NCBI RefSeq assembly: GCF_000443995.1
Contig: NZ_AUMC01000006.1
Coordinates: 62,001-126,000 of the forward strand
Source: Bacteriovorax sp. BAL6_X
GTDB taxonomy: Bacteria; Bdellovibrionota; Bacteriovoracia; Bacteriovoracales; Bacteriovoracaceae
DNA length: 64,000 nt
Direction: 5' to 3'
In this document: one piece after another, positions 1-64,000 of the stretch
Position numbering within the stretch: position 1 is the stretch's first letter
Layout of the letters: each line of letters begins with the position of its first letter
Position numbers and translations under genes: made by a program
Notes under the pieces: model-generated
The model's input: only the letters and a program-made list of their open reading frames with translations
Databases searched by the model: none
Told to the model about the DNA's origin: nothing

Positions 1-3000
1 CATATTGTAAATGTTCACTTACACAATGTGCACTTGAAGAAGTTAGGGATACAAATGATGTGGTAGTTAATTACCAATGTTATTTAGTTTCGAATCAACC
101 GGAGGCCCCTCTACAACAATCTTTTTACCTTTCAGCAAAAACTGCTCCTCAAAGGTACTTTGATAGTAACGGTGTCTCGAAAAAGGACTTAACATTAACA
201 GATGTAATCCTTGAGCCAAACTTAGCGCAAGAAGGGACAGCATTCGCTTATACAAGTGGAGATAAGTCAAAACCTAATAATTTGAATGATTACGTTGGCT
301 TTAATGAAATCTATGGAAGCTTTGACCTGACAAGTTCTGCAGCAAAAGCAGCAAAAGAAATTTCAGTTAATGAAGGGACAACTTATGATATCTTCGTTTC
401 AGGTGGAAATTATTCAAGTTGTTCATCTTGTGGAAATGATTACTACGCTTCAAGTTTAAAATATCTACCAAATGAGTTCACAAATGGACCAGCTGGTTAT
501 CAACCAGACCTAACCACTTCATCAAGAAAGAAGACGACAAAGTATCGTTCTGATGATTTTCTCTTTGGACGTGCCTGTTTTGTACCAGCAACAATGCTTG
601 CTTGGACACATCAACCATACGAAGACCAACAGGATCAAAGACTTAATCGTATGAAGGCGCAACACTTCATGGTTGCTAACGGTTATGATCGCGACTGGTA
701 TGGATTCAACTACGGATCAGTAATTGGATCATTCGATGGTGTAAAATGGTTTGCAGTTGGTTCAAAAAGAAGAATAAAGGCATCAAGTAATAAACTCTTT
801 TTAGCAATTAATGCAAAATTCTCTGATCAAACAGTTGAAAATAGTTATTCAGTTACAGTACAAGACTCTGTAATCAATGGCAGTACGAATATACCTACTA
901 CTGATTATCAAACAGATGGAGCGACTTGCCAGCAAGTTCATTCTTGTAACACTGATAATGAATGTGTTTCAGCACTAGGATGGGATTATGCTTGTGAGAA
1001 TATATCAACACTATCATCACCTTTTCCAAACTTTGATGTCAATGGAAACGAGATCCCACAAGAAAGTGATATTGACCGCCTGCTTTCCCTTACAGGTACA
1101 TTCTCAGGTGGAGTAAAAAGATGTGTTTACAGAGGCCGTGGAGCAGCTTGTCTTCCAGAATATAATACTGTTAACAACTCTTCTCAATCTTACACAACAG
1201 TTGGTTCTAAAAGACTACATGGTTGTTCATTTAACAATCACTGTCAGCCGCTTGAAGGTGCCAATAATGATAAATTCAATAATCGAATTTCGCGTAAAGC
1301 AACTTCACTTACTTTCCAAAATGGTCAAGTTGATACAGATGAGGACCTTGTTTCAACAGTTGGATTAGAGGCTCCTGCTATTGGCCGTCCATTTAGCTAT
1401 ATTGGTAATGAAGCTCCAAATTCAAATGCAAAGAAGAACTTACTACTAAATAATGTGAAAGGATTATGTCTACCAGGGCGCGATGCAAACTTAGAAGACA
1501 TTGTAGTCTCTATGGATCGTGAATCAGTTCTTGTTCCAGACTTTATTGGTAATATGGGAAATACAGTTACTGATTTACAAAATAACATTAACCTTAACAC
1601 ATTCCTAAGTTGTCCTACATTTGATACAACTGGTGATTACGTCGCATTTGATCGAATCAATGATGTCACAACTAGAACAGCTGACTTACAACTACTCTCT
1701 CGATCACAGAACCTAAGTACGTACTTCTTAGAAATCTTTGATGGTTTAACTAATAATGAACTTCTAAAAGATCTTGAAGATGAAGATGCGCCATACGTTG
1801 ATTCGCAAGCGCTTCCAGTAAATGCATGTCTTAGAGCTCCAGGATCAACGTGTTTTACAGACCTTGATTGCTCGGCATCTAAATTTGTCACTGATAATAC
1901 AAAGGGTGTCTCAATTGATGATCTCATAACTGCAACAAGTCAGTACGAGCTTTCATACTGGCAAACGCAGCAAGTTTGTTCACAACCTGCACGTGTTGGC
2001 GATGATGATTATGACATCAGAAATAATCGTTGTTGTACAGAGATGGGAAATACATTTAAAGTCCCAACTCTTGATATCTTTGGCAGACCTATTTCAAATG
2101 ATTCTACAATCACAAATAATGATGGTGTTGATTTAACAAGAGTACCAGGAGCAGAAATTGGCGCAAAGACTGCAACACGTTTTTCAGGTAATGTCCTGAC
2201 TGAATACGAAAGACAAACAGATGGTATCAACACTATGACAATGGCAACTAAGGATGCTGGTATTCCAGAAGCAAGTGCCTACTCTCAGTTTAAGGCCCTA
2301 TCAACTTATGGAAAGAAAATGTGTTGTAGTGAAAACTGGGTTCGAAGCTTTAACAAAGAAGTAAATGGTGGTGGACATGAGTGGGGCCCAAATAAAATGC
2401 AAGATCATGGACAAGACTCTCTTGAAGACTTTAAATGTTATAATTATGCTGATCAATCTAAGCAAGACTGTAGTGCTACCCAAGCGCAAAACACATCAAG
2501 TTGTTCACTAGTAGATATCCCAGATACAATTGCTCAAGATATCACGAAATGGCTTGGATATTTTGAATTAACAGGTATCCCTAATATCGTTATCAAAGAT
2601 CATATCTCGGGTGTTGTCGATATGGGTGATAATAAATGTAATAAGCCAATTTATCGTGATGACACAGCAACACCAGAGTATGGTGTAGACGGTTATATGA
2701 TTGCGGACACTATCGACTATGAACCATTATCAAAAGCAAACGAATTCAAGCCAGTATTTGAAAGTGATGAGTTTGCTTGTTGTATGCCAGCAGGAACTCA
2801 AATGCAGGCCGGTGATGATGCGAACCTTTGTTGTACAGGCTATATCAATCCGCAAAACAATAAGTGTCAGTTAAAGAACTATGCCAACGTATCCGCATAT
2901 ACGAATCGTTATGTATCAAGTGAACTTCAAAATCTTCCAGACTCAGACTTTGAACCAATGACTGGTCATATGAAAGATCGTGAAAAACTTGCAATCGTAG

Positions 3001-3278
3001 CATGTCAACAAAGTATGTGTGCTGATGGTTATGTAGGATTTGGTCTGGCCCATGGCCAATACGGACTTCCAGAGGAGACACTTGCTGATGCGGATGCTGC
3101 TGGTGTTGGGAATGTTAAGCGATTTATGCAGAATACTGATAAAGATAATGAATTAGGTCGCGTGGATTACTTTCTAGAAGGCCTAAAGTGGAACGCTCAC
3201 GTTTACTGTCTTCCGGCCAATGTTGCAAGTGAACTTCAAGGTTCAACACCGGCCGTTCAAGTTCTTAACTGTAATTAA
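1..3278 (+). CDS. Large Cys-rich probable secreted protein, 5' truncated
   Basis: The frame is open from base 3 to the stop at 3276-3278, with no stop before the first possible GTG at 60, so the true start lies left of the window and the N-terminus, including any signal peptide, is missing. The visible part is over 1,080 residues. It is rich in Cys, Asn, Asp, Thr and Ser, with many paired cysteines such as CSSCGNDYY, CCTEMG and CCSENW, which suggests a disulfide-bonded extracellular protein. I recognise no catalytic motif or domain family. The 3' end overlaps by 14 bases the end of the convergent acyltransferase gene. Residue composition suits an envelope or secreted protein of a predatory bacterium, but that is inference only. 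Confidence 0.85.
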   Translation, partial: YCKCSLTQCALEEVRDTNDVVVNYQCYLVSNQPEAPLQQSFYLSAKTAPQRYFDSNGVSKKDLTLTDVILEPNLAQEGTAFAYTSGDKSKPNNLNDYVGFNEIYGSFDLTSSAAKAAKEISVNEGTTYDIFVSGGNYSSCSSCGNDYYASSLKYLPNEFTNGPAGYQPDLTTSSRKKTTKYRSDDFLFGRACFVPATMLAWTHQPYEDQQDQRLNRMKAQHFMVANGYDRDWYGFNYGSVIGSFDGVKWFAVGSKRRIKASSNKLFLAINAKFSDQTVENSYSVTVQDSVINGSTNIPTTDYQTDGATCQQVHSCNTDNECVSALGWDYACENISTLSSPFPNFDVNGNEIPQESDIDRLLSLTGTFSGGVKRCVYRGRGAACLPEYNTVNNSSQSYTTVGSKRLHGCSFNNHCQPLEGANNDKFNNRISRKATSLTFQNGQVDTDEDLVSTVGLEAPAIGRPFSYIGNEAPNSNAKKNLLLNNVKGLCLPGRDANLEDIVVSMDRESVLVPDFIGNMGNTVTDLQNNINLNTFLSCPTFDTTGDYVAFDRINDVTTRTADLQLLSRSQNLSTYFLEIFDGLTNNELLKDLEDEDAPYVDSQALPVNACLRAPGSTCFTDLDCSASKFVTDNTKGVSIDDLITATSQYELSYWQTQQVCSQPARVGDDDYDIRNNRCCTEMGNTFKVPTLDIFGRPISNDSTITNNDGVDLTRVPGAEIGAKTATRFSGNVLTEYERQTDGINTMTMATKDAGIPEASAYSQFKALSTYGKKMCCSENWVRSFNKEVNGGGHEWGPNKMQDHGQDSLEDFKCYNYADQSKQDCSATQAQNTSSCSLVDIPDTIAQDITKWLGYFELTGIPNIVIKDHISGVVDMGDNKCNKPIYRDDTATPEYGVDGYMIADTIDYEPLSKANEFKPVFESDEFACCMPAGTQMQAGDDANLCCTGYINPQNNKCQLKNYANVSAYTNRYVSSELQNLPDSDFEPMTGHMKDREKLAIVACQQSMCADGYVGFGLAHGQYGLPEETLADADAAGVGNVKRFMQNTDKDNELGRVDYFLEGLKWNAHVYCLPANVASELQGSTPAVQVLNCN

Positions 3279-4281
3279 TTTTAATATCATCAATAATTTT
3301 AGCGAGGAGTGCTTTGGCCACTCCTCTATTATCCTTTGCGATAGAAGGATGAATCTTCATACAAAGACTTAGTCTACCATTAAATTCCATCGCTACAACT
3401 CCTATAGGAAAGTTCTTAGATCCAGGAGTCGTGGCAAACCAAACTTCGTCTTTTCCAAGTGACTTATAACTTTCATCTTCAACATTCCAAGCACCGATAT
3501 TTGAAAAGGTCCCAATCCAAAAATTCTTTGTTGCAGAATTTCTAGAAAGTTTGGCCATATAATTTCTACCAAATAAAACTCCGATGTGGTGAACCCACCA
3601 GAGGCCAATGTGATTGAGAGTCTTAACTTTTTCAGAAAAGCTATTTCTTATCTCTTTATAATTAGAATTTACATTTAGGCGTAATTGAACAAAAGAAGTA
3701 TGATTCTCGTAAGGATTATATTTATTTACAATCCCTCGAATATTAATCGGTAGAAGCCACGAGTAGCGCTCATTTTGACATTCAGCTTTGATGAGTGAAA
3801 AAACATGGAGATTAATAAGTTCTAAGAGGACAACATTTTGAGAGAGTTTATTTTTCTTAAGAAAGTCGTTAAAGGCCTTTGTCACATCATGACTGAGCAC
3901 CCCTACCTCAAACTCATAATTATCCTTGGGCCTAATGTCATGATGTTCTTTCCACTGCGGAGTTTTTTCAGGAGAAATATCGGTTGCTTTTAACGCTAGT
4001 TTCACGTGTTGCCAAAATGATATCTTCTTCTTGTAATTAGAATAAACCGGCCCTCTTTTGGCCCCTAACTGAGTAAGATAATATGGTATAGAAGCACTTC
4101 CATCCATCAAAGAGTGCGAGTACTCGAAATACTCAGGTGACAAGAGACTCCCCTCATGCCACTTTGCTCGGCCAATAACACATTGATCGTTTTCTCCCCT
4201 TTCTTTTAATAATTCATACCAAACACCGACCCAGTCTCGGCCAAAGTAGCGTTTTGATAAGATATTAAAGGGCCAGATCAC
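3265..4281 (-). CDS. CoA-dependent acyltransferase superfamily protein (condensation/CAT fold)
   Basis: A 338-residue protein starting at a GTG that overlaps the upstream stop as GTGA, with AAGGAAG six bases before it. It contains HSLMDG near residues 56-61, an exact match to the HxxxDG catalytic motif of the CAT/condensation/wax-ester-synthase superfamily, where His is the general base. A later FSNIGAW segment (about residues 262-268) resembles the SNxG motif of alcohol acetyltransferase and condensation domains. No carrier-protein or adenylation domain is attached, so it probably acts on a free acyl-CoA or acyl-ACP. It is the last gene of a three-gene operon with two GNAT-like proteins. The substrate cannot be told from sequence. 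Confidence 0.7.
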   Translation of the reverse strand: MIWPFNILSKRYFGRDWVGVWYELLKERGENDQCVIGRAKWHEGSLLSPEYFEYSHSLMDGSASIPYYLTQLGAKRGPVYSNYKKKISFWQHVKLALKATDISPEKTPQWKEHHDIRPKDNYEFEVGVLSHDVTKAFNDFLKKNKLSQNVVLLELINLHVFSLIKAECQNERYSWLLPINIRGIVNKYNPYENHTSFVQLRLNVNSNYKEIRNSFSEKVKTLNHIGLWWVHHIGVLFGRNYMAKLSRNSATKNFWIGTFSNIGAWNVEDESYKSLGKDEVWFATTPGSKNFPIGVVAMEFNGRLSLCMKIHPSIAKDNRGVAKALLAKIIDDIKINYS

Positions 4282-5363
4282 AGAAGACTTCCTTCAAAAC
4301 GAAATGACCTTTTAGGCCACAGTCCTTGATTCTCGTCGCTGTGAATTTCAAACATATGTCCAGTATTCTCAACGACTACCCCGTCAATTAATGGTGAAAA
4401 CGCAATTGCATCCTGACCTGTATAGAGATTACAAATATGATATTGATTTAAAATTTTAGAATCTTTCAAGTATTTAATGATAGCTGAAATAATATCTTTT
4501 CTCGTATCATTACTCATTTGTGATTCAAAACAAAGATATTGTATTTCTAATGTTTTTAAAATTCCATTATCGACCTTAGGTCTTCCCATCATTTCAACTA
4601 TATTAGTTAAAAACTTCTTAGCGATTTTTAAATTATATAATTTATAAGAGCGTCCAAGATCACGATTTGAAATCATAAAGATTGATAAAAGCTCGTTACC
4701 ATCAAAAACACCATAATAAGAACTACCTTCAACATCATCTATCTCTTCCATCAAATCTAAATTATGGGCCTCTTGGCCATAGAATTTTAAAAAGTCAGAA
4801 TATGAAATCTCTTTAACATTATAAAATGTTGGATTAAAAACAGCAGGGATTACAATGGAGTAAACATGATAATTATTAATATAACGATAATTATAACCAC
4901 GGCCACCTTTTGTTAAAGAAGCAATGGCCTTTTCATTATCTGAGAGAATAGCTGTGTAGGCCATCTCACAACGTAGATCATCTGAGAGCTTAGGCAAAGC
5001 AGAGATAACATCGGCAAAACACTTCCTCCATTGGACTTTTGCGCGACGTCCACCTTGAGGTGAAACTCTTAGGTCACAAAAGTAGGCCACTGGACGATAA
5101 ATACCATCAACATAGCGTAGGTGTCGTACAATTGTTCCGACTCCACAAATACTTAAATTTTCATTTAGAAATAAGAAAGTCCAAAAGTGATTGCCTCTTC
5201 TTTCATAAAACCTGAAAAAGTCATCGCCGCGATCAAAAGACAATGCCTCATCTCCAGTTTCCATATGAATATCTTTATAGAAATTTAAGATCCCTTCGTT
5301 ATCTTCTCTAGTTGCCAGCCTTATATGTGAGTAAGGGGCAACGACCTCTTCCAAGGTCAACAT
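4278..5363 (-). CDS. GNAT-like N-acyltransferase family protein
   Basis: A 361-residue protein with AAGGAG seven bases before its ATG. The N-terminus (IRLATREDNEGILNFYKDI) has the beta-alpha opening of GNAT acetyltransferases. The stretch around residues 85-125 (CGVGTIVRHLRYVDG, then CDLRVSPQGGRRAKVQWRK) looks like GNAT strands 4-5 and the acyl-CoA pyrophosphate loop, in a divergent R/Q-x-x-G-x-G/A form. The C-terminal half may be a second, degenerate GNAT-like domain. It overlaps the downstream condensation-type acyltransferase gene by 4 bases, so the two are probably translationally coupled. Substrate unknown. Confidence 0.6.
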   Translation of the reverse strand: MLTLEEVVAPYSHIRLATREDNEGILNFYKDIHMETGDEALSFDRGDDFFRFYERRGNHFWTFLFLNENLSICGVGTIVRHLRYVDGIYRPVAYFCDLRVSPQGGRRAKVQWRKCFADVISALPKLSDDLRCEMAYTAILSDNEKAIASLTKGGRGYNYRYINNYHVYSIVIPAVFNPTFYNVKEISYSDFLKFYGQEAHNLDLMEEIDDVEGSSYYGVFDGNELLSIFMISNRDLGRSYKLYNLKIAKKFLTNIVEMMGRPKVDNGILKTLEIQYLCFESQMSNDTRKDIISAIIKYLKDSKILNQYHICNLYTGQDAIAFSPLIDGVVVENTGHMFEIHSDENQGLWPKRSFRFEGSLL

Positions 5364-5386
5364 ACAAACGCTCCTTGCTAGCGAGA

Positions 5387-6058
5387 CTAGCTATAAGATT
5401 TAACTTTTTTGATTGAGCGGGCCTTTAGTAGTCTCTTTAAAAGGAACATGACAATGCGTCCAAATGAAAGGTGTACATTCATCATAGTTCCATACTCAAT
5501 CACTTCATCATCAGGCTCACTCATACCAGGTAGCATTTTAGTGTAACCTTTATAAAGTCTAAACGGACGTATTGTATTATAAATCTCTCCAAGCTTTGGC
5601 TTGGCACTTGAGTATGCGTAAATATAAAAATTGCGTCCCATACGAGATGCTTCAATATACATCATTAACCAGAAGTAAACTCCTAGCATACGACAACGTT
5701 GATAACGTGACATCCAAAGCGCCGTTGCTTCAAATAAATCATTTTCAAAATCCGGCACGTCTTTTTGTAATTTTGCTAAGGCCTCGTCAGGTAAGCTTTT
5801 AACAACACGAGAATCACTTCCCAGCGCGAAAGTAAAACCACCACACATTAGCCCGTGTTTATTAAACAAAGCAAATGTCTTATTTCTAGCAAGAAAATCT
5901 AAAGGAAATTTAACACCTATTCTTTGGTATGCGAGTTGCTGAAACTCTTGTAACTCATCAAGCTCATTTATGCACCTAAGCTCCGAGCGATAAACACGCT
6001 TAACACGACGCCCCGTTCCAACAATAACACCTGGCAATACAGCTAATTGTCTAATCAT
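5387..6058 (-). CDS. Putative acyltransferase-like protein (N-acyl amino acid synthase/GNAT-like)
   Basis: A 223-residue basic protein, first gene of the three-gene minus-strand operon, with AGGAGAGAG a few bases upstream of its ATG. Segments such as LDELQEFQQLAYQRIGV, FALFNKHGLMCGGFTFAL and the long helical stretch near residues 110-145 resemble the autoinducer-synthase/N-acyl amino acid synthase branch of the GNAT fold. I cannot see a decisive motif. The gap to the next gene is 23 bases. The C-terminus (MFLLKRLLKARSIKKVKS) is strongly basic and could bind a membrane surface. The neighbours argue for a role in acyl transfer, perhaps making a small acylated metabolite or lipid. Confidence 0.45.
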   Translation of the reverse strand: MIRQLAVLPGVIVGTGRRVKRVYRSELRCINELDELQEFQQLAYQRIGVKFPLDFLARNKTFALFNKHGLMCGGFTFALGSDSRVVKSLPDEALAKLQKDVPDFENDLFEATALWMSRYQRCRMLGVYFWLMMYIEASRMGRNFYIYAYSSAKPKLGEIYNTIRPFRLYKGYTKMLPGMSEPDDEVIEYGTMMNVHLSFGRIVMFLLKRLLKARSIKKVKSYS

Positions 6059-6395
6059 TACTCTCTCCTGTTAGAGTTTTTGATGGGGACATCTTAGAAA
6101 TAAGCTTAAGCATCAGTAAAATCACAAAAGATTATTAAAATTTCCCCAAGTTCATCCTGCAAACTAATAATACCTATAAATTTGCACCCTTAGAAAGGGC
6201 CTGGTGAAATCTTATTCAATTTCTAACAACAGTTTTTAGAAATTCCGTCAAAAGAATAATATTTACAACAATTATTAGTGTCATTGTGCCACCTTGCGAA
6301 TATGTCCACTCTTGAATAATTTCAGTATTTAACGCTATACGACATGACTTGCATCTACACCATTGTTAGATTTCCCAATTCACAAAAGGAGCAAA
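6059..6395. other. Divergent intergenic region
   Basis: 337 bases between two divergently transcribed genes. It must hold the promoters of the acyltransferase operon (leftward) and the S41-like protease (rightward). It is AT-rich and I see no ORF with a ribosome binding site, no tRNA and no strong hairpin. Confidence 0.4.
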
Positions 6396-8177
6396 ATGAA
6401 GACGATAATGTCCCTACTACTATTAAGTTTCATGGCCGTCTCTAGCTATGGAGCACAAATTAATAAATCAGCATTTTCTGGCAAGAATTTCTGGTATATC
6501 GATCAAATCGATCGAGTTGAGATTATTACTGACCTATATAAGCAGACAAAAGCTGAATACGCCTTATGGGAAGTAAAGAAGAAGCGCATCGGTGTAGATG
6601 GTGATAAGATATTCAATGAAGCAATTGAAGCCGAAAAGGCCATCGCTGATGTTGATGATGCTCTTTCACAGTCTAGAAGCAATATGGAATTCTATGACCG
6701 TGCAAGAAGACTAATTGCGAACTTTCAAGATACGCACTTTGGACTTAGCACTCATATTGCACCTCCTTGGATTGTATCAGGTTTTAATACAAAGCTAGTT
6801 GAAGATAGCGGAAAGGTTATCATCGCATCTAAGTATTCAAAGGTAATTGAGAAGTCAGTAATTGAAACACAAAACTACTACCTTAATAAGATTGAATTAG
6901 GTGACGAACTTATTAGTGTTGATGGTGTTAAGGTTAGTGACGCTATTGATGCTCTTATGCCATATATCGATGCTTCAAGCCCAGCGTTTGCAAAATCACG
7001 TGCAGCGGCGATGTTAATTGAGCGCTATTTCTTATACCCAACAAAACCATACTTTGACATTGAGTTTAAAAGTGCAAAAACAAAAGAAACTCATAAAGTT
7101 CGTCTACCTTTATACTACTCAGGTGACACAAGTATCGTAAGAAAGAAAGATATCTCTTTCTATCTCGATCAAAAAGGCTTCTTAAAACTTAAGGAGCTAC
7201 GCTTTAAATGGGATAATCAAAGAAGAACTTTCGTAAAAGATACAAGCCTAAAAGTAGAAACTCTCCCAGAAGGTTTACCAAAAGGAGCAATTGAGCTAGA
7301 GAATTGGACATCTGCAAATGGTGGAGGAAGTCCAATAGTTCGCTCTGCTCTAATTCTGAAAGAAGCAAAAGCTTACGCTTATATGCAAGTTAACTCTTTT
7401 TCTGTATCAACAGTATACTTTAAAGGTGAGAAACTTTCTTTCATTGAGGCCCTAAGAAAAAATATCAAATTTTTTAAGGCGCAAAACCTAGATCTAATTC
7501 TAGATATTAGAAATAACGGTGGTGGAAATGGTAGTTACCCAGCTCAACTTCTGGCCATGTTAACAGAGCAAACTCAAGCATACCCTAACGCAACTTGGGC
7601 CTCAGCAGTAACTCGTTATATGAGACAACTTATTGAGTACTACGGAGTTGAAGAAATCTTTAAAGATATTGGTGGAAGCGATTGGACAATGCAATCAGAT
7701 GCATTCTTTGAAGCAGCAAATGAAGGTAGAACTCTTTCACGTGCAACTCAAAACTATGACATTACAGCAGACCCACTAGTTGGTGGATTTGACGGTAAGG
7801 TTGTTGCCCTAGTTTCTCCAAATTGTATTTCAGCTTGTGATATTACAAGTATCTTATTACAAGGCTCAAAAAGAGCGAAATTAATCGGAACTCATGCAAA
7901 TGGCACTGGTGCTGGATACCGATCAAATGACGTGTATAACACGCAATTTAAGGACCGCTACAACGTATTTTCGACTCAGATTCCAAATATGCTATTTGGA
8001 TACGGAGTTCAGGGCCATCAATTTGGAGACCTACTAGGAATCGACTCTGCTTATGAGTTAAATTCTGAAAACGTTCCAGTTCAAGCAGACATAAAATATG
8101 TTGAGACCAAAGAGGACTTAACAAACTACATGTCAGGTTGGATTGAAAAAGCAATTGAAGTTTTAAACGCTGAATAA
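6396..8177 (+). CDS. Secreted S41-family (C-terminal processing peptidase-like) protein
   Basis: I chose the ATG at 6396 because AAAAGGAG lies just before it and it begins a classical signal peptide (MKTIMSLLLLSFMAVSSYGA); a TTG 33 bases upstream has neither. The mature protein has a PDZ-like segment near residues 160-190 (ELGDELISVDGVKVSDAI). The S41 core follows: LDLILDIRNNGGGNG, then VALVSPNCISACDI, where Ser479 sits where the catalytic serine is expected, then IGTHANGTGAG. In Prc/CtpA-type enzymes the catalytic Lys lies 25 residues after the Ser, in a GKG motif; here that position is Thr504 (GTG). It may therefore use other residues, like S41 branches without the dyad, or be inactive. It is followed by a bidirectional terminator. 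Confidence 0.8.
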   Translation: MKTIMSLLLLSFMAVSSYGAQINKSAFSGKNFWYIDQIDRVEIITDLYKQTKAEYALWEVKKKRIGVDGDKIFNEAIEAEKAIADVDDALSQSRSNMEFYDRARRLIANFQDTHFGLSTHIAPPWIVSGFNTKLVEDSGKVIIASKYSKVIEKSVIETQNYYLNKIELGDELISVDGVKVSDAIDALMPYIDASSPAFAKSRAAAMLIERYFLYPTKPYFDIEFKSAKTKETHKVRLPLYYSGDTSIVRKKDISFYLDQKGFLKLKELRFKWDNQRRTFVKDTSLKVETLPEGLPKGAIELENWTSANGGGSPIVRSALILKEAKAYAYMQVNSFSVSTVYFKGEKLSFIEALRKNIKFFKAQNLDLILDIRNNGGGNGSYPAQLLAMLTEQTQAYPNATWASAVTRYMRQLIEYYGVEEIFKDIGGSDWTMQSDAFFEAANEGRTLSRATQNYDITADPLVGGFDGKVVALVSPNCISACDITSILLQGSKRAKLIGTHANGTGAGYRSNDVYNTQFKDRYNVFSTQIPNMLFGYGVQGHQFGDLLGIDSAYELNSENVPVQADIKYVETKEDLTNYMSGWIEKAIEVLNAE

Positions 8178-8178
8178 T

Positions 8179-8211
8179 AAAAAACCAAGGCCACGTTACT
8201 TGCGTGGCCTT
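8179..8211 (-). terminator. Bidirectional hairpin terminator
   Basis: Stem AAGGCCACG (8187-8195), loop of 7, stem CGTGGCCTT (8203-8211). On the minus strand it is followed by a run of six T's. It covers the last codons of the methyltransferase gene and lies between two convergent genes, so it probably ends transcription from both sides. Confidence 0.7.
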
Positions 8212-9023
8212 ATAAACATTCCAATTTCTCTACGGTGTGAAGGAAGATGACAAACAGAAACTTCGTACTTCTTATCATCAGTAAATACCTTAATCCATTC
8301 ATCAATTTTTTTAAGATCATTTATTACAGGTGTCTTAATTGTTAGGAAAGCACCTTTAATATTCTTATAAAAATCCATAATACGACGAGACTGATTTGTA
8401 TTGAGGTCTCCATTGAGGTTTAAGTCAGAAATGAGCCAATCACAATGCTTTGGTAACTGGGCCCTCGTAACATCAAAGACACTCTTTTTAATATGTGAAA
8501 ATTGCTCTCCAAATTTTGACTCGATAATTGGTGACATAAGAGCGGGGTCGACAGATACAAGTTTTGCACCTCTTTCAAGAACATAGTAAGAAATCCCCCC
8601 TGGAGCACTACCTATTTCAATAACTTGATCGGCAGAAGTTATTTCCACTTCAAATAGCCTAAATGCCTGACAGGCCTTATGAAAGGCCCTGGCCGGAACT
8701 TCATCACTAATTACACTCTCATCAATGGAGTACGTATCAACTGGCGTCTTAATAGTCTTAAAGTGCCAAAATTGATTTTCACCAACATTAGTATATTCAC
8801 CTTCAACAGGTTCTTGATTGTATTTATTAATGAATATGGCCTGCCTACGAGCAAAAACAACAGGCCTATTTACAAGCTGTGCTTCATAATCTTTAGGGCC
8901 CTTCATACTCACAAACTCTTTATTCGAAAAGCTTAGATGAAGCTCTGGATGCTTTAGCTTTATTTCCTCTAAGAGAAGGTCCTTAAGCTTTGGATGGTAG
9001 AAGAATAGGTAAAATGCGTTCAT
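8196..9023 (-). CDS. RlmM/FtsJ-type SAM-dependent RNA methyltransferase
   Basis: From the ATG at 9023 the protein is 275 residues. It begins MNAFYLFFYHPKLKDLLLEEI, similar in layout to the N-terminus of the 23S rRNA 2'-O-ribose methyltransferase RlmM ([20 protein letters not shown] in E. coli, from memory). The frame extends upstream to a TTG at 9125, but that extra part looks like translated leader; neither start has a clear ribosome binding site. The C-terminal half has the Rossmann SAM motif VIEIGSAPGGISYYVLERGA, an acidic residue (VDPAL), DWLISDLNL with a likely catalytic Asp, and a Lys in FLTIKTP, as in FtsJ-type K-D-K-E enzymes. Substrate is inferred from the family; C2498 specificity is unproven. 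Confidence 0.7.
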   Translation of the reverse strand: MNAFYLFFYHPKLKDLLLEEIKLKHPELHLSFSNKEFVSMKGPKDYEAQLVNRPVVFARRQAIFINKYNQEPVEGEYTNVGENQFWHFKTIKTPVDTYSIDESVISDEVPARAFHKACQAFRLFEVEITSADQVIEIGSAPGGISYYVLERGAKLVSVDPALMSPIIESKFGEQFSHIKKSVFDVTRAQLPKHCDWLISDLNLNGDLNTNQSRRIMDFYKNIKGAFLTIKTPVINDLKKIDEWIKVFTDDKKYEVSVCHLPSHRREIGMFIRPRK

Positions 9024-9131
9024 GGAAGAAATATTAACATGAATAGCTGCTACGGGATACAACAACCAAATTCTTAATAAAATTCTAATAAATAGAGCTA
9101 ATTTATACTTTGAAAATAATATCAAAATCTG

Positions 9132-9165
9132 CCAAAAATATAAGACGCCCTCAAAAAGGGCGTCT
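9132..9165 (-). terminator. Rho-independent terminator
   Basis: Stem AGACGCCC (9143-9150), 7-base loop, stem GGGCGTCT (9158-9165), followed on the minus strand by a TATATTTTTGG tract. It lies 15 bases past the stop of the 9180-11258 gene. Confidence 0.8.
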
Positions 9166-9179
9166 ATAAATTTACCAAA

Positions 9180-11258
9180 CTATAGTGATGCTGGTGATCT
9201 AAGATTTTCTTTAATTTGAAACTGTGTAAAGATATTTTCCTTATTACTCCCTTCAGAATAGAAGTTCTGATAAGGTATATCCCCATTTAAATTTGCGCTA
9301 ACACTTCCCTTATTTGGATGAGATCCGAAAAGACGTGTCAGTAGGTAGTCATTTTTAACCTGATTGTTAACATTATAAGCAATATCTTTAAAACGCCATA
9401 GAGGTAGTTCATGCTTGTACTTTGCAAATAATTGTTTAGACCCAATTTCCATACAAGCAGCAATCATAGACCTTCTCTTAGATGGCCTAAAAATATACTT
9501 CCAACGATATTTCTTCTCACACTTCTTTTTAATCTCAGAAGTATAATTCCCCGTTGACCACTCTTTTAAGAAGTTAGCATATGACTTATAAAGCTTGTGA
9601 CGACAACTGCTAAATAGCGATCGAAGCCTGACAAAGAAATTCTTAGACTTACCACCGCAGGCTTCTTTAAACACGCCATAGATTTCATCTGAATTTCGAT
9701 TTAAGAAGTTAGCGATATTTGAATTATCCATAGTGATTGTCGAAGTAAACTCAGCTGGAGCGCGAACTTGGTAATGATCAAACATTGTTGCAAAATTCCC
9801 ATAACTATTAGTACGTGCTCTTACAAGATCCTTCATCTTATCTTCGGTTTTAGATACCGCCCAACGATAGTCTCTATTAACCTTACTTTGTTGATCAAAA
9901 GTCATAGTGAAGACATTATTGCTAAAAATATCAAAATCACGTCTAGCATGAATAAGCTCTTCTTCTGATTGATAATTAATATTAACTTTCTTTGATTCAA
10001 CTCGATCATTAGAAACTAATTGATTATAACCAATAAGCTTACCTAAGACGGCACCGAGAAGTTTTGAAAAAATATTTTGTGTATACGATAATCTTTCATA
10101 ACGATGAGAGAAGAATTTATAAACTCGCCCGTCTTTTACAACTTCTGTTGATTCTGTTTGTGAGCTTTTTACCCCGCCTATAATGAAAGCTAAATATTTT
10201 GACTCCTTAAGCTCTTTTTTACGATTTTCATAAGAAGTAATATTATCTGCAAGTGTTGAGTAATTGAATTTACCAAAACGCACAACCCCCATAAGCTCAT
10301 TTAATTTTTCATTATTTCTAAGATCATCGACATATAAAGACATATAGGCCTTGTATGATTTCTCAAAGCTATAATTAAAGTCATAACGAAATAAAGTTAA
10401 CTTAATAAGGTTTAAAAAGTCTGCCATTAATGTAACATTCGCACCGGCAGAGATTAACTTTGAATCCTCCGCACTTAAACGAATAATCTCATTGGCCTTA
10501 GCATTATCAGCTGGCCCTAGTCGTTGGATTTCAACAGTCGACTTTCTTTCATACTTGGCCAATGCACCAGCGGCAACACCAACTCCACTATATGATGCAG
10601 TCGCGGCGGCCCCTGCAGCAAAAGTCAGAGCATCTTCTTTTTTGATGAAATCATAGTCTCCAAGCTTAGAAAAATTTTCTGGCCTAAGATATTTATACAT
10701 GAAAAAAAGTCGATCAAATTTTGTCTGAAGTGCATCTTCCACATTATTAGCAAAGTGATTAAATCTCATTGTTCTCTTTAAAGAAAGATTACTATAGGAC
10801 TTAAGCACAGATGGAGAGATATTAATAATCCCCTTCGCTTGAAGTGCTCCAAGGAAATTTCGAGCAGATATCTCAATAACCATTTCATCATTAACGAGAT
10901 AGCGATCTTCATCAAATAAAGATGGTGCCGCACTACGATTAAAGAGAACTTTAAATCCATGAAAGTCACCAGCATGCTGCCAGCCAACAAGATTAACTCC
11001 ACCAAAGAAGCCATTGGCATCATGACTTAGACGATCACCGATTGCCTGATAATTGGCCTGGTAATTATCATAGATTTGGCGATAGATTGGAGAAATATCA
11101 GCAAGATCAGTATCTGAAAACTCAGATTCTAACTTATGATTATCTACTGAGAAATTAGAAAATGTAACAGGTTCAACTATATCTTCTTGTGCAAAGACAT
11201 TTGTTGCGCTTGCTTGAAATAAAAATGTAAAAATTAAGAGAATAAGTGTTTTCTTCAC
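9180..11258 (-). CDS. Secreted protein of unknown function
   Basis: The likely start is the GTG at 11258: AGAGGAAAGA precedes it and it opens a signal peptide (VKKTLILLIFTFLFQASATNVFA). The frame extends 21 codons further up but without these signs. The mature protein of about 670 residues has no domain I recognise. Near residues 225-245 there is a small Ala/Gly-rich segment (ALTFAAGAAATASYSGVG), possibly a membrane-inserting or hairpin element. Four to five cysteines lie in the last third (EACGGKSKNFF, SSCRHKLY, KKCEKKYRWKY). It is monocistronic, with its own terminator. Periplasmic or outer-membrane location is inferred from the signal peptide. Confidence 0.75.
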   Translation of the reverse strand: MKKTLILLIFTFLFQASATNVFAQEDIVEPVTFSNFSVDNHKLESEFSDTDLADISPIYRQIYDNYQANYQAIGDRLSHDANGFFGGVNLVGWQHAGDFHGFKVLFNRSAAPSLFDEDRYLVNDEMVIEISARNFLGALQAKGIINISPSVLKSYSNLSLKRTMRFNHFANNVEDALQTKFDRLFFMYKYLRPENFSKLGDYDFIKKEDALTFAAGAAATASYSGVGVAAGALAKYERKSTVEIQRLGPADNAKANEIIRLSAEDSKLISAGANVTLMADFLNLIKLTLFRYDFNYSFEKSYKAYMSLYVDDLRNNEKLNELMGVVRFGKFNYSTLADNITSYENRKKELKESKYLAFIIGGVKSSQTESTEVVKDGRVYKFFSHRYERLSYTQNIFSKLLGAVLGKLIGYNQLVSNDRVESKKVNINYQSEEELIHARRDFDIFSNNVFTMTFDQQSKVNRDYRWAVSKTEDKMKDLVRARTNSYGNFATMFDHYQVRAPAEFTSTITMDNSNIANFLNRNSDEIYGVFKEACGGKSKNFFVRLRSLFSSCRHKLYKSYANFLKEWSTGNYTSEIKKKCEKKYRWKYIFRPSKRRSMIAACMEIGSKQLFAKYKHELPLWRFKDIAYNVNNQVKNDYLLTRLFGSHPNKGSVSANLNGDIPYQNFYSEGSNKENIFTQFQIKENLRSPASL

Positions 11259-11611
11259 TCTTTCCTCTGTATTACTTATAAAGTTCACCACGTCCCCCTT
11301 TAGTGACCACCCAATACCCAAGGCCCACTAGCGGAAAAGAAACGGGAACGAACGTGCAATACAGATTCTTTTAGCCTAAAAGGGATTCTACGTTCATTAT
11401 TCGACGCATTGCAAGATTTTCTTATTATTTATTGTCATTTATTAAGTTTTGAATAGTTACCCAAAAATATTGATAGATTTTACTTATCTCAAGTTAATAT
11501 TAATTTAATAGATTTATAAGCTTTGGCCGACGATAATGAATATAAGATAAATGAGATGACTAATTAAAATGGTCAAATTAAGCTAACTAAACAAAATCAA
11601 GGAGAATAATA
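11259..11611. other. Divergent intergenic region with small palindrome
   Basis: About 350 bases between the divergent unknown secreted protein and the peroxiredoxin gene, so both promoters lie here. It contains an odd-length palindrome, CTTTTAGCCTAAAAG (11368-11382), inside a looser inverted pair GAACGT...ACGTTC (11350-11355/11390-11395). This could be an operator or a leader hairpin. I see no ORF with a ribosome binding site. Confidence 0.35.
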
Positions 11612-12355
11612 ATGACATTTGAAAGTATTGATGGAAAGCAAGTCCCTAAGACATCGTTTAAAGTTTTTAAAAATGGTGGATTAGTAGATTTAACATATGA
11701 TGAAGTATTTAAAGGTAAACGAGTTGTGGTCTTCTCACTTCCCGGTGCTTATACACCAACATGTTCCTCTACTCACCTTCCACGCTACAATGAACTCGCT
11801 GGCGCAATTAAGAAAGAAGGAGTTGATGCAATCTACGTCCTTTCCGTAAACGACGCTTTCGTTATGGATGCTTGGATCCAAGATCAACACGCTGAAGAAG
11901 TCGGTGTACTCCCAGACGGAAATGGTGACTTCTCCAAAGGGATTGGCCTACTAGTTGATAAGTCAGATATCGGATTTGGAACAAGAACATGGCGCTATTC
12001 GATGGTCGTTAATGATGGAGTTGTTGAAAAGTCATTTATCGAGCCAGATAAACCAGGTGACCCATTTGAAGTTTCAGATGCGGATACAATGCTTAATTAC
12101 CTAAACCCAGAAGCAAAGAAACCAGAAGCAATTGCAATTATCACACGCCCAGGTTGTCCTCATTGTCACCGAGCAAAGGAGCTTCTAATAGAAAAAGGCC
12201 ATAAGTATAATGAAATTATTCTTGGCCAACATACATCTAATCAATCTCTATTTGCCATTACAGGGCAAACAAAGGTTCCTCAAATCTTTATCAATGGTGA
12301 AAGAATTGGTGGACGAGATAAATTAGAAGAATTAAATGAGCAAGGAAAGCTTTAG
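11612..12355 (+). CDS. Hybrid peroxiredoxin-glutaredoxin (Prx5-Grx)
   Basis: A 247-residue fusion with AAGGAG seven bases before the ATG. Residues 1 to about 165 are a Prx5-type peroxiredoxin with the peroxidatic motif GAYTPTCSSTHLPRY. Residues 170-247 are a glutaredoxin with the redox motif RPGCPHCHRAKELL and the cis-Pro/GSH-site segment KVPQIFINGERIGG. The family (first known from Haemophilus and Neisseria) reduces hydroperoxides with glutathione, the Grx domain recycling the Prx cysteine. The protein is cytoplasmic. It stands alone with its own terminator. Its presence implies a glutathione or similar thiol pool. Confidence 0.92.
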   Translation: MTFESIDGKQVPKTSFKVFKNGGLVDLTYDEVFKGKRVVVFSLPGAYTPTCSSTHLPRYNELAGAIKKEGVDAIYVLSVNDAFVMDAWIQDQHAEEVGVLPDGNGDFSKGIGLLVDKSDIGFGTRTWRYSMVVNDGVVEKSFIEPDKPGDPFEVSDADTMLNYLNPEAKKPEAIAIITRPGCPHCHRAKELLIEKGHKYNEIILGQHTSNQSLFAITGQTKVPQIFINGERIGGRDKLEELNEQGKL

Positions 12356-12359
12356 ATAA

Positions 12360-12384
12360 GAAGGCCGCCTTTTTGGCGGCCTTC
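12360..12384 (+). terminator. Hairpin terminator
   Basis: Perfect 10-bp stem GAAGGCCGCC (12360-12369) and GGCGGCCTTC (12375-12384) around a T5 loop, between the convergent peroxiredoxin and glutamine synthetase genes. The tail is weakly T-rich in both directions, so it probably serves both genes. Confidence 0.75.
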
Positions 12385-12391
12385 TACATTA

Positions 12392-14566
12392 TTAAATCAA
12401 AAACAACATTTCAAAATAAGTTGGTATAGGCCATAGATCATCAGGGATAATACTTTCTAAACGGCCACAGTGATCTGCAATCATTTCACTAATCGGCATA
12501 AGATCGTATGCTAATGAATGTGCAACCTTCTCCTCGTCGTGTACGTCTACAAGGCCAGCAAGAGCATTCTTTAAGTTTCTATTTTGTTCAAAAACAGCCT
12601 CTAAAGAGAATTGGAGATCTTTTAAAATTTCTGTCTCTACAGACGCTTCAATCTTAATGGCCTTTGATGCGGCTATAGATGAAGTAAGTTTGGCCTTATA
12701 ATTTAGGGCCGCAGGAATAACAAGCTGATTTACCATATTTGAAAGTGTATTAAACTCAATACTACGTTTTGTTATATAGGTTTCAAGAAGAACATTGTAG
12801 CGCGTATCAAGTTCTGATTCACGGTAAATTCCATGCTTTGTTAAAAACGCTGTCTCTTTCCTATCAACAAGCACATTTAAGCTATCAGCTGTTGTCTTGA
12901 GATTTGGAAGACCTCTTTTATGCGCTTCTTCAAGCCATGCTTGAGAATAACCATCACCATTGAAAATAACATCCCAAGATTCATTTATAAAAGTATGGCA
13001 AATATCAAGGAGGGCCTGATCAATTGAGACACCATCACGTATTTTAGCTTCAAGTAAATTATTGGCCTCATCTAAAACTGCTGTAACTGCACCATTAAGA
13101 ATAGTTAATGGAAATCCAATCGATTGATCTGAACCACATGCACGAAATTCAAATTTATTTCCAGTAAAGGCAAATGGCGACGTTCTGTTTCTGTCTGTAT
13201 TATCTTTTGGAAGCTTAGCAAGTGCACCTGCTCCGAGGTCGAGAATTGTTTGTGACTCTGGAGAGAACTCTTCTCCTTCTTTAATGGCCTTAAAGATTCT
13301 TTCAATTGTTGAACCTGTAAACACTGAAATAATCGAAGGAGGCGCTTCATTAGCACCAAGTCGATGATCATTACTATGAGAAGCAATTGAGGCCCTTAGA
13401 AGCTTAGCATGGCGATGTACTGCTGCAATAACAATAGAAGTAAAGGCCAAGAAACGATAGTTTTGATGTGGCTCACTACCTGGGTCAAGAAGATTGATTC
13501 CAGTATCACTAGCAAGAGACCAATTAAGGTGCTTACCAGAACCATTGATGCCAGCAAATGGTTTCTCATGCAATAAAGCGACGAACCCATGACGAATGGC
13601 CACATTTTCTATCGTGGCCATAACCATATGATTATTATCTGCTGAAACGTTAGCATCTCTAAAAATTTGTGCAAGTTCAAATTGACCAGGTGCAACTTCA
13701 TTGTGACGAGTCTTAGCAGGAATCCCTAGTTTATGAAGCTCGTAATCAAGCTCCTCCATAAATGCCAAAACGCGCTCATTAATAGCACCAAAGTAGTGGT
13801 CATCTAATTGTTGATTCTTAGTTGAAGGCGCACCAAAAAGTGTACGTCCAGTCATTACCAAATCTTCTCTTAAATTATAATAGCTCTTATCAACTAGAAA
13901 ATACTCTTGCTCTGCTCCACACGTTACAATCACACGATCAACATTCGTCTCGCCAGATAAATGAAAGAACTTCTTTGCACTCTCACCAAGAGAAGAGACC
14001 GAGCGTAGAAGTGGAGTTTTAATATCAAGGGCCTCACCGTGGTATGAAACAAAGGCCGTTGGAATACAAAGAGTTTTTGACTCTCCTGTTCCAATTAAGA
14101 ACATGGGTGAAGTTAAGTCCCATGCAGTATAGCCACGGGCCTCAAATGTCGAGCGCGATCCACCATTTGGAAAAGATGAAGCATCGGGCTCACCTTGAAT
14201 TAACTGACTTGCAGATAGTTTCTCAATAGGTCTTCCTGTTGAATAATCAAAGTCTAAGAAAGCATCGTGCTTTTCAGCAGTCGATCCAGTTAGCGGTTGA
14301 AACCAGTGACAAAAGTGAGTAGCACCTTTATCGAGGGCCCACTTTGTTACGGCCTTAGCAACGATTTCCGCCTGCGCTTTAGAGATATGAGAGTTTGAGT
14401 GAATCGCCTCGTTAATTTCGTCCTTAATTGAGTCAGGGATTTCTTCGGCCGTTTGAATATCAAAGGTATTCTCACCATAGTAATCTGTTACTTTTTGATG
14501 CTTACCTGATTTATCTCTAGGACGTAGAAAATTTATACCTTCGATTAGATTATTTGGGACACTCAT
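12392..14566 (-). CDS. glnN: Glutamine synthetase type III
   Basis: The 724-residue length is typical of GS-III (GlnN), much larger than GS-I or GS-II. It makes glutamine from glutamate, ammonia and ATP. Recognisable parts are an N-terminal GS-III segment (HWFQPLTGSTAEKHDAF, a signature of this class), the metal/glutamate-binding AEQEYFLVD, NEVAPGQFELA, and NGSGKHLNWSL, and an extended C-terminal helical region (residues about 590-724). GGAGAGGAAG precedes the ATG. No other GS, PII or glutamate synthase gene is in the window, so nitrogen regulation cannot be inferred from neighbours. Confidence 0.96.
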   Translation of the reverse strand: MSVPNNLIEGINFLRPRDKSGKHQKVTDYYGENTFDIQTAEEIPDSIKDEINEAIHSNSHISKAQAEIVAKAVTKWALDKGATHFCHWFQPLTGSTAEKHDAFLDFDYSTGRPIEKLSASQLIQGEPDASSFPNGGSRSTFEARGYTAWDLTSPMFLIGTGESKTLCIPTAFVSYHGEALDIKTPLLRSVSSLGESAKKFFHLSGETNVDRVIVTCGAEQEYFLVDKSYYNLREDLVMTGRTLFGAPSTKNQQLDDHYFGAINERVLAFMEELDYELHKLGIPAKTRHNEVAPGQFELAQIFRDANVSADNNHMVMATIENVAIRHGFVALLHEKPFAGINGSGKHLNWSLASDTGINLLDPGSEPHQNYRFLAFTSIVIAAVHRHAKLLRASIASHSNDHRLGANEAPPSIISVFTGSTIERIFKAIKEGEEFSPESQTILDLGAGALAKLPKDNTDRNRTSPFAFTGNKFEFRACGSDQSIGFPLTILNGAVTAVLDEANNLLEAKIRDGVSIDQALLDICHTFINESWDVIFNGDGYSQAWLEEAHKRGLPNLKTTADSLNVLVDRKETAFLTKHGIYRESELDTRYNVLLETYITKRSIEFNTLSNMVNQLVIPAALNYKAKLTSSIAASKAIKIEASVETEILKDLQFSLEAVFEQNRNLKNALAGLVDVHDEEKVAHSLAYDLMPISEMIADHCGRLESIIPDDLWPIPTYFEMLFLI

Positions 14567-14645
14567 TTACTTCCTCTCCGTGGCAGTATTGATGGATAAC
14601 TGCCTATATTATAAGGAATAAAGAGGATTTGTGTCCAATGAAAAT

Positions 14646-14792
14646 TTATTTTTGTAGGGAGATGACCTCAGTTTCAAACACCTGATTATAGTCGAATTCA
14701 GCTGCTTTAATCTTAGACATACAAAGTACACATCCTGCCATTAAAACAAAGATCATTTTTACGATTGCTTCATATGCATCCGGTGGTAACAT
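14646..14792 (-). CDS. Small single-membrane-helix protein, 48 residues
   Basis: A short ORF with a good ribosome binding site (TTGGAG, seven bases before ATG at 14792). The translation starts MLPPDAYEAIVKMIFVLMAG, continues with CVLCMSKIK and ends VFETEVISLQK. The middle is hydrophobic enough for one membrane helix with two cysteines. It lies between glutamine synthetase and the phosphopantetheinyl transferase and is divergent from the latter. I recognise no family; the support is the ribosome binding site and composition only. Confidence 0.45.
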   Translation of the reverse strand: MLPPDAYEAIVKMIFVLMAGCVLCMSKIKAAEFDYNQVFETEVISLQK

Positions 14793-14843
14793 TGCTAACT
14801 CCAAAAGTTTAGGCTAATTTAATTGACTTAATATTAGAGCATA

Positions 14844-15416
14844 ATGGCAAAAGAAATGCTGATGAGCAATAAAAAATTCATGCGTAGTACATTTTTATAC
14901 CTAGGCCAAAGCGAGCTTCCAGAGGGCTTCATGGCCGACAAGCGCAACGACTTCAGATTAAGTCGCTTCTGCTTATCTTCACTAACAGGCCTTAAAGATA
15001 TATCTATAATCAACCACTTACATTTAGAAAGTGATAAGGACAAGCTAGTTTCAATTAGCCATACCAAAGAGCTGGCTGCTTGTGCGCTATGCACAAACCC
15101 CAAAGTAAAATCTGTCGGTATCGATATTGAGTGGTCCGATCGTAAGATGCGAGAGGGTACATTCAAATATTTTGTCTCTCATGAAAGAGAGCTTAAGCTC
15201 CATTCTCCACTTGAGATCTGGTGTATTAAAGAAGCTGCCTTTAAGGCCTATTCTCCATTTCACGATGATGAAAGAGAAAAGATTCTCGTCCTAACAGACT
15301 TTGTAATAACCGAACAAGGTATTTTACAAGGGCCAAATGATAGTAAGCTTAGCTATGAAATTATCGAAGAAGAATATCAGGGCAGACCATTTAAGCTTGC
15401 CCTGACAGAGTATTAA
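14844..15416 (+). CDS. 4'-phosphopantetheinyl transferase superfamily protein
   Basis: A 190-residue protein with the two PPTase signatures: VGIDIEWSD near residues 91-99 (Mg-binding Asp and Glu) and WCIKEAAFKAYSPF near residues 126-139 (the W-x-x-KEA-x-x-K motif). It transfers phosphopantetheine from CoA to acyl- or peptidyl-carrier proteins; length and motif spacing suit the Sfp/EntD-like group rather than AcpS. The ribosome binding site at the first ATG is weak, and an in-frame ATG a few codons later could also serve. The end overlaps the convergent M61 peptidase by 4 bases. The carrier-protein target is not in this window. Confidence 0.8.
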   Translation: MAKEMLMSNKKFMRSTFLYLGQSELPEGFMADKRNDFRLSRFCLSSLTGLKDISIINHLHLESDKDKLVSISHTKELAACALCTNPKVKSVGIDIEWSDRKMREGTFKYFVSHERELKLHSPLEIWCIKEAAFKAYSPFHDDEREKILVLTDFVITEQGILQGPNDSKLSYEIIEEEYQGRPFKLALTEY

Positions 15417-17155
15417 TTTAAAAAACTTTCTAACTTCTTTTCGTCTTCAATTTTTATTTCTTTTATCTCTTTTAGGCCATTTCCAAGAGTCACCCTCAGA
15501 GTCATAAGCTTTCCTGTGCGAGCGATTAAGAAATCAATCTGATCATTTTCCTTATACATCTCAGGAATAGAGTCATAGGCCTTCTTATCAAGTCTAAGGG
15601 AGTTAATGGCAATAAGTTCATCTCCAGCATTAAGGCCGGCCTTATATCCACAACTATCTTGGCGAATAGACTTGATGATTAGCTTACCACCTTCTTCAGC
15701 GATATTTGCGCCTATATCTAGCTTAGGAGTTGTCCACTCAACACTTGCCCCCATGCGCTTTAGATAATTTTCAAAATCAATTTCTTCCACACCTTCAACA
15801 AAGAGTCTAAATTCATCACTTACATTTTTAGATACAAGGCCCTCTAGAATGTCAAAGAACCCTTCTTTTGTTAATCCGATGGCCGGTCTTTCTTTATAGT
15901 CGGCCCACAGTGCACGAACAAGATCATTTATCCCCTTGCCCTCAATCTTCATCAAAGTATTTAGAATAAAGAAAACAAGTCCACCCTTTAAGTAATAACT
16001 AACTGACGAATTTTTAAAGTTTTCACCTGCACGATAAAGCTTAATCCATGCATTAAATGAGGAGTCCTCAAGGGAGTGGTAGCCGCGACCAGGAGTTCCC
16101 AAATAATTATTAATATTCTTCTTCATGCATTCTAAATAATCTTTGAGAGAGTAGAAGCCACTACGGTAAGTAATTAATTGGTCAATAAAACTTGTCATTC
16201 CTTCCGTTAACCAATGCATACGAGTGTAATTTTCATTCTTATAATCGAAAGGCCCTAGTTCAATAGGACGAATTCTTTTTACATTCCAAAGATGAAAGTA
16301 CTCGTGAGCAACAAGTTCCATATACTCTTTGTACCCCTTCTCTTTAGCTAAGTGGTAAGGACAAAATTGAAGAACTGTTGAGTCTAAGTGCTCAAGTCCA
16401 CCAAAGCCATTTGGACTTAAATGAGTGATAAAATAGTAATGATCATATGGCAGCTCATCACCAACGATCTTTGCCGTCTCTTCAACGATTTTCTTAATAT
16501 CGTCATTAAGCTTATCCATCACTTTCTGTGAGGACTCAGCATGCGCAAAGTCTCCGTAGAAAGCGATATGGTGCTCTTTATCTTGGTGCATGAAACCATA
16601 AGTTTCATGGCAACCAATTTCGATTGGAGTATCCAGAAGCTCATCAAAGTCGAGCGCCTCATAGATAAAGTGGTCCCTTTTTTCTGAAATATCCTTTAGT
16701 GCCGTAGTCACCTTGGACCACAAAGGGTTAATTTTAATCTCTACTTGTGAGCTTCCTGTCTCACCATCAATACCGATAAAGACACTTGGGCCATGTAAGA
16801 AAGCATGAGTGTTATCAACATGGGAAGTACGTACAGTTAATTCATGACAATAGATCGTGTAGGCAATTCTAATTTTTCCATCTTCACCAAATGATTCCGA
16901 TTGAAAACTAGGATGAGTAAGATCGACTCTCCATTCATTCTTTGAAATCTGTTCATGATAAAGACGACTCCCCTTTGAGTCCTCGACTTTAATTTCTTTG
17001 ATATTTCGAGCGTACTCTCTCATTAAATATGAACCAGGAGACCAAGATGGCATGTAGAAACATACCTCGTTCGCCTTTTTATCAAGCACAGCGTCTAAAG
17101 TAATATTAACTAAGTGAGTATGAGGTTTTGGAATATCGATTATATATTTAAGCAT
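15413..17155 (-). CDS. M61 family peptidase with PDZ domain
   Basis: A 580-residue protein with AGGAG eight bases before the ATG. It matches M61 glycyl aminopeptidase-like proteins. An N-terminal beta domain contains FYMPSWSPGSYLMREYARNI, typical of the family. The zinc site VAHEYFHLWNVKRIRP (HExxH plus downstream residues) lies near residues 284-299, with a distal helical part after it (HWLTEGMTSFID carries the third zinc-ligand Glu). A PDZ domain is near residues 480-560 (SCGYKAGLNAGDELIAINSLRL). No signal peptide is visible, so it is probably cytoplasmic. Confidence 0.9.
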   Translation of the reverse strand: MLKYIIDIPKPHTHLVNITLDAVLDKKANEVCFYMPSWSPGSYLMREYARNIKEIKVEDSKGSRLYHEQISKNEWRVDLTHPSFQSESFGEDGKIRIAYTIYCHELTVRTSHVDNTHAFLHGPSVFIGIDGETGSSQVEIKINPLWSKVTTALKDISEKRDHFIYEALDFDELLDTPIEIGCHETYGFMHQDKEHHIAFYGDFAHAESSQKVMDKLNDDIKKIVEETAKIVGDELPYDHYYFITHLSPNGFGGLEHLDSTVLQFCPYHLAKEKGYKEYMELVAHEYFHLWNVKRIRPIELGPFDYKNENYTRMHWLTEGMTSFIDQLITYRSGFYSLKDYLECMKKNINNYLGTPGRGYHSLEDSSFNAWIKLYRAGENFKNSSVSYYLKGGLVFFILNTLMKIEGKGINDLVRALWADYKERPAIGLTKEGFFDILEGLVSKNVSDEFRLFVEGVEEIDFENYLKRMGASVEWTTPKLDIGANIAEEGGKLIIKSIRQDSCGYKAGLNAGDELIAINSLRLDKKAYDSIPEMYKENDQIDFLIARTGKLMTLRVTLGNGLKEIKEIKIEDEKKLESFLN

Positions 17156-17273
17156 TTAACGCTCCTTTTATAAACTTTGTTATACCACCAATTTATTTCA
17201 AGAAAAACCTCTTGAAAAGGATTCGTTTACTTGCTAAAAGCCCTCTAACAACACAATTTAATGGAAAATCATA

Positions 17274-17711
17274 ATGGAAAATCAATCTGACAACGCACAG
17301 CAGTCTGGGCACTATAACATCGACCGCTCGCAAATCATTCTCCCGCAACTGACTTTCACGCAAATAGCACAAGATCAACTTAATCTTATGCTTGAAAATG
17401 ATTTCACTCTACAGGGAAAATACTTAAGAATTCTTATTAGCGGTAAAGGATGTGAAGGCTTCAAGTACTCAATTGGATTTCACAACTTAAACGACGACGA
17501 CTTTCTTATTCCTGTTCCAAGCATGGATATTGAAGTTATTATCGATCCATTTACGGCCTTCTATCTAGGTGAAACTCTCATTGATTATCAATTTAATTAT
17601 ATCAATGATGAAGAAGGCTTTATTGTTACAAATAAACAACAAGAAGAGTTCCAAGGGAAGTTTTGGCGAAAAGACAAAACAAAGATCCCACCAAAGGCCG
17701 GGGTTCTATAA
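17274..17711 (+). CDS. HesB/IscA/ErpA-type A-type carrier-like protein lacking C-terminal cysteines
   Basis: A 145-residue protein with the HesB/IscA fold: LTFTQIAQDQLNLML, then LRILISGKGCEGFKYSIGFH with the first conserved Cys of A-type Fe-S carriers, then VIIDPFTAFYLGETLIDYQF. Canonical members end in a CGCG motif that binds the cluster. Here the segment after LIDYQFNYINDEEGFIV reads NKQQEEFQGKFWRKD with no cysteine. It may have lost cluster transfer or bind something else. It is 3 bases upstream of a LysR regulator on the same strand, so they are probably co-transcribed. Confidence 0.75.
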   Translation: MENQSDNAQQSGHYNIDRSQIILPQLTFTQIAQDQLNLMLENDFTLQGKYLRILISGKGCEGFKYSIGFHNLNDDDFLIPVPSMDIEVIIDPFTAFYLGETLIDYQFNYINDEEGFIVTNKQQEEFQGKFWRKDKTKIPPKAGVL

Positions 17712-17714
17712 AGC

Positions 17715-18515
17715 ATGGACTATCGTTACCTCAGGGCGTTTACACTCACTGCAAAATACTTAAGCTTCTCAAAAGCGGCCGCAGAACTTAAAATTGCACA
17801 GTCAGCAGTTTCAAGACAAGTTAAACTCCTTGAAGAGTCAATGAAAGAAGAACTTATCATTCGCTCAAGTAAGAAGGTTATTCTTACGAAGAAGGCCAAG
17901 CAGCTACTTAAATCAATTGACCAATTTGAAGATAGCCTAGGAAATATTTTTGAAACGACTCAGGAGCGCCCAGTACATATTGGTATTCTTGATGGGCTTC
18001 TTGTTAATTGGTTTAATCCTATTCTTGCAAAGTACGCAAAAAATTATAAAAGAGATATCTTCATTCACGTGGCCGACAGCCCGGCACTAAGGCGTGGAAT
18101 CGAAGATGGTATTTTTGATATCATTTTCTCCACTGATAATTTCCAATCAGACCTCACTTCTTCCTTAAAACTTTTTGAAGAGAAGTTCGTCATTATTTCA
18201 AATGAAGCAATTAACAAGAGAAAGCTTCACGAGCATACGTGGATTGTTTTTAGTGAATTAGATCATCTTCATAAACTCTCGACGAAGGCACCATCTAAGA
18301 AAATTGTTGTGGACTCACTTGAGAGTATCAAGGCCCTTGTAAAGCATGGTGTTGGAATAGCTGTTGTTCCTGACCATACACTTTCTAAGCACGATAATTT
18401 TGTTACAGAGCCTGTTAGTGGACTTAAAAATATGAATATCTATATGACCACTTTAAGCTATAAGAATAGGCCTGTATTTTTAAAAGAATTTATTAAGATA
18501 TTAGAAACGAAATAA
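17715..18515 (+). CDS. LysR-family transcriptional regulator
   Basis: A 266-residue LysR-type regulator, slightly shorter than the usual 290-310. The N-terminal winged helix-turn-helix is clear: LRAFTLTAKYLSFSKAAAEL, then KIAQSAVSRQVKLLEE, then a linker. The C-terminal part resembles the periplasmic-binding-type effector domain (VHIGILDGLLVNWFNPILA; IKALVKHGVGIAVVPDH). It follows the A-type carrier-like gene by 3 bases, and the two end at a shared terminator. The effector and targets are unknown; no divergent gene is next to it. Confidence 0.9.
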   Translation: MDYRYLRAFTLTAKYLSFSKAAAELKIAQSAVSRQVKLLEESMKEELIIRSSKKVILTKKAKQLLKSIDQFEDSLGNIFETTQERPVHIGILDGLLVNWFNPILAKYAKNYKRDIFIHVADSPALRRGIEDGIFDIIFSTDNFQSDLTSSLKLFEEKFVIISNEAINKRKLHEHTWIVFSELDHLHKLSTKAPSKKIVVDSLESIKALVKHGVGIAVVPDHTLSKHDNFVTEPVSGLKNMNIYMTTLSYKNRPVFLKEFIKILETK

Positions 18516-18547
18516 AAAAGGCGAACAATATTCGCCTTTTTTTATTA
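18515..18547. terminator. Bidirectional Rho-independent terminator
   Basis: Stem AAAAAGGCGAA (18515-18525), 5-base loop, stem TTCGCCTTTTT (18531-18541), then more T's. The A-run on the left gives a U-tract for the leftward gene as well, so it serves both LysR and the convergent 18545-19042 gene. Confidence 0.9.
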
Positions 18548-19042
18548 TTTTCTTTTAATATCCTTAATTCCAACAACGCCAATTAGAAATACTTTATTAG
18601 AAATAAAATGAAGATTTTTAGTCTTTCTATTTTCAAAATTAAAAAGCCAGTCTTCTCCGACTCTTTCAACTGATGCCGAATACCTCTTACGAGTATCATT
18701 TACACCACTATAAAGTGTATCAATTTCAATATCACCACCATCTGACGGGTTTAAGTTACTAACAGTAATTCTAACAACGTCGCGATCACTTCTGCTAACT
18801 AAGACAACACCTCTCATCATCTGCTCTAGAGAATAAGTGTCAGTTCTGATAATTTTACCCTTATCTGAGAATTCCTTCTTGTAAACAGATGTAACCTCTC
18901 CGATTTCCTCGTCAACATTCACACCTAAGTGATAAAAGCTCTCATCCTCATCATTTGTAATGTGAACAAGTTTAACCTGTGCTGCCATAAGTGAAGTTGT
19001 GGTAACAACGGTTAAAAGAAGTAATTTCAGTAATGATTTCAT
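18545..19042 (-). CDS. Exported protein of unknown function
   Basis: The ATG at 19042 is chosen because GAGGGAG ends six bases before it and it begins a signal peptide (MKSLLKLLLLTVVTTTSLMAA). The mature protein is about 145 residues, charged and mostly beta-predicted by eye (VKLVHITNDEDESFYHLGVN; VVLVSRSDRDVVRITVSNL). It has no cysteines and no motif I know. It probably sits in the periplasm. It has its own terminator at the 3' end. Confidence 0.7.
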   Translation of the reverse strand: MKSLLKLLLLTVVTTTSLMAAQVKLVHITNDEDESFYHLGVNVDEEIGEVTSVYKKEFSDKGKIIRTDTYSLEQMMRGVVLVSRSDRDVVRITVSNLNPSDGGDIEIDTLYSGVNDTRKRYSASVERVGEDWLFNFENRKTKNLHFISNKVFLIGVVGIKDIKRK

Positions 19043-19170
19043 ACTCATCTCCCTCTCAATTTGATAAGGCATATTGCCATTAATCACATGTTAATGGGAG
19101 GGAAATTTTTACAATTAAGCAAGAAATACACGTGCCAAAGCATTAGGTACGCCTAATAACAAGAATTAGT

Positions 19171-20889
19171 CTAGCTTAAGGTATTAAAAATAATAGGCCC
19201 ACCAACATGTTTGAATTCATCATCACGTAGATCGGCGAATTCATAACCCGATAAATGGTCGTGTAATATTTTCAGGATATACTCGTTAATATTCTCAATC
19301 TGATCTAGGCCGAAGGTTTGAGCAAAACCGGCCACCTTTTGCGTAATATAATCATTCTTAAAGATACCAGAGCTTAGGTTAGACTTCTTTGAAAACTCTC
19401 TAAACTCTTCGATTGAAACCCCCATCTTGCGTGAGTCATCTTTGTCAAATTTATCAAGGCTATAATTGATAAGTGTAGAAAGAATAATTGCTTCAAAGTC
19501 AATCGAGTTAATATCGTAATTCAAATAGAAGTTATCAGAAAGCATACCATCGTCTTTAAGAGACAGATAAGTTTCTTTTAATGTCTTAATGAAAGGCATC
19601 AGTTCAATAAGAAGTTTGCACTTACTTTGTAGTTTCTTCCATACCTCAACATTATTTACCACAACAATTTTATTATCGTTATCACGATACTTCACAAGAT
19701 CACTAAAGAAGTCATCTAAGAATAGATCAAATGAAGCACCTAAGAAGTTTTCATCTGAATCCTCAAAAAGGTGATTTCTTAAGGCCTTCTTCACATCTTT
19801 TTGTAAGATACGAATTAGTGAGTTTCCGATCTTATAGATATCAGTAAAGTCAAAGTACTCAAAAATACTTTCGTCAGCGAAGTTTCGAATATCCTTAATA
19901 TAAGACATTCCTAAAAGAATAAGCTCACGGTTTTGATTACCAATACGAGTCATGGCAACAGGGCCATCTTTTAAAACACCGTAGTATTCCATACTAGCAT
20001 TTAGCATACGAATAAAATTAAAGTGTAGGTAGCTAAAGCGCTTCTCATCTTCAACCTTATTGAGTTCTTCATGAATACTTTGAGCATTTTTTTCAAAGGC
20101 AATAATAGAGTTTTGATGCAAGGTTTGCATCTTTCCCTTAGTCGTAATATTTCCAGTTAATGGCCGCTTCTTATTGATGAAAAGGTCTATATGGCCAATT
20201 GAAGGAAATGGATTAACAACTTGTAGGGCCTCAAAATAATCAACAAAACCGTAGTCTCTAAGTCTCTCTTTCTTATCTTGATACTGATTCTCATTATAAA
20301 TCATATAATCTTCAGAGATCATCTTAAAGAGGTGTTGGTAAGCTGCCTCAACACCAACTTCTGTATAAAGGTCTTTAACAAGCTGTCGAACCTCGTCAAC
20401 AATATCGCAGTCTTCATCGAACTCAAAAAGGAGTAGGTTATCTTCTGTTAAGAAGTAGTTATCATGATCATCTGGATAAAGTGGATCTTCAACATCAAAA
20501 GTCCATACATTAAAGCGACCTTTAAGAAAAAGAATGAACTGGTCTGATTTAACGAATTCGTAGCGAATTTCTTCATCTGGACACTTGGCAACAGTACTCA
20601 CCCAAGACGTGAACTCATTTACATCAAGTTCATCTTTTGACCAAAGGTCAATGTCGTAGAAAGTTTCTCTTTGTTCTTTAGAAAGTAGCTTTAGAGCGTG
20701 AGACTTTACTTCGATTGGCAGTGCTTTTACAGATACATAAAGAGGCTGAACAGGAAGTTTTTCAAGGCTTTCTCCTTTTGAGATATAACTATTTACAAGC
20801 TCCATTGAAGTGTAGGCCTTAGATTCCTTAAGGATTAAAGAGATTACATCTGTTGTTGGTAATTTGCCTTCGTGTTTTTTGTCACTCAT
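19171..20889 (-). CDS. Large cytoplasmic protein, DUF6178-like
   Basis: A 572-residue acidic, helical protein without signal peptide or membrane helices. The segment LPVQPLYVSVKALPIEVKSH, then ALKLLSKEQRETFYDIDLW, then SKDELD, with a later YGFVDYFEALQVV, resembles what I remember of the DUF6178 family of delta-type bacteria, in which no function is known. The upstream region faces the FNR-type regulator gene divergently. A six-base-stem hairpin (ATTAGG/CCTAAT, 19143-19158) lies just past its stop but lacks a T-run. The family call rests on memory of the pattern. Confidence 0.6.
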   Translation of the reverse strand: MSDKKHEGKLPTTDVISLILKESKAYTSMELVNSYISKGESLEKLPVQPLYVSVKALPIEVKSHALKLLSKEQRETFYDIDLWSKDELDVNEFTSWVSTVAKCPDEEIRYEFVKSDQFILFLKGRFNVWTFDVEDPLYPDDHDNYFLTEDNLLLFEFDEDCDIVDEVRQLVKDLYTEVGVEAAYQHLFKMISEDYMIYNENQYQDKKERLRDYGFVDYFEALQVVNPFPSIGHIDLFINKKRPLTGNITTKGKMQTLHQNSIIAFEKNAQSIHEELNKVEDEKRFSYLHFNFIRMLNASMEYYGVLKDGPVAMTRIGNQNRELILLGMSYIKDIRNFADESIFEYFDFTDIYKIGNSLIRILQKDVKKALRNHLFEDSDENFLGASFDLFLDDFFSDLVKYRDNDNKIVVVNNVEVWKKLQSKCKLLIELMPFIKTLKETYLSLKDDGMLSDNFYLNYDINSIDFEAIILSTLINYSLDKFDKDDSRKMGVSIEEFREFSKKSNLSSGIFKNDYITQKVAGFAQTFGLDQIENINEYILKILHDHLSGYEFADLRDDEFKHVGGPIIFNTLS

Positions 20890-21025
20890 ATGTCCGCCAT
20901 TATATCAAATAAGCCTTTAATTTAAGCTATTTAACATAAGTTGTTAACCTAAATCTAAAGTTTGTACTACATGACAGTAAATAACAAAAAATATTAAGAA
21001 GAAAAAGCACTTCCAGCACGAAAAC

Positions 21026-21039
21026 ATGATATTCATCAT
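21026..21039 (+). promoter_or_regulatory. FNR/CRP-family box upstream of fnr-like gene
   Basis: ATGATATTCATCAT matches the FNR consensus TTGAT-N4-ATCAA at 8 of 10 half-site positions and has a perfect TGAT-N4-ATCA core. Its centre (21032.5) is about 84 bases before the start codon of the regulator. AT-rich TTTAAT-like -10 sequences lie 25-30 bases downstream, a position that fits class II activation (site near -41). Autoregulation is inferred. Confidence 0.6.
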
Positions 21040-21115
21040 ATTATTTCCCCTATAACTTATTTAATTTAGATATATGAAGTGATAAGATGGAATTAACCAA
21101 GAAAAGGTATAGATT

Positions 21116-21820
21116 ATGGAAAAGAGACAGTGTGTAGACTGCCCATCAAGAGAGCTAGGAATCTTTTGTGGGTTATCAAATGATGAAGCCGCTAAAGTAT
21201 CACTTACAGCTACTTCTCTAAAGTTTAAGCGTGGTGAAAAGCTATTTTCTCAAGGTAATCGCCCAGCTGGAATCTACTGTGTTCAGTCAGGTAATATAAA
21301 ACTGACAAAGACAGGCTCTGATGGAAAAGAGACAATTGTAAGAATTGCTCAACATGGAGATGTTATCGGTCACAGATCACTTTTTACTGCTCAAGACTTC
21401 AATGGTACGGCAACTGCCATTGACAATGTTTCTGTCTGCTTCATTGATAAACCAAGCCTATTAAAATTAATAAATGATAAACCGGCAATCGCTCTTGAAC
21501 TGATTAATAAATTAAGTCGCGACATGGGAATTGCTGAAGAGCGCTCAAGTGCTTTTCACCAAAAGAATGTTCGCGAGAGAATTGCTAGGCTTCTTCTCGA
21601 CCTTGCCAAGACACACGGTAAAACTCTTATCAACGGTGATGTTCAAATCGAACTAAAGCTAACAAGAGAAGAAATGGCCACGATGATTGGTACGGCCAAT
21701 GAAACTCTAATTCGCATTATTTCTGAATACAGAAAAGATGGATTGATTGACCAAAATGGCAAACTAATCATCATCAAAGACGCTGCTGAATTAGAAAAAA
21801 GAGCTGAAGGTGTTTATTAA
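21116..21820 (+). CDS. Crp/Fnr-family regulator, FNR-like
   Basis: A 234-residue protein. It has a short Cys-rich N-terminus (CVDCPSRELGIFCGL, cysteines at 6, 9 and 18), a cyclic-nucleotide-binding-type beta barrel (FKRGEKLFSQGNRPAGIYCVQSG) and a C-terminal Crp-type helix-turn-helix (LTREEMATMIGTANETLIRIISEYR). The three N-terminal cysteines plus Cys62 in IYCVQSG could ligate an oxygen-sensitive 4Fe-4S cluster as in FNR, though the spacing (CxxC, then 8, then C) differs from E. coli Fnr. It lies 51 bases upstream of the ccoI-ccoS-ccoNOQP-ccoG operon, so it is the likely oxygen-responsive activator of that oxidase. An FNR box lies in its own promoter. Confidence 0.88.
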   Translation: MEKRQCVDCPSRELGIFCGLSNDEAAKVSLTATSLKFKRGEKLFSQGNRPAGIYCVQSGNIKLTKTGSDGKETIVRIAQHGDVIGHRSLFTAQDFNGTATAIDNVSVCFIDKPSLLKLINDKPAIALELINKLSRDMGIAEERSSAFHQKNVRERIARLLLDLAKTHGKTLINGDVQIELKLTREEMATMIGTANETLIRIISEYRKDGLIDQNGKLIIIKDAAELEKRAEGVY

Positions 21821-21871
21821 AGTTTTACTATTTTAAGTTTATAAAAAAAAATAACAAACAAGAATATAGAG

Positions 21872-24316
21872 ATGGATATCCAAAGTATCACAAGCAAGAG
21901 TCAGTCTTGTGAGGCAGAAGTATGCCTTCACTGCTCTGAAGAAATTGCCCCTGGTGAGCTTATCACTAATGAAAGAGAAGGCAAATTAGAAAAGTTTTGT
22001 TGCTATGGTTGTATGAGCGTTCACTCTCTCCTTCTCAGTAATAATCTTGAAGATTTTTACCGTTACCAAAATGAGCAAGGTTCACAAGCTAATAGTCTGA
22101 AACAGCAGTCTAGTAATTCAAAAAGTAAATTTGAATATATGGATAGTGAGTCATTCATCCGTGAATACGTCACTATCGAAAGAGACAAACTTAAGATTCA
22201 TTTCTTACTAGAGGGTGTCCACTGCTTTGCTTGTATCTGGCTGATTGAAAGAATTTCAAAATTAGAAAACTCCGTCATCGAGGCTCAGGTCAACATTGGA
22301 AATAACTTAGGAAGCTTTACAATTGATACAAAGAGGCCGTATTCGATTGCAAAGCTTGCTACAACACTTGCCCAACTTGGCTACACTCCTCACCCATTTA
22401 ATATTGAAAAAGATCAGGAAAAAAAACTCAGTGATCGACGTGATATCCTGCAAATAGGAGTCGCTGCTTCGGCCATGAGTAATATCATGATTTATGCAGT
22501 ATCCAACTATGCAGGGGCAACTGGCGACTATGTTAAGCTATTTGATGGAATAAGTTTTGCTTTTTGTCTTCCTGTAATTTTCTATAGTGCCAAACCAATT
22601 CTGGTTAATAGTGTCAGCGCGATAAGACTAAGAAGTACAAATGTTGATATACCGTTAGCAATGGCCATAGTCTTTGGCTTCCTATTGTCTGCGATTAATT
22701 TCTTTAGAGAGTCTGGCCCAGTTTACTTTGATTCAATTACAACACTTGTCTTTCTAATTCTACTTTCTCGCTATTTTGTAAAAATGCTGACTCAAAAGTC
22801 CATGTCAACAAAGGGGATCTCTTCACTCTTTCTCAACACAGGTGTGAAGAAGATTATTGGCGATGAAATTAAGCATGTTTTTTCTAACGAAGTAGAAATT
22901 GGTGACCAAATAATCTTTGAAGAAGATGAAAGAATAATCTATGACGGAAAACTTGCGAGTGAAAAGGCACTTATACTTAACTCTATCAACACTGGAGAAA
23001 GTCGACCATTAGTAGTCAATAAAGGTGACTTTATAGCAGCAGGAGCTGTAAGCTTAAGCGATGAGCTCACACTTGAAATTAGCGCCATTGGAACACAAAC
23101 AAAACTAGGAAAGAATCTTTCAGCTATTGAAAATAATACGATTGTTAAAAATCCTGCCAATGTTTGGGCTCAGAAGATCTCACGCTATTTTACGATTGGA
23201 ATTATCGTTCTTAGTATCGTGGCCCTTATACAGGGCATATTTACAGGAAATCTTTCAAGATCGTTTGAGGTAATTTTAGCAATATTAATAGTTGGTTGTC
23301 CGTGTGCCTTTGCCATGGCCACACCAATCGTAGTTGCAACTCGAATTAATAAACTTAAATCATACGGTATTTACGTTAAAAATGAATTGAGTCTTGAAGA
23401 GTTGAATAATGCCAAAAATATCATCTTTGATAAGACAGGAACTCTGACTAAAGGCAAGTTTGCGGTTAGTTCGTTTTCAAATCACTCGCACTTGAGTGAT
23501 GAAGAAGTTCTTGCCATAACATTCACACTTGAAAGAGCGGCCCAGCATCCAATCGCCTTTGCACTCAAAAAATATTCAAAACATAAAGTAGCGAATGAAG
23601 TGATTTCAAAGTACAAGGACATTGTTGCACAAGTCATCACAGGAAAAGGGGTTCAGTCAACAATAGATGAAATAACTTACTTTATCGGCAAGGGTGTTCT
23701 TGACGGCGAGATTGCACTTTATGCAAATAACAAAGTCATTGCAACCTTTAAGATCGAAGACAGTATTAGGCCTGAATCAAAGGAACTAGTTAGCTTCTTA
23801 CAAAATCATAATATCGACATTCATCTCTCTACTGGCGATGCCTCTGAGATGGCCAAGAAGATCGCAAATGAAGCTGGCATAGATGAGTCCAGCCTTTATA
23901 TCGAGCAAAGCCCAGAACAAAAACTAGAGCTTGCTGACAAGTTAAAAAACGTCGTCTTTGTTGGAGATGGCGACAATGATGCCTTGGCGATGATTAAGTC
24001 TAATGTATCCATTGCCATTGGAGCACAAGCTGATATTGCACTGAGAAGCTGTGATATCTATCTCCCCCAAGAAGATTTAAACTTAATAAAGGTCCTATTT
24101 AAAGTTGCACGAAATGTGAAGGGCACTTTACGCCGAAATATAATGTTTGCAGTTACATATAATATTGTAGGAATTACTTTAGCACTTATGCATATCATTA
24201 CCCCACTGCATGCTGCGATCTTAATGCCTATCAGTTCTTTAACTGTTCTTTTCTCAAGTACATTGCCATTAATTGGATTTGATAAGAGAATGTTTAAAAA
24301 TAAAAGGAAAAGCTGA
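21872..24316 (+). CDS. ccoI: cbb3 oxidase assembly copper-transporting P-type ATPase CcoI/FixI
   Basis: An 814-residue P1B-ATPase that exports copper toward the cbb3 oxidase assembly machinery. The N-terminus has the FixI-type Cys cluster (CLHCSEE, then KFCCYGC) and a heavy-metal-associated domain with GVHCFACIW. Membrane helices follow. The metal-site CPC motif is in VGCPCAFAMATP, the phosphorylation motif is FDKTGTLTKG, a HP motif (AAQHPIAFAL) marks the nucleotide domain, and GDGDNDALAM closes the P-domain. Its stop overlaps the ccoS start (TGATG). First gene of the operon; the ribosome binding site is weak. Confidence 0.94.
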   Translation: MDIQSITSKSQSCEAEVCLHCSEEIAPGELITNEREGKLEKFCCYGCMSVHSLLLSNNLEDFYRYQNEQGSQANSLKQQSSNSKSKFEYMDSESFIREYVTIERDKLKIHFLLEGVHCFACIWLIERISKLENSVIEAQVNIGNNLGSFTIDTKRPYSIAKLATTLAQLGYTPHPFNIEKDQEKKLSDRRDILQIGVAASAMSNIMIYAVSNYAGATGDYVKLFDGISFAFCLPVIFYSAKPILVNSVSAIRLRSTNVDIPLAMAIVFGFLLSAINFFRESGPVYFDSITTLVFLILLSRYFVKMLTQKSMSTKGISSLFLNTGVKKIIGDEIKHVFSNEVEIGDQIIFEEDERIIYDGKLASEKALILNSINTGESRPLVVNKGDFIAAGAVSLSDELTLEISAIGTQTKLGKNLSAIENNTIVKNPANVWAQKISRYFTIGIIVLSIVALIQGIFTGNLSRSFEVILAILIVGCPCAFAMATPIVVATRINKLKSYGIYVKNELSLEELNNAKNIIFDKTGTLTKGKFAVSSFSNHSHLSDEEVLAITFTLERAAQHPIAFALKKYSKHKVANEVISKYKDIVAQVITGKGVQSTIDEITYFIGKGVLDGEIALYANNKVIATFKIEDSIRPESKELVSFLQNHNIDIHLSTGDASEMAKKIANEAGIDESSLYIEQSPEQKLELADKLKNVVFVGDGDNDALAMIKSNVSIAIGAQADIALRSCDIYLPQEDLNLIKVLFKVARNVKGTLRRNIMFAVTYNIVGITLALMHIITPLHAAILMPISSLTVLFSSTLPLIGFDKRMFKNKRKS

Positions 24317-24489
24317 TGGAAGTCATTATCGTTTTATTGCCAATTGCAATATTCTTAGCAGTAGGATTCCTATTGATTTTTATTTGGGCAACTAAGTCAG
24401 GTCAGTATGATGACTTGGATACACCATCCATTAGAGTTTTATTTGAAGAAGAGAATAATATTGTTCACAACCAAAAAAAGGAAGAATGA
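24316..24489 (+). CDS. ccoS: cbb3-type oxidase assembly protein CcoS
   Basis: A 57-residue membrane protein starting at the ATG that shares its first base with the ccoI stop. One membrane helix (VIIVLLPIAIFLAVGFLLIF) is followed by the CcoS signature WATKSGQYDDLDTPSIRVL, close to the GQ(F/Y)DDL-x-x-P-x-x-R-I/V-L pattern of the family. CcoS is needed for cofactor insertion into cbb3 oxidase. Its stop lies three bases before the preferred ccoNO start. Confidence 0.93.
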   Translation: MEVIIVLLPIAIFLAVGFLLIFIWATKSGQYDDLDTPSIRVLFEEENNIVHNQKKEE

Positions 24490-24491
24490 TT

Positions 24492-26651
24492 ATGAGCATG
24501 AGTACGAATGCCAATCTAGAAGAGTTCTCGTATAACGATAAGATATCGAAAGCTTTTCTAATGGCGACAGTTTTCTGGGGAGCGATTGCACTATTTATGG
24601 GTGTTTTCATCGCTTTTCAATTGGCCTATTGGAAACTTAACCTAGGTATAGAATGGACAACTTTTGGCCGTTTAAGACCTCTTCACACAAATGCTGCAAT
24701 TTTTGCATTTGTTGGAAACGGAATGTTTCTAGGAGTTTACTATTCAACTCAAAGATTATGTAAGGCGAGAATCTTTTCAGATTTCTTATCTTGGGTACAC
24801 TTTTGGGGATGGCAACTGATTATTGTTTCAGCAGCACTAACACTACCACTGGGTATTACAACAGGGAAAGAGTATGCCGAACTAGAATGGCCAATTGATA
24901 TTGCCATTGCAGTTATTTGGGTTGTCTTTGCAGTAAACTTCATTGGTACCCTAATTAAGAGACGTGAACGTCATATGTATGTGGCCCTTTGGTTCTACAT
25001 TGCAACAATTGTAACAATTGCTGTCCTTCACATCTTTAACTCACTTTCTGTACCAGTTAGTTTTTTAAAGTCTTATCCTATTTACGCTGGTGTTCAAGAT
25101 GCGATTGTTCAATGGTGGTATGGGCACAACGCGGTTGCCTTTTTCCTAACAACTCCATTCTTAGGAATCATCTACTACTTCTTACCAAAAACTGCTAATA
25201 GACCAATTTATTCTTATCGACTTTCGATTATCCACTACTGGTCTTTAGTATTTATTTATATTTGGGCAGGTCCTCACCACCTTCTATACTCATCTGTTCC
25301 AGATTGGGTACAGACACTTGGTATGACTTTTTCAATTATCCTATGGATGCCTTCTTGGGGTGGGATGATCAACTTTCTTCTAACTCTTAGAGGTGTATGG
25401 GATCGTGTAAGAACTGAACCAATCTTAAAGTACTTTGCTACTGCTGTTACTTTCTACGGTATGGCAACATTTGAAGGTCCACTTCTTTCAATTAAATCAG
25501 TGAACTATATCGGTCACTTCACGGACTGGGTTGTTGGTCACGTTCACGCCGGTACAATTGGTTGGAACTATATGCTAATTGTTGGTGTCCTGTATTACTG
25601 TGTTGAAAAGCTATGGAAGACTGAGCTTTACTCTAAGAAAATTGCAAACACTCAATTTTGGTTAGCAACAATTGGTCTACTACTATATATGATGTCAATG
25701 TGGGTTGCTGGAATTACTCAGGGCCTAATGTGGCGTGCGGTAGATGGAACAGGAAAACTTGTATATCCTAACTTCATTGAAACAGTAATTAAAGTTATTC
25801 CAATGTACTGGGTACGTGCATTTGGTGGTGTATTTGTTCTACTTGGTTTCTTCTTAATGATCTTCAACCTATGGATGACTTATAAGAAAGCTAAGAATGC
25901 AAACAAAGACAAAGAAGAATCACAAGAAGTGTTTAAAGCGGCACCAATTTCGGCCCACCCTGAAGACTCAAATGCTGATACTCACAGAAAGTTAGAGGGA
26001 CTTCCTGTAACTTTTACTGTTCTAACTTTAGTTGCAATCATTGTTGGTGGAGCAATCGAAATTATCCCTTCAATGCTTTCAAATAAATTTGTCGAAGTGG
26101 ATCCAAGAGTGAAGCCATACACTCCACTAGAGCTTATGGGACGAGATATCTTCGTAAAAGAAGGATGTTACGTATGTCACTCTCAACAAATCCGTCCAAC
26201 AGTTGCTGAGAAGTTACGTTATGGAAACCCTTCAACTGCTGCAGAATCTGTATACGATAGGCCATTCCAATGGGGATCACGTCGAATTGGACCTGACCTA
26301 GCTCGCGTTGGTGGAAAGTATAATGATATGTGGCACTACCGTCACATGATCAACCCACGTGAAGTAACAGCTGGCTCAATCATGCCTAATTATGACTGGC
26401 TAACTAAAAAGAAAGTTAACTTCAAAATGCTTCCGAAGAAAATGGATGTCATGGTTGCTCTAGGTACACCATATAGCGAAGATGAAGTAACAAATGCAAT
26501 TGATCTTGCAATGGAGCAAGCAACTCAAATCACTAAGGGGTTAAATGAGTTTGGAGTTCCAATGAAAATGCAAGATAAGGAAATCATCGCACTAATTGCG
26601 TATCTACAAAGACTTGGTATCGATACAAAAGAAACTAAGTCAGAGGAATAG
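24492..26651 (+). CDS. ccoNO: Fused cbb3 cytochrome oxidase subunits CcoN-CcoO
   Basis: A 719-residue fusion. I prefer the ATG at 24492 over 24486 because AAGGAAG then has normal spacing. Residues 1 to about 470 are CcoN, the catalytic haem-copper subunit with 12 helices: HTNAAIFAFVGNG, WWYGHNAVAFFLT (a CuB His), AGPHHLLYSSVPDW (His-His), and GHVHAGTIGWNY (haem ligands). From about residue 505 (LEGLPVTFTVLTLVAIIVGG) it is CcoO: one membrane helix, then the monohaem cytochrome c motif CYVCHSQQIRP, ending with EIIALIAYLQRLGID. CcoNO fusions are known in some groups, including Bacteroidota. It reduces oxygen with high affinity at low oxygen. Confidence 0.96.
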   Translation: MSMSTNANLEEFSYNDKISKAFLMATVFWGAIALFMGVFIAFQLAYWKLNLGIEWTTFGRLRPLHTNAAIFAFVGNGMFLGVYYSTQRLCKARIFSDFLSWVHFWGWQLIIVSAALTLPLGITTGKEYAELEWPIDIAIAVIWVVFAVNFIGTLIKRRERHMYVALWFYIATIVTIAVLHIFNSLSVPVSFLKSYPIYAGVQDAIVQWWYGHNAVAFFLTTPFLGIIYYFLPKTANRPIYSYRLSIIHYWSLVFIYIWAGPHHLLYSSVPDWVQTLGMTFSIILWMPSWGGMINFLLTLRGVWDRVRTEPILKYFATAVTFYGMATFEGPLLSIKSVNYIGHFTDWVVGHVHAGTIGWNYMLIVGVLYYCVEKLWKTELYSKKIANTQFWLATIGLLLYMMSMWVAGITQGLMWRAVDGTGKLVYPNFIETVIKVIPMYWVRAFGGVFVLLGFFLMIFNLWMTYKKAKNANKDKEESQEVFKAAPISAHPEDSNADTHRKLEGLPVTFTVLTLVAIIVGGAIEIIPSMLSNKFVEVDPRVKPYTPLELMGRDIFVKEGCYVCHSQQIRPTVAEKLRYGNPSTAAESVYDRPFQWGSRRIGPDLARVGGKYNDMWHYRHMINPREVTAGSIMPNYDWLTKKKVNFKMLPKKMDVMVALGTPYSEDEVTNAIDLAMEQATQITKGLNEFGVPMKMQDKEIIALIAYLQRLGIDTKETKSEE

Positions 26652-26653
26652 AG

Positions 26654-26854
26654 ATGAAATCTGAAGTAATGCAAAATATGCCGTGGGAATGGATGCCAGC
26701 AGTGTCGCTATTCATTTTCGCGGCCATCTTCTTGGGCGCCTTCTTCTGGTCGATGAGACCGGGCTCAAAAGAGCTTTATGAAGAAGTTGCCAACAATGCA
26801 CTTTCTGACGGCGAAGCAGTCGTTAATGAAAACAAAGGAAGTAACAATGACTAA
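26654..26854 (+). CDS. ccoQ: cbb3 oxidase small subunit CcoQ
   Basis: A 66-residue membrane protein two bases after ccoNO. It has one helix (MPAVSLFIFAAIFLGAFFW) followed by RPGSKELYEEVANNAL, the typical position and layout of CcoQ/FixQ, which stabilises the oxidase complex. Its 3' end overlaps ccoP by 8 bases. Confidence 0.85.
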   Translation: MKSEVMQNMPWEWMPAVSLFIFAAIFLGAFFWSMRPGSKELYEEVANNALSDGEAVVNENKGSNND

Positions 26855-27458
26855 TGAAAATAATAAATCGAAACAAGAAAATATCGTACTTGAAGATGAG
26901 AAAGATCTTGTTATGGATCATGAATACGATGGTATTCAGGAGCTCAACCATCCCCTACCTAGCTGGTGGACAGGAGTTTGGGCCCTTTCATTTATCTTCT
27001 CTATCCCTTACTTTATGTACTACGTCCTGATGGACGGGCCAACTCTATTGGATACATACAAAATAGATATGGCACAAATGCAAAAAATAATCGATGCTGA
27101 AGCAGCAAATACTGCAAACTTTGATATTCAAGCATATGATAGCTACGTAGTAACACCTGCAGCAAAAGAGCTTGGTAACACTGTCTTTATTGAAAACTGT
27201 GCAGCTTGCCACCTTGATGATGGTGGTGGTGATATCGGTCCAAACTTAACAGATAAACATTGGATTAATATTACTAAACTTGATCCAGAACAAATCTATA
27301 AGTTTGTTGTACATGGAAATGAAGATATGGGTATGCCTGCTTGGGGAGATATTCTAAGTAAGGAAGACATCATGGCGGTTACTGACCATGTAATTGCACT
27401 GCAAGGAACAACACCTGCAAAAGCTAAAGAGCCACAAGGTGAGCTACTTAGCGAATAA
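26847..27458 (+). CDS. ccoP: cbb3 oxidase subunit CcoP, monohaem form
   Basis: The ATG at 26847 has AAAGGAAG before it. The 203-residue protein has the CcoP N-terminal segment (DHEYDGIQELNHPLPSWW), one membrane helix (GVWALSFIFSIPYFMYYVL), then one cytochrome c domain with a single haem motif CAACH, and the distal Met in DMGMPAWGDIL. Usual CcoP is near 300 residues with two haem motifs, so this form lacks one. It is the electron entry subunit, anchored in the inner membrane. Confidence 0.92.
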   Translation: MTNENNKSKQENIVLEDEKDLVMDHEYDGIQELNHPLPSWWTGVWALSFIFSIPYFMYYVLMDGPTLLDTYKIDMAQMQKIIDAEAANTANFDIQAYDSYVVTPAAKELGNTVFIENCAACHLDDGGGDIGPNLTDKHWINITKLDPEQIYKFVVHGNEDMGMPAWGDILSKEDIMAVTDHVIALQGTTPAKAKEPQGELLSE

Positions 27459-27476
27459 GAATTGAAAGAGAAAGAA

Positions 27477-28880
27477 ATGGCAAAAAAATCACAATTTGAA
27501 TTACACGAATCAAGACTAGGTACAACTGATGACAGTGGACACCGCGTCTTCCTGTTCCCAGAAGAAGTAAAAGGTATCTGGAAAACCAGGCGTGAGATAT
27601 TCTATTGGTTTCTGATATTTGTCTATCTCGTATTGCCATGGATATATATTCAGGGAGAACAAATGATTCTCCTTAATATTCCGGCCAGAGAGTTCTCATT
27701 CTTTACATACAAATTTTATGCCCATAATGCGCCTATATTAATATTTGTGATACTCGGCTTTCTATTTTTCATAGGCTTTATCACAAGTATTTTTGGGCGT
27801 GTTTGGTGTGGTTGGGCGTGCCCTCAAACAGTATTCATCTCCTCTATATTCCTCAAGATCGAGGCACTTATTGAAGGGAAGCCAAGAGCGAGAAAGAAAT
27901 TAGCAGAAGCGCCATGGACGACAGCGAAAGTGATAAAGAAATCACTTAAGTGGATTGCTTTTCTGGCCGTATCTCTTCATATCTCACACACGTTTCTTGG
28001 ATACTTTGTAGGAACTCATCACCTACTTTCTGTAAGCTTTCAAAACCCTGCAGAGAACTTCACGCTGTTTACAATTATGCTTCTTATCACAACAACGGTC
28101 CTTTTAGACTTTGGTTGGTTTAGAGAGCAGTTTTGTATTATTGCTTGTCCTTATGGGAGAATGCAATCTGTCATCATGGACGAGAATTCACTAGCAATTC
28201 TCTACGATGAAAAACGTGGAGAACCAAGACGTCGGCCAGGTATGAAACCAGAAGAGCATGGAGATTGCATCAACTGCTATGCTTGCGTAAAAGCCTGTCC
28301 AACAGGTATTGATATTAGACGTGGCGTACAACTCGAGTGTATCGCTTGTACAAATTGTATCGATGCTTGTGATGACATTATGTTAAAAACGAATCGACCA
28401 ATGGGGCTAATTCGTTACGATACTCAAAGCAATATTGAAGGGAAAGGTCGCCATATATTCTCAATTAGAAATATAGGCTATCTTCTTGTCCTCATAGGCT
28501 TAGTCATCGGATTTATCTATAGTCTTTCTTTATCGCAAGGAATCACAACGACAGTTCTTAGAGGAGCAGGAGTACCGTTTACAGTAAGTTCACCAACAAC
28601 AACAAGAAACCACTTTCATATCGTTATTGAGCAGAGTGGTGATATTGTCGAAAGAAATATCGAAATTGCAGTCCAAGGAATAAAAGAAGGCTCATACGAA
28701 TTAAAAATACCGAGAAACCCTTTCGTTCTCAAGTCAAATCACGAAAGAAAAATTGTCTTCATCGTTTTTAACAATGAAGTACTAACTAACGGAAGCTTAA
28801 AATTTAATTTCATCATAAAAGATCTCGACACAAATGAAGAGATCATTAAAGAGGCGGTACTCGTTGGACCAGTTAAGTAG
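27477..28880 (+). CDS. ccoG: cbb3 oxidase accessory protein CcoG (FixG/RdxA)
   Basis: A 467-residue polyferredoxin-type membrane protein, started at the ATG at 27477 (MAKKSQFELHESRLG); a TTG five codons upstream is less likely. It has several membrane helices, a FixG Cys motif (GRVWCGWACPQTVF), and two ferredoxin-type 4Fe-4S clusters (CINCYACVKACPTGID and CIACTNCIDACDDIM). The C-terminal IgG-like domain (after residue 370) is typical of FixG. The family is implicated in copper reduction during cbb3 assembly. Confidence 0.94.
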   Translation: MAKKSQFELHESRLGTTDDSGHRVFLFPEEVKGIWKTRREIFYWFLIFVYLVLPWIYIQGEQMILLNIPAREFSFFTYKFYAHNAPILIFVILGFLFFIGFITSIFGRVWCGWACPQTVFISSIFLKIEALIEGKPRARKKLAEAPWTTAKVIKKSLKWIAFLAVSLHISHTFLGYFVGTHHLLSVSFQNPAENFTLFTIMLLITTTVLLDFGWFREQFCIIACPYGRMQSVIMDENSLAILYDEKRGEPRRRPGMKPEEHGDCINCYACVKACPTGIDIRRGVQLECIACTNCIDACDDIMLKTNRPMGLIRYDTQSNIEGKGRHIFSIRNIGYLLVLIGLVIGFIYSLSLSQGITTTVLRGAGVPFTVSSPTTTRNHFHIVIEQSGDIVERNIEIAVQGIKEGSYELKIPRNPFVLKSNHERKIVFIVFNNEVLTNGSLKFNFIIKDLDTNEEIIKEAVLVGPVK

Positions 28881-29577
28881 TCTACAGGGAATCTCACCAT
28901 ACGTTATCATAAGCGCAGCTCTTACAATGGGCCTTGTTGCTAATTTCCACTGCGTGGGGATGTGTGGCGGAATTACCATGGCCGTCTCAAAGTCCTTTAG
29001 TCAAAATATGTCCTACCAGGTAGGAAGGCTTTTGGGCTACATGGCCACAGCACTGGTTATTCCAGTGCTTGGCTTTACAATCTTAGATATCAAATCAAAC
29101 CCATATCTTATGCTATTTTCAGGTTTAAGTATTGGTTTAATCTTAATTTGGATGGGGCTTAAAAGACTTTTTAAATTCTCAAATTTCAAATTTGCTCAAA
29201 TAGTTTCTCAAAAATTACACAACTTGAATGCCAAGCTTTGGCCAAAGATTTCAAAGAAAGTTGGAAATAAACCTCACCTCTTTAATTTTTCAATTGGGAG
29301 CATCAGTGTTCTTCTTCCATGTGGGCTTTTATGGGCAATGTTAGCACTAGCGATAAGTGCGGCCTCCCCTGTACTAGCGGCACTCTTTGTCTTCTTCTTT
29401 TGGCTAGGAACACTTCCTGGGCTTCTCCTTGGGCCAACTGCCATTAGAAGGATAAAATTCCCAAGCAGAATTCAAGCTGGTGTCCCTTACTTATTTTTAA
29501 TTATTGGAACTGCTACAATCGTCTACCGCGTGTATATGATGTGGAGTCCAGCGCCAGGAGCGCCAACATGTCACTAA
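28864..29577 (+). CDS. TauE/SafE-DsbD-like membrane protein of cbb3 cluster
   Basis: A 237-residue membrane protein with about six helices (sulfite exporter TauE/SafE or DsbD_2 family). The motif NFHCVGMCGGITMAV near residues 24-38 (two Cys in helix 1) is typical of members next to ccoG, where they are thought to help copper delivery. I chose the TTG at 28864 because GAGG sits nine bases before it; an ATG at 28834 extends the frame by ten basic codons and overlaps ccoG more. A second conserved piece is SVLLPCGLLWAMLALAISA. It overlaps the next small ORF by 10 bases. Confidence 0.82.
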   Translation: MDQLSSLQGISPYVIISAALTMGLVANFHCVGMCGGITMAVSKSFSQNMSYQVGRLLGYMATALVIPVLGFTILDIKSNPYLMLFSGLSIGLILIWMGLKRLFKFSNFKFAQIVSQKLHNLNAKLWPKISKKVGNKPHLFNFSIGSISVLLPCGLLWAMLALAISAASPVLAALFVFFFWLGTLPGLLLGPTAIRRIKFPSRIQAGVPYLFLIIGTATIVYRVYMMWSPAPGAPTCH

Positions 29578-29702
29578 AGAAAATGATAACTAAATTTTTT
29601 CAAGATCCAGAGTTCTATGCATTTAACTTTTTGCTCTTCACTGTGATCATCCTCTTTCCTTGCCTACTCGTTGCTTTAACAGTTAAGTACTGGTCTTGGT
29701 AA
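29568..29702 (+). CDS. 44-residue membrane protein at end of cbb3 operon
   Basis: ATG at 29568 overlaps the preceding stop and has AGGAG eight bases upstream. The translation starts MSLKKMITKFFQDPEFYAFN and has a single hydrophobic helix (LLFTVIILFPCLLVALTV) and a short aromatic tail (KYWSW). No family is recognised. Its position suggests a small accessory subunit or assembly factor of the cbb3 oxidase; the tail falls just before a palindromic repeat. Confidence 0.6.
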   Translation: MSLKKMITKFFQDPEFYAFNFLLFTVIILFPCLLVALTVKYWSW

Positions 29703-29705
29703 GAG

Positions 29706-29793
29706 GGTGCCATGCTCCTTTGGTTTCGCATCTGCTAAATACGAAAGTACAAAGAGGTTATTTAGCAGGTGCGAAACCAAAGGTGCATGGCAC
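29706..29793. repeat. REPIN-like palindromic repeat, copy 1
   Basis: Left arm 29707-29741 pairs with right arm 29759-29793 at 33 of 35 positions around a 17-base loop. Each end carries a small REP-like hairpin; the right one is GGTGC-ATG-GCAC. It differs from copy 2 by a single base over 87. The right end lies 2 bases from the stop codon of the giant lipoprotein gene, so its transcript ends in this hairpin. Confidence 0.9.
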
Positions 29794-29795
29794 GC

Positions 29796-32700
29796 TTACG
29801 GAATAACTGTATAATCAACGCTACCAACTCCACCATCACGACCAGCATCAACACCAAGTCCACCAGAAGCATCAGCAAGTCCAAGCCAATTATTCGTTCC
29901 ACAATTTACATGAATACGGCCACCACCGCCACCTGATCCGCGATAGCCAGTTGTATTGGATCCACCAATTGTTGATATATTTCCACTGCCATCACAAGTA
30001 AGCCCTTTTACGTAAACCGACCCTCCGGCACCAGAACCACCTGTTCCACCGGTAGAGTTTCCGTTAACACCATTAGCATCAACAGATGCTGCAATATTAA
30101 CATTTGCATCTGAAACTAACCAAATTACACCACCTCCGGCACCACCACTATAGTCACCATCATCATCACTTCCACCACCTGAGCCAGCAGTATTAGGCTC
30201 GGTAGCACTACCATATGTAACTCCACTATTAGCACAATATCCATTACCACCAGCACCAGCGTGCCCACCTGCACCAGCAGGGTTATCACCACTTGAACAA
30301 GCAACACCACCGGCCGTTCCATAACCATTATGACCTAGACGCCCTGGCAGCTCCCCTTTTCCAAGTGAAGAGATTGGAGCATTCACATTAATATCACCGA
30401 CAGCGTAGACGTCTGGAAGTCCCGCTTCAACAGCTCCATCAAAAGTGACAACACCACCTGAATGGATTTGAGTAATATCTTTACTTGCAAAAATTAAACT
30501 AGAATTTGCTGTTGAGAAATTCCCATTAACATTAAAACCTACATCTGTATTATTTCCATAAACTCTAAGAGTCATAGCTGTATCAAGAATAAAGTTTCCG
30601 GCACCTGTAAAGCTTTGCACACCACCTAGTGTTAGGTCGTTACTAACAGTACAAGTTGAACCAAAGCCACCCGTTGTACAAATTGAATCCTGGTCCATTA
30701 ATGAAACATAGAATGAGCCCTCATCAATTCCAAGGTCATTATTTTTCATATCGATTGCTCCACCATATTGATAGACGCCACTAATATCTGTCATGGTAAT
30801 AGCAATTCGACCCGCGCCACCGTAACCACTTGAAGACCCACTTGCAGAACCACCTTGAGCGGCCATTGAACCATTTCCGGTAATTGAACCGGTATTGATC
30901 CATATAGATCCACCAGAACCACCACTAGATCGATCGCCATTATTTTCTCCATCGCCACCATTTGATAAAATTGATCCTGTAAAATTAGTTAAATTTGAAA
31001 TACTAAATTTAACAGCACCGCCTCCATCTCCACCAGCAGCATTAGTTTCTCGTCCACCACCAGAGCCTAAGTCAGTTGGAGCAGTTTCATCTCCATATAG
31101 ATTTCCCCAAGTATTGGAACTATAGCCTTGGCCGCCAATACTTCCATAGCTAGCACCACCACCAGGATTATTTCCACCACTAGAGTCTTTACCTCCACCA
31201 GGGCCTGATGTACTTGTATATCCTTTCTCTGAGACATCAACTGTTCCAGCAAGATCGAGATTTGTTGCAATAAAATCAGCAAGATTAACCTTCATTGTGG
31301 CACCGGCCTCAATCGTAGCATCTCCAGAAATATCAAATGTATACTTATCACGATTTTGTGATTGAATCGTTGCTCCAGATTTAACAAGAAGGTCACCAGT
31401 CACTGTAATATTTGTTGTACTATCAAAAAGATAGACATCATTATTTAACGTTAAATTCCCTGCAAAGAGATCACTCGGAAGCCACTTAACATTGTTAATT
31501 TCACAAGTCGTAGCACTTGTTCCAACATCACAGAATTCATCTAATGTTGTATAGGTTAGATTTAAAGTACCAGAATCACCGGGATGAGTTGAAGCTCCAG
31601 GCCCATAATAGAACATTCCGGAGAATGTATTAGTTGAAGTTGTCATATCAATTGATAATCGACCTCCAGATCCAGATCCAGCACCACGCCCTCCCGAGTC
31701 ACCACCTTTGGCCTGAATACTTCCAGTCCCAGTAAAGCTTGTATTGGCCGTAATCCAAATGGAACCACCTGCACCACCACCAGCAGCGTAAATACTTCCA
31801 CCTGCACCAGCATTGGCATCTGCCTTAATCTCACCATCAATAGTTACAGAGTCTGCAATAATTTTAATGGCACCACCACCAGTACCACCACGATAGTTCC
31901 CTGAAGACCCACCACCAGAGCCAAAAGTGACTGGAGCTGTTAAGCTACCATAAGGACTGTTTCCACCAGCAGTTGTTGTTGCATTTTCACCATTTCCACC
32001 ATTTCCACCGTGCGCTCCACCTCCTGCTTCATCATTGCCATTAGTGAGTCCGGGAGAAGGGCCAAAACCTTCTTCCAGACGACTTCTAGCACCATAGTAC
32101 CCTAGTCCTACAGCATTTATTTGACCACCTGACTGAAGATCAAAAGCAGAGGTTTCAAGAAGTGAAAGGTTTGCATTAATTGATGATCCATTCTCAATTG
32201 TAATTGCCGTATCTGCCGAAATAGAAATTGAACGAAGATATTCTGTATAAGAAATGCTTGAACCTGTTTGAAGGCTTAGACTTCCCGTTAAATCAATTGA
32301 GAAATTCCCATTATGACCTTGAATTGCAAGTCCGGCACTTGGAGATAGAATAAGATTTGTTCCGGTAAGAACAATATTATTCCCGAGTGGCTTTGTTGCA
32401 GCAATCGTACATGTTGTTGAAAAATCCCCAGTATCACAAATTGCATTATTATTAGAAAGCCCTAAATGAAATGTTCCAGGACCACCGTGTTTACCGCTAG
32501 AGCCACCTTGGGTATTTACTGTACCTGTTAGGTTATAAGTACTACCAGTAAGATCGATTGAGAGCCTACCACCTGAACCACTACCACTTCCATAGTTATA
32601 AATCTTACCTTCTCCCCCTGAAACAAAGATATCTCCATTACCAACTATTGAATTGAGCGCTTGAATCCAAACAGAACCACCGGCACCACCACCAGAGGCA

Positions 32701-35700
32701 TAAATAGAAGTTGCAGCTCCATCATTTCCCTGAGCAAGTATATTTCCATTTAGGATAATATCATTGGCCACAATCTTAATGACACCTCCACCATTACCAC
32801 CAGAAACATTTTTAGATGCTCCACCACCAGAACCATAATCCACAGGATTTGTTTCACTACCATAAGGAGATTGTCCACCAAGCGTCAATGAGCCTTCTCC
32901 ATTACCACCAACAGAGGCATGAGCACCACCACCAGCTTCGTCTGTATTATTTGAAAGTCCAGGAGAGATTCCAAGTCCATCTTGGTAGCCAATTCCTGCT
33001 CCAAGATACCCAAGCCCTTTTGCATTGAGGCTTGATCCTGTTTGCAACTCAAGAGTCTGCGCTTCTAGATTTTTTAGATTAGCTAGAATAGTTGCATTTG
33101 TTTCTAATGTCACATTTCCATCTGCAAGGAGTTCAATACTGCGAGCATTGGCAAGGTATGTGATACTAGAGTTTGGTTTAAGAGTTAAGTTGCCAGTTAG
33201 ATCAAGTGCAACTCCAGGGTTTAGGCCATCAACAGAAAGTGAGACACTATCTGCAATTTCTAAGTTATTTGCATTAATTGTATAATTTGCACCAATTGTT
33301 TTATTTTGATTAATAAAGCAAGTTGAAACGAGATCGCCACTATCACAAATCGCTGCAGGATTTGCTAGAGCTAAATAAAACGTTCCATCACCGGCCCTTT
33401 TCTTTCCAAGCCCACCTGTCGTTAAAACACTTCCTGAAAAGTTATATGAAGAACCATTAAACTCAATAGCAACGCGTCCACCGGAACCACTTCCTGCTCC
33501 ATAATTATAAGTTTTACCGACACCTCCTAGTGCAGAAATCGGTCCAGTTCCAGAAAAAGAATTACTTATTTGAAGCCAGATGGAACCACCAGCTCCACCA
33601 CCTGCTGCATAAATAGAACTAGATGCCCCATCAGTACCATTAGCAGTTAGCGAGCCATTAACTGTTAGGTTATCTGCAATAATTTTAATGGCGCCACCGC
33701 CATCTCCACCATCTCGCCCATATGATGCGCCAGCACTTGATCCGTACTCTATAGGTGCACTTGCGACACCATAAGTGACGCTTCCACCTGTCGTTGATCC
33801 ACCTTCTCCGTTAGCACCAACAGATGCGTGTCCAGCACCACCCGACTCGTCACTACCATTGCCCATACCTGGAGAAGGGCCTTTTCCATCTTCACCACCA
33901 TCACGGCCGCCAGTGTAACCTCGGCCATTAAGATTAATAGCACCACCAGATTGAATATCAATATTTGTCGCATTAAGTTCTGATAAATTGGCCGCTAATG
34001 TTGCGCCAGATTCAATCACAAGATCATTTCCAATATCAAGCTCGGCACTAGTTGCATCTAGGGTTTGAATAAGTGCACCACTTTGAAGAGTTAAATTTCC
34101 TGAAATCGTATATGTTACGTTCGAAATTAAAGTTTGTGTATCATTAATAAAACATGTAGTTAGAACATCTCCACCACCACTACAAATTGGATAAATATTA
34201 GGAATATTTACATTTAAAGTACCATCGGCAACACCACGTCCAGCAAGTTGAATAATACTTGTAGCAACTGTTGCTTGGTTAGCTATTATAGAGACCCTAC
34301 CTCCTGCACCGTTTCCGCCAGAATTCGTATGACCAGAATCACCACCTGTTGCAGTAATTGTTGCTTGCAAAATTAAATTGTCGGCAGAAAGCCAAATTGA
34401 GCCACCGGCACCACCACCTGAAATATCAGAACTCTCCTGTCCATTACCACCATTAGCAGATATTGTTCCTGAAATATCTAAAGTATTTGTCACACTTAAC
34501 TTAACGGCACCACCACCGCTACCACCGATACGTGAACCACCAGCACCACCACCTGAGCCATAGTCGACAGGGGAGCTAATTGAACCGTATGCAGGAGTTC
34601 CGGCCGTACCAGCATTACCATTGAACCCATCAGTTGCGTGACCACCGCCACCACCGTTATCATCTGTTCCAATACCACCAGCAGGGCCTCCACCGTTGCC
34701 CATCGCACGGCCACCAAAGTAACCCTTATAATTTACATTTATAGAACCAGAGATTGTTGCGTTTGAAATAGTTGAATCTGAAATATTAGCGTTTAATGTC
34801 CCGGCCATAGTAAAATTATTAGCAACAATATTGCTTATGGCCGTCATTGCATCCTTTGATAAAACACCACCTGAAGCAATCGTAAAATCACCCGCAGCAT
34901 TGTTAAAGGCAAAGTCTGAATCAAGCCCCCTGATACTTAGGTTTCCAGTGGTATCAATTGTTAAGTTACCACTTGTAATAATCGTATCACCACCAATAAC
35001 TTTGGAAGTATTGATAATACATGTTGAAGAAAAGTTTCCACTATCACAAAGTTGATCATTACTTGCAAGAGCTAAGTAGAAGCTACCATCAGAGGCATGT
35101 GTTCCGACACTTCCACCTGAAACACCAATCGCACCATTGAATGTATAAACACCAGAGTTTTGATAAATTGCAAGACGTCCAGCAGAGCCAGCTCCAGTCC
35201 CTTGTGCACCAGAAACTGCTCCAGCTGAACCACCATTTACAGAAATCGTTCCGCTTCCCGTAATTGTGGTTTGAGAAGTAATCCACAGTGACCCACCTGA
35301 GCCACCTCCACCTTGGTCACAACAAGATTGAACACCAGTTCCACCTTGAGCAAGAATATTTCCATCGATATTTAAATTAGTCGCAATAATTTTTACGGCA
35401 CCACCACCGGCCCCTCCTGATTGAGCATCACCAGCTCCACCACCAGAACCAAAATCGACAGGTTCAGTTCTTGAACCGTAAATAGTTGTTCCACCACTAG
35501 AGCGTCCATTACCGCCTGGGCCGGCATGGCCAGCACCTCCAGGATCAGCACTAGAGCTAGCATGTCCAAAACCAGCAGAGGGACCTGCTCCATTGGCCGC
35601 TCCACTTGCTCCTCCTGCATATCCTTTACTTGAAACATCAATATTACCACCAGCCTGAATATCAAGTGTTGTGGTACTTAATAGAGTTAGGTTTGCTGAG

Positions 35701-37412
35701 ATCTCTCCACCAGATTCAATCGTCGTGCTCCCATCAACCTGCATAATAATTTTTTCAACTGCATTTGAAGAAATATCACCACCATTTTGAATCACAAGAT
35801 TACCTGGGATATAAATGACTGTAGCATCGGCCATCGTTTGAAGATCATTTACATAACATGTTGTATTGACATCACCACCACCAGAACAAGTTAGGCTCGT
35901 TCCAGAAGATGAGATTGTGGCCGTTGTAAATGTTGTACTCTGCTGGCCAATCGTATTATTTGAAGTGTCGATATAGCAAACTGTTACGCTATATTGAGTT
36001 GAAGGATCAAGTGAAGTAATAGATTGGGAAAGATTAGTATTTCCAAAATCAACACCTGCGCTACAATCGATTGGTGCCGTTGTTCCACTTGCAATTTGAT
36101 ATTTAAAAGTTTGAAGATTATTCGTGTTAATAACTGCATAACTAAGATCAATATCGTAGCTATTAATTGTATCGACATTTAGAGAATGTAAGTAGCTTGA
36201 AGTTTTTGAGAAGTTTTTAGATTCTGGGCCTGAAATATTTCCTGCACTATCTGTAACTGTCGCACTTACCGTTACTGTACCATCGGCTTGAGAACTAAAG
36301 TCAAAGCTATCACTCCAATTACCTCCCGTACAGGCAGTTGACTTGGTAACAACATTTCCACTTAAGGTAACATTACCATCTTCAGAACATGTTCCAGATA
36401 AAGTTGCACTAGGGCCTAAGACTTCACCTGCAGAATTTGTAATGGTCACACTTGGAATTGAAGTATCATAATTAACGGTGGCACTGACAGGATTATCACT
36501 GATATAGTCACCTGTTGTGGCCGTCCAAACATAAACTGTTCTTGGCCCATCGGCACCGGCCGAAAAAGTAAAATCAGAAGGCTCTGTCGTCACCCAACTT
36601 TCACCTGCACAAGTAGAAGTGTCGGCCGGTTTAGTAGTTTGAGTTTCAGATAAACACCACATAGTTGCATAAGTATCATTTCCAACACTAAGCCCAACTG
36701 TTAAATCGTTTGAATCATTTGACGACATCGTAAGAGTTGGATCAGGCATCGAAACATTCTTTGTCAGTGTAATTGTTTCTTGAGCAGAAGAATTCCCTGC
36801 AATATCTGTGTAGACAACATCAAAATCTAAATTTCCATTCGCAATTGCTGACGTATCGACATCAACACTCCACACTCCCCCAGAACAAGTCGTTGTAGCA
36901 TTTACTGAATTTGTTAACTCAACCTCTCCACCATCTTCACTACAGGTTCCACTAAGTGTAAAACTTGTTTGATTCGATTCATCAATAACGGTAGTAGGAG
37001 GTGTTGAAATGGCCGTTGTTGGTATAACGGTGTCAAGTTCAATTGTTCCAACAATTGGGTCTTCAGAGATTTCATCAGCACTATTAGCTGTCCAAACATA
37101 GAGGTCACGACTTCCTTCACCAGGTGTAAATGTATAAGTTGCAGGAGGTGTCGTTGTCCAAGCACCACCATTACAAGTTACAGTATCCGAAGGTTGAGTT
37201 GTTTGAGTCTCGGAAATACAATATTTTATCGCCCCACTAGTGTTTGCGATATTAATGCCAACAGTTAAGTCATTACTAAGTTCCTCACTACTTGAGTCAG
37301 TATCTAAGAGTGAAACTGTCGGTATTGTAATACTTCCACCATCAAAGATAGAATACTTGATCTTCGAACAGGAGCTAAAAGCTAATACAACTAAAAGAAA
37401 AAGAATATTCAT
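29796..37412 (-). CDS. Giant glycine-rich surface lipoprotein with Ig-like modules
   Basis: A 2,538-residue protein from the ATG at 37412; an upstream TTG 36 bases away adds MSNENYLTGLIS with no signal. The start gives a lipoprotein-like signal (MNILFLLVVLAFSSCSK), though the lipobox (AFSSC) is imperfect. Residues 20-270 hold two copies of a Cys-bearing module (YCISETQTTQPSDT / WCLSETQTTKPADT) alternating with bacterial Ig-like segments (SGTCSEDGG, FSQADGTVTVSATV-like). A fibronectin-III-like piece follows. The rest is seven tandem units of about 280-300 residues, each with a Cys pair (ICDSGDFSTTC-like), a beta-helix-like stretch, and Gly-rich parts such as GGGAGGSIW. This suggests an extended surface adhesin. 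It is flanked by two palindromic repeats. Confidence 0.88.
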   Translation of the reverse strand: MNILFLLVVLAFSSCSKIKYSIFDGGSITIPTVSLLDTDSSSEELSNDLTVGINIANTSGAIKYCISETQTTQPSDTVTCNGGAWTTTPPATYTFTPGEGSRDLYVWTANSADEISEDPIVGTIELDTVIPTTAISTPPTTVIDESNQTSFTLSGTCSEDGGEVELTNSVNATTTCSGGVWSVDVDTSAIANGNLDFDVVYTDIAGNSSAQETITLTKNVSMPDPTLTMSSNDSNDLTVGLSVGNDTYATMWCLSETQTTKPADTSTCAGESWVTTEPSDFTFSAGADGPRTVYVWTATTGDYISDNPVSATVNYDTSIPSVTITNSAGEVLGPSATLSGTCSEDGNVTLSGNVVTKSTACTGGNWSDSFDFSSQADGTVTVSATVTDSAGNISGPESKNFSKTSSYLHSLNVDTINSYDIDLSYAVINTNNLQTFKYQIASGTTAPIDCSAGVDFGNTNLSQSITSLDPSTQYSVTVCYIDTSNNTIGQQSTTFTTATISSSGTSLTCSGGGDVNTTCYVNDLQTMADATVIYIPGNLVIQNGGDISSNAVEKIIMQVDGSTTIESGGEISANLTLLSTTTLDIQAGGNIDVSSKGYAGGASGAANGAGPSAGFGHASSSADPGGAGHAGPGGNGRSSGGTTIYGSRTEPVDFGSGGGAGDAQSGGAGGGAVKIIATNLNIDGNILAQGGTGVQSCCDQGGGGSGGSLWITSQTTITGSGTISVNGGSAGAVSGAQGTGAGSAGRLAIYQNSGVYTFNGAIGVSGGSVGTHASDGSFYLALASNDQLCDSGNFSSTCIINTSKVIGGDTIITSGNLTIDTTGNLSIRGLDSDFAFNNAAGDFTIASGGVLSKDAMTAISNIVANNFTMAGTLNANISDSTISNATISGSINVNYKGYFGGRAMGNGGGPAGGIGTDDNGGGGGHATDGFNGNAGTAGTPAYGSISSPVDYGSGGGAGGSRIGGSGGGAVKLSVTNTLDISGTISANGGNGQESSDISGGGAGGSIWLSADNLILQATITATGGDSGHTNSGGNGAGGRVSIIANQATVATSIIQLAGRGVADGTLNVNIPNIYPICSGGGDVLTTCFINDTQTLISNVTYTISGNLTLQSGALIQTLDATSAELDIGNDLVIESGATLAANLSELNATNIDIQSGGAINLNGRGYTGGRDGGEDGKGPSPGMGNGSDESGGAGHASVGANGEGGSTTGGSVTYGVASAPIEYGSSAGASYGRDGGDGGGAIKIIADNLTVNGSLTANGTDGASSSIYAAGGGAGGSIWLQISNSFSGTGPISALGGVGKTYNYGAGSGSGGRVAIEFNGSSYNFSGSVLTTGGLGKKRAGDGTFYLALANPAAICDSGDLVSTCFINQNKTIGANYTINANNLEIADSVSLSVDGLNPGVALDLTGNLTLKPNSSITYLANARSIELLADGNVTLETNATILANLKNLEAQTLELQTGSSLNAKGLGYLGAGIGYQDGLGISPGLSNNTDEAGGGAHASVGGNGEGSLTLGGQSPYGSETNPVDYGSGGGASKNVSGGNGGGVIKIVANDIILNGNILAQGNDGAATSIYASGGGAGGSVWIQALNSIVGNGDIFVSGGEGKIYNYGSGSGSGGRLSIDLTGSTYNLTGTVNTQGGSSGKHGGPGTFHLGLSNNNAICDTGDFSTTCTIAATKPLGNNIVLTGTNLILSPSAGLAIQGHNGNFSIDLTGSLSLQTGSSISYTEYLRSISISADTAITIENGSSINANLSLLETSAFDLQSGGQINAVGLGYYGARSRLEEGFGPSPGLTNGNDEAGGGAHGGNGGNGENATTTAGGNSPYGSLTAPVTFGSGGGSSGNYRGGTGGGAIKIIADSVTIDGEIKADANAGAGGSIYAAGGGAGGSIWITANTSFTGTGSIQAKGGDSGGRGAGSGSGGRLSIDMTTSTNTFSGMFYYGPGASTHPGDSGTLNLTYTTLDEFCDVGTSATTCEINNVKWLPSDLFAGNLTLNNDVYLFDSTTNITVTGDLLVKSGATIQSQNRDKYTFDISGDATIEAGATMKVNLADFIATNLDLAGTVDVSEKGYTSTSGPGGGKDSSGGNNPGGGASYGSIGGQGYSSNTWGNLYGDETAPTDLGSGGGRETNAAGGDGGGAVKFSISNLTNFTGSILSNGGDGENNGDRSSGGSGGSIWINTGSITGNGSMAAQGGSASGSSSGYGGAGRIAITMTDISGVYQYGGAIDMKNNDLGIDEGSFYVSLMDQDSICTTGGFGSTCTVSNDLTLGGVQSFTGAGNFILDTAMTLRVYGNNTDVGFNVNGNFSTANSSLIFASKDITQIHSGGVVTFDGAVEAGLPDVYAVGDINVNAPISSLGKGELPGRLGHNGYGTAGGVACSSGDNPAGAGGHAGAGGNGYCANSGVTYGSATEPNTAGSGGGSDDDGDYSGGAGGGVIWLVSDANVNIAASVDANGVNGNSTGGTGGSGAGGSVYVKGLTCDGSGNISTIGGSNTTGYRGSGGGGGRIHVNCGTNNWLGLADASGGLGVDAGRDGGVGSVDYTVIP
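29800..35895 (-). repeat. Seven tandem coding repeats in giant lipoprotein
   Basis: Unit starts, recognised by the CDSG/CSGGG Cys motif, lie near 35890, 35050, 34190, 33350, 32440, 31535 and 30685, spacing 830-910 bases. Each unit carries GxGYxG, GPSPG-like, YGS-x-x-P-x-x-x-GSGGG, GGGAxKI and GGSIW elements. The order is conserved but sequence identity is moderate. Such repeats can expand or contract by recombination. Confidence 0.85.
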
Positions 37413-37638
37413 CGATATCAAACCTGTTAAATAATTTTCGTTACTCAAACAAGTTTATCGACATAAAGTTAATTTTCTTAACAATTTTTAATATTTAGCG
37501 AGGTTAACTAAAGAGACCATTTACAAAACTAAGTAATATTAAAGGCTTACAAATGTAATCTATTGAGAGTTCAAATAACGGCCATCGACCTGATTTAGTG
37601 TCAAAGATTTGCAAACTGCCCAGCCTGGGTGCCACCTA

Positions 37639-37727
37639 GGTGCCATGCTCCTTTGGTTTCGCATCTGCTAAATACGAAAGTACAAAGAGATTATTTAGCA
37701 GGTGCGAAACCAAAGGTGCATGGCACC
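37639..37727. repeat. REPIN-like palindromic repeat, copy 2
   Basis: GGTGCCATGC at 37639 begins, and GCATGGCACC ending at 37727 closes, an 89-base palindrome with a 17-base loop. It is 86/87 identical to copy 1 and in the same orientation. Its right end lies one base from the stop codon of the 37729-38196 gene. An extra GGTGCC at 37628-37633 just left of it may be a partial remnant. Confidence 0.9.
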
Positions 37728-37728
37728 C

Positions 37729-38196
37729 TTATTTACAGTTACGCATTCGCTGAAGTAGCTCGCTATCTTGTTCTTGAATTCGAGGTCTTAGGTATTCAAC
37801 AATAGAAGAGTTTTCTTGTAGGATACGAACTAAGCGGCATAAGAAGACATTATCCTCGGCACTTTCAACAATTGACCAACCATCAACAACATTATTTGTC
37901 TCGTAGATAAATTTGAAAAAAAGCTCTTTATACTCAAGTTTTACATTCTTACCGGCCTGAGCTACTAATTGCTCACCCAATGCCTTGTCATGAACAGAAA
38001 ATCCCCAAGTCAGTCGATCCCCACTACCAAGATCAATTGTTCCCTCATATGTTTTAAAGAAGACACCTTTCTTTGTAATACGCACTAACTTTCCAGAACG
38101 AGTCCCATCAGATTTCGGATAATTTAGAATCCCCCAACCAAGAAGACCTGCAATAATGGCCAGAATAAAAAGTGTGAAATATATTTTCTTCTTCAA
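37729..38196 (-). CDS. Conserved single-membrane-helix protein
   Basis: A 155-residue protein with an N-terminal helix (KIYFTLFILAIIAGLLGWGI), then SDGTRSGKLVRITKKGVFFK and TYEGTIDL. The pattern SxGxRxGxL-x-K-x-x-x-KGxxFKT-x-EG recurs in small membrane proteins of Bacteroidota that databases sometimes mislabel as 6-phosphogluconate dehydrogenase; there is no dehydrogenase domain here. The C-terminal 40 residues with two Cys are additional. Function unknown. It ends at palindromic repeat copy 2. Confidence 0.7.
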   Translation of the reverse strand: MKKKIYFTLFILAIIAGLLGWGILNYPKSDGTRSGKLVRITKKGVFFKTYEGTIDLGSGDRLTWGFSVHDKALGEQLVAQAGKNVKLEYKELFFKFIYETNNVVDGWSIVESAEDNVFLCRLVRILQENSSIVEYLRPRIQEQDSELLQRMRNCK

Positions 38197-38352
38197 GTGA
38201 ACAACCTCGTTTAATAATTGATGTCTCTATTGTAGCCATTTACATCATTACTTGTAAAAACTTAATCATATTAACGCTTTTTTATACCTCTTAAGTTTTA
38301 TATGGTGCCTGTGTGCGTTAAATTTCTACAAATACAAAGAGCGAGGCTAGAT

Positions 38353-39678
38353 GTGTTCGACTTCATCGATTTAACAGATACTCAGGCCGTTATTCCAATC
38401 CTAGGCCTATGCCTACTGTTATGCCTGGTGGTAGCTCGACTTACTAAATTCATTGGAATCCCTAAGGTAAGTGGCTTTATTATGCTTGGAATTATTTTAG
38501 GGCCATATGTGACTGGCATTATCACTCATGAATTTCTAGAGAAAACTAATTACCTCTCTGATCTTGCCATGGGGCTTATCCTCTTCAATATTGGTGGTGA
38601 GTTTAATAAGTACCTTTTGCGTCGTCTAAGTAACGAGCTCATTAAAGAGACCCACATTAAAGTTTTTCTCATGTTTCTTATCAGCAGCACCCTCTTTGCG
38701 GCCTGTTTATTTATATTTAGTGGGCTCTCTGCCGCCAATATACTAATTATATCCATCATGCTTGGAATAATAAGTATCGAAGCAGCGCCACCTACAACAG
38801 TCCTTGTTATGAAAGAATATAATACACATGGACCAATAACTGACGCCATAATGATCCACCTTGCAGTAGTTACAGGGCTAACTATTGTTGGTAGCTTATT
38901 CTTTACTTCAATCTTTCAAGCGACGGGACTTTGGCCCTCCTCAGTTTCTTCTTATCAAGCGATCCTTGCCATGGCCAAGGAAGTATTTGGCTCTATTGCA
39001 ATTGGAGTTGCTCTTGGGCTTCTTTTGACATGGCTTGAAAATTTTGAAAATAAGATTGGTAACTTCCTCTTTTCAATTCTTACTATGATTCTCTTTTCCC
39101 AAACCCTTGCCTATTTTTTAAAATTGAATGTTCTACTAATTTCACTAGTTCTTGGGTTTACAGTGACTCAGGCATCTTCGAAAGGAAGACTCATTCACAC
39201 AACAGTAAGAGATATTGGAAGTTCACTTTATGCAATCTTCTTCGTGTATGCTGGTACACATATAAATATTGCAGGACTAATTTCTGAAAATGCGCTCTTT
39301 GTAATAATGTATATTGTTGTTCGAACACTATCTATCTTTGTGGCCCATCGATACTTTGCCAAAAGAGTAACAAGCAATAATTACAACACCTTAGGTCATT
39401 GCCTCTACTCACACGCTGGGACGGCCATTGCTGTTGCCATGACTATCCAAAAGATCCCCCACGTCACAAGTGCAATTATTTTTCAAACCATAATTTCCAG
39501 TATATTTATCTTTGAAATAGCAGGTCCTCTTATCCTTAAGGAAGCACTAAAACGCAGTGGCGAGGTATCTCAAGAGTCTTTAAACGATGTTCAATTTAAT
39601 TATGGACAAGATCGCCGTTCAATTTTCAAAATAACTAAAGACTTTATCTCGAACAGCCTTTCAGGACTAAGAAAATAA
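38353..39678 (+). CDS. CPA2-type cation:proton antiporter
   Basis: A membrane protein of about 441 residues with some 12 helices, in the monovalent cation:proton antiporter-2 (KefB/NapA-like) family. I chose the GTG at 38353 because GAGG lies six bases before it; an ATG at 38302 adds 17 residues without support. Family features are LGLCLLLCLVVARLTKFIGI, PKVSGFIMLGIILGP, and a D-x-x-M-G-L-I-L-F pattern (LSDLAMGLILFNIGGEFN). No C-terminal TrkA or kinase domain is attached. It would exchange Na+ or K+ for H+ across the inner membrane. The following lipid-kinase-like gene starts 37 bases on. Confidence 0.85.
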   Translation: MFDFIDLTDTQAVIPILGLCLLLCLVVARLTKFIGIPKVSGFIMLGIILGPYVTGIITHEFLEKTNYLSDLAMGLILFNIGGEFNKYLLRRLSNELIKETHIKVFLMFLISSTLFAACLFIFSGLSAANILIISIMLGIISIEAAPPTTVLVMKEYNTHGPITDAIMIHLAVVTGLTIVGSLFFTSIFQATGLWPSSVSSYQAILAMAKEVFGSIAIGVALGLLLTWLENFENKIGNFLFSILTMILFSQTLAYFLKLNVLLISLVLGFTVTQASSKGRLIHTTVRDIGSSLYAIFFVYAGTHINIAGLISENALFVIMYIVVRTLSIFVAHRYFAKRVTSNNYNTLGHCLYSHAGTAIAVAMTIQKIPHVTSAIIFQTIISSIFIFEIAGPLILKEALKRSGEVSQESLNDVQFNYGQDRRSIFKITKDFISNSLSGLRK

Positions 39679-39715
39679 TTTTGTCAGGATTAACAACCTG
39701 AGTTAAGATACTTAT

Positions 39716-40432
39716 ATGGATACAATAATTTCAAAGAATGAAGATAGCGATGTGCAAGCATCGACTAAAGATATAAATGAGCAAGTTTCACAAGAAGAAA
39801 ATGAAACAAAAGAAGAAATTACAAAGACAAGAAAAGACCTACATATGCCACGTAGGATCTTCCATTTTTCGATGGGTCTCATTGCAGGGATGATTTATAA
39901 GCATTTTCTGACTCACGCCCAGGCCGTACACATCCTTGGTGTTGCAACATGCGTTTTCTATATTCTTGAACAAATTAGAATCAACTACCCAGAAAATCGC
40001 TTAATGAAATTAGGAAGCCGCTACCTTTTACGTGCTGAAGAGCAACTGAAGGAATCGGCTTCAATGCCCTATCTAATGGGACTGCTTCTAACGATCTTAA
40101 CATTTCCAAAAACCATTACACTTGTTGCTGTTTTCACACTTGCAGTTTGTGATCCTTTAAGTGCCATTATTGGTATTCGCTTTGGAAAGACAAAGTTAAA
40201 AGATAACCGCTCTCTTGAGGGAACACTAGCTTTTTTAATTGCAACAGTTGTCATACACCTAATGGTTCTTCTAAGTGTCTATGAATTTAATATAAGAATT
40301 GCACTTGTAACAATATGTAGCTCACTTGTAGTGACGGCCGTCGACTTCATGGACTTTAAAATCGATGACAATCTTACGATTCCTCTATCGACAGCAGGGG
40401 CCCTTTGGTTATTTATGGCAATCTTTCTATAA
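39716..40432 (+). CDS. Polyprenol/phytol/diacylglycerol kinase-like membrane protein
   Basis: A 238-residue protein with a charged N-terminus of about 45 residues (Glu/Lys-rich, cytoplasmic) then six or seven helices. The signature CDPLSAIIGIRFGKTKLKDN, followed by RSLEGTLAF, matches the CTP-dependent dolichol kinase/phytol kinase family (D-x-x-A-x-x-x-G-x-x-x-G, then K-S-x-E-G). R-R-x-F-H at residues 44-48 (RRIFHFSMG) is another family mark. It phosphorylates an isoprenoid alcohol or diacylglycerol; which one is unknown. Confidence 0.8.
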   Translation: MDTIISKNEDSDVQASTKDINEQVSQEENETKEEITKTRKDLHMPRRIFHFSMGLIAGMIYKHFLTHAQAVHILGVATCVFYILEQIRINYPENRLMKLGSRYLLRAEEQLKESASMPYLMGLLLTILTFPKTITLVAVFTLAVCDPLSAIIGIRFGKTKLKDNRSLEGTLAFLIATVVIHLMVLLSVYEFNIRIALVTICSSLVVTAVDFMDFKIDDNLTIPLSTAGALWLFMAIFL

Positions 40433-40439
40433 CAGGATT

Positions 40440-40727
40440 CTAAAAGAATTTTAGAAATTTCTTTTTCTTAATTTGAACACGACGATAGAAGGCTTCATTC
40501 TTGGCCTCGTGCTTTATTTCCACAAGACCTTCTTTGATAAATTCATTTAGGTAGGACTCAAGCACTTCCATATTCACTTCATCAAGAAGAGTAAGATCCT
40601 CACTTTTGATTGAGATGAGGAGATTTTCCATATTCATCCACTCAAAGAATGATATATTCTCCAAGATAATTTCTTTGGCCAAATCCATATCATCATGTTG
40701 TAGGTTCTTATCGGTTTTAGAATTCAC
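40440..40727 (-). CDS. Small hypothetical protein, 95 residues
   Basis: The GTG at 40727 follows GAGGGGAATTTTAAA, which is a good ribosome binding site with a long spacer. Longer versions would overlap the start of the divergent hydrolase. The protein is acidic in front and ends very basic (RRVQIKKKKFLKFF). VNMEVLESYLNEFIKEGLVE could be the recognition part of a winged helix, but the signal is weak. A 3-base-loop hairpin (TTCTAAAA/TTTTAGAA, 40438-40456) overlaps its end. Confidence 0.55.
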   Translation of the reverse strand: MNSKTDKNLQHDDMDLAKEIILENISFFEWMNMENLLISIKSEDLTLLDEVNMEVLESYLNEFIKEGLVEIKHEAKNEAFYRRVQIKKKKFLKFF

Positions 40728-40763
40728 TTTAAAATTCCCCTCGCCCCATCTATTATAGAACAT

Positions 40764-41432
40764 ATGGAAAATAATACTAGTCGCACAAATGTTGGTACAA
40801 ATCTCCCGATTGATTCTATTGAAATGGGTAACCCTAAAGCACAAAGGACACTTTTAGTCCTCCATGGCTTTGCTCAAAATAACGAACAAATCAAAGAGAA
40901 TATTATTGATAAATTATCATCAAAAATTGTCGAAAATTTTCGTATACTCATCCCAAATGGGATATTTCCAATTCCTAAAATAAGGCCGAATCAAATTACA
41001 TATCGCTATAGTTGGTACTTCTATGATCACACAAGACAGAGTTATTATATCGACATGAATACACCTATTGAGGCCCTTGGGAATTTATTAAAAGCAAAAG
41101 CTATTGAATTTAAAAATGTAACTATCATTGGCTATTCGCAAGGAGGCTACCTTGCACCGATTATGGCCAGCTACTTGCCAGGAATCCATACTTCTATTGC
41201 AATAAATGCAAATACACGTGTCGATAAGCTTGGCGAGAACTTAAACTTTAAGCACCTTTCAATTCATAACGAAGGTGACCCTGTTGTCGAATTTAAAAAC
41301 TCTCACAATAGCTTTTTAGAACTAAGAAAGAAAATAGCTGATGCTCGATTCGAAAGCTTTGAAATTAACTCTCATGAGATTACACCAGAAAATATAAAAG
41401 TCTTGGAATCCTATCTACTAGAAATCAAATAA
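40764..41432 (+). CDS. Alpha/beta-hydrolase (carboxylesterase/phospholipase-like)
   Basis: A 222-residue alpha/beta-hydrolase. LLVLHGFAQNNEQIKENI carries the HG oxyanion motif, and IIGYSQGGYLAPIMASYLPG near residues 125-144 is the nucleophile elbow with Ser at GYSQGG. GDPVVEFKNS suits the Asp, and SHEITPENIK the catalytic His. It resembles the small carboxylesterase/lysophospholipase group and lacks a signal peptide. It is divergent from the 40440-40727 gene and no clear ribosome binding site precedes the ATG, so it may be a leaderless or weakly expressed start. Substrate unknown. Confidence 0.8.
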   Translation: MENNTSRTNVGTNLPIDSIEMGNPKAQRTLLVLHGFAQNNEQIKENIIDKLSSKIVENFRILIPNGIFPIPKIRPNQITYRYSWYFYDHTRQSYYIDMNTPIEALGNLLKAKAIEFKNVTIIGYSQGGYLAPIMASYLPGIHTSIAINANTRVDKLGENLNFKHLSIHNEGDPVVEFKNSHNSFLELRKKIADARFESFEINSHEITPENIKVLESYLLEIK

Positions 41433-42461
41433 AAGCTTTAAAAATTCTTTTCTTGAATTAATATCCACAGCACGAGATGTATTAAAGGTTACGTGCCCTT
41501 CCCCTTTATGAAATTCAATATCCCACATGGACTCTGACGAATAAGGAAGAATACTATAACGAGAGTCAACAATAGTATTGCCTTTTCCCCAGTGAAGATA
41601 GCCACTTGTAAAACTTCTAAATCTCTCATAGTCATAAGAAAACTTTTCTGACTTATAATGTTTTAAAAGATTCTCAATTTCATTATTTTTAACAATAGAT
41701 GCGCTCTCACTTTTTGGGTAGAGCTTAATCTTACCAAAAGGAATACTTTTAACGGCATAGAATCTTGCCTGATCTTGGTCAACAATAATCCCACGCCAAA
41801 CCACATTATTAAAAATCGTAGGCTTAATCATCTTGCGTTGAGTATGCTCATTAATAAGTCCCTTCGTTGTAAGAAAGTTTGTCACACGTTCTCTTTGATA
41901 GAAACCAAGAGACATGAAAGCAACGACATAGATGATTGCAGCAGTATTAAATTTTAAATTTTTCGTACGTAGGCAAAGTAGAACTAGAATAACAAGTGGA
42001 ATGGTACAAAGAGGATCTACAACAGCAACAGTATTAAGAGCAACTCTTGTTGAGGAAAGAGGCCAAAAAAGCTGAGTCCCATAATTTGTAAATGAATCCA
42101 ATGCCCCATGGGTAGCATAGGCGCAAAGAGTATAGAGATAACTCCTTTTAACGGGAACCCTAAATAGTTTAAGAAATAAACTAACAATTAAAGCTCCGAT
42201 AGGAATAAAAAAGAGCGAGTGAGTAAAGTGTCGATGAAATTGAACATGGAATAGTGGATCCGTTGATGAACGAATGAGAATATCCAGGTCAGCGGCCATT
42301 CCAGCAAGAGCACCCCAAAGAGCTATCACCTTTAAACTAGGCGCTTCTTTAACCCCTTTAGCCTCTTTTGGTTCATGCTTCTTTCTTTGTATCTTTGACT
42401 TAACCTTGGTCGCTCCTAGAGCTGCCATTGAACCAAGTACTGCCTGTGATAATGGGTCCAC
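41418..42461 (-). CDS. YdjM/DUF457-type membrane-bound metal-dependent hydrolase
   Basis: Start GTG at 42461 with GTGAGGATTTTA before it; translation then opens VDPLSQAVLG, very like the usual MDPLTHALSG start. The ORF extends four codons farther. A 347-residue integral membrane protein with several helices. The family pattern is present: GMAADLDILIR (Asp pair) and HRHFTHSLFFIPI (His-rich metal site) near residues 60-95. The C-terminal domain (about residues 210-347) is soluble and predicted to face one side of the membrane. Role unknown; the family includes LexA-binding-linked YdjM. Confidence 0.8.
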   Translation of the reverse strand: MDPLSQAVLGSMAALGATKVKSKIQRKKHEPKEAKGVKEAPSLKVIALWGALAGMAADLDILIRSSTDPLFHVQFHRHFTHSLFFIPIGALIVSLFLKLFRVPVKRSYLYTLCAYATHGALDSFTNYGTQLFWPLSSTRVALNTVAVVDPLCTIPLVILVLLCLRTKNLKFNTAAIIYVVAFMSLGFYQRERVTNFLTTKGLINEHTQRKMIKPTIFNNVVWRGIIVDQDQARFYAVKSIPFGKIKLYPKSESASIVKNNEIENLLKHYKSEKFSYDYERFRSFTSGYLHWGKGNTIVDSRYSILPYSSESMWDIEFHKGEGHVTFNTSRAVDINSRKEFLKLLFDF

Positions 42462-42509
42462 TAAAATCCTCACTTTATGTATTTACCAAGTATATGTTAC
42501 CATAATTAA

Positions 42510-43247
42510 ATGAAGTTTTTAAAAGACCAAGCACTCCTTGCTGGCATAAAAAATATTTGTCTATTGACTGGTGCCGGCATCTCTAAAGAGTCGGGGTTAA
42601 AGACTTTTCGAGACCAAAATGGACTATGGGAGAATCACGATATCTATGAAGTCGCATCCCCCTTGGCCTTTAACAATAATCCCAATTTAGTTCATGAATT
42701 CTATAATCAAAGAAGAAGGCAACTACTATCAAGTGAGGTTCACCCTAACGATGCTCACCTCGCTCTGGCCGAACTTGAAAAGTCAGGAAAATTTGAAACA
42801 ACAATAATCACTCAAAATGTCGATAACCTCCATGAGAGGTCTGGTTCAAAAAGCATCTTTCACATGCATGGTCAGCTTTTAAAAATTCGCTGTAAAAATA
42901 CTAAGAAAATCTATGAATGCAACGATGATCTTACAGTTGAAGACCGCTGTCAGTGTTGTCATACAAAGGGGAATTTAAGGCCCCATATTGTTTGGTTTGG
43001 TGAAGTTCCACTTTATCTTGACGAAATACAAGAGACTCTTCAAAAGTGTGACCTCTTCATTTCCATTGGAACATCAGGTCTTGTCTACCCTGCTGCCAAC
43101 TTTGTGGCCATCGCTAAGAGCGCTGGTGCCCACTGCATAGAGATTAATCCTCATCCAACAAATAACGCTGAACTCTTTGATGAGACCATCACAGAGGTTG
43201 CAACGCAAGGCGTACGTCACTTTGTGGAATCCATGCTTCAAACCTAG
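42510..43247 (+). CDS. cobB: Sir2-family NAD-dependent protein deacylase (CobB)
   Basis: A 245-residue sirtuin: LLTGAGISKESGLKTFRDQN (NAD-binding GAGxS...S-x-x-FRD), TQNVDNLHERSG (QN-x-D-x-L), catalytic His in HMHGQLLKIRC, and a zinc set in IRC...YEC...DRCQCC. The segment RPHIVWFGEVP is the usual R-P-x-V-V/I-x-FGE. It removes acyl groups from lysine with NAD. Soluble, cytoplasmic. It stands between a membrane hydrolase and two small secreted proteins, which tells nothing about targets. Confidence 0.93.
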   Translation: MKFLKDQALLAGIKNICLLTGAGISKESGLKTFRDQNGLWENHDIYEVASPLAFNNNPNLVHEFYNQRRRQLLSSEVHPNDAHLALAELEKSGKFETTIITQNVDNLHERSGSKSIFHMHGQLLKIRCKNTKKIYECNDDLTVEDRCQCCHTKGNLRPHIVWFGEVPLYLDEIQETLQKCDLFISIGTSGLVYPAANFVAIAKSAGAHCIEINPHPTNNAELFDETITEVATQGVRHFVESMLQT

Positions 43248-43335
43248 CGTGCAGAAATTACATATTTCATAAAATCACTTTAATTTTCGTATCCCCTTGG
43301 CTATAAGTTCTCACACAATGCTATTGGAGAGATAT

Positions 43336-43692
43336 ATGAAATCAGTGCTTTTTACGCTAGCAATGCTTTTTGCAGTTACATCTAATGCAAAAGCTTCAAG
43401 TAATATTAGAGAAATTTGTGAAAACGCTTACTATGCCACAGGCTATACTAAGCTTCATCAATATAATCTCATCGTCAACTGGGCCCGTATTTCGGATCAT
43501 GCCCTAGTTGATCTTGAGAATATTATCTACTCAGACTATTTCAAGGTTCTAGCTGAGAAAGACCTAGGTAATAACAAATCAAAATATACTTTAAAAGAAA
43601 ATGGAAAACTAAACTCATATCAATATGAAGCGGCCCTAAGTGAACTTGAAAAGATCACAGGAAATAGTGCTTCATGTGTTTATGATCTTTAA
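43336..43692 (+). CDS. Small exported protein, 118 residues
   Basis: ATG at 43336 is chosen because TTGGAGAG lies six bases before it and a signal peptide follows (MKSVLFTLAMLFAVTSNAKA); the frame extends 13 codons more without such signs. The mature part of about 98 residues has two cysteines (REICENAYYATGY; NSASCVYDL) that could form one disulfide. No known domain. The next gene starts 18 bases on and is also a small Cys-containing exported protein. Confidence 0.75.
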   Translation: MKSVLFTLAMLFAVTSNAKASSNIREICENAYYATGYTKLHQYNLIVNWARISDHALVDLENIIYSDYFKVLAEKDLGNNKSKYTLKENGKLNSYQYEAALSELEKITGNSASCVYDL

Positions 43693-43710
43693 TCGATAGA
43701 GGGAAAAAAT

Positions 43711-43986
43711 ATGAAAAAATTATTACTAGCTGCGACTCTTTTTATTTCTGTAAACGCAAGCGCAAACCAAATCAAAATTTGTGCAATGGAAGCTCAAGAA
43801 ACTTGTAAAGAGTTAACAAACAAAGAAGATTTCTACACATGTTTTAATTCAGTACGTGACTACTGTATTGATAACTACATGTACCAATCAGGTAACAAGT
43901 CTATGCCATGGTGTTTTGATGAGTGTGCACTTGTACAAGACGAAGCTCAAAGAAACCTTTGCTACGAAACTTGTACTGAAAAATAA
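43711..43986 (+). CDS. Small Cys-rich exported protein, 91 residues
   Basis: AGAGGGAAAAAATATG gives a clear start. The signal peptide is MKKLLLAATLFISVNASA. The mature protein of about 73 residues has eight cysteines in CAMEAQETC, YTCFNSVRDYC, WCFDEC and LCYETC, i.e. four likely disulfides with C-x3-C-like pairs. The layout suggests a compact helical hairpin-type disulfide protein. Function unknown. It ends at a strong terminator. Confidence 0.8.
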   Translation: MKKLLLAATLFISVNASANQIKICAMEAQETCKELTNKEDFYTCFNSVRDYCIDNYMYQSGNKSMPWCFDECALVQDEAQRNLCYETCTEK

Positions 43987-44011
43987 TTTAAATAAATATG
44001 TACAAATAAAG

Positions 44012-44038
44012 AAGGCACCTATCAGGTGCCTTTTTTAT
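44012..44038 (+). terminator. Rho-independent terminator
   Basis: Stem AAGGCACCT (44012-44020), loop ATC, stem AGGTGCCTT (44024-44032), then T's to 44036. It ends the small Cys-rich protein gene and runs directly into a half copy of the palindromic repeat. Confidence 0.9.
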
Positions 44039-44071
44039 TTAGCATATGCGAAACCAAAGGTGCATGGCACC
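44036..44071. repeat. Half copy of REPIN-like repeat
   Basis: TATTTAGCATATGCGAAACC continuing to GCATGGCACC matches the right arm of copies 1 and 2 at 34 of 36 bases. The left arm and loop are missing. It ends directly at the stop codon (CTA at 44072-44074) of the thiolase gene, as the full copies do at their genes. A single REP-type hairpin GGTGC-ATG-GCACC is kept. Confidence 0.88.
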
Positions 44072-45343
44072 CTATCTTTCAACGATAGCAACAACACCCA
44101 TCCCACCTGCAGTACAAATAGAGATAAGTCCGCGTCCACCACCTTTTTCTTGAAGCATTTTAGCAAGGCCTGCGACAATTCTTGCACCAGTTGCACCAAA
44201 TGGATGCCCAAGAGCAAGAGAGCCTCCTTTAACATTAAGCTTTGAACGATCAATAGATCCAAGGGCAGAGTCTAGGCCAAGCTTTGTTTTGCAGAATTCT
44301 TCATCTTCCCATGCTTTTAAAGTACAAAGTACTTGAGCTGCAAAAGCTTCGTGAATTTCGTAAAAGTCAAAGTCTTGTAGAGTAAGACCTGCACGTTTTA
44401 GAAGTTTAGGAACGGCGTAAACAGGGGCCATTAGAAGTCCTTCCTCGTCGATAAAGTCAACGGCCGCTGACTGACACGTTGTAAAGTAAGCTGAAACATC
44501 TAAATTGTGTTCTTTTGCATATTCTTCACTACATAAGAAAACTGCTGAAGCACCATCAGTTAGTGGTGTTGAGTTGGCCGCTGTTAAAGTTGCTTTTTCA
44601 GATTTTTCGAAAGCAGTTCTTAAAGACCCCATTTTCTCCACCGTTGTGTTAGCTCTTAGAATTCCATCACGTTCTAGGCCTTTAAATGGCACAACAAGAT
44701 CACTATAGAATCCTTCATTATATGCGCGCTCTGCATTCTGATGGGACTCCCACGCAAGTTGGTCTTGATCCTCTCGCGCAATATTCCAACGTTGGGCCAT
44801 AAGCTCACAACTTTGTCCCATTGATAGCCCTGTACGAGGCTCTTTTACAGCAGGGAAAGTAGGCTTAAGATCGGCCGGACGGATACTTAAAAGGGCCTTG
44901 ATTCGATCACCTGTTGTGCGAGCGTAATTTGCACGGCTCATGGCATCTGAGAAATTCTTAGAAAACTCAACAGGGATATCACTATTCGTATCAACACCAC
45001 CAGCGATACCACATTCAATCTGACCTGTTGCAATTTTCATAGCAATAATATTTGAGGCCTCAAGAGAGAGCCCACAAGCTTTTTGAATATCTGTAGCAGG
45101 AGTGTGAAAAGACAGCCCAGACTCAATAGTACACTCACGAGCAAGGGAGAAATCATAGGCGTGCTTACTAACTGCACCAAGAACAACCTCACCTACTTCT
45201 TGTCCCTTAAGATTCATCTTATCGACTAAACCTTTTAAAGCAGCAGTCATTAGCTCCTTATTAGAAACACCCTGATACTTTGTACCAGATCTTGCAAATG
45301 GAATACGTGATCCCGTAATAATACAAACTTTTCTTTGTTCCAT
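44072..45343 (-). CDS. Acetyl-CoA acetyltransferase / 3-ketoacyl-CoA thiolase (FadI-like)
   Basis: A 423-residue thiolase. The N-terminal nucleophile is Cys in DIQKACGLSLEASNI, and the other catalytic marks are HEAFAAQ (His), GHPFGATGARIV (His) and CTAGGMGVV (second Cys). Length and N-terminal VCIITGSRIPFARSGTKYQG suit the FadI-like group that works in beta-oxidation or acetoacetyl-CoA metabolism. AAAAGGAAAACTT precedes the ATG. It is the last gene of a minus-strand run with ABC, HD and thioesterase genes and ends at the half palindromic repeat. Confidence 0.9.
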   Translation of the reverse strand: MEQRKVCIITGSRIPFARSGTKYQGVSNKELMTAALKGLVDKMNLKGQEVGEVVLGAVSKHAYDFSLARECTIESGLSFHTPATDIQKACGLSLEASNIIAMKIATGQIECGIAGGVDTNSDIPVEFSKNFSDAMSRANYARTTGDRIKALLSIRPADLKPTFPAVKEPRTGLSMGQSCELMAQRWNIAREDQDQLAWESHQNAERAYNEGFYSDLVVPFKGLERDGILRANTTVEKMGSLRTAFEKSEKATLTAANSTPLTDGASAVFLCSEEYAKEHNLDVSAYFTTCQSAAVDFIDEEGLLMAPVYAVPKLLKRAGLTLQDFDFYEIHEAFAAQVLCTLKAWEDEEFCKTKLGLDSALGSIDRSKLNVKGGSLALGHPFGATGARIVAGLAKMLQEKGGGRGLISICTAGGMGVVAIVER

Positions 45344-45369
45344 AAGTTTTCCTTTTATTATTTTGCCTT

Positions 45370-46728
45370 TTAACTTATAAGGCTTTTTAGTTCGAAGATT
45401 ATTTTTCGATAACTACTTAAGTGAAAAAACTCTTCCAGCTCTGATAGTATCGTATTTAATTTTAATTTCTCACGTCCCTCAATGCATTTAAGTATTTCCA
45501 CAACATACTTTTCAATTACGATAAAACTTATCGCTAGGGGTGAGAGGTTTGACGTATAAACATCAGGGAATCCGACACCATTTAATGAACCATGGTGCTG
45601 GCGAACAATAACATCTATCCCTGTTGGTATTCCCGATATCTCTTGAAGTAAAGTTGTAGTTAGATTGGCATGGTCTAAAACAAGTTTCTTTTCTGAGTCG
45701 CTTAATTCTACCTGTTCCAGATCGTCGAGAGAGTGAATTTTTAAGAGCTTCTCTTCACGTAAAAGAATATCGTGAAAAAAACAAATATAACAAACCTTAT
45801 CCATGGTTTGCTTAAGCTGCTCACCTCTTCCCCATCCAAGGTTTGGAATAATTTGATAGAAGAACAGGCTCGATAGATAATTTCTTTTGAATGCGTAGGT
45901 TGTTTCATTCTCTAAAAGAGAGCGAAGTAAAGTTGAGAGCTTCTTTGAGCTACTTACCGTCTTTGTCATAGCAACAATTGACGTCTTAGCAAGTTTCACT
46001 GTTTGTGGAGTAATTCCAATTTCGTTGAGAAGGTTTTGAGAAATTTCAAAAGTATCACTGCTCACCTCCATCACCTTTTTGTCTTGCTTAAAGGCCTTAA
46101 CGACTTTAGTTAAAGACTGAGACAAGATTTGTCCCATAAGCCTTTCAAAATCTTCCTTTTGTACAAAGAAATGAGTAAGATTATTTTGCTCGTAGCGCCT
46201 TACGATATCCTTATCAAGAACATCGTTAGCATAGATACGCTTTACAAAATGCTCCACACCTGACTTCTTCATTTTAATATAGATATCGCAACATGGATTT
46301 GAAAGTTGATAAAAATTAGCAATTTCAACACTAACAAAGTCAGGCATCTTTAAATGTCTTAGTTCTTCATCTGTAATATTCAGACTCTTTATTAACTGAA
46401 GACTAATATCTCTAAGAGAGAACCTTGATGGTAGAGATACAAAGTTCCCATAATCAATTTCCATCTCTCCTAAAATAACAATAGGCTTTTTAATCGTGTG
46501 ATCGATCATAAAATTTACAAAGTTTTGACCACCAGGGATACTCCTACCTTCATTATCGATATACTTATTTTCGCATATAACTCCATCAAAACTTGCTAAA
46601 TCATCCGCGCTTTTTAAAAAAGATGAGTTCTCAAGACATTCAATCTCAAAAGAGTACTCATTTGTTAAGTACTCTCTTACACTAGACTGAATGCGCTCAT
46701 CTGAATGAATGATTAGCAATTTTCTCAT
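45370..46728 (-). CDS. Pseudo-receiver plus degenerate HD-GYP-like domain protein
   Basis: A 452-residue protein. Residues 1-120 look like a response-regulator receiver (MRKLLIIHSDERIQSSVREY), but the phospho-acceptor position is Glu (DGVICENKY rather than DxVIxD), which could mimic phosphorylation. The C-terminal half resembles HD-GYP cyclic-di-GMP phosphodiesterases: CFFHDILLREE (HD, but not HDIGK) and VRQHHGSLNGVGFPD (HHxxxxGxGFP, with Asp replaced by Asn). It shares one base with the upstream permease stop (TAATG). Enzymatic activity is uncertain. Confidence 0.7.
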   Translation of the reverse strand: MRKLLIIHSDERIQSSVREYLTNEYSFEIECLENSSFLKSADDLASFDGVICENKYIDNEGRSIPGGQNFVNFMIDHTIKKPIVILGEMEIDYGNFVSLPSRFSLRDISLQLIKSLNITDEELRHLKMPDFVSVEIANFYQLSNPCCDIYIKMKKSGVEHFVKRIYANDVLDKDIVRRYEQNNLTHFFVQKEDFERLMGQILSQSLTKVVKAFKQDKKVMEVSSDTFEISQNLLNEIGITPQTVKLAKTSIVAMTKTVSSSKKLSTLLRSLLENETTYAFKRNYLSSLFFYQIIPNLGWGRGEQLKQTMDKVCYICFFHDILLREEKLLKIHSLDDLEQVELSDSEKKLVLDHANLTTTLLQEISGIPTGIDVIVRQHHGSLNGVGFPDVYTSNLSPLAISFIVIEKYVVEILKCIEGREKLKLNTILSELEEFFHLSSYRKIIFELKSLIS

Positions 46729-47552
46729 TAAAACGATCTTCTTTTAAAGATAGAGTTAAAAACAAATCCCCATATCGCTAAACTTGTCACTAAGTGGATT
46801 AGGCCAAAGACAAAACTCTTAACGATATCTATATTTAATTCCGCACCTAAAGATAACATATCTGCAAGTCCTGAAATTTCTCCAATTCTTGGCAGAAGCC
46901 AATAAAAGATAAGCCCAAAGATAGATGAAAGATTAAGTCCCGAAAGAGCTGGATTTCCCGCTTGAATATAAGTGTAAACACCGACTGAGGCAATAACATA
47001 AAAAGATGTCAAAAGTAATGTTCCGATCTTATTAAAGAATAAACTAAAGAAGCAACTAACAAACATAATAATTAATATTTGTAAGAAGTGTGGAATTAGT
47101 GAAGCGGCCATCTTTATCATAGAGAAATCCACTTCCTTAGGAACAAGATCATTAGATATTAAGATAATGATTCCGATAACCAGAATGAATACTAAGTAAA
47201 GAAAACTTAAAAGAGCACCTCCTAGCATTCGATTGATAACGTAAGAAGAGCGATTAATCGGCAGTGCTAAGATTTGGGAAATGACACCACTTTCTAAATC
47301 ACTACGAAAAATATTAGCTGAAACAAGAGCTGCAACAAATTTTGCACTTAAGCTAATAATCCAAATTACGACTGTCATGCTAGCTGTTGCTAGATAAGTG
47401 CTAAAACCCGACTCTTGAATTTCGATTTGTAATAAATTACTTAAAACACTACCTAGATACATAACGACAACAGTCAAAGCAAATAAGAAGATGACAGACT
47501 TATTTCTAACTTCTTTTTCTATTGTATTTTTAATTAACGTAAAATTAAACAT
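46728..47552 (-). CDS. ABC-2 type transporter permease
   Basis: Start at the ATG 47552, inside the end of the ATPase gene; a codon run up to 47564 adds MVKL. The protein is about 274 residues with six membrane helices (SVIFLFALTVVVMYLGS; TVVIWIISLSAKFVAALV; LVFILVIGIIILI and others). It matches ABC-2 membrane subunits that pair with a separate ATPase. The overlap with the ATPase makes translational coupling likely. Substrate unknown; ABC-2 exporters of this layout act on drugs, lipids or have roles in gliding. Confidence 0.85.
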   Translation of the reverse strand: MFNFTLIKNTIEKEVRNKSVIFLFALTVVVMYLGSVLSNLLQIEIQESGFSTYLATASMTVVIWIISLSAKFVAALVSANIFRSDLESGVISQILALPINRSSYVINRMLGGALLSFLYLVFILVIGIIILISNDLVPKEVDFSMIKMAASLIPHFLQILIIMFVSCFFSLFFNKIGTLLLTSFYVIASVGVYTYIQAGNPALSGLNLSSIFGLIFYWLLPRIGEISGLADMLSLGAELNIDIVKSFVFGLIHLVTSLAIWGFVFNSIFKRRSF

Positions 47553-48282
47553 GAGCTTCACCACTTTCTTCTTTTGTTCCTTTCACAAGTGTGTAGAAAC
47601 GATCCTCTAAAGACATACCATCACGAACATCATCAATTAGGCCTTGGGCCTGGACTTTTCCATGATTTAAAATAATAACCTTCTTAGCAAATTTCTCCAC
47701 TTCAGAAAGAATGTGAGAATTGATTAAGATAGTTTTCCCTTTGCTTGAAAGTTCAAGACAAATATCTTTCACATCTTTAATCCCAATTGGATCGAGGCCA
47801 GAGAAAGGCTCATCTAAAATAATTAGATCTTTATCTGCGACAATTGCGATACATAGCCCAACTCGTTGCATTTGTCCTTTGGACAGCTCACTAAGTTTTT
47901 TCTTACCTAACTCTCCGATTGATAGCTTAGCCAAGGCCTCCTTAATTCTATCTTTGACTTGAGACTTTTCAACCTGATGAAATTCAGCAAAGAACTTTAG
48001 TGTTTCCTCAACAGTAAAGTAATTATAAAAAGTGAACTTTTCCGGTAAGTATACAAGTCGAGTGCGTGACATGGGATCATTAGAATCGATATCATAAATT
48101 GAAATTTTTCCACTATCTGCACTAATCAGATTTAACATACACTTTACAAAAGTTGTCTTCCCCGCACCATTTGGTCCTAAAAGAGCAACAACATCACCAT
48201 GCTCTACAGTCAATGAAAAGTCAGATAATGCCTTTTGGTCTCTATAACTTTTAGAGACATTTTCAACGTTAATTACGCTCAT
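47545..48282 (-). CDS. ABC transporter ATP-binding protein
   Basis: A 245-residue ATPase with Walker A GPNGAGKTTFVK, signature LSKGQMQRVGL, Walker B LIILDEPFSGLDP, and switch His in ILINSHILSEVE. The C-terminal extension (MSLEDRFYTLVKG) is typical of ATPases paired with ABC-2 permeases. The permease overlaps the end. The start codon lies 9 bases past the stop of the thioesterase gene, so the genes are in one operon. Confidence 0.93.
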   Translation of the reverse strand: MSVINVENVSKSYRDQKALSDFSLTVEHGDVVALLGPNGAGKTTFVKCMLNLISADSGKISIYDIDSNDPMSRTRLVYLPEKFTFYNYFTVEETLKFFAEFHQVEKSQVKDRIKEALAKLSIGELGKKKLSELSKGQMQRVGLCIAIVADKDLIILDEPFSGLDPIGIKDVKDICLELSSKGKTILINSHILSEVEKFAKKVIILNHGKVQAQGLIDDVRDGMSLEDRFYTLVKGTKEESGEAHV

Positions 48283-48291
48283 ATAAAATCC

Positions 48292-48702
48292 TTATTCTTC
48301 GAGAATTGTTTTAGAATTAATACTACGTGGACGCTTCTGTTCATCAATGGCCACATAAGTAAAGATACCATCAGTTACTCTGACACGCTCAGTATCGAAC
48401 TTACGAATAACCCAAGCCTCAACCTTTACAGCAAGAGATGTATTTCCCTCTCTTACAGTTGAGCAGTAACAACATAGAATATCCCCAACCCCAACAGGTT
48501 GGATGAATTTCATCGCTTCAATTGCGATAGTTGCGGTACGGCCACGACAGCGTTTTCCAGAATAGATTGCGCCGGCGATATCCATTTGCGAAAGAACCCA
48601 ACCTCCAAAGATATCACCATTATGATTTGTATCACAAGGCATTGTTAGTGTACGAACACATAGTTCTCCTACTGGTTCATTTTCACTATTTTTTCCCACC
48701 AT
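48292..48702 (-). CDS. YciA-type acyl-CoA thioesterase
   Basis: A 136-residue hotdog-fold protein. RTLTMPCDTNHNGDIFGGWV is the catalytic segment of the YciA/Them4-like group (TNxxGDIFGGW with Asn/Asp), and IAIEAMKFIQPVGVGDILCC and KVEAWVIRKFD fit the second half. It hydrolyses acyl-CoA to CoA and acid. AAAGGATATAAATG gives the ribosome binding site. It is the first gene of the minus-strand operon with ABC and thiolase genes. Confidence 0.9.
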   Translation of the reverse strand: MVGKNSENEPVGELCVRTLTMPCDTNHNGDIFGGWVLSQMDIAGAIYSGKRCRGRTATIAIEAMKFIQPVGVGDILCCYCSTVREGNTSLAVKVEAWVIRKFDTERVRVTDGIFTYVAIDEQKRPRSINSKTILEE

Positions 48703-48772
48703 TTATATCCTTTTAAAGTCAGTTATAATAATTATAAAATATACCTATAATTTTAAAGTAAAAGGTCATTCA

Positions 48773-49528
48773 ATGCTAGAAAAGAAAGAATTGCAACTCA
48801 TTGGACAAGCTGTAGTAGTCAGCAGTGTTACTGTTGCAGTATTAAATGGAGTGTATCTATCTGGTATTTTCCCACAGGATGGAATAGTTTCAAGATTGCT
48901 AATTCTCCTAGGTGGAAATTTCATCAAAGGCGGCTACATTCAATGGCTAACATATATGGCCTTCTTCTGGTCAATCTCAGAAATTAAAGCATTAAAGGCC
49001 CAAATAAAAGCAGAAAAGTCCTACTTTAAGGCAAACCTGCTGCCTACGGATGAAAAGCACCTACTAATGTCTGACGATGTTGTTCAAATTGGTCAGAAAG
49101 TGAAAGACTTCGAGAAGAAGTACTCAAAGACTCTTTTAACTCAACTCATTAAAAACTCTTGTGCAAAATTTCGTTCAACGAAAAATGTTTCTGAAGTTCT
49201 TGAGGTTATTAATATCATCACTGACCTACATCGTGACAACTCGGAAACTGAACAGTCCAATATACGCTATCTCCTATGGGCGATACCGTCTCTAGGTTTT
49301 ATTGGTACTGTACTTGGTATATCGAGCGCCTTGATGCTTGCAAACTCTAAAGACATGCAGCTAATTACATCAACTCTTGGTGTTGCCTTTGATACAACAC
49401 TTGTTGCACTTATTTTAAGCATCGTTCTGATGTGGCTTTTTCACGACTTACAAAAAGCAACTGATCAATTTCATATGAAAACAAAAGAATATGTTATTGA
49501 AAACCTTGTTAATAAGATTGAGATGTAG
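48773..49528 (+). CDS. MotA/TolQ/ExbB proton-channel-like protein
   Basis: A 251-residue membrane protein with helices near residues 14-32, 37-70 (partly amphipathic) and 165-220. The C-terminal pair YLLWAIPSLGFIGTVLGISS and LGVAFDTTLVALILSIVLMW is the family core, matching TolQ/ExbB/MotA (P-x-x-G-F-x-G-T-V-x-G, then A-F-x-T-T). A cytoplasmic loop lies in the middle. It forms the A-type ring of an ion-driven motor. The next gene, 11 bases on, carries a TolR/MotB-like N-terminus with a vWA domain, so the two make a pair. No TolA, Pal or flagellar genes are near. Confidence 0.85.
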   Translation: MLEKKELQLIGQAVVVSSVTVAVLNGVYLSGIFPQDGIVSRLLILLGGNFIKGGYIQWLTYMAFFWSISEIKALKAQIKAEKSYFKANLLPTDEKHLLMSDDVVQIGQKVKDFEKKYSKTLLTQLIKNSCAKFRSTKNVSEVLEVINIITDLHRDNSETEQSNIRYLLWAIPSLGFIGTVLGISSALMLANSKDMQLITSTLGVAFDTTLVALILSIVLMWLFHDLQKATDQFHMKTKEYVIENLVNKIEM

Positions 49529-49539
49529 GAAAGCAAAGA

Positions 49540-50388
49540 ATGCGCCAAAGAAAGTCTATAGACGTTTTTAATATTTCATTTCTCGATCTACTTTCAGGAG
49601 CACTAGGAGCGGTCATCATCCTCTTTATTGTTGTTCCAAAGAATGAAACTCCTGTTGCTGAAAAGCCAAAAGAAGTATGTGTTGATAATTCTCAGGCACT
49701 CTCTCAATGTGAGAAGCTTGTCAAAGATCAAAAGAAAGTCATCCAAGAACTAACGGCCCAAATTACTCCACCTAAGGCGAAACCAGAACCAAAGCCTGAG
49801 CCAAAACCGACAACTGCTCCTGTTTCTAAAAGCGCTGATGTAGGATTTAACTTTAAAGGCAAACGCGTGGCCTTCCTCATTGATGTTTCGGGCTCAATGG
49901 GGACAGATGATCGCATTGGCCAAGTAAAGGCAGGGCTTAAGATGCTTATTGCCTCAATGGGTAAGGATTACTATGTCGACATTATCTATTTTCCAGGAAA
50001 GAATCGCAGTTCACAATATGCGCTGTGGGGTGTTTTACAAGACCTTAGGGACCTAAAGATAAAAGAAGAGGTTTACGAATTTCTAGCAAGTCTAAAACCC
50101 TATGGTGCGACTCCAACGAGGGCGGCGCTTAAGTATGTCATTGACCAATATCCACAACTTACTGATATAGTTCTCCTTAGTGATGGTTCCCCGACAAAGT
50201 CTGGGCGAACGACCTCACCGGATAATATCGACGATATTGTTAGGGATATCACTACAAAGAACAATCTTAGAAAAGTACAAATTAATGCCATTGGAGTTGG
50301 GGCAAAGAACTTCAGTAAGTCTTCGGATTTATATCAATTTTTGAAGAATTTAACAGATGCCAATAACGGTTTTTTCTATGGCTTCTAA
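49540..50388 (+). CDS. Membrane-anchored vWA-domain protein, motor B-subunit-like
   Basis: A 282-residue protein. Residues 8-33 (DVFNISFLDLLSGALGAVII, then LFIVV) form one helix with an Asp near its start, laid out like ExbD, TolR and MotB, where that Asp carries protons. Next is a cytoplasmic-to-periplasmic linker rich in Lys, Pro and Glu (PPKAKPEPKPEPKPTTAP). Residues 108-282 are a von Willebrand A domain with a full MIDAS: DVSGSM, Thr in GATPTRAAL, and LLSDGSPT. It is 11 bases after the channel gene. The combination suggests a rotary or force-transducing partner with a vWA domain in place of peptidoglycan binding. Confidence 0.8.
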   Translation: MRQRKSIDVFNISFLDLLSGALGAVIILFIVVPKNETPVAEKPKEVCVDNSQALSQCEKLVKDQKKVIQELTAQITPPKAKPEPKPEPKPTTAPVSKSADVGFNFKGKRVAFLIDVSGSMGTDDRIGQVKAGLKMLIASMGKDYYVDIIYFPGKNRSSQYALWGVLQDLRDLKIKEEVYEFLASLKPYGATPTRAALKYVIDQYPQLTDIVLLSDGSPTKSGRTTSPDNIDDIVRDITTKNNLRKVQINAIGVGAKNFSKSSDLYQFLKNLTDANNGFFYGF

Positions 50389-50509
50389 AGTTGGCGAAAT
50401 TTACGGATTTTGACAACTATAGTTTTTATAGTAATTCTCGCCTAAGTTACTGATTTAACAGGAATACTTACTCCACTACTTCAGCGACTTATCCAAAATT
50501 GTCATAATA

Positions 50510-51733
50510 GTGTCAATGAACATGGCACTTAAACCAACATTTCGTCAGCACATTGTAAGAGTTTTGTTAAGAGCAAGCTTTTCGCTACTCTTTTTTGCAG
50601 CAACTCTCCTATTTACTTCATGTGCTGGGCCAATGAATCCATTCGGAAGTGAAACTCTTTCAATTATTAATGATGGAGATAGTTTCGAAAATCTAGAGGC
50701 GTTTACTAATATCTTAGATACTCATCTAAACTTCGATAACGTTGGAACGAGTACAATAGGTATCGAATTTTTTCCAAAGAAACAAAATCGTCACACTATT
50801 TATGATCTTTATATTAAGATCAATTCAACTCGTGGAAAACTTAATTCTGAAAATATCGTAATATTTTGGAATGGTAAAAATATTACTTCTAGTTTTAAAA
50901 ATAATAATAAAGTCATTTATGAAGACGACCAAAATATTATCTACAAGATTAACCGCCTAAGTCTTCCAGCAAGGCTTGAGACTGATATAAAAATTGGCTA
51001 TCAATACCGTGGAGAGATTCGCTCGCTCTATCGTTATGAAGAGCCTTCATGTAAACAATTTACGGCGGCCAATAACAAAACAACAATCACAACAACTGAT
51101 CCATTCAATGTAAAATCGAGCTTTATTGATCTAGTAAAAAAAGAAGCATCTAAAGTCCATACTAATCCCTCAATGCTACTTGGTATTATTGCCCAGGAGT
51201 CTGGTTTTAACTATCGTTCTGTAAGTTCAGCAAAAGCAATTGGCCTTACACAAGTTACCGATGCAGCTAGCCAGCACGTAATAAAGAAATATGACACATG
51301 GAAAGTTGATAAGAGAATTGAAAAACTTCCATATGGACTAGTAAAGTTTATGGTTAGATCGGGGAAGATTAATCATCAAAATGACTGGCGACTTAATCGA
51401 AAAAAATCTGTGATAGGTGGACTCGAGTATATTGAATACCTAAAGAAGTATTGGCGTGGCAATATTGACCTTGTTCAAAAGTCATATCCAAAAATCAAAA
51501 ACCTTAAGACATTTGAGAAAAGCCAACTCTTTACAGACCTGATCCTTGCTAGCTACAACTCTGGTCCATTTAGAGTAAAGTCTCAATTAATAAAACTAGA
51601 GACTGACTGGCGTAACTCTGATCGCCTTCAAGAAGCAAAGAATTATATTAATCGCGTAAATAGTTATTGTTATCACTTTACACAAAATGACACTCAAGGA
51701 GTCATCAATGAAGATCAAGCCATTAATCTTTAA
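50510..51733 (+). CDS. Lytic transglycosylase-domain lipoprotein (SLT family)
   Basis: A 407-residue protein opening with GTG or the nearby ATGs (MSMNMALKPTFRQ); no ribosome binding site is clear, so the exact start is uncertain. A lipoprotein signal follows (SLLFFAATLLFTSCAG). Residues 210-400 are an SLT domain: VKKEASKVHTNPSMLLGIIA, QESGFNYRSVSSAKAIGLTQV with the catalytic Glu in QESGFN, and ILASYNSGPFRVKSQL (the AYNSG-like motif). It cleaves peptidoglycan by forming anhydromuramic ends, acting at the outer-membrane inner face. The N-terminal 200 residues are not a domain I recognise. Its 3' end overlaps the PilZ gene by 26 bases. Confidence 0.85.
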   Translation: MSMNMALKPTFRQHIVRVLLRASFSLLFFAATLLFTSCAGPMNPFGSETLSIINDGDSFENLEAFTNILDTHLNFDNVGTSTIGIEFFPKKQNRHTIYDLYIKINSTRGKLNSENIVIFWNGKNITSSFKNNNKVIYEDDQNIIYKINRLSLPARLETDIKIGYQYRGEIRSLYRYEEPSCKQFTAANNKTTITTTDPFNVKSSFIDLVKKEASKVHTNPSMLLGIIAQESGFNYRSVSSAKAIGLTQVTDAASQHVIKKYDTWKVDKRIEKLPYGLVKFMVRSGKINHQNDWRLNRKKSVIGGLEYIEYLKKYWRGNIDLVQKSYPKIKNLKTFEKSQLFTDLILASYNSGPFRVKSQLIKLETDWRNSDRLQEAKNYINRVNSYCYHFTQNDTQGVINEDQAINL

Positions 51734-52475
51734 TATTTATGCATTTGTATTTATTGCAATTGCAGTTAGTATCCCAATTCAAGTCATGTTCCTCTATGGA
51801 CATGGTGCAACTGATATTGGTGCCATCTGGTCAAAAATGACTGTCTTTAACTTTATGGTTATGGCCTCTTGTTTTCTTAATGCTTACTTTTCATTTACAG
51901 CACAAGATGACATCAAGTGGAGCTTTCCATTATCGATTGGCTTCGTTTGTTTAAATAATTCAATTGTCTTAGTTTATGGAAATGACTTTGAAGCTGCTTC
52001 AGTTATTCTATCAACTTTTGCCTATATCCTTATGACTTCATACTTCATTTTGAGTCATGAAACGAATGTTATTAACTCACCTGCTGCTCAGTGGTGGAAA
52101 ACAGCAATTCGCTACCAAGCGCCACTTCCAACAAAGGTATCTTCAACAGATATTCCAATTAACCTTGGTGAAACATTTGATATCTCTAGAACAGGTGCCT
52201 ATATTTCATATAATACACCAACACAGAAAGATATCTTTAATTGTGGAGATACTTTTACTTTCAATATCGGAACAGATTTAGAACTAAAGGCCAAGGTCGT
52301 TAGAAAATCGAATGCTGTCGGACGCTACCCAGAAGGAATGGGGGTACAGTTTGTCGAACTTGGTGTTGCTGAAAGACTTCAATTAGAGAAGCTTTTAACA
52401 AGCCTTAGGCAAAGTGTAGATGAAGAAAATATGGATAGTGATAACGATTACGAAGAGTACAATAACGCTGCTTAG
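51708..52475 (+). CDS. PilZ-domain membrane protein
   Basis: ATG at 51708 has AAGGAG six bases before it. Four helices occupy residues 5-115. A PilZ domain follows: RYQAPLPTKVSSTDIPINLG, ETFDISRTGAYISYNTP and GDTFTFNIGTDLELKAKVVR, ending MGVQFVELG. The RxxxR cyclic-di-GMP site is not obvious (RYQAP lacks the second Arg), though DISRTGAYI resembles the D-x-S-x-x-G part. It is probably a membrane-bound cyclic-di-GMP-related regulator. The overlap with the lytic transglycosylase implies coupled expression. A terminator follows. Confidence 0.82.
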   Translation: MKIKPLIFNIYAFVFIAIAVSIPIQVMFLYGHGATDIGAIWSKMTVFNFMVMASCFLNAYFSFTAQDDIKWSFPLSIGFVCLNNSIVLVYGNDFEAASVILSTFAYILMTSYFILSHETNVINSPAAQWWKTAIRYQAPLPTKVSSTDIPINLGETFDISRTGAYISYNTPTQKDIFNCGDTFTFNIGTDLELKAKVVRKSNAVGRYPEGMGVQFVELGVAERLQLEKLLTSLRQSVDEENMDSDNDYEEYNNAA

Positions 52476-52520
52476 TCGTCCCCTAAGTAGCTTAAATAAC
52501 GAGCTTGATTCTTAAATTGG

Positions 52521-52548
52521 CAGGGCCTCACTGAGGTCCTGTTTTTTT
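52521..52548 (+). terminator. Rho-independent terminator
   Basis: CAGGGCCTCA (52521-52530) pairs with TGAGGTCCTG (52532-52541) through a short loop and one G-U pair; seven T's follow. It ends the lytic transglycosylase/PilZ transcript. Confidence 0.9.
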
Positions 52549-52619
52549 ATTGGGACGATATTTCAAGTAAATTCTACAATCTCCTACCATCTGTTCATGA
52601 ATTACCGTAAAAGCAAAGT

Positions 52620-53402
52620 ATGTTACGTACAACTCTAATAATTTTAACTACATCACTAACAGTGGCCCAACCAATTGACCTCAAGGCCAATGGAGACACT
52701 GGCCAACAAATCAACCAAACGGAATTCAGAAAGCGTTTATCTGCGCTTTTGAAAAAGCAAAAGCGAACACTCTACTATAAAACGGCAAGACTTTATCTAT
52801 TTAATAATATCTACGCTTATAATAAAAACGGCTCTGAGAACAAATATCTAAAAGATTTATACTGTGGAAAAGAATACGAAAATAATGTTGATATTCACTT
52901 AGATCAAGAGAACCTTCCTGATGGAAATATCATCAATACTGAACATACGTGGCCAAAATCTCGTTTCTTCGAATACGGAGACTCTGTAGAGCACGGAAAG
53001 AATGAGTATGACGATATGGTTGCAGATATGCACCACCTCTTTCCAACGGACTCCTTTGTTAATAGCATGAGGGCCTCATACCACTATGGAGAAGTTGATG
53101 AAAATAAGCTTCAAGACTGTGGGCAGTCAAAGTTTGGAAAGAATAAAAAGTACCCAACAATGCCTTTATTCGAGCCACCAAATGAAGTCAAGGGCGATAT
53201 CGCTCGTGGCCTATTCTACTTTGCTGTCACATATGAGCTTCCGATCAATGATCGTGAAGAAGAATTTCTAAGAGCATGGGATAAGTTAGACCCAGTATCA
53301 GAATTTGAAAAGTTTAGAAATGATGAAGTAGAAAAGTATCAGGGCAACCGTAATCCATTTATCGATTACCCTGAACTAATTGATTTGCTAACGGACCTTT
53401 AA
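52620..53402 (+). CDS. Secreted endonuclease I family nuclease
   Basis: A 260-residue protein with a short signal peptide (MLRTTLIILTTSLTVAQP). It matches the endonuclease I (EndA/NucM) family: NTEHTWPKSRFFEYGDS near residues 104-120 with the His-Gly-like metal/His site, and DMHHLFPTDSFVNSMRA near residues 137-153 as the second conserved block. It cuts DNA or RNA outside the cytoplasm. Its stop is directly adjacent to the stop of the convergent DsbA-like gene. Prey-DNA digestion is a plausible role, inferred only from the organism. Confidence 0.9.
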   Translation: MLRTTLIILTTSLTVAQPIDLKANGDTGQQINQTEFRKRLSALLKKQKRTLYYKTARLYLFNNIYAYNKNGSENKYLKDLYCGKEYENNVDIHLDQENLPDGNIINTEHTWPKSRFFEYGDSVEHGKNEYDDMVADMHHLFPTDSFVNSMRASYHYGEVDENKLQDCGQSKFGKNKKYPTMPLFEPPNEVKGDIARGLFYFAVTYELPINDREEEFLRAWDKLDPVSEFEKFRNDEVEKYQGNRNPFIDYPELIDLLTDL

Positions 53403-54230
53403 TTATTTGATCTTTGCCATTTCACTTGCTGGATCCTTAGAGTTTCCATTCAAGCGACGGTCTAAGATCATTTTAAAATGAGAATAAGGGTATGCGCCCT
53501 TAACTGGAACACCGGCCACGACAAAACCAGGAGTGCCACTAAAGCCCAGTTTATTTGCACTTGCTACGTCCGCAGCAATCTTATTTTCAACGCGTTTAGA
53601 ATTTACGAGTCGTTTAATTTTGTTAACATCTAACTTCATCTCTTTAACTAAGCTAATAAAGTACTTCTCACCATGGCGAACCTTATTTTGATTCTTCAAA
53701 ATAGTCTCATGAAAATCAAATGCCTTTTGTCCATACTCAATTCGAATGGCCTCATAGTACTTGGCCGCAAGTCTAGCATTAGGGTGAATAGAATCAATAG
53801 GTAGATGACGATAGACAAAAGCAACGTCATCCTTATAATCATCAAGAACCTGCTTAACAGTCTCTAGAGCGCGATAACAGAATGGACACTGAAAATCAGA
53901 GTATTCATAAATAATAACTTTTGCATTCGGATTACCAATAATTAAGTCTTCGCTGTGTTTTTCAACTTCAATTGGATTTTTAAAAGCTGCTTCTAAAATC
54001 TCTTGCTCTTTCTTATTGCGATCTTCAAGGGCCTTCTCTCTCATTTGAGAGGCCATCTTCTGAAGTGTTTCCATGAACAGTTGTGGATTTTTTTTCATGA
54101 CTTCAGTTAAGATTTCAGGATTCTTCTCCAATGTTTTTTGAAGATCACTTGCTGATTGCTTTGACTGGCAAGATGCCAAGAATAGCGCAATAAAGGCAAA
54201 AAGAAATGGAATGGTTAATCGCTTAGACAT
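53403..54230 (-). CDS. DsbA-family thioredoxin-fold lipoprotein
   Basis: A 275-residue lipoprotein (FALIALFLASC-type lipobox, LASCQSK). Residues 28-85 are a charged helical segment of repeated KNPxxxxE/M-type phrases (LEKNPEILTEVMKKNPQLFM). From residue 95 a DsbA/thioredoxin-like fold follows with the redox motif FQCPFCYRAL and the cis-Pro segment GFSGTPGFVVAG. It acts as a periplasmic disulfide oxidase or isomerase, like BdbD/DsbA-type lipoproteins. No DsbB-type gene is near. The rich set of Cys proteins in the window are possible clients. Confidence 0.9.
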   Translation of the reverse strand: MSKRLTIPFLFAFIALFLASCQSKQSASDLQKTLEKNPEILTEVMKKNPQLFMETLQKMASQMREKALEDRNKKEQEILEAAFKNPIEVEKHSEDLIIGNPNAKVIIYEYSDFQCPFCYRALETVKQVLDDYKDDVAFVYRHLPIDSIHPNARLAAKYYEAIRIEYGQKAFDFHETILKNQNKVRHGEKYFISLVKEMKLDVNKIKRLVNSKRVENKIAADVASANKLGFSGTPGFVVAGVPVKGAYPYSHFKMILDRRLNGNSKDPASEMAKIK

Positions 54231-54337
54231 AATTGGCCCCTAGTAGTTATCGTTACTTTTGTTAACAAACCTTTCGTAATATTATGGCCAAGCTTTATTC
54301 ACTCTACGTTAGAGTTATGTCAAATCTTTGAAAAGAA

Positions 54338-54365
54338 TATAAAAAAAGGGCCTTATAAAGCCCCC
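54338..54365 (-). terminator. Rho-independent terminator
   Basis: On the minus strand GGGGC, loop TTTATAA, GGCCC precedes seven T's. It lies about 30 bases past the response-regulator stop and terminates the two-component operon. Confidence 0.75.
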
Positions 54366-54394
54366 TATTTATCAGTTATTCGACGTTTTTAATT

Positions 54395-55084
54395 TTATTG
54401 AGCAAATTGCGGGCGAAGTTTGTAACCAATTCCACGAACTGTTTCAATTAAATTCTCATTAAACTTCTGACGTAATTGAAGAACGTGTGTATCCACTGTA
54501 CGAGTTGATGGATAGCATTCATATCCCCATACCTTATTTAAAATTTCGTCACGAGAAAGAGCACGGTTTGGATTTTCAACAAGAAGCTTTAAGAAATCAA
54601 ACTCCATTTTAGTTAGTTCGACTAAGCTTCCGTCCCAAGTTACTTCTCTTGTATCATTATCAATTTTAAGTTTTCCAAGAGTTAACACACCTTTTGTATC
54701 AATATCCTTGGCCATGGCCCCTTGATCACCAATACGAAGCTGAACACGGATACGAGCAAGGAGCTCGCGAGACTCAAATGGCTTAGTCATATAATCATTT
54801 GCACCAGACTCAAGACCTACGACTTTATCAATAAGATCAGTCTTGGCCGTTAGAATAATCATTGGCGTGTTATTATTATTGGCACGAATCTCTTTAAGAA
54901 AGTCGATCCCTTGCCCATCAGGAAGCATCCAGTCTTGAATGATAAGATTAAATCCTTTTAGATCAATTTTTCTAGCCTCTTCAAGAGTTTGTGCCCAAGT
55001 TGTGTCAAATCCTTCCATTTTAAGAAAATCAAGTATTCCTTTTCCCAATGAAACATCGTCTTCAACTAATAGAATCTTATCCAT
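54395..55084 (-). CDS. OmpR/PhoB-family response regulator
   Basis: A 229-residue regulator: receiver with acidic pair in LLVEDDVSLGKG, phospho-acceptor Asp in LIIQDWMLPDG, and Lys in MTKPFESREL. A winged-helix C-terminal domain (LTKMEFDFLKLLVENPNRAL, then VDTHVLQLRQKF) binds DNA. AAGGAAGTAAAT precedes the ATG. It is downstream of a histidine kinase by 2 bases, and both form one operon. Confidence 0.95.
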   Translation of the reverse strand: MDKILLVEDDVSLGKGILDFLKMEGFDTTWAQTLEEARKIDLKGFNLIIQDWMLPDGQGIDFLKEIRANNNNTPMIILTAKTDLIDKVVGLESGANDYMTKPFESRELLARIRVQLRIGDQGAMAKDIDTKGVLTLGKLKIDNDTREVTWDGSLVELTKMEFDFLKLLVENPNRALSRDEILNKVWGYECYPSTRTVDTHVLQLRQKFNENLIETVRGIGYKLRPQFAQ

Positions 55085-55086
55085 AT

Positions 55087-56655
55087 TTACTTCCTTTTAG
55101 GTAGCGTAATAATAAATTTCGTCGGCTTCTTTACCAACTCAATTTTCCCGCCCCATTCATCAACAATATTTTTAATAATATTTAAACCTAAACCAGTACC
55201 AGAACTCTTAGAACCTTTTACAAACTCACTCGTAAGTGTATCGAGATCCTTTGTAATCTCACCACCATCACCAACTTCAACAACAAAGAATTTGTCCTTT
55301 TCATAGATCTTCAAATAATGTTCTTCTGCACCATGAATAAAAGAGTTTTCAACCAGATTCTTTATTAAAATTTGAAACCAATAGTAATCAACAAAGATTG
55401 TATCCTGAACATCTATAAAGATTTCAATTTCCTTATCGTAAGTTTCCTTAATAGGAATGATTGTATCATAAATAAGGTCATCCAAATGATCTAACTTTTC
55501 ATAACTGAAAGTTAGCATACCTGAAGCATTTGAACCTTGTAGATAGTGCTTAGACTTCTCCGTAAGGCGTTGTAGGCGATAAACTTCACCTGCTATACGC
55601 AGAACATCTTCTTGTTGATCTTCCGGCAAAGAACCCAGTGAACGATTCATTTTTTCAACGATAAGTAGTAGAGATGCAACAGGAGTTCTAAACTCGTGAG
55701 TTAGAACTTGAAGGGCCATCTTCTTTCGACTCTCTTCTACCTTATCATCCTTAATCTTACTAAAGAGCAGCCAAAGAATGATAAAGAAGATGACAATAAT
55801 ACCTGTAAATGAAGTCAGGGTTGATGTCGAAACAGACTGTAAGAGGTGTCTCGTGTTTTGTCTCCAACAGATTGGTCCATCATTATAAACACACCACTTT
55901 CCAGCACGTGCTCTTGTGATTTGATAGGGTGTCTGATCTAAGAATCTTTCAATGGAATCATTGGCATAGAAACGGTATTCTAAGACATTATACTGTCTTG
56001 GATACTTAATCCTTGCAAGTAAGAAATTCTTAGCAAGGATTGTCCCCTCTTCATTAATAATATCCTGAAGAGTTTCTTGTGAAAGACTTGCTAGAAGTCC
56101 ATAGATCCCACCAAGTGGCCCAATCTCACGTTGAAGTTGAGCAAGTTCCGAGACATGAAAATAAGAAAGTCTGCGCCTTACCCAAGACGTCTGAGAGGCC
56201 TGTCCAGTGGCCAATTGATATTGAAATAAGAGATAAGCGTAACTTACTCCTGACTCGTGAATATAAGGGGGAGATTTAACAAACCAATTTGGAATATTTC
56301 TAATTCTACCACAGCGAATTTGCTCCCATACTCCCTTCTTGCGTGTTCCAGTTAATTGAGACTGAAGAATTTCAATATTTGAACAACCCTTTGAACTTGA
56401 AAGTAGAGATGCATCAAATTCTTCGATTGCAAGAGACGGATTAAGAAGCTGGAATTGCTCATCGGAGTAATATAGTGATGAGAAATTTACGATGGCGTAA
56501 GGAGTAATCGTGGTCTGCATCTTAACTTTTAGCTCATTAATTTCGTCAATTTGATACTGACTGGCAAAACGAGGAGCGAAAGTTTTTAAAACAAAACTTC
56601 CAGAAAAGAAGGCCACAATTAACGCCGTGAATATAAGTACAATATAAGGTTTCAT
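55087..56655 (-). CDS. Sensor histidine kinase
   Basis: A 522-residue membrane kinase. N-terminal helix (IVLIFTALIVAFFSGSFVL), a large periplasmic domain (about residues 30-275, with three cysteine pairs such as GCSNIE and CRQNTR... CVYNDG), a second helix (LTSFTGIIVIFFIILWLLF), then the HisKA box VLTHEFRTPVASL and the HATPase with LVENSFIHG, VEVGDGGEI and GTGLGLNIIKN. No HAMP or PAS is evident. The sensed signal is unknown, but the sensor part is on the outside. It phosphorylates the response regulator encoded next. Confidence 0.93.
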   Translation of the reverse strand: MKPYIVLIFTALIVAFFSGSFVLKTFAPRFASQYQIDEINELKVKMQTTITPYAIVNFSSLYYSDEQFQLLNPSLAIEEFDASLLSSSKGCSNIEILQSQLTGTRKKGVWEQIRCGRIRNIPNWFVKSPPYIHESGVSYAYLLFQYQLATGQASQTSWVRRRLSYFHVSELAQLQREIGPLGGIYGLLASLSQETLQDIINEEGTILAKNFLLARIKYPRQYNVLEYRFYANDSIERFLDQTPYQITRARAGKWCVYNDGPICWRQNTRHLLQSVSTSTLTSFTGIIVIFFIILWLLFSKIKDDKVEESRKKMALQVLTHEFRTPVASLLLIVEKMNRSLGSLPEDQQEDVLRIAGEVYRLQRLTEKSKHYLQGSNASGMLTFSYEKLDHLDDLIYDTIIPIKETYDKEIEIFIDVQDTIFVDYYWFQILIKNLVENSFIHGAEEHYLKIYEKDKFFVVEVGDGGEITKDLDTLTSEFVKGSKSSGTGLGLNIIKNIVDEWGGKIELVKKPTKFIITLPKRK

Positions 56656-56775
56656 TAAATCTAAGTAATCCCAGCATTTACAATATTAAACGTATCGTTA
56701 ATAATTGTCCTAAATAAGTCAGAATATTGTCAATTAATCTTATGGCACACAGCAAGACCAACAAAAGGACGTCAA

Positions 56776-57546
56776 ATGCTCATTCTTGGAGTTGATTTAG
56801 AAGGTATTAACGAAAATTTAACGCAAAAAGGTGTAAATCTTGAAGTTGACCGCGTTACAGAAATTGGAGCGGTTCTTTGGGACACACGTATCAACTCTCC
56901 AGTTAGAGTCTTCTCTGAACTTATCGATGAAAAAGATCGCTTAAAGCTTACAGAAGAAGTTATTGAGCTTACAGGCATTGACGAACAATTACTTGCTGAG
57001 TGGGGACGTCGCGGAGATGAAATCAAGATGGCCCTTGAAAGAGTTGCCCTACTTATGAAGAAGGCCGATTATATGATGGCCCACAATGGCGCAAAGTATG
57101 ACAAACCAATGCTAACGGCCATGTTTAAAAGATATGGGATCGAGATGCCAAATAAAGTTTGGATCGATACTCAAGAAGATGTTGAGTACCCAAGAAGAAT
57201 CACTCACAAATCGATGGCACTTTTAGAGCACTCACATGGCTTTATTAATCCATTTCCACATAGAGCTGTTACAGATGTCCTAGCAATGCTTAAGATAGCT
57301 TCTCATTATGATTATGTAAGAATGGCAAAATTAGCAAGTGCCCCTAAGGTACGTATTGTTGCAGAACTAAAAGCACCAAATTGGAAAAACCGTCAAGAAG
57401 TTGAAAAATTCAATGCAATTAAGCATAAAGTAGCACGTGCAAGATTTCAGTGGGACCCAAATGAAAAGGTATGGTCAAAGATTGTTTCTCAAGTTCATAT
57501 TGATGAAGGAAAACTTCTCTTTGATTTCGATTGGAGACTTTCATAA
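56776..57546 (+). CDS. DEDD-family 3'-5' exonuclease (RNase T/epsilon-like)
   Basis: A 256-residue protein with AAAAGGACGTCAA before the ATG. The exonuclease motifs are ExoI GVDLEGI (Asp-x-Glu), VDRVTEIGAVLWD, ExoII in MAHNGAKYDKPML, and ExoIII HRAVTDVLAML (HxxxxxD). It belongs with DnaQ/RNase T-type exonucleases. The C-terminal part (after residue 185) has no clear domain. The next gene starts within its last 16 bases, so the two are probably co-transcribed. Confidence 0.85.
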   Translation: MLILGVDLEGINENLTQKGVNLEVDRVTEIGAVLWDTRINSPVRVFSELIDEKDRLKLTEEVIELTGIDEQLLAEWGRRGDEIKMALERVALLMKKADYMMAHNGAKYDKPMLTAMFKRYGIEMPNKVWIDTQEDVEYPRRITHKSMALLEHSHGFINPFPHRAVTDVLAMLKIASHYDYVRMAKLASAPKVRIVAELKAPNWKNRQEVEKFNAIKHKVARARFQWDPNEKVWSKIVSQVHIDEGKLLFDFDWRLS

Positions 57547-58022
57547 GATATTCGACTCGAGCACTTCCGCCTTATCAGTTTCGTCCAGGAGTGAATCCTC
57601 ACCCCTTAAAAGCTGGTGGTCATATGGAAAAAAGCGGCGAGCCAGAAACAGCTCGCCTAAGCTCTAGTGAAGCTTTTAAAACTAATGAAGATTATTTATT
57701 TGCCATAGACTTAGTAAATGAAGGCTATTTCTGGGAGGCCCATGCCTACCTAGAGTCTCTGTGGAATGAACATAACCGCACGGATGACTTTGCCATTTTA
57801 TTTAAGGCCATAATCAAAATTGCAGCAGGGCTATTAAAACTTGAAATGAAGCAAGAAAGTGCATTTAGAACACATTTTCAACGCTGCCTCGAACTCTTAA
57901 ATGAGTTACAATATGAAAATTTTTGTGGAATCGAAATCAAAGAGCTAAAAGTCTTGGTTTCTCATATGCTCAGCGAATCTTTCGAAAGCACCCCAGAGTT
58001 CTTTATCAAACTCAGGTTTTAA
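57531..58022 (+). CDS. DUF309-family protein
   Basis: A 163-residue protein. The DUF309 core is DLVNEGYFWEAHAYLESLW, then NEHNRTDDFAI..., then LFKAIIKIAAGLLKLEMKQ. The N-terminal sequence TRALPPYQFRPGVNPHPLKA is like the LPPYxxxPGxxPHP stretch that I recall in delta-type DUF309 proteins, which supports the early TTG start at 57531, although there is no clear ribosome binding site. It overlaps the exonuclease by 16 bases and the convergent globin by 78. Function unknown; the fold is an all-helical bundle. Confidence 0.75.
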   Translation: METFIRYSTRALPPYQFRPGVNPHPLKAGGHMEKSGEPETARLSSSEAFKTNEDYLFAIDLVNEGYFWEAHAYLESLWNEHNRTDDFAILFKAIIKIAAGLLKLEMKQESAFRTHFQRCLELLNELQYENFCGIEIKELKVLVSHMLSESFESTPEFFIKLRF

Positions 58023-58364
58023 CTTCTTCAAATCCATGGCCTTTCTCATACAATAGAGCCACTCATCTCGCTCAGCAAAACCAATTTTAAAAGGAAAATG
58101 ACGCTTACGCATTCTCGGATGGCCATACTTTTCAATATATAGACTTGGCCCACCTAACCAGCCAGACAAGAACATAAAGAGCTTCTTATTAGCACTCTCT
58201 AGTGATCTTGCATGAGTAGCACGACACTTTGATGCCTTGGGGTCAGTATCCATGATCTCATAGAAATTATTAACAAGTTCCTGAACGCCCTCTGCGCCAC
58301 CTAGTTTATGATAAGGAGTCATTTTAAATTTTCGAATAAGGAGTTCTGGTAGTTTAATTTTCAT
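57945..58364 (-). CDS. Group II truncated haemoglobin-like protein
   Basis: A 139-residue globin from ATG 58364 (MKIKLPELL...), or about 125 from the inner ATG (MTPYHKLGGAEGVQELVNNF). Family features are YHKLGGAEGVQELVNNFYEI, FMFLSGWLGGPSLYIEKYGH with the conserved Trp-Leu-Gly-Gly, HPRMRKRHFPFKIG with proximal His in RHFPF, and the WLYCM segment. It would bind oxygen or NO. No ribosome binding site is visible at either start, and the S8 terminator lies right before it. It overlaps the convergent DUF309 gene by 78 bases. Confidence 0.8.
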   Translation of the reverse strand: MKIKLPELLIRKFKMTPYHKLGGAEGVQELVNNFYEIMDTDPKASKCRATHARSLESANKKLFMFLSGWLGGPSLYIEKYGHPRMRKRHFPFKIGFAERDEWLYCMRKAMDLKKLKPEFDKELWGAFERFAEHMRNQDF

Positions 58365-58368
58365 AAAT

Positions 58369-58399
58369 AAAAAAGGGAGTCGCTCTTGTAGCAACTCCC
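58369..58399 (-). terminator. Rho-independent terminator of subtilase gene
   Basis: Minus strand: GGGAGT, mismatch, GCT, loop ACAAG, AGC, mismatch, ACTCCC, then six T's. It lies 15 bases past the protease stop and five bases before the first possible globin start, so it separates two same-strand genes. Confidence 0.8.
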
Positions 58400-58413
58400 C
58401 TCTTTATATATCA

Positions 58414-59679
58414 CTAGTTTTGGATATTGTTAAGTAGGCGGTAAGCTTCAATACGCCCAGACTTGGCCTTTGTGATAAGTCCTGGATTAGGTACTGAAGT
58501 AGAATAGATTCTTTCTTTAATTTCAGAAAAAGAAAGTCCATCTTCTTTAGAAAGAAGAAGCCCAAGAACTCCTGAAACCATTGGCGTTGCCATTGAAGTC
58601 CCAGACATTTTCTTATAACGGTTATTTGGAACAGTTGAAAGAATATTTGATCCTGGAGCAAATACGTGAACTGTTTCTTGTCCATAGTTAGAAAATGATG
58701 AACGATTACCTTTACCATCCATTGCACCAACTGTGATCACGTTTTCAACTTCGTAATTTGCTGGGTACGTTGGCCTAGAGTCATTATTCATTCTTGAGTT
58801 ACCTGCAGCAGCGACAAAAAGAACACCTTTATCACGTGCATTCTCAATCGACTCTTTTAGTGCTTCAGAGTATTCTCCTCCACCCCAAGAGTTTGAAAGG
58901 ATTTTTGCACCATTAGCAACAGCATAGTCAATTGAAGAGATTGCATCAATTGTCTCACCTGAACCACTGTCACTTAGGAATTTGATTGACATAATTTTTA
59001 CATTTGCCATAACACCCATAATTCCAGTTCCATTGTGACGAGCACCAATTACACCGGCACAGTGAGTTCCGTGAGCGTGACCATCCATAGGATCACCATC
59101 TTTATTTGCAAAGTCATATCCGTATACATCATCAATGAATCCGTTTCCATCATCATCAATTCCATTTCCTGCGATTTCCCCCTCATTCTTCCAAGTGTTT
59201 GCTTTAAGGTCAGCGTGAGTATAATCAACACCTGTATCAATAACAGCTACAACAAGGTCACGATTACCTGTTTCAACATTCCATGCAGCAGATGCATTAA
59301 TGTCTTCACCAGCTTTACCTCTTGAGAACCAACCACCTGAGTTGCTTCCATCATTTAGAAGTCCCCACTGCTTAGAAAATTGCTCATCGCGATTTTCAGT
59401 TAGCGAAGAGTCATCTTGCTGAGGTGCAGAGAATTCGTTTAAGTTAATAATCCAGTTCTTCTCAACATACTCAACCGCAGGGTCTTGAACAAGACCTTCG
59501 AATTTTTGCTTAACGACAGCAAATGTACCAAAGCTTAGTTTTCTAACCTGAGCATCGGCCATATTTGTGTTAACAAAAGATTCGTAACCTGGTTTTAGTT
59601 TTACAATGTAACCATTGTAGTTTTGAGCTGAAACGCTCAGCGCACACGTCATACCTAGTGCAAGAAATAGTTTTTTCAT
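58414..59679 (-). CDS. Secreted subtilisin-family (S8) serine protease
   Basis: A 421-residue protein with a signal peptide (MKKLFLALGMTCALSVSA) and a pro-domain of inhibitor I9 type (residues 20-75). The catalytic domain holds VAVIDTGVDYTHADL (Asp), HGHGTHC-like HAHGTHCAGVIG (His), an oxyanion Asn in VAAAGNSRM, and SGTSMATPMVSG (Ser). A short calcium-like loop NGIDDDGNGFIDDVYG follows the Asp. AAGGATAAATT precedes the ATG. It is exported and self-processing. Prey digestion is a natural guess for this organism type. Confidence 0.95.
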   Translation of the reverse strand: MKKLFLALGMTCALSVSAQNYNGYIVKLKPGYESFVNTNMADAQVRKLSFGTFAVVKQKFEGLVQDPAVEYVEKNWIINLNEFSAPQQDDSSLTENRDEQFSKQWGLLNDGSNSGGWFSRGKAGEDINASAAWNVETGNRDLVVAVIDTGVDYTHADLKANTWKNEGEIAGNGIDDDGNGFIDDVYGYDFANKDGDPMDGHAHGTHCAGVIGARHNGTGIMGVMANVKIMSIKFLSDSGSGETIDAISSIDYAVANGAKILSNSWGGGEYSEALKESIENARDKGVLFVAAAGNSRMNNDSRPTYPANYEVENVITVGAMDGKGNRSSFSNYGQETVHVFAPGSNILSTVPNNRYKKMSGTSMATPMVSGVLGLLLSKEDGLSFSEIKERIYSTSVPNPGLITKAKSGRIEAYRLLNNIQN

Positions 59680-59875
59680 AATTTATCCTTATGTTCATCC
59701 GTGATCAAAAGTAATTCGGATAAAAATAATTTCATTTAAATTTTCTTAAGACAAGTTCAGATTTTAGGTTGTAAGAAGTTGTTACAATACCCGAGTTTTC
59801 ACATTGGTCTTTTTAAGCCTTTTCCTACTTTATTGATTTAGGTATTATGAAGTGCAAATTAGTAAAGGATTATAA

Positions 59876-60592
59876 ATGTCAGATACAACTGAAACGAATA
59901 ACGTTAAAACTAACCACGAAAAAAATGAAAATCCGTTCATCAACATTCTTTGTAATGTTGTGATTCCATCAGTGATACTCACTAAGTTCTCTGGGCCTGA
60001 AAAGCTAGGCCAAGTAAATGCTCTGATTATTGCTCTTGGCTTTCCACTTTTATATGGAGCGTGGGACTTTATCTCAAAACGAAAGTTTAACTGGATTGCG
60101 GCCATAGGTCTTGTCAGTGTACTTCTTACTGGTGGAATCGGATTGCTTGAACTGGATCGCACATGGATGATCGTTAAGGAAACTGCTGTTCCACTTGTGA
60201 TTGGTCTCTTTGTACTAGCATCGCAATTTACAAAGAAGCCACTTATTAGAACTTTATTTGAGCAAATTTTTGATATGGAAAAAATCCATCTTGCCTTTGA
60301 AGCAAGAGGTTTACACGACGAGCTCAAACAAAAGATTCACGTCGCAGGATTCTTCTTCTCATCAACATTCTTTCTGTCTGCATTCCTAAATTATGTCCTA
60401 GCTGTCATCGTCCTTAAAGGAGCACCAGGAACGGTTGAATTTAATGAAAGCTTAGGAAGAATGACTGCACTAAGTTTTCCAGTTATCTCTGTTCCAACTT
60501 TAATTGTGACAGTGATTATTATTTTTACATTAGTTAATTACATCAAGAAACAAACGCAGCTTCCATTAGAAGAAATGGTTAAGCTACAATAA
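59876..60592 (+). CDS. VC0807-family membrane protein
   Basis: A 238-residue protein with AAAGGA before the ATG and about six helices. NPFINILCNVVIPSVILTKF, LIIALGFPLLYGAWDFISKR, and KFNWIAAIGLVSVLLTGGIG follow the VC0807-like pattern as I remember it (K-F-N-x-x-x-x-x-G-L-x-S-V-L-L-T-G-G-I-G-L). No enzymatic motif is visible. Role unknown; it is 25 bases upstream of the aldo-keto reductase gene, so they may share an operon. Confidence 0.8.
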   Translation: MSDTTETNNVKTNHEKNENPFINILCNVVIPSVILTKFSGPEKLGQVNALIIALGFPLLYGAWDFISKRKFNWIAAIGLVSVLLTGGIGLLELDRTWMIVKETAVPLVIGLFVLASQFTKKPLIRTLFEQIFDMEKIHLAFEARGLHDELKQKIHVAGFFFSSTFFLSAFLNYVLAVIVLKGAPGTVEFNESLGRMTALSFPVISVPTLIVTVIIIFTLVNYIKKQTQLPLEEMVKLQ

Positions 60593-60617
60593 TAAAACCA
60601 AATAAAAATGAGGGATT

Positions 60618-61670
60618 ATGAAATTTAATCAACTGGGAAATACAGATATAAAAGTAAGTGAAATTTGTCTTGGGACAATGACATGGGGTGAGCAAAATAC
60701 GATTGAAGAAGCTCATGAACAACTTGATCTAGCACTTGAATACGGTGTTAACTTTATTGATACAGCAGAAATGTATCCAGTCCCTGGTCAACAACATACA
60801 TACACGAAAACGGAACAGTTCATTGGAAAATGGAATAAAATGCAAACTCACAGAGACAAGTTTGTTCTCGCCTCAAAAGTTGCAGGCCCTGGATCAATGG
60901 ATAGCTATATTAGAAATAGTGACATTAGAAAGAGTGCCTTTTCAAAAAGTGATATTAAAACAGCTTGTGAAGCTTCTCTTAAAAGGCTTAACACTGAATA
61001 CTTAGACCTATACCAAATTCACTGGCCATCGCGTGTGACAAATTTCTTTGGGCGTCTAAATTACGAGCATATCACTCCTGAAATTGAAGTCAGCTTTAAT
61101 GAAAGAGTCGAAGCCTTAAATGAACTAATAAAAGAAGGAAAGATTCTACACTGGGGACTATCAAATGAATCACCTTGGGGAGTCATGAAATATCTTGAAG
61201 CGGCCAAGGAAACAAATACACCGCGTCCTGTTTCAATTCAAAACCCATACTCACTACTTAATCGATCATTTGAAGTAGGACTTTCAGAAATGGCCATCCG
61301 TGAAAAAATAGGACTACTTGCCTATTCTCCACTTGCCTTTGGGGCACTCTCTGGAAAATACCTTGATGGAAAAAGACCAGCAAACTCTCGCCTAACTGAA
61401 TATGGTGAATACTTCACACGCTACTCATCAGAACATGCGCAGAATGCGATTAGAGCATATGTTGAACTTGCTAATGATGTTGGGCTTTCTCCAGCAACTC
61501 TTGCTCTTGCCTTTGTAAACAAGCGTGAATTTAATACTTCAAATATTATCGGTGCAACGACGATGGAGCAGTTAAGAGAAAACCTTGCCACAAGTGAAGT
61601 GACTCTTGATAGTGATACTCTTAATCGTATCGAAGAAATACACAAGGTATTTACTATACCTTGTCCATAG
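60618..61670 (+). CDS. tas: Aldo/keto reductase, Tas-like
   Basis: A 350-residue AKR family enzyme with GAGGG before the ATG. Typical parts are NTDIKVSEICLGTMTWGEQN, the tetrad Asp and Tyr in VNFIDTAEMYP, Lys in FVLASKVAGPG, His in YQIHWPSR, and NAD(P)-binding SPLAFGALSGKYL and GATTMEQLRENL at the end. Length and start match E. coli Tas. It reduces aldehydes or ketones with NADPH; the physiological substrate is unknown. Confidence 0.9.
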   Translation: MKFNQLGNTDIKVSEICLGTMTWGEQNTIEEAHEQLDLALEYGVNFIDTAEMYPVPGQQHTYTKTEQFIGKWNKMQTHRDKFVLASKVAGPGSMDSYIRNSDIRKSAFSKSDIKTACEASLKRLNTEYLDLYQIHWPSRVTNFFGRLNYEHITPEIEVSFNERVEALNELIKEGKILHWGLSNESPWGVMKYLEAAKETNTPRPVSIQNPYSLLNRSFEVGLSEMAIREKIGLLAYSPLAFGALSGKYLDGKRPANSRLTEYGEYFTRYSSEHAQNAIRAYVELANDVGLSPATLALAFVNKREFNTSNIIGATTMEQLRENLATSEVTLDSDTLNRIEEIHKVFTIPCP

Positions 61671-61692
61671 AGCTGGTACTTTCTGCCACTCA

Positions 61693-61754
61693 CTCCACAT
61701 AAGTTCTTGATTTAATTTAATTTGATAAAATCTAGAACAAGAACTTATGTGGAG
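61693..61754 (+). promoter_or_regulatory. Perfect 17-bp inverted repeat around candidate promoter and RBS
   Basis: CTCCACATAAGTTCTTG (61693-61709) and its exact reverse complement (61738-61754) flank a 28-base AT-rich spacer. The right arm covers the GGAGG ribosome binding site of the gene starting at 61761. Candidate -35 (TTCTTG, 61704) and -10 (TAAAAT, 61726) elements with a 16-base spacer lie between or inside the arms. Either a long RNA hairpin hides the ribosome site, or the arms are an operator pair. Confidence 0.65.
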
Positions 61755-61760
61755 GCGTTC

Positions 61761-62369
61761 ATGTTTTCAAAATTTAAGCAAAAAAGTCAATTTGATCTTG
61801 GCAAACAAGAGCTTGCAAAAGTCTTCTTTGAATTAGAAGAGTTTGAAGATGCACCTCTCAAGATGGCCCTTGCTAGTTATGAAAACTTGAAAGCTGGTAC
61901 AAAGTCCACTGAAGACTTCTTCTATTACCTAATTGAAGATTCAATTTTTACTTCCCTATATGCTACATTCTATGAGCGCATTTTCATGGCAATTAATCAG
62001 CATCCAGAGCGTGCACTTGAATTAGTTGAGAGCTTTAGCGCAGATGCCGATGAAAGGGAGCAAGTTATCGCAACTCAAACTCAACAGCACCTGGCCTTTG
62101 TTGAAAACTACGGAATGTGTAGTGGATGCGGCTCGTGTGAATACCATCAAGACGTGGCCGAATTAATCGTTTATTATCAAAAAGGTGATATCGACTTCTT
62201 TACTGAATTATATATTGGTATGCAGACAATACAATTTGCCATGGAATACTTTCTTTACGACTATATTCCAAGCGATCCAAAACTTGTTAAGCTTACGGCG
62301 CCTTCCCTTATGCAAAACTGGCGTGAATTAATCTACAACTACGCTAAACTAAAGGCCCGTGAATTATAA
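61761..62369 (+). CDS. Hypothetical protein with CxxCxxC motif, 202 residues
   Basis: ATG at 61761 with GGAGG in proper spacing; a TTG at 61722 lies inside the inverted repeat and is disregarded. The protein is helical and acidic. Near residues 116-126 it has MCSGCGSCEYHQD, a compact C-x2-C-x2-C cluster with a nearby His that could bind zinc or iron. No family is recognised. Its 3' end overlaps a hairpin terminator. The inverted repeat before it suggests regulated expression. Confidence 0.7.
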   Translation: MFSKFKQKSQFDLGKQELAKVFFELEEFEDAPLKMALASYENLKAGTKSTEDFFYYLIEDSIFTSLYATFYERIFMAINQHPERALELVESFSADADEREQVIATQTQQHLAFVENYGMCSGCGSCEYHQDVAELIVYYQKGDIDFFTELYIGMQTIQFAMEYFLYDYIPSDPKLVKLTAPSLMQNWRELIYNYAKLKAREL

Positions 62370-62385
62370 TAAGACACAGGCCTTT
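62351..62385. terminator. Hairpin terminator overlapping gene end
   Basis: AAAGGCC-x-GTG (62351-62361) pairs with CAC-x-GGCCTTT (62375-62385) across a 13-base AT loop; ATTA follows. It is placed between two convergent genes and covers the last codons of the 61761-62369 gene. Confidence 0.7.
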
Positions 62386-62396
62386 TATTAAATTAT

Positions 62397-62633
62397 TTAG
62401 TGATGACCGTGATCATCATCAGACTTATTATCTCCATGACCTTCACAGTCACATTCTGTCTCAGGTTTTCCACAATCATTGCACATCTCAACTTTTTTTC
62501 TTCTGCGCTTTTTCTCCGTAGAACGTTTTTCATCTTTAGTTTCAATTACACTATTTAAATCAGTACTAGCAACGGAAGTTGCTGTGTAGCTTAAACTTCC
62601 AAGTAAAAATGATACCATTAATAAAATTTTCAT
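62397..62633 (-). CDS. Exported His/Cys-rich small protein beside RND pump
   Basis: A 78-residue protein with AAAGGAG before its ATG and a signal peptide (MKILLMVSFLLGSLSYTATS). The mature part has a basic run (KKRRRKKV), then MCNDCGKPETECDCEGHGDN (four Cys, one His) and ends DDDHGHH. This is a likely metal-binding tail. It starts 13 bases after the CzcA/CusA-type pump gene, so it is probably in the same operon. Periplasmic metal chaperone or buffer is the inferred role. Confidence 0.8.
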   Translation of the reverse strand: MKILLMVSFLLGSLSYTATSVASTDLNSVIETKDEKRSTEKKRRRKKVEMCNDCGKPETECDCEGHGDNKSDDDHGHH

Positions 62634-62646
62634 AAACTTTTCTCCT

Positions 62647-64000
62647 TTAAATATTTTCTTGGTTAAATTTTAAAATCCACTTTTCTAAACTAGAATAAAA
62701 AACAGGTATAACAATTAATGTTAGAATGGTTGAGGAAATGATTCCACCGATAATAACAGTGGCAAGAGGCCTTTGAACTTCAGCACCTAGGCCAGAAGCA
62801 ATGGCCATCGGTAGAAATCCTAAGATATCAGTTAAGGCCGTCATCATAACAGGGCGAAGCCTCAAGAGTGCTCCAGATTTTATAACCTCTACACCAGTCA
62901 TTCCCTTTTCTCTAAGGTTATTAAAGTTATTTACAAGTACTACTCCATTTAAAACGGCAATACCTGAAAGCGCAATAAATCCGACACCAGCAGAAACACT
63001 AAACGGAATCCCCTTAACGATCAATGCAATGACTCCCCCAACCAGGGCAAAAGGAACACATAAGAAGATTAGAACTGTTTCAAAAACATTTCTAAAAGCT
63101 GCATAAATCATAATGAGAACGAATACTAAGGCCAAAGGTCCAAGAATTGCCAATCGACTCTTTGCTTCGTTTAAATTCTTAAAATTACCTCCCCACTCCA
63201 TATAATAACCAGGTGGTAATTTAATTTTCTCTTCCACAGCTTTTTGAGCTTCTTTAACGAACGACTCAGTATCTCGCCCACGTGGATTAATTAAAACAGC
63301 AATTCTTCGCTTTGTTTCTTCTCGGCTGTAAGAACTATAATGATCTTTAAAATTAATTTCTGCAACATCTTCCAAAGGAATAGTAGAGCCTCCAGTAAGT
63401 CCTACGGGAAGTTGTTTAATTTCTTCAATGCTTTGTCTTTTGTAGTCACTTAATCGAACAATAATTGGGAACCTTTTCATACCTTCATAAAAAATTCCAA
63501 CTTGTTCACCGCCTATTGCTATTCCAACAGTCTCAAGCACTTCGGAGCTAGAAAGACCTAGCCCTTTAAGGACCTTATACTTTGGTCTTATGTCAAGAAC
63601 AGTCATTTTTCCCTTGGCCTCGAGTTCAACATCTCCCGCACCTTCAATCGACTGAATAACAGCTGCAATTTTTTCAGCTTCTGCTGTTAGAACTTCTTGA
63701 TCTTCTCCAAACACTTTTAAAGATACATCAGAGCGAGTTCCCTCCATAAGTTCATTAAAGCGCAATTGAATAGGTTGGCTGACAAGGATTCTTTGTCCTG
63801 GAGTTGTTGCCTCAAGTTGCTTTACGATATCGGCCACGATCTCTTCCTTAGGCCTTTTGGATTCAGGCTTAAGCATAATATAGCTATCTGAAATATTTGG
63901 TCCCATTGGATCCATTGAAATTTCGGCCGTTCCAATACGACTAAATACATGAGCAACTTCAGGTATATTCTTGATAATATTTTGCGACCTCTCCTCTAGT
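62647..64000 (-). CDS. CzcA/CusA-type heavy-metal efflux RND pump, 5' truncated
   Basis: The frame runs open to the right edge with no stop, so the N-terminal part is outside the window. About 450 C-terminal residues remain, from LEERSQNIIKNIPEVAHVFS onward. The family marks are SRIGTAEISMDPMGPNISDS (as in CzcA/CusA), VELEAKGKMTVLDIRPKYKV, and YMEWGGNFKNLNEAKSRLAI, then the final membrane helices with VGFIALSGIAVLNGVVLVNNF, GALLRLRPVMMTALTDILGF and PLATVIIGGIISSTILTL. It expels divalent cations or Cu/Ag from the periplasm with a CusB/CusC-type partner, which is not in view. A His/Cys-rich protein gene follows. Confidence 0.93.
   Translation of the reverse strand, partial: LEERSQNIIKNIPEVAHVFSRIGTAEISMDPMGPNISDSYIMLKPESKRPKEEIVADIVKQLEATTPGQRILVSQPIQLRFNELMEGTRSDVSLKVFGEDQEVLTAEAEKIAAVIQSIEGAGDVELEAKGKMTVLDIRPKYKVLKGLGLSSSEVLETVGIAIGGEQVGIFYEGMKRFPIIVRLSDYKRQSIEEIKQLPVGLTGGSTIPLEDVAEINFKDHYSSYSREETKRRIAVLINPRGRDTESFVKEAQKAVEEKIKLPPGYYMEWGGNFKNLNEAKSRLAILGPLALVFVLIMIYAAFRNVFETVLIFLCVPFALVGGVIALIVKGIPFSVSAGVGFIALSGIAVLNGVVLVNNFNNLREKGMTGVEVIKSGALLRLRPVMMTALTDILGFLPMAIASGLGAEVQRPLATVIIGGIISSTILTLIVIPVFYSSLEKWILKFNQENI

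What the first reader, a model, noticed from the sequence alone, without database searches (positions are those of the whole stretch)
29706..44071. Palindromic REPIN-like element ends 0-2 bases from the stop codon of a minus-strand gene in all three copies
Copies at 29706-29793, 37639-37727 (86 of 87 bases identical) and a half copy at 44036-44071 all have the CATGGCACC end pointing at a stop codon: the giant lipoprotein (2 bases away), a membrane protein (1 base) and the thiolase (0 bases). Orientation relative to the gene is the same each time. Random insertion would rarely give this. It could be an element that targets stop codons or terminators, or a genome-wide 3'-end hairpin that defines mRNA ends. 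Only three copies are visible, so the pattern may be chance.
Basis: seen in the sequence. Interest (0 to 1): 0.78.

Follow-up and report, generated by a model that had tools for sequence, protein, structure and literature searches.

The report
Mobile hairpins parked behind stop codons
A small family of jumping DNA hairpins, which travels with its own transposase gene elsewhere in this bacterial genome, lies almost exactly behind genes' stop codons in a fixed direction, far more often than chance allows; close relatives of such elements are known, but the exact, oriented fit to the stop codon may show how they land without breaking genes.

Summary
The three window copies belong to a REP/REPIN-type family with 11 loci in the genome: solo ~33-nt units, inverted dimers (52, 88 or 141 bp), and one 770-bp element carrying a RAYT-like Y1 transposase gene. 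Orthologous transposases sit between the same ends in six further genomes. Eight of 11 elements have an end 0-3 nt from a stop codon, three of them at both ends; random intergenic insertion predicts 4.5%. In solo copies, where orientation is informative, the GGTGCC end faces a stop within 6 nt 15 times and the other end once. Element-free orthologs end at the same residue, so the stops are native. Where the element touches the stop, the stop is TAG in 14 of 15 cases, while element-free orthologs mostly have TAA. This fits insertion after "TA", with the element's first G rebuilding the stop. Most likely mechanism: strand-specific RAYT-catalysed insertion 3' of a TA(R)-like target, then selection against copies that damage genes. 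Closest known kinds are GTAG-REPs/REPINs and TIRtrons, for which stop proximity is already reported. Less expected: two unrelated families occupy the same gene's stop in two species, and element ends show repeated 13-nt duplications.

The parts
29706..29794 (.). REPIN-type inverted dimer, copy 1 (two ~35-nt units GGTGCCATGCWCCTTTGGTTTCGCANNTGCTAAATA around a 17-18 nt middle)
29796..29798 (-). stop codon TAA of the 2550-aa ORF 29796-37448 (AgmC-like partial match, below cut-off), 2 nt from GTGCC
29700..29702 (+). stop codon TAA of a possible 44-codon ORF (29568-29702) 3 nt from the left end of copy 1
   Evidence: ORF unproven
37639..37727 (.). REPIN-type inverted dimer, copy 2 (87/89 identical to copy 1)
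37626..37638 (+). imperfect reiteration of flank + element prefix (GGGTGCCACCTA) directly outside the left end of copy 2
37729..37731 (-). stop codon TAA of ORF 37729-38196, 1 nt from GGTGCC of copy 2
   Evidence: element-free orthologs end within 0-3 residues of the same C-terminus
44036..44071 (-). solo REP-type unit (half copy), GGTGCC end at the stop codon
44072..44074 (-). stop codon TAG of the thiolase gene 44072-45343; four of five element-free orthologs have TAA at the same residue
44012..44032 (-). intrinsic terminator kept directly beyond the solo unit

Best explanation
The three copies belong to a REP/REPIN-like mobile family mobilised by a RAYT-type (Y1, HUH) single-strand transposase encoded in a 770-bp member of the same family (own genome C6:335506-336275, outside the window). 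The ~33-nt unit inserts strand-specifically with its 5' GG end joined to the 3' side of a short TA(R)-like target, as IS200/IS605 elements do. Stop codons TAA and TAG supply that target at the one place where insertion leaves the protein intact; insertion after TA of the stop keeps a stop because the element's first G makes TAG. Purifying selection removes the other insertions. SHOWN: family membership, the RAYT gene between the ends, stop enrichment, orientation of solo copies, native C-termini, TAG at contact sites. INFERRED: catalysis by this RAYT, TA(R) as the target, and the shares due to targeting and to selection.
For: RAYT-like ORF (202 aa, Pfam Y1_Tnp E=1.2e-9, NCBIfam REP_Tyr_transpos 61.5 bits, below its cut-off of 80, profile hit to PDB 4er8 TnpAREP E=1.4e-8) between two ends of the family. 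Orthologous ~200-aa genes lie in ~700-890-bp elements of six more genomes, mostly with a matching end on both sides, invariant HYH and Y...NP residues. Stop adjacency 8/11 vs 4.5%. Solo copies: stop within 6 nt at the 5' end 15, at the 3' end 1, p=5e-4. Flank preference also away from stops: in G004, T/A/G at -3/-2/-1 in 12/14/16 of 16 ends. Element-free orthologs end at the same residue; contact stops TAG 14/15 against genome usage TAA 220, TAG 95, TGA 26.
Against: No cleavage or transposition data. The flank consensus is weak and differs between genomes (WR-G in the own genome, TAG in G004, AAA/CAG in G029), so TA(R) may be an average. No clean empty site from a close strain was available, so the exact target and any target duplication are unproven. 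Even a TA-weighted convergent null (24%) does not reach 8/11, so something beyond motif plus location may act. Some 'solo' copies in G023/G029 may have an unrecognised diverged partner. Stops used for copies in relatives come from raw ORFs. NCBIfam places the transposase below its RAYT cut-off.
Confidence: 0.6

Rival explanations
1. Selection only: insertion is nearly random, but in a genome that is ~93% coding with convergent spacers of median 12 nt the only harmless place is between a stop codon and the following terminator, so survivors sit there.
For: Spacers are short. In several sites the element lies between stop and terminator (106070, 132492, 253149, G004 C105). Two other RAYT-associated families (GGTACG...) in the same genome also lie near stops, 7 of ~14 elements within 4 nt.
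Against: Convergent-spacer null gives 12.6%, with TA flank 24%, against 8/11. Selection alone does not predict that solo units turn the GG end to the stop (15:1) nor the TA/TAG flank at ends far from genes.
Confidence: 0.25
2. Functional 3'-UTR element: the hairpin is kept behind stops because it regulates translation termination or mRNA stability, as proposed for E. coli REPs within 15 nt of stops.
For: Strong hairpin in RNA (-46 to -56 kcal/mol), constant orientation to the gene in solo copies. E. coli REPs within 15 nt of a stop are reported to stall ribosomes (cited in PMC12306157).
Against: Sites are not conserved: orthologs of the same genes in five sister genomes lack the element. Copy number is low, genes are unrelated, 8/11 copies cluster on one contig.
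Confidence: 0.1
3. Terminator swap: the transposase recognises the hairpin of an intrinsic terminator and exchanges it for the element, which places the element stop-to-stop between convergent genes.
For: Three elements fill the whole space between two convergent stops (91706, 335506, 621325), and some orthologs have a terminator in that place.
Against: Terminators are retained next to the element at 106070, 132492 and 253149, and the 621325 middle contains a terminator-like hairpin.
Confidence: 0.05

Closest known systems
GTAG-tagged REPs/REPINs with RAYT (REPtrons): Bertels & Rainey 2011 PMC3116915, Di Nocera 2013 PMC3733652, Quentin 2018 PMC6006769
   Same: 20-40-nt imperfect palindromes as singlets, inverted doublets and pairs flanking a RAYT gene; mainly behind genes and between convergent genes (<20 bp from both 3' ends); termini of GTAG REPs reported to provide the TAG stop to flanking ORFs
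   Different: No conserved GT[AG]G tag (only TA(R)/TAG as variable flank); few copies (11) instead of hundreds; exact 0-1 nt registration, orientation of solos and TAA-to-TAG rebuilding inferred here by comparison with orthologs
TIRtron / TIRYT (Di Nocera 2013)
   Same: RAYT-like Y1 transposase gene flanked by longer inverted repeats that also occur as a small dispersed family
   Different: Published TIRs often carry GGGGWSAS-type motifs and most TIRYTs have a C-terminal HTH and ~238 aa; here GGTGCCATGCACC ends and 202 aa, no Pfam HTH found
IS200/IS605 family
   Same: Y1/HUH chemistry; element joined 3' of a short fixed target, strand-specific (established knowledge)
   Different: Here the Y motif is Y...NP (class 2, RAYT side) rather than Y...Q, the ends form a perfect inverted dimer, and the 770-bp element holds no second gene such as tnpB
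E. coli REP/BIME near stop codons (Liang 2015, as cited in PMC12306157)
   Same: Many REPs within 15 nt of the stop, proposed translational effect
   Different: Different sequence family; here 0-3 nt and with element-free orthologs showing native stops

Membership tests
REP/REPIN (GTAG-REP) | Repeated short extragenic palindrome present as singlets and inverted doublets | tested here: met
   solo units, 52/88/141-bp dimers
REP/REPIN (GTAG-REP) | 5' GT[AG]G tetranucleotide at the foot of the hairpin | tested here: not met
   flank is WR-G, TAG in most G004 ends but no conserved G at -4 and variable elsewhere
REP/REPIN (GTAG-REP) | High copy number (>100) | tested here: not met
   11 elements in 3.23 Mb
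RAYT-flanking element (REPtron/TIRtron) | RAYT-type Y1 transposase gene flanked by copies of the repeat | tested here: met
   NCBIfam REP_Tyr_transpos 61.5 bits, below cut-off 80; Y...NP motif and HYH invariant
TIRYT subclass 2.1 | C-terminal helix-turn-helix domain, ~238 aa | tested here: inconclusive
   202 aa, no Pfam HTH found; no structure computed
REP/REPIN and IS200/IS605 | Single-strand cleavage and transfer by the cognate transposase | not testable with these tools
   needs biochemistry
IS200/IS605 | No target-site duplication, fixed short target at the left flank | tested here: inconclusive
   no direct repeats at most dimer flanks, flank preference present, no empty site from a close strain
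Intrinsic terminator | Stem followed by U-run | tested here: not met
   long hairpin without its own U-run; only the 13-nt end stem is flagged, by flanking T's

The most novel reading that the evidence does not exclude
RAYT-type single-strand transposases in this lineage use the TA(R) of stop codons as a strand-specific safe-harbour target and rebuild the stop with the element's first base, so that insertion is neutral for the upstream protein. Several unrelated RAYT families share this: a GGTACGCG element occupies the same gene's stop in G001 that a GGTGCC element occupies in G004. Their ends also undergo stepwise reiteration of 7 nt flank + 6 nt element, a by-product of cleavage or copying at the junction.
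Probability: 0.3. Interest if true: 0.75.

Novelty: new variant of a known kind. Interest (0 to 1): 0.5.

Why it matters
How REPs and REPINs choose their sites, and whether their closeness to stop codons reflects targeting, selection or function, appears unsettled in the papers read here. A low-copy family with solo, dimer and transposase-bearing forms, and sister genomes with element-free orthologs, lets these be separated. The orientation of solo copies and TAA-to-TAG at contact sites argue for a target rule. The reiterated junctions may be a trace of the insertion chemistry.

Tried and rejected
Chance: rejected by the nulls. Element brings its own stop and truncates proteins: rejected, orthologs end at the same residue. 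Intrinsic terminator: no U-run. Known RNA family: no Rfam match in the window. Target-site duplication as the cause of the junction repeats: rejected, because each end repeats its own flank. Half copies as mere decay: not favoured, because solo units recur with the same two end points in several genomes. My first count of 9/11 included the C9 element; after proper collapsing of its repeats its distances are 15 and 16 nt, so the count is 8/11. RAYT structure prediction was not run, since this gene lies outside the window and the tool admits only listed sources.

Full report
Observation. Distances to the minus-strand stops are 2 nt (to GTGCC), 1 and 0 nt. Copies 1 and 2 are inverted dimers that fold into one long hairpin (-54 and -56 kcal/mol, z about -11 to -12). 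Because they are palindromes their orientation says nothing; the half copy is different.

Family in the whole genome. The window lies at G000:C6:62001-126000 of a 3.23-Mb genome. Searches with the 89-bp element and with the right arm give 11 loci: C6 91706, 99639, 106036, 132460, 185802, 253148, 335506, 621325; C9 21391; C10 992178; C3 483204. Eight lie on C6 (20% of the genome, p = 2.6e-4). Forms: solo units of ~33 nt (R-GTGCCATGCACCTTTGGTTTCGCANNTGCTAAAT), dimers of 52, 88 and 141 bp, and a 770-bp element (C6:335506-336275) with a 202-aa ORF between two ends.

Transposase. The ORF matches Pfam Y1_Tnp (E=1.2e-9), NCBIfam REP-associated tyrosine transposase (61.5 bits, cut-off 80) and, as a family profile, PDB 4er8 TnpAREP (E=1.4e-8). 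Genes 50-57% identical, with invariant HYH and Y...NP residues, lie in ~700-890-bp elements with GGTGCC-type ends in G001, G004, G010, G029, G115 and G159. In all, 120 element ends were collected from nine genomes of the family.

Stop codons. After collapsing junction repeats, 8 of 11 own-genome elements have an end within 3 nt of an incoming stop, and three (91706, 335506, 621325) have stops at both ends (for 91706 the left stop is that of a possible 44-codon ORF). The null uses 364 kb of the same genome: 4.5% of intergenic positions, 12.6% of convergent spacers and 24% of convergent positions with a TA flank have a stop that near; both sides 0.1%, 0.8% and 2.6%. Binomial p for 8/11: 2.5e-9, 7e-6, 1e-3; for both ends 3/11: 1.6e-7, 8e-5, 3e-3. 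So chance is excluded, and location plus a TA preference explains much but not clearly all.

Orientation. Only solo units can be tested. Of 52 ends without a recognisable inverted partner within 1.1 kb, the GG (5') end has an incoming stop within 6 nt in 15 and the 3' end in 1 (which has both); p = 5e-4.

Native stops. Orthologs in sister genomes without the element end at the same residue: thiolase, FabH, the 335507, 621326 and 21392 genes, and the G004 C376:16452, C376:19747 and C91 genes. Where the element touches the stop (distance 0 or -1), the stop is TAG in 14 of 15 cases, although usage in the genome is TAA 220, TAG 95, TGA 26. Element-free orthologs of these genes mostly have TAA (335507: 4/4; thiolase 4/5; C91: 4/5; C376:16452: 2/2). 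The simplest reading is insertion after TA, the first G of the element restoring a stop. A target that is natively TAG is not excluded.

Same stop, two families. The gene whose stop carries a GGTGCC solo in G004 (C105) carries, in G001, the end of another dispersed family (TAG|GTACGCGCGTCCTTAT). The own genome has two such GGTACG families, each associated with another RAYT gene; 7 of their ~14 elements are within 4 nt of a stop.

Junction repeats. At about 15% of ends, ~7 nt of flank plus a prefix of the element (6 nt most often, otherwise 1-4, 14-15 or 20-26) are reiterated 1-5 times directly outside the complete end; the period is exactly 13 nt in most of the clear cases. Each end repeats its own flank, so this is not a target duplication. 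Bertels & Rainey describe larger tandem REPIN clusters that include flanks. The cause is open: slippage at the hairpin, or nicking ~7 nt outside the end with strand displacement.

What is known. Di Nocera 2013 (PMC3733652) reports REPs mostly behind genes, within 20 bp of both 3' ends of convergent genes, often supplying TAG to flanking ORFs, and RAYT-like genes between long inverted repeats, 'TIRtrons'. RepRanger (PMC12306157) cites ribosome stalling by E. coli REPs near stops. The present family works like these. It fails the GT[AG]G tag and the high copy number of canonical REPs, so I file it as a variant of the RAYT-associated kind, not as a GTAG-REP.

Verdict. Observation confirmed; 'element that targets stop codons' plausible and partly supported; 'genome-wide 3'-end hairpin' not supported. 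Targeting versus selection needs close strains or biochemistry.

Noticed in passing
G000:C6:336274, 621326; C9:21392, 21441; G004 C166:2426, C376:1580/18977/19747, C319; G055 C8:20990; G115 C9:110152; G159 C79: Serial partial duplications at element ends: ~7 nt of flank + element prefix, mostly with an exact 13-nt period, up to five rounds.
   Followed up: partly
L044-L047; G000:C3:395743, C8:182343, C9:207505, C10:188103, 397800, 744872, 789400: Two further dispersed ~200-220-bp element families (GGTACGTCGATACTTTT and GGTACGCGGACACTTTT ends) next to two other RAYT genes of the same genome; several ends lie 0-4 nt from stops.
   Followed up: partly
G001:C3:31795 versus G004:C105:6354: Orthologous stop codon carries ends of two different RAYT-associated families in two species.
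   Followed up: partly
window 44002-44050: The terminator beyond the solo copy has the stem GGCACC-TATCA-GGTGCC, i.e. the same hexamers as the element's ends in inverted order; possible relic of an element junction.
   Followed up: no
G000:C6: Eight of 11 copies, and the RAYT-bearing one, lie on one 656-kb contig; suggests local spread.
   Followed up: no
window 29796-37448: 2550-aa ORF with weak AgmC-like and Ig-like matches, all below cut-off.
   Followed up: no

Follow-up and report, generated by a model that had tools for sequence, protein, structure and literature searches.

A two-gene pair in the window (the whole 64,000-nucleotide stretch of DNA that was analysed) encodes a MotA/TolQ/ExbB-type A subunit and a B subunit in which a membrane helix and a linker carry a von Willebrand A (vWA) domain; the pair is probably an ion-driven inner-membrane motor of the 5:2 type, whose B dimer would present the vWA domain so as to grip a periplasmic or envelope partner via its MIDAS metal. 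Direct support covers the conserved pairing, the family and fold of A, the vWA domain with its intact MIDAS, the invariant functional residues, an A clade of its own and the exchange of B ends. The core idea, a vWA-ended stator B subunit with a TolQ-like A subunit, is already published as a prediction (PMC12204202); what appears to be new is the separate A clade, the exchanged periplasmic ends and the phospho-signalling neighbours found in relatives.

The A and B subunits

A is a 251 aa protein (48773..49528, + strand) assigned by Pfam and its AlphaFold model; PF01618 (MotA_ExbB) matches residues 125-235, in the TM3-TM4 core, with an E-value of 9.5e-10 and 38.7 bits against a cut-off of 22.9. 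The AlphaFold2 model has a mean pLDDT of 88 and retrieves ExbB and TolQ chains through Foldseek with a best E of 3e-3 at a probability of 1.00, E-values that are weak. When the model is re-aligned to TolQ 8vlw_B, a Z of 15.1 is obtained over 201 residues with an rmsd of 3.0; ExbB follows at 13.8, ZorA at 11.9 and MotA/PomA at about 10, with unrelated structures at or below about 10, and helical proteins can reach middling Z by chance. The top structures in this comparison, in whose list GldL does not appear, all belong to the MotA/TolQ/ExbB family. The match to TolQ begins at about residue 36 and is preceded by an additional N-terminal helix (residues 4-29), giving A about four TM helices, the last of which ends at residue 246 in the model.

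Thr179 in TM3 (GFIGT; 49307..49309, + strand) and Asp207-Thr208-Thr209 in TM4 (AFDTT signature; 49391..49399, + strand) do not vary among 57 A proteins. In a profile alignment of A with PomA, Thr179, Thr208 and Thr209 fall on T158, T185 and T186, residues that line the PomA ion path. Asp207 (49391-49393) sits beside both pore Thr residues, at a position where TolQ and ExbB have a hydrophobic residue.

B is a 282 aa protein (49540..50388, + strand) whose layout of TM helix, linker and vWA domain is given by the ORF, Pfam and an AlphaFold model with a mean pLDDT of 82.7. The N-terminal sequence, FNISFLDLLSGALGAVIIL, contains a helix with the conserved Asp16 and lacks an SHLS motif. The membrane helix itself (residues 12-31, ISFLDLLSGALGAVIILFIV; 49573..49632, + strand) is delimited by AlphaFold, hydropathy and alignment conservation, with the hydropathy maximum of B at residues 14-32; as a monomer it is modelled with modest confidence, in pLDDT blocks of 67-68 and with 48 at its end. 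MRQRK precedes this helix, suggesting an N-in orientation that would place the vWA domain in the periplasm. Asp16 (49585..49587, + strand) is the candidate ion-carrying residue; it is invariant in 52 homologues and is found in B proteins of the vWA, OmpA and X types alike. A helix at residues 51-74 and a Pro/Lys/Glu linker to residue 107 follow (49690..49860, + strand; AlphaFold model); the linker, PKAKPEPKPEPKP, lies between helix and vWA domain and is disordered in the model, and the helix-to-vWA distance among homologues ranges from 30 to 154 residues with a median of 76.

The vWA domain (residues 108-282; 49861..50385, + strand) is modelled with pLDDT mostly above 90. Three vWA models of Pfam match B at E 7e-9 to 3e-7 (VWA_3 7e-9, VWA_2 9e-9); nothing else passes the Pfam threshold, and an OmpA, ExbD or TonB domain is not found by it. 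The nearest fold is that of the inter-alpha-trypsin-inhibitor vWA domain (ITIH1 6fpy, Foldseek E 7e-11; sequence profile E 1e-8). The MIDAS is complete, comprising the D115-x-S117-x-S119 motif (49882..49896), Thr191 (50110..50112) and Asp215 (50182..50184), all on the + strand, and its five residues are, like Asp16, invariant in the 52 vWA-type B proteins. B ends in GFFYGF (50368-50385); homologues end in GFF-V/Y/F-GF, with F as the last residue in 48 of 52, and this end may be the final vWA strand or a recognised C-terminus. No NCBIfam equivalog was found for A or B. The reading of both genes in the earlier note is thus borne out: the two ORFs lie where it had placed them, the first is a MotA/TolQ/ExbB-type A subunit by PF01618 and the TolQ match, and the second joins an Asp-bearing helix through a Pro/Lys/Glu linker to a vWA domain whose MIDAS is intact, the usual peptidoglycan-binding or TonB part being missing from it.

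The pore Thr residues and Asp16 would suit an ion path in a gated ion channel as well, in which ligand binding by B opens or closes an ion leak through A, and sequence cannot separate such a channel from a motor; the channel is nevertheless improbable, as the characterised relatives MotAB, TolQR, ExbBD, ZorAB and GldLM are described as 5:2 motors. For relatives with this architecture, motors of the 5:2 type are described in PMC9389320 and PMC12505986.

Conservation of the pair and its place among stators

A and B are separate intact ORFs on the + strand, 11 bp apart. The earlier note had proposed a search of genomes for the pairing, and this finds it conserved, so that the note's refuting condition of a pair not kept elsewhere is not borne out: B is strong in 22 of 97 relatives and A is strong in those same 22 (Fisher p 3e-22, with kinship between genomes ignored), the two genes being adjacent in all 22; in G038 the A gene carries an in-frame stop. 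A single-sequence search of genome contigs with B gave no match; the contigs scanned with a B alignment gave 61 loci, mostly from Bacteriovoracaceae (close genomes being Halobacteriovorax and Bacteriovorax sp. DB6_IX and MedPE-SWde, which puts the window genome in the Bacteriovoracaceae/Halobacteriovoraceae), with 11 from or near Bacteroidota. The spacing of A and B was compared in 53 loci from the wider scan. It is -4 bp in 25 of them and -1 bp in 11, so stop and start mostly overlap, a pattern suggestive of translational coupling. There is one B gene in every locus inspected and no heterologous vWA pair. A promoter and terminator scan stays near shuffle levels and is uninformative. A single case of A with no adjacent B was seen, locus L181 (G054:C36, 8353-9198), a lone second A of the same clade in a genome that also has the full pair.

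The A/B interaction is so far a predicted one, which would leave room for two functionally unrelated neighbours, a TolQ-like protein and a membrane-anchored vWA protein; this is very improbable given the co-occurrence in 22 of 22 genomes, the adjacency and overlap of the genes, the invariant Asp in the B helix, and the persistence of the pairing in loci where B has a different C-terminal domain.

The pair is missing from 37 of the 59 genomes of its own family, which argues against a core predation machine, and relatives occur in Bacteroidota, with the wider clade also represented on a Rhizobium plasmid. A core or predator-specific machine was rejected as the main reading on these grounds; the idea that the pair drives an envelope machine specific to predators is therefore unlikely, its relatives belonging in part to groups not known as predators. 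Phage or plasmid cargo was also rejected, as B has no match in viral contigs or plasmids.

The window genome (about 3.23 Mb in 10 contigs) has, elsewhere, a TolQR set with a TolA-like gene, an ExbBD set, an AglRQS-like set (L003) and two MotAB sets, these assignments being made by eye on sequence and gene order. Among the neighbours around 46728-54230 there is no other B subunit and no tolR or exbD gene; with these other sets present elsewhere, the pair is a separate system, the sixth or an additional stator system of the genome. In a tree of 36 A subunits that includes eight reference stators, one branch with a support of 97/99 against all eight, whose long branches are a caveat, unites the window family, its kin from Bacteroidota and from other Bdellovibrionota, the Rhizobium plasmid protein and two cyanobacterial plasmid proteins. 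TM4 in this clade reads AF(D/N)TT or SFD-T, while TolQ and ExbB have EAL(I/L)AT. The clade is rare in Bacteroidota: the seed genome alone matched in 198 and in 251 genomes of the sampled groups, and in one order 4 of 241 genomes matched, the seed included.

The two cyanobacterial plasmid loci, L173 and L174, encode a longer A of the same clade and, after it, two small B-like proteins, each with a membrane helix at its N-terminus; one of the loci adjoins type III-B CRISPR genes and a viperin gene, and they are possibly a Zorya-like defence relative. For the window pair a defence system was considered and rejected, as PADLOC finds only weak matches of A to ZorA and none for B, and there are no defence neighbours beside the pair.

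Periplasmic ends and gene neighbours

The N-terminal block of B is kept across the clade, roughly as IN.FS.S.(L/I)DL(L/F)(S/A).(A/G)(L/M)G with the Asp conserved, and is followed by one of three ends: a vWA domain (Bacteriovoracaceae and some Bacteroidota), an OmpA domain (in loci of the L177/L178 type, matched by Pfam in L178 at E 7e-10), or a domain outside all Pfam models, marked by the motif DVDLxVxxPxG...GPGxE.W...PG.Y. Pfam searches up to E 10 on three C-termini of this last type gave nothing for two and a poor match for the third; the domain may resemble YfaP/DUF2135. On the starred branches of the tree the vWA label must have changed three or more times, and the vWA loci L111 and L116 are sister (100/99) to the non-vWA loci L122 and L125, with a downstream operon of the same type. 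Exchange of the end on a common A clade and B helix is as expected if the helix and A form the motor and the end is exchangeable. The DVDLxVxxPxG...GPGxE domain recurs on stator B proteins of several phyla (L122, L124, L125, L127, L172, L176, L179, L180).

Eleven Bacteroidota loci lie in a cluster with Ser/Thr kinases. Most of these clusters also encode a zinc-ribbon protein whose C-terminus is FHA-like, together with an FHA-trypsin protein and a PP2C phosphatase. Of the 14 Bacteroidota loci inspected, 11 thus have kinase, FHA or PP2C genes beside A/B, a biased proportion, the first 11 loci having come from a peptide pattern; three further loci, which come from the order that includes the Algoriphagus seed, pair A with a non-vWA B and have a zinc-ribbon neighbour only, with no kinase, PP2C or FHA gene. 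The gene order on the Rhizobium leguminosarum plasmid is PP2C-FHA-A-B, and an FHA gene stands directly before A in three Bdellovibrionota loci (L178, L060 and L175; Pfam-checked for L178 only). The Bacteriovoracaceae pairs stand alone with flanks conserved within sub-lineages only: none of about 50 vWA loci from this family, the window pair included, has a member of the kinase/PP2C/FHA neighbour clusters; beside the window pair, phospho-signalling partners were looked for and none was seen. Genes of the FHA, PP2C and kinase types do occur elsewhere in the window genome, away from the pair. The link is frequent, not general. These neighbours suggest a possible way of controlling such motors that is apparently undescribed, no report of motors of such type linked to FHA/PP2C/kinase genes having been found in the open-access literature; the TerY-P triad may be a comparison.

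It is possible, though tentative, that the family is a modular motor clade, in which a common A ring and B helix drive interchangeable ends (vWA, OmpA or DVDL/GPG). In many members Ser/Thr phosphorylation would then act as a switch of the motor or receive its signal, with FHA, PP2C and kinase proteins as the partners involved. The same neighbours in Bacteroidota, on the Rhizobium plasmid and in the three Bdellovibrionota loci, together with the genes elsewhere in the window genome, would also fit a complex that is mainly a sensor; here the vWA domain would bind a periplasmic ligand or read envelope strain, the complex would change state, and a signal would be passed inside (in relatives to FHA, Ser/Thr kinase and PP2C partners) rather than mechanical work being done. 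Zorya presumably works with its cytosolic partners in such a manner. A sensor is rather unlikely, however, as the Bacteriovoracaceae vWA loci and three of the Bacteroidota loci are without those neighbours, A at 251 aa has no long ZorA-like cytosolic tail, and a working motor under phosphorylation control would explain the neighbours equally well.

At G000:C3:481729-483118 (L199/L202) the genes for a Ser/Thr kinase and a PP2C-type phosphatase overlap; the PomAB-like stator genes of that genome (C3:475938-479291) are a few kb away.

The proposed motor and known systems

In the favoured reading as a motor, five A subunits would form a ring in the inner membrane with two B helices in its pore, Asp16 facing Thr179, Thr208 and Thr209 of A; ion flow would turn or tilt the B pair relative to A. 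B would not be anchored to peptidoglycan; rather, its vWA domain would use the MIDAS metal to grip a partner that is periplasmic, peptidoglycan-associated or an outer-membrane protein, and the output would be a pull or twist on the partner driven by ion flow, or a partner load that is read as a change in the motor. We infer the 5:2 assembly, the flow of ions, the rotation, the ligand and the role in the cell; the motor is favoured because of the family and fold of A, the invariant Thr residues, Asp16 and MIDAS, the co-occurrence, the end exchange and the published AF3 models, and it is weakened by the modest confidence of the B helix, the weak Foldseek E-values for A, the single B gene against the two that predominate in the published set and the lone A of L181. 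The earlier note had proposed a stator with a metal-dependent adhesion end; the stator-type pair with a MIDAS vWA domain stands and is conserved, however a cell-surface adhesin is doubtful and the ligand is probably periplasmic, as B is anchored in the inner membrane and its linker from helix to vWA domain is as short as 30 residues in some homologues. At so short a distance the vWA domain has to stay close to the inner membrane, which speaks against every member being a surface adhesin.

Contrary to the suggestion in the earlier note, the pair does not stand apart from all described systems, as Asp-bearing transpore-helix vWA (TPH-vWA) proteins are predicted to form the B dimer in TolQ-like pentamers, with AF3 models of the TPH-vWA/TolQ complexes (PMC12204202; Mol Biol Evol 2025, msaf138, Fig. 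4c-d); no function is stated there for the vWA transducers. That set was seeded on Idiomarina loihiensis and is mainly from Proteobacteria and Verrucomicrobia, with two different vWA genes predominant but not strict. The window pair resembles it in having a vWA gene directly beside a tolQ-like gene, no tolR or exbD nearby and a helix Asp without SHLS; it differs, the Idiomarina proteins being compared by description only, in its single B gene, its occurrence in Bdellovibrionota and Bacteroidota, its distinct A clade, its swapped C-termini and the phospho-signalling neighbours of its relatives.

TolQR and ExbBD share with the pair the A fold (Z 15.1/13.8), the helix Asp and the TM3 GT motif; however, the window B ends in a vWA domain instead of the small ExbD/TolR fold, and A stands apart in the tree (97/99). 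The aligned PomA Thr residues and a B N-terminus resembling MotB (KIAYADFMTAMMAFFLV) recall MotAB and PomAB, yet B lacks the OmpA-like peptidoglycan-binding domain and A is not closely similar outside TM3-TM4. A also matches ZorA weakly (PADLOC E 9e-6; Z 11.9), but is without the long cytosolic tail of ZorA, and no further Zorya-type genes lie beside the pair. The vWA domain of CglB belongs to a separate surface lipoprotein, whereas that of the window is part of the B subunit, and the AglRQS arrangement of one A with two ExbD-like B genes is not seen at the pair. AglRQS/Glt-CglB of Myxococcus gliding, to the extent that it is presented through its citation in PMC12204202 (Islam 2023), combines a TolQ/MotA-type motor with the vWA protein CglB. 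Bd0875, a MIDAS adhesin of Bdellovibrio with a lipobox, surface location and cap domain (PMC11003981), is likewise a vWA/MIDAS protein, in a related predator; equivalence was rejected, as this lipobox surface protein with its cap domain is no stator subunit.

If the motor reading is true, stator units would be a general engine with varied periplasmic grips, vWA/MIDAS among them; domain exchange on one motor clade would provide natural experiments on what the motor pulls, and the lone two-gene pairs of Halobacteriovorax-type bacteria would be a simple test setting.

On the strand of the pair and downstream of it (50510-52475) are two overlapping genes, the first for a lipoprotein-like lytic transglycosylase (SLT) and the second for a PilZ-domain protein; a relative of the first of these (cluster 44) is present in a few close genomes only. 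In several marine genomes (L067, L068, L072, L083 and L110) genes for a MoxR-type ATPase-like protein and a transglutaminase-like membrane protein, recognised by eye, lie near the pair on the opposite strand.
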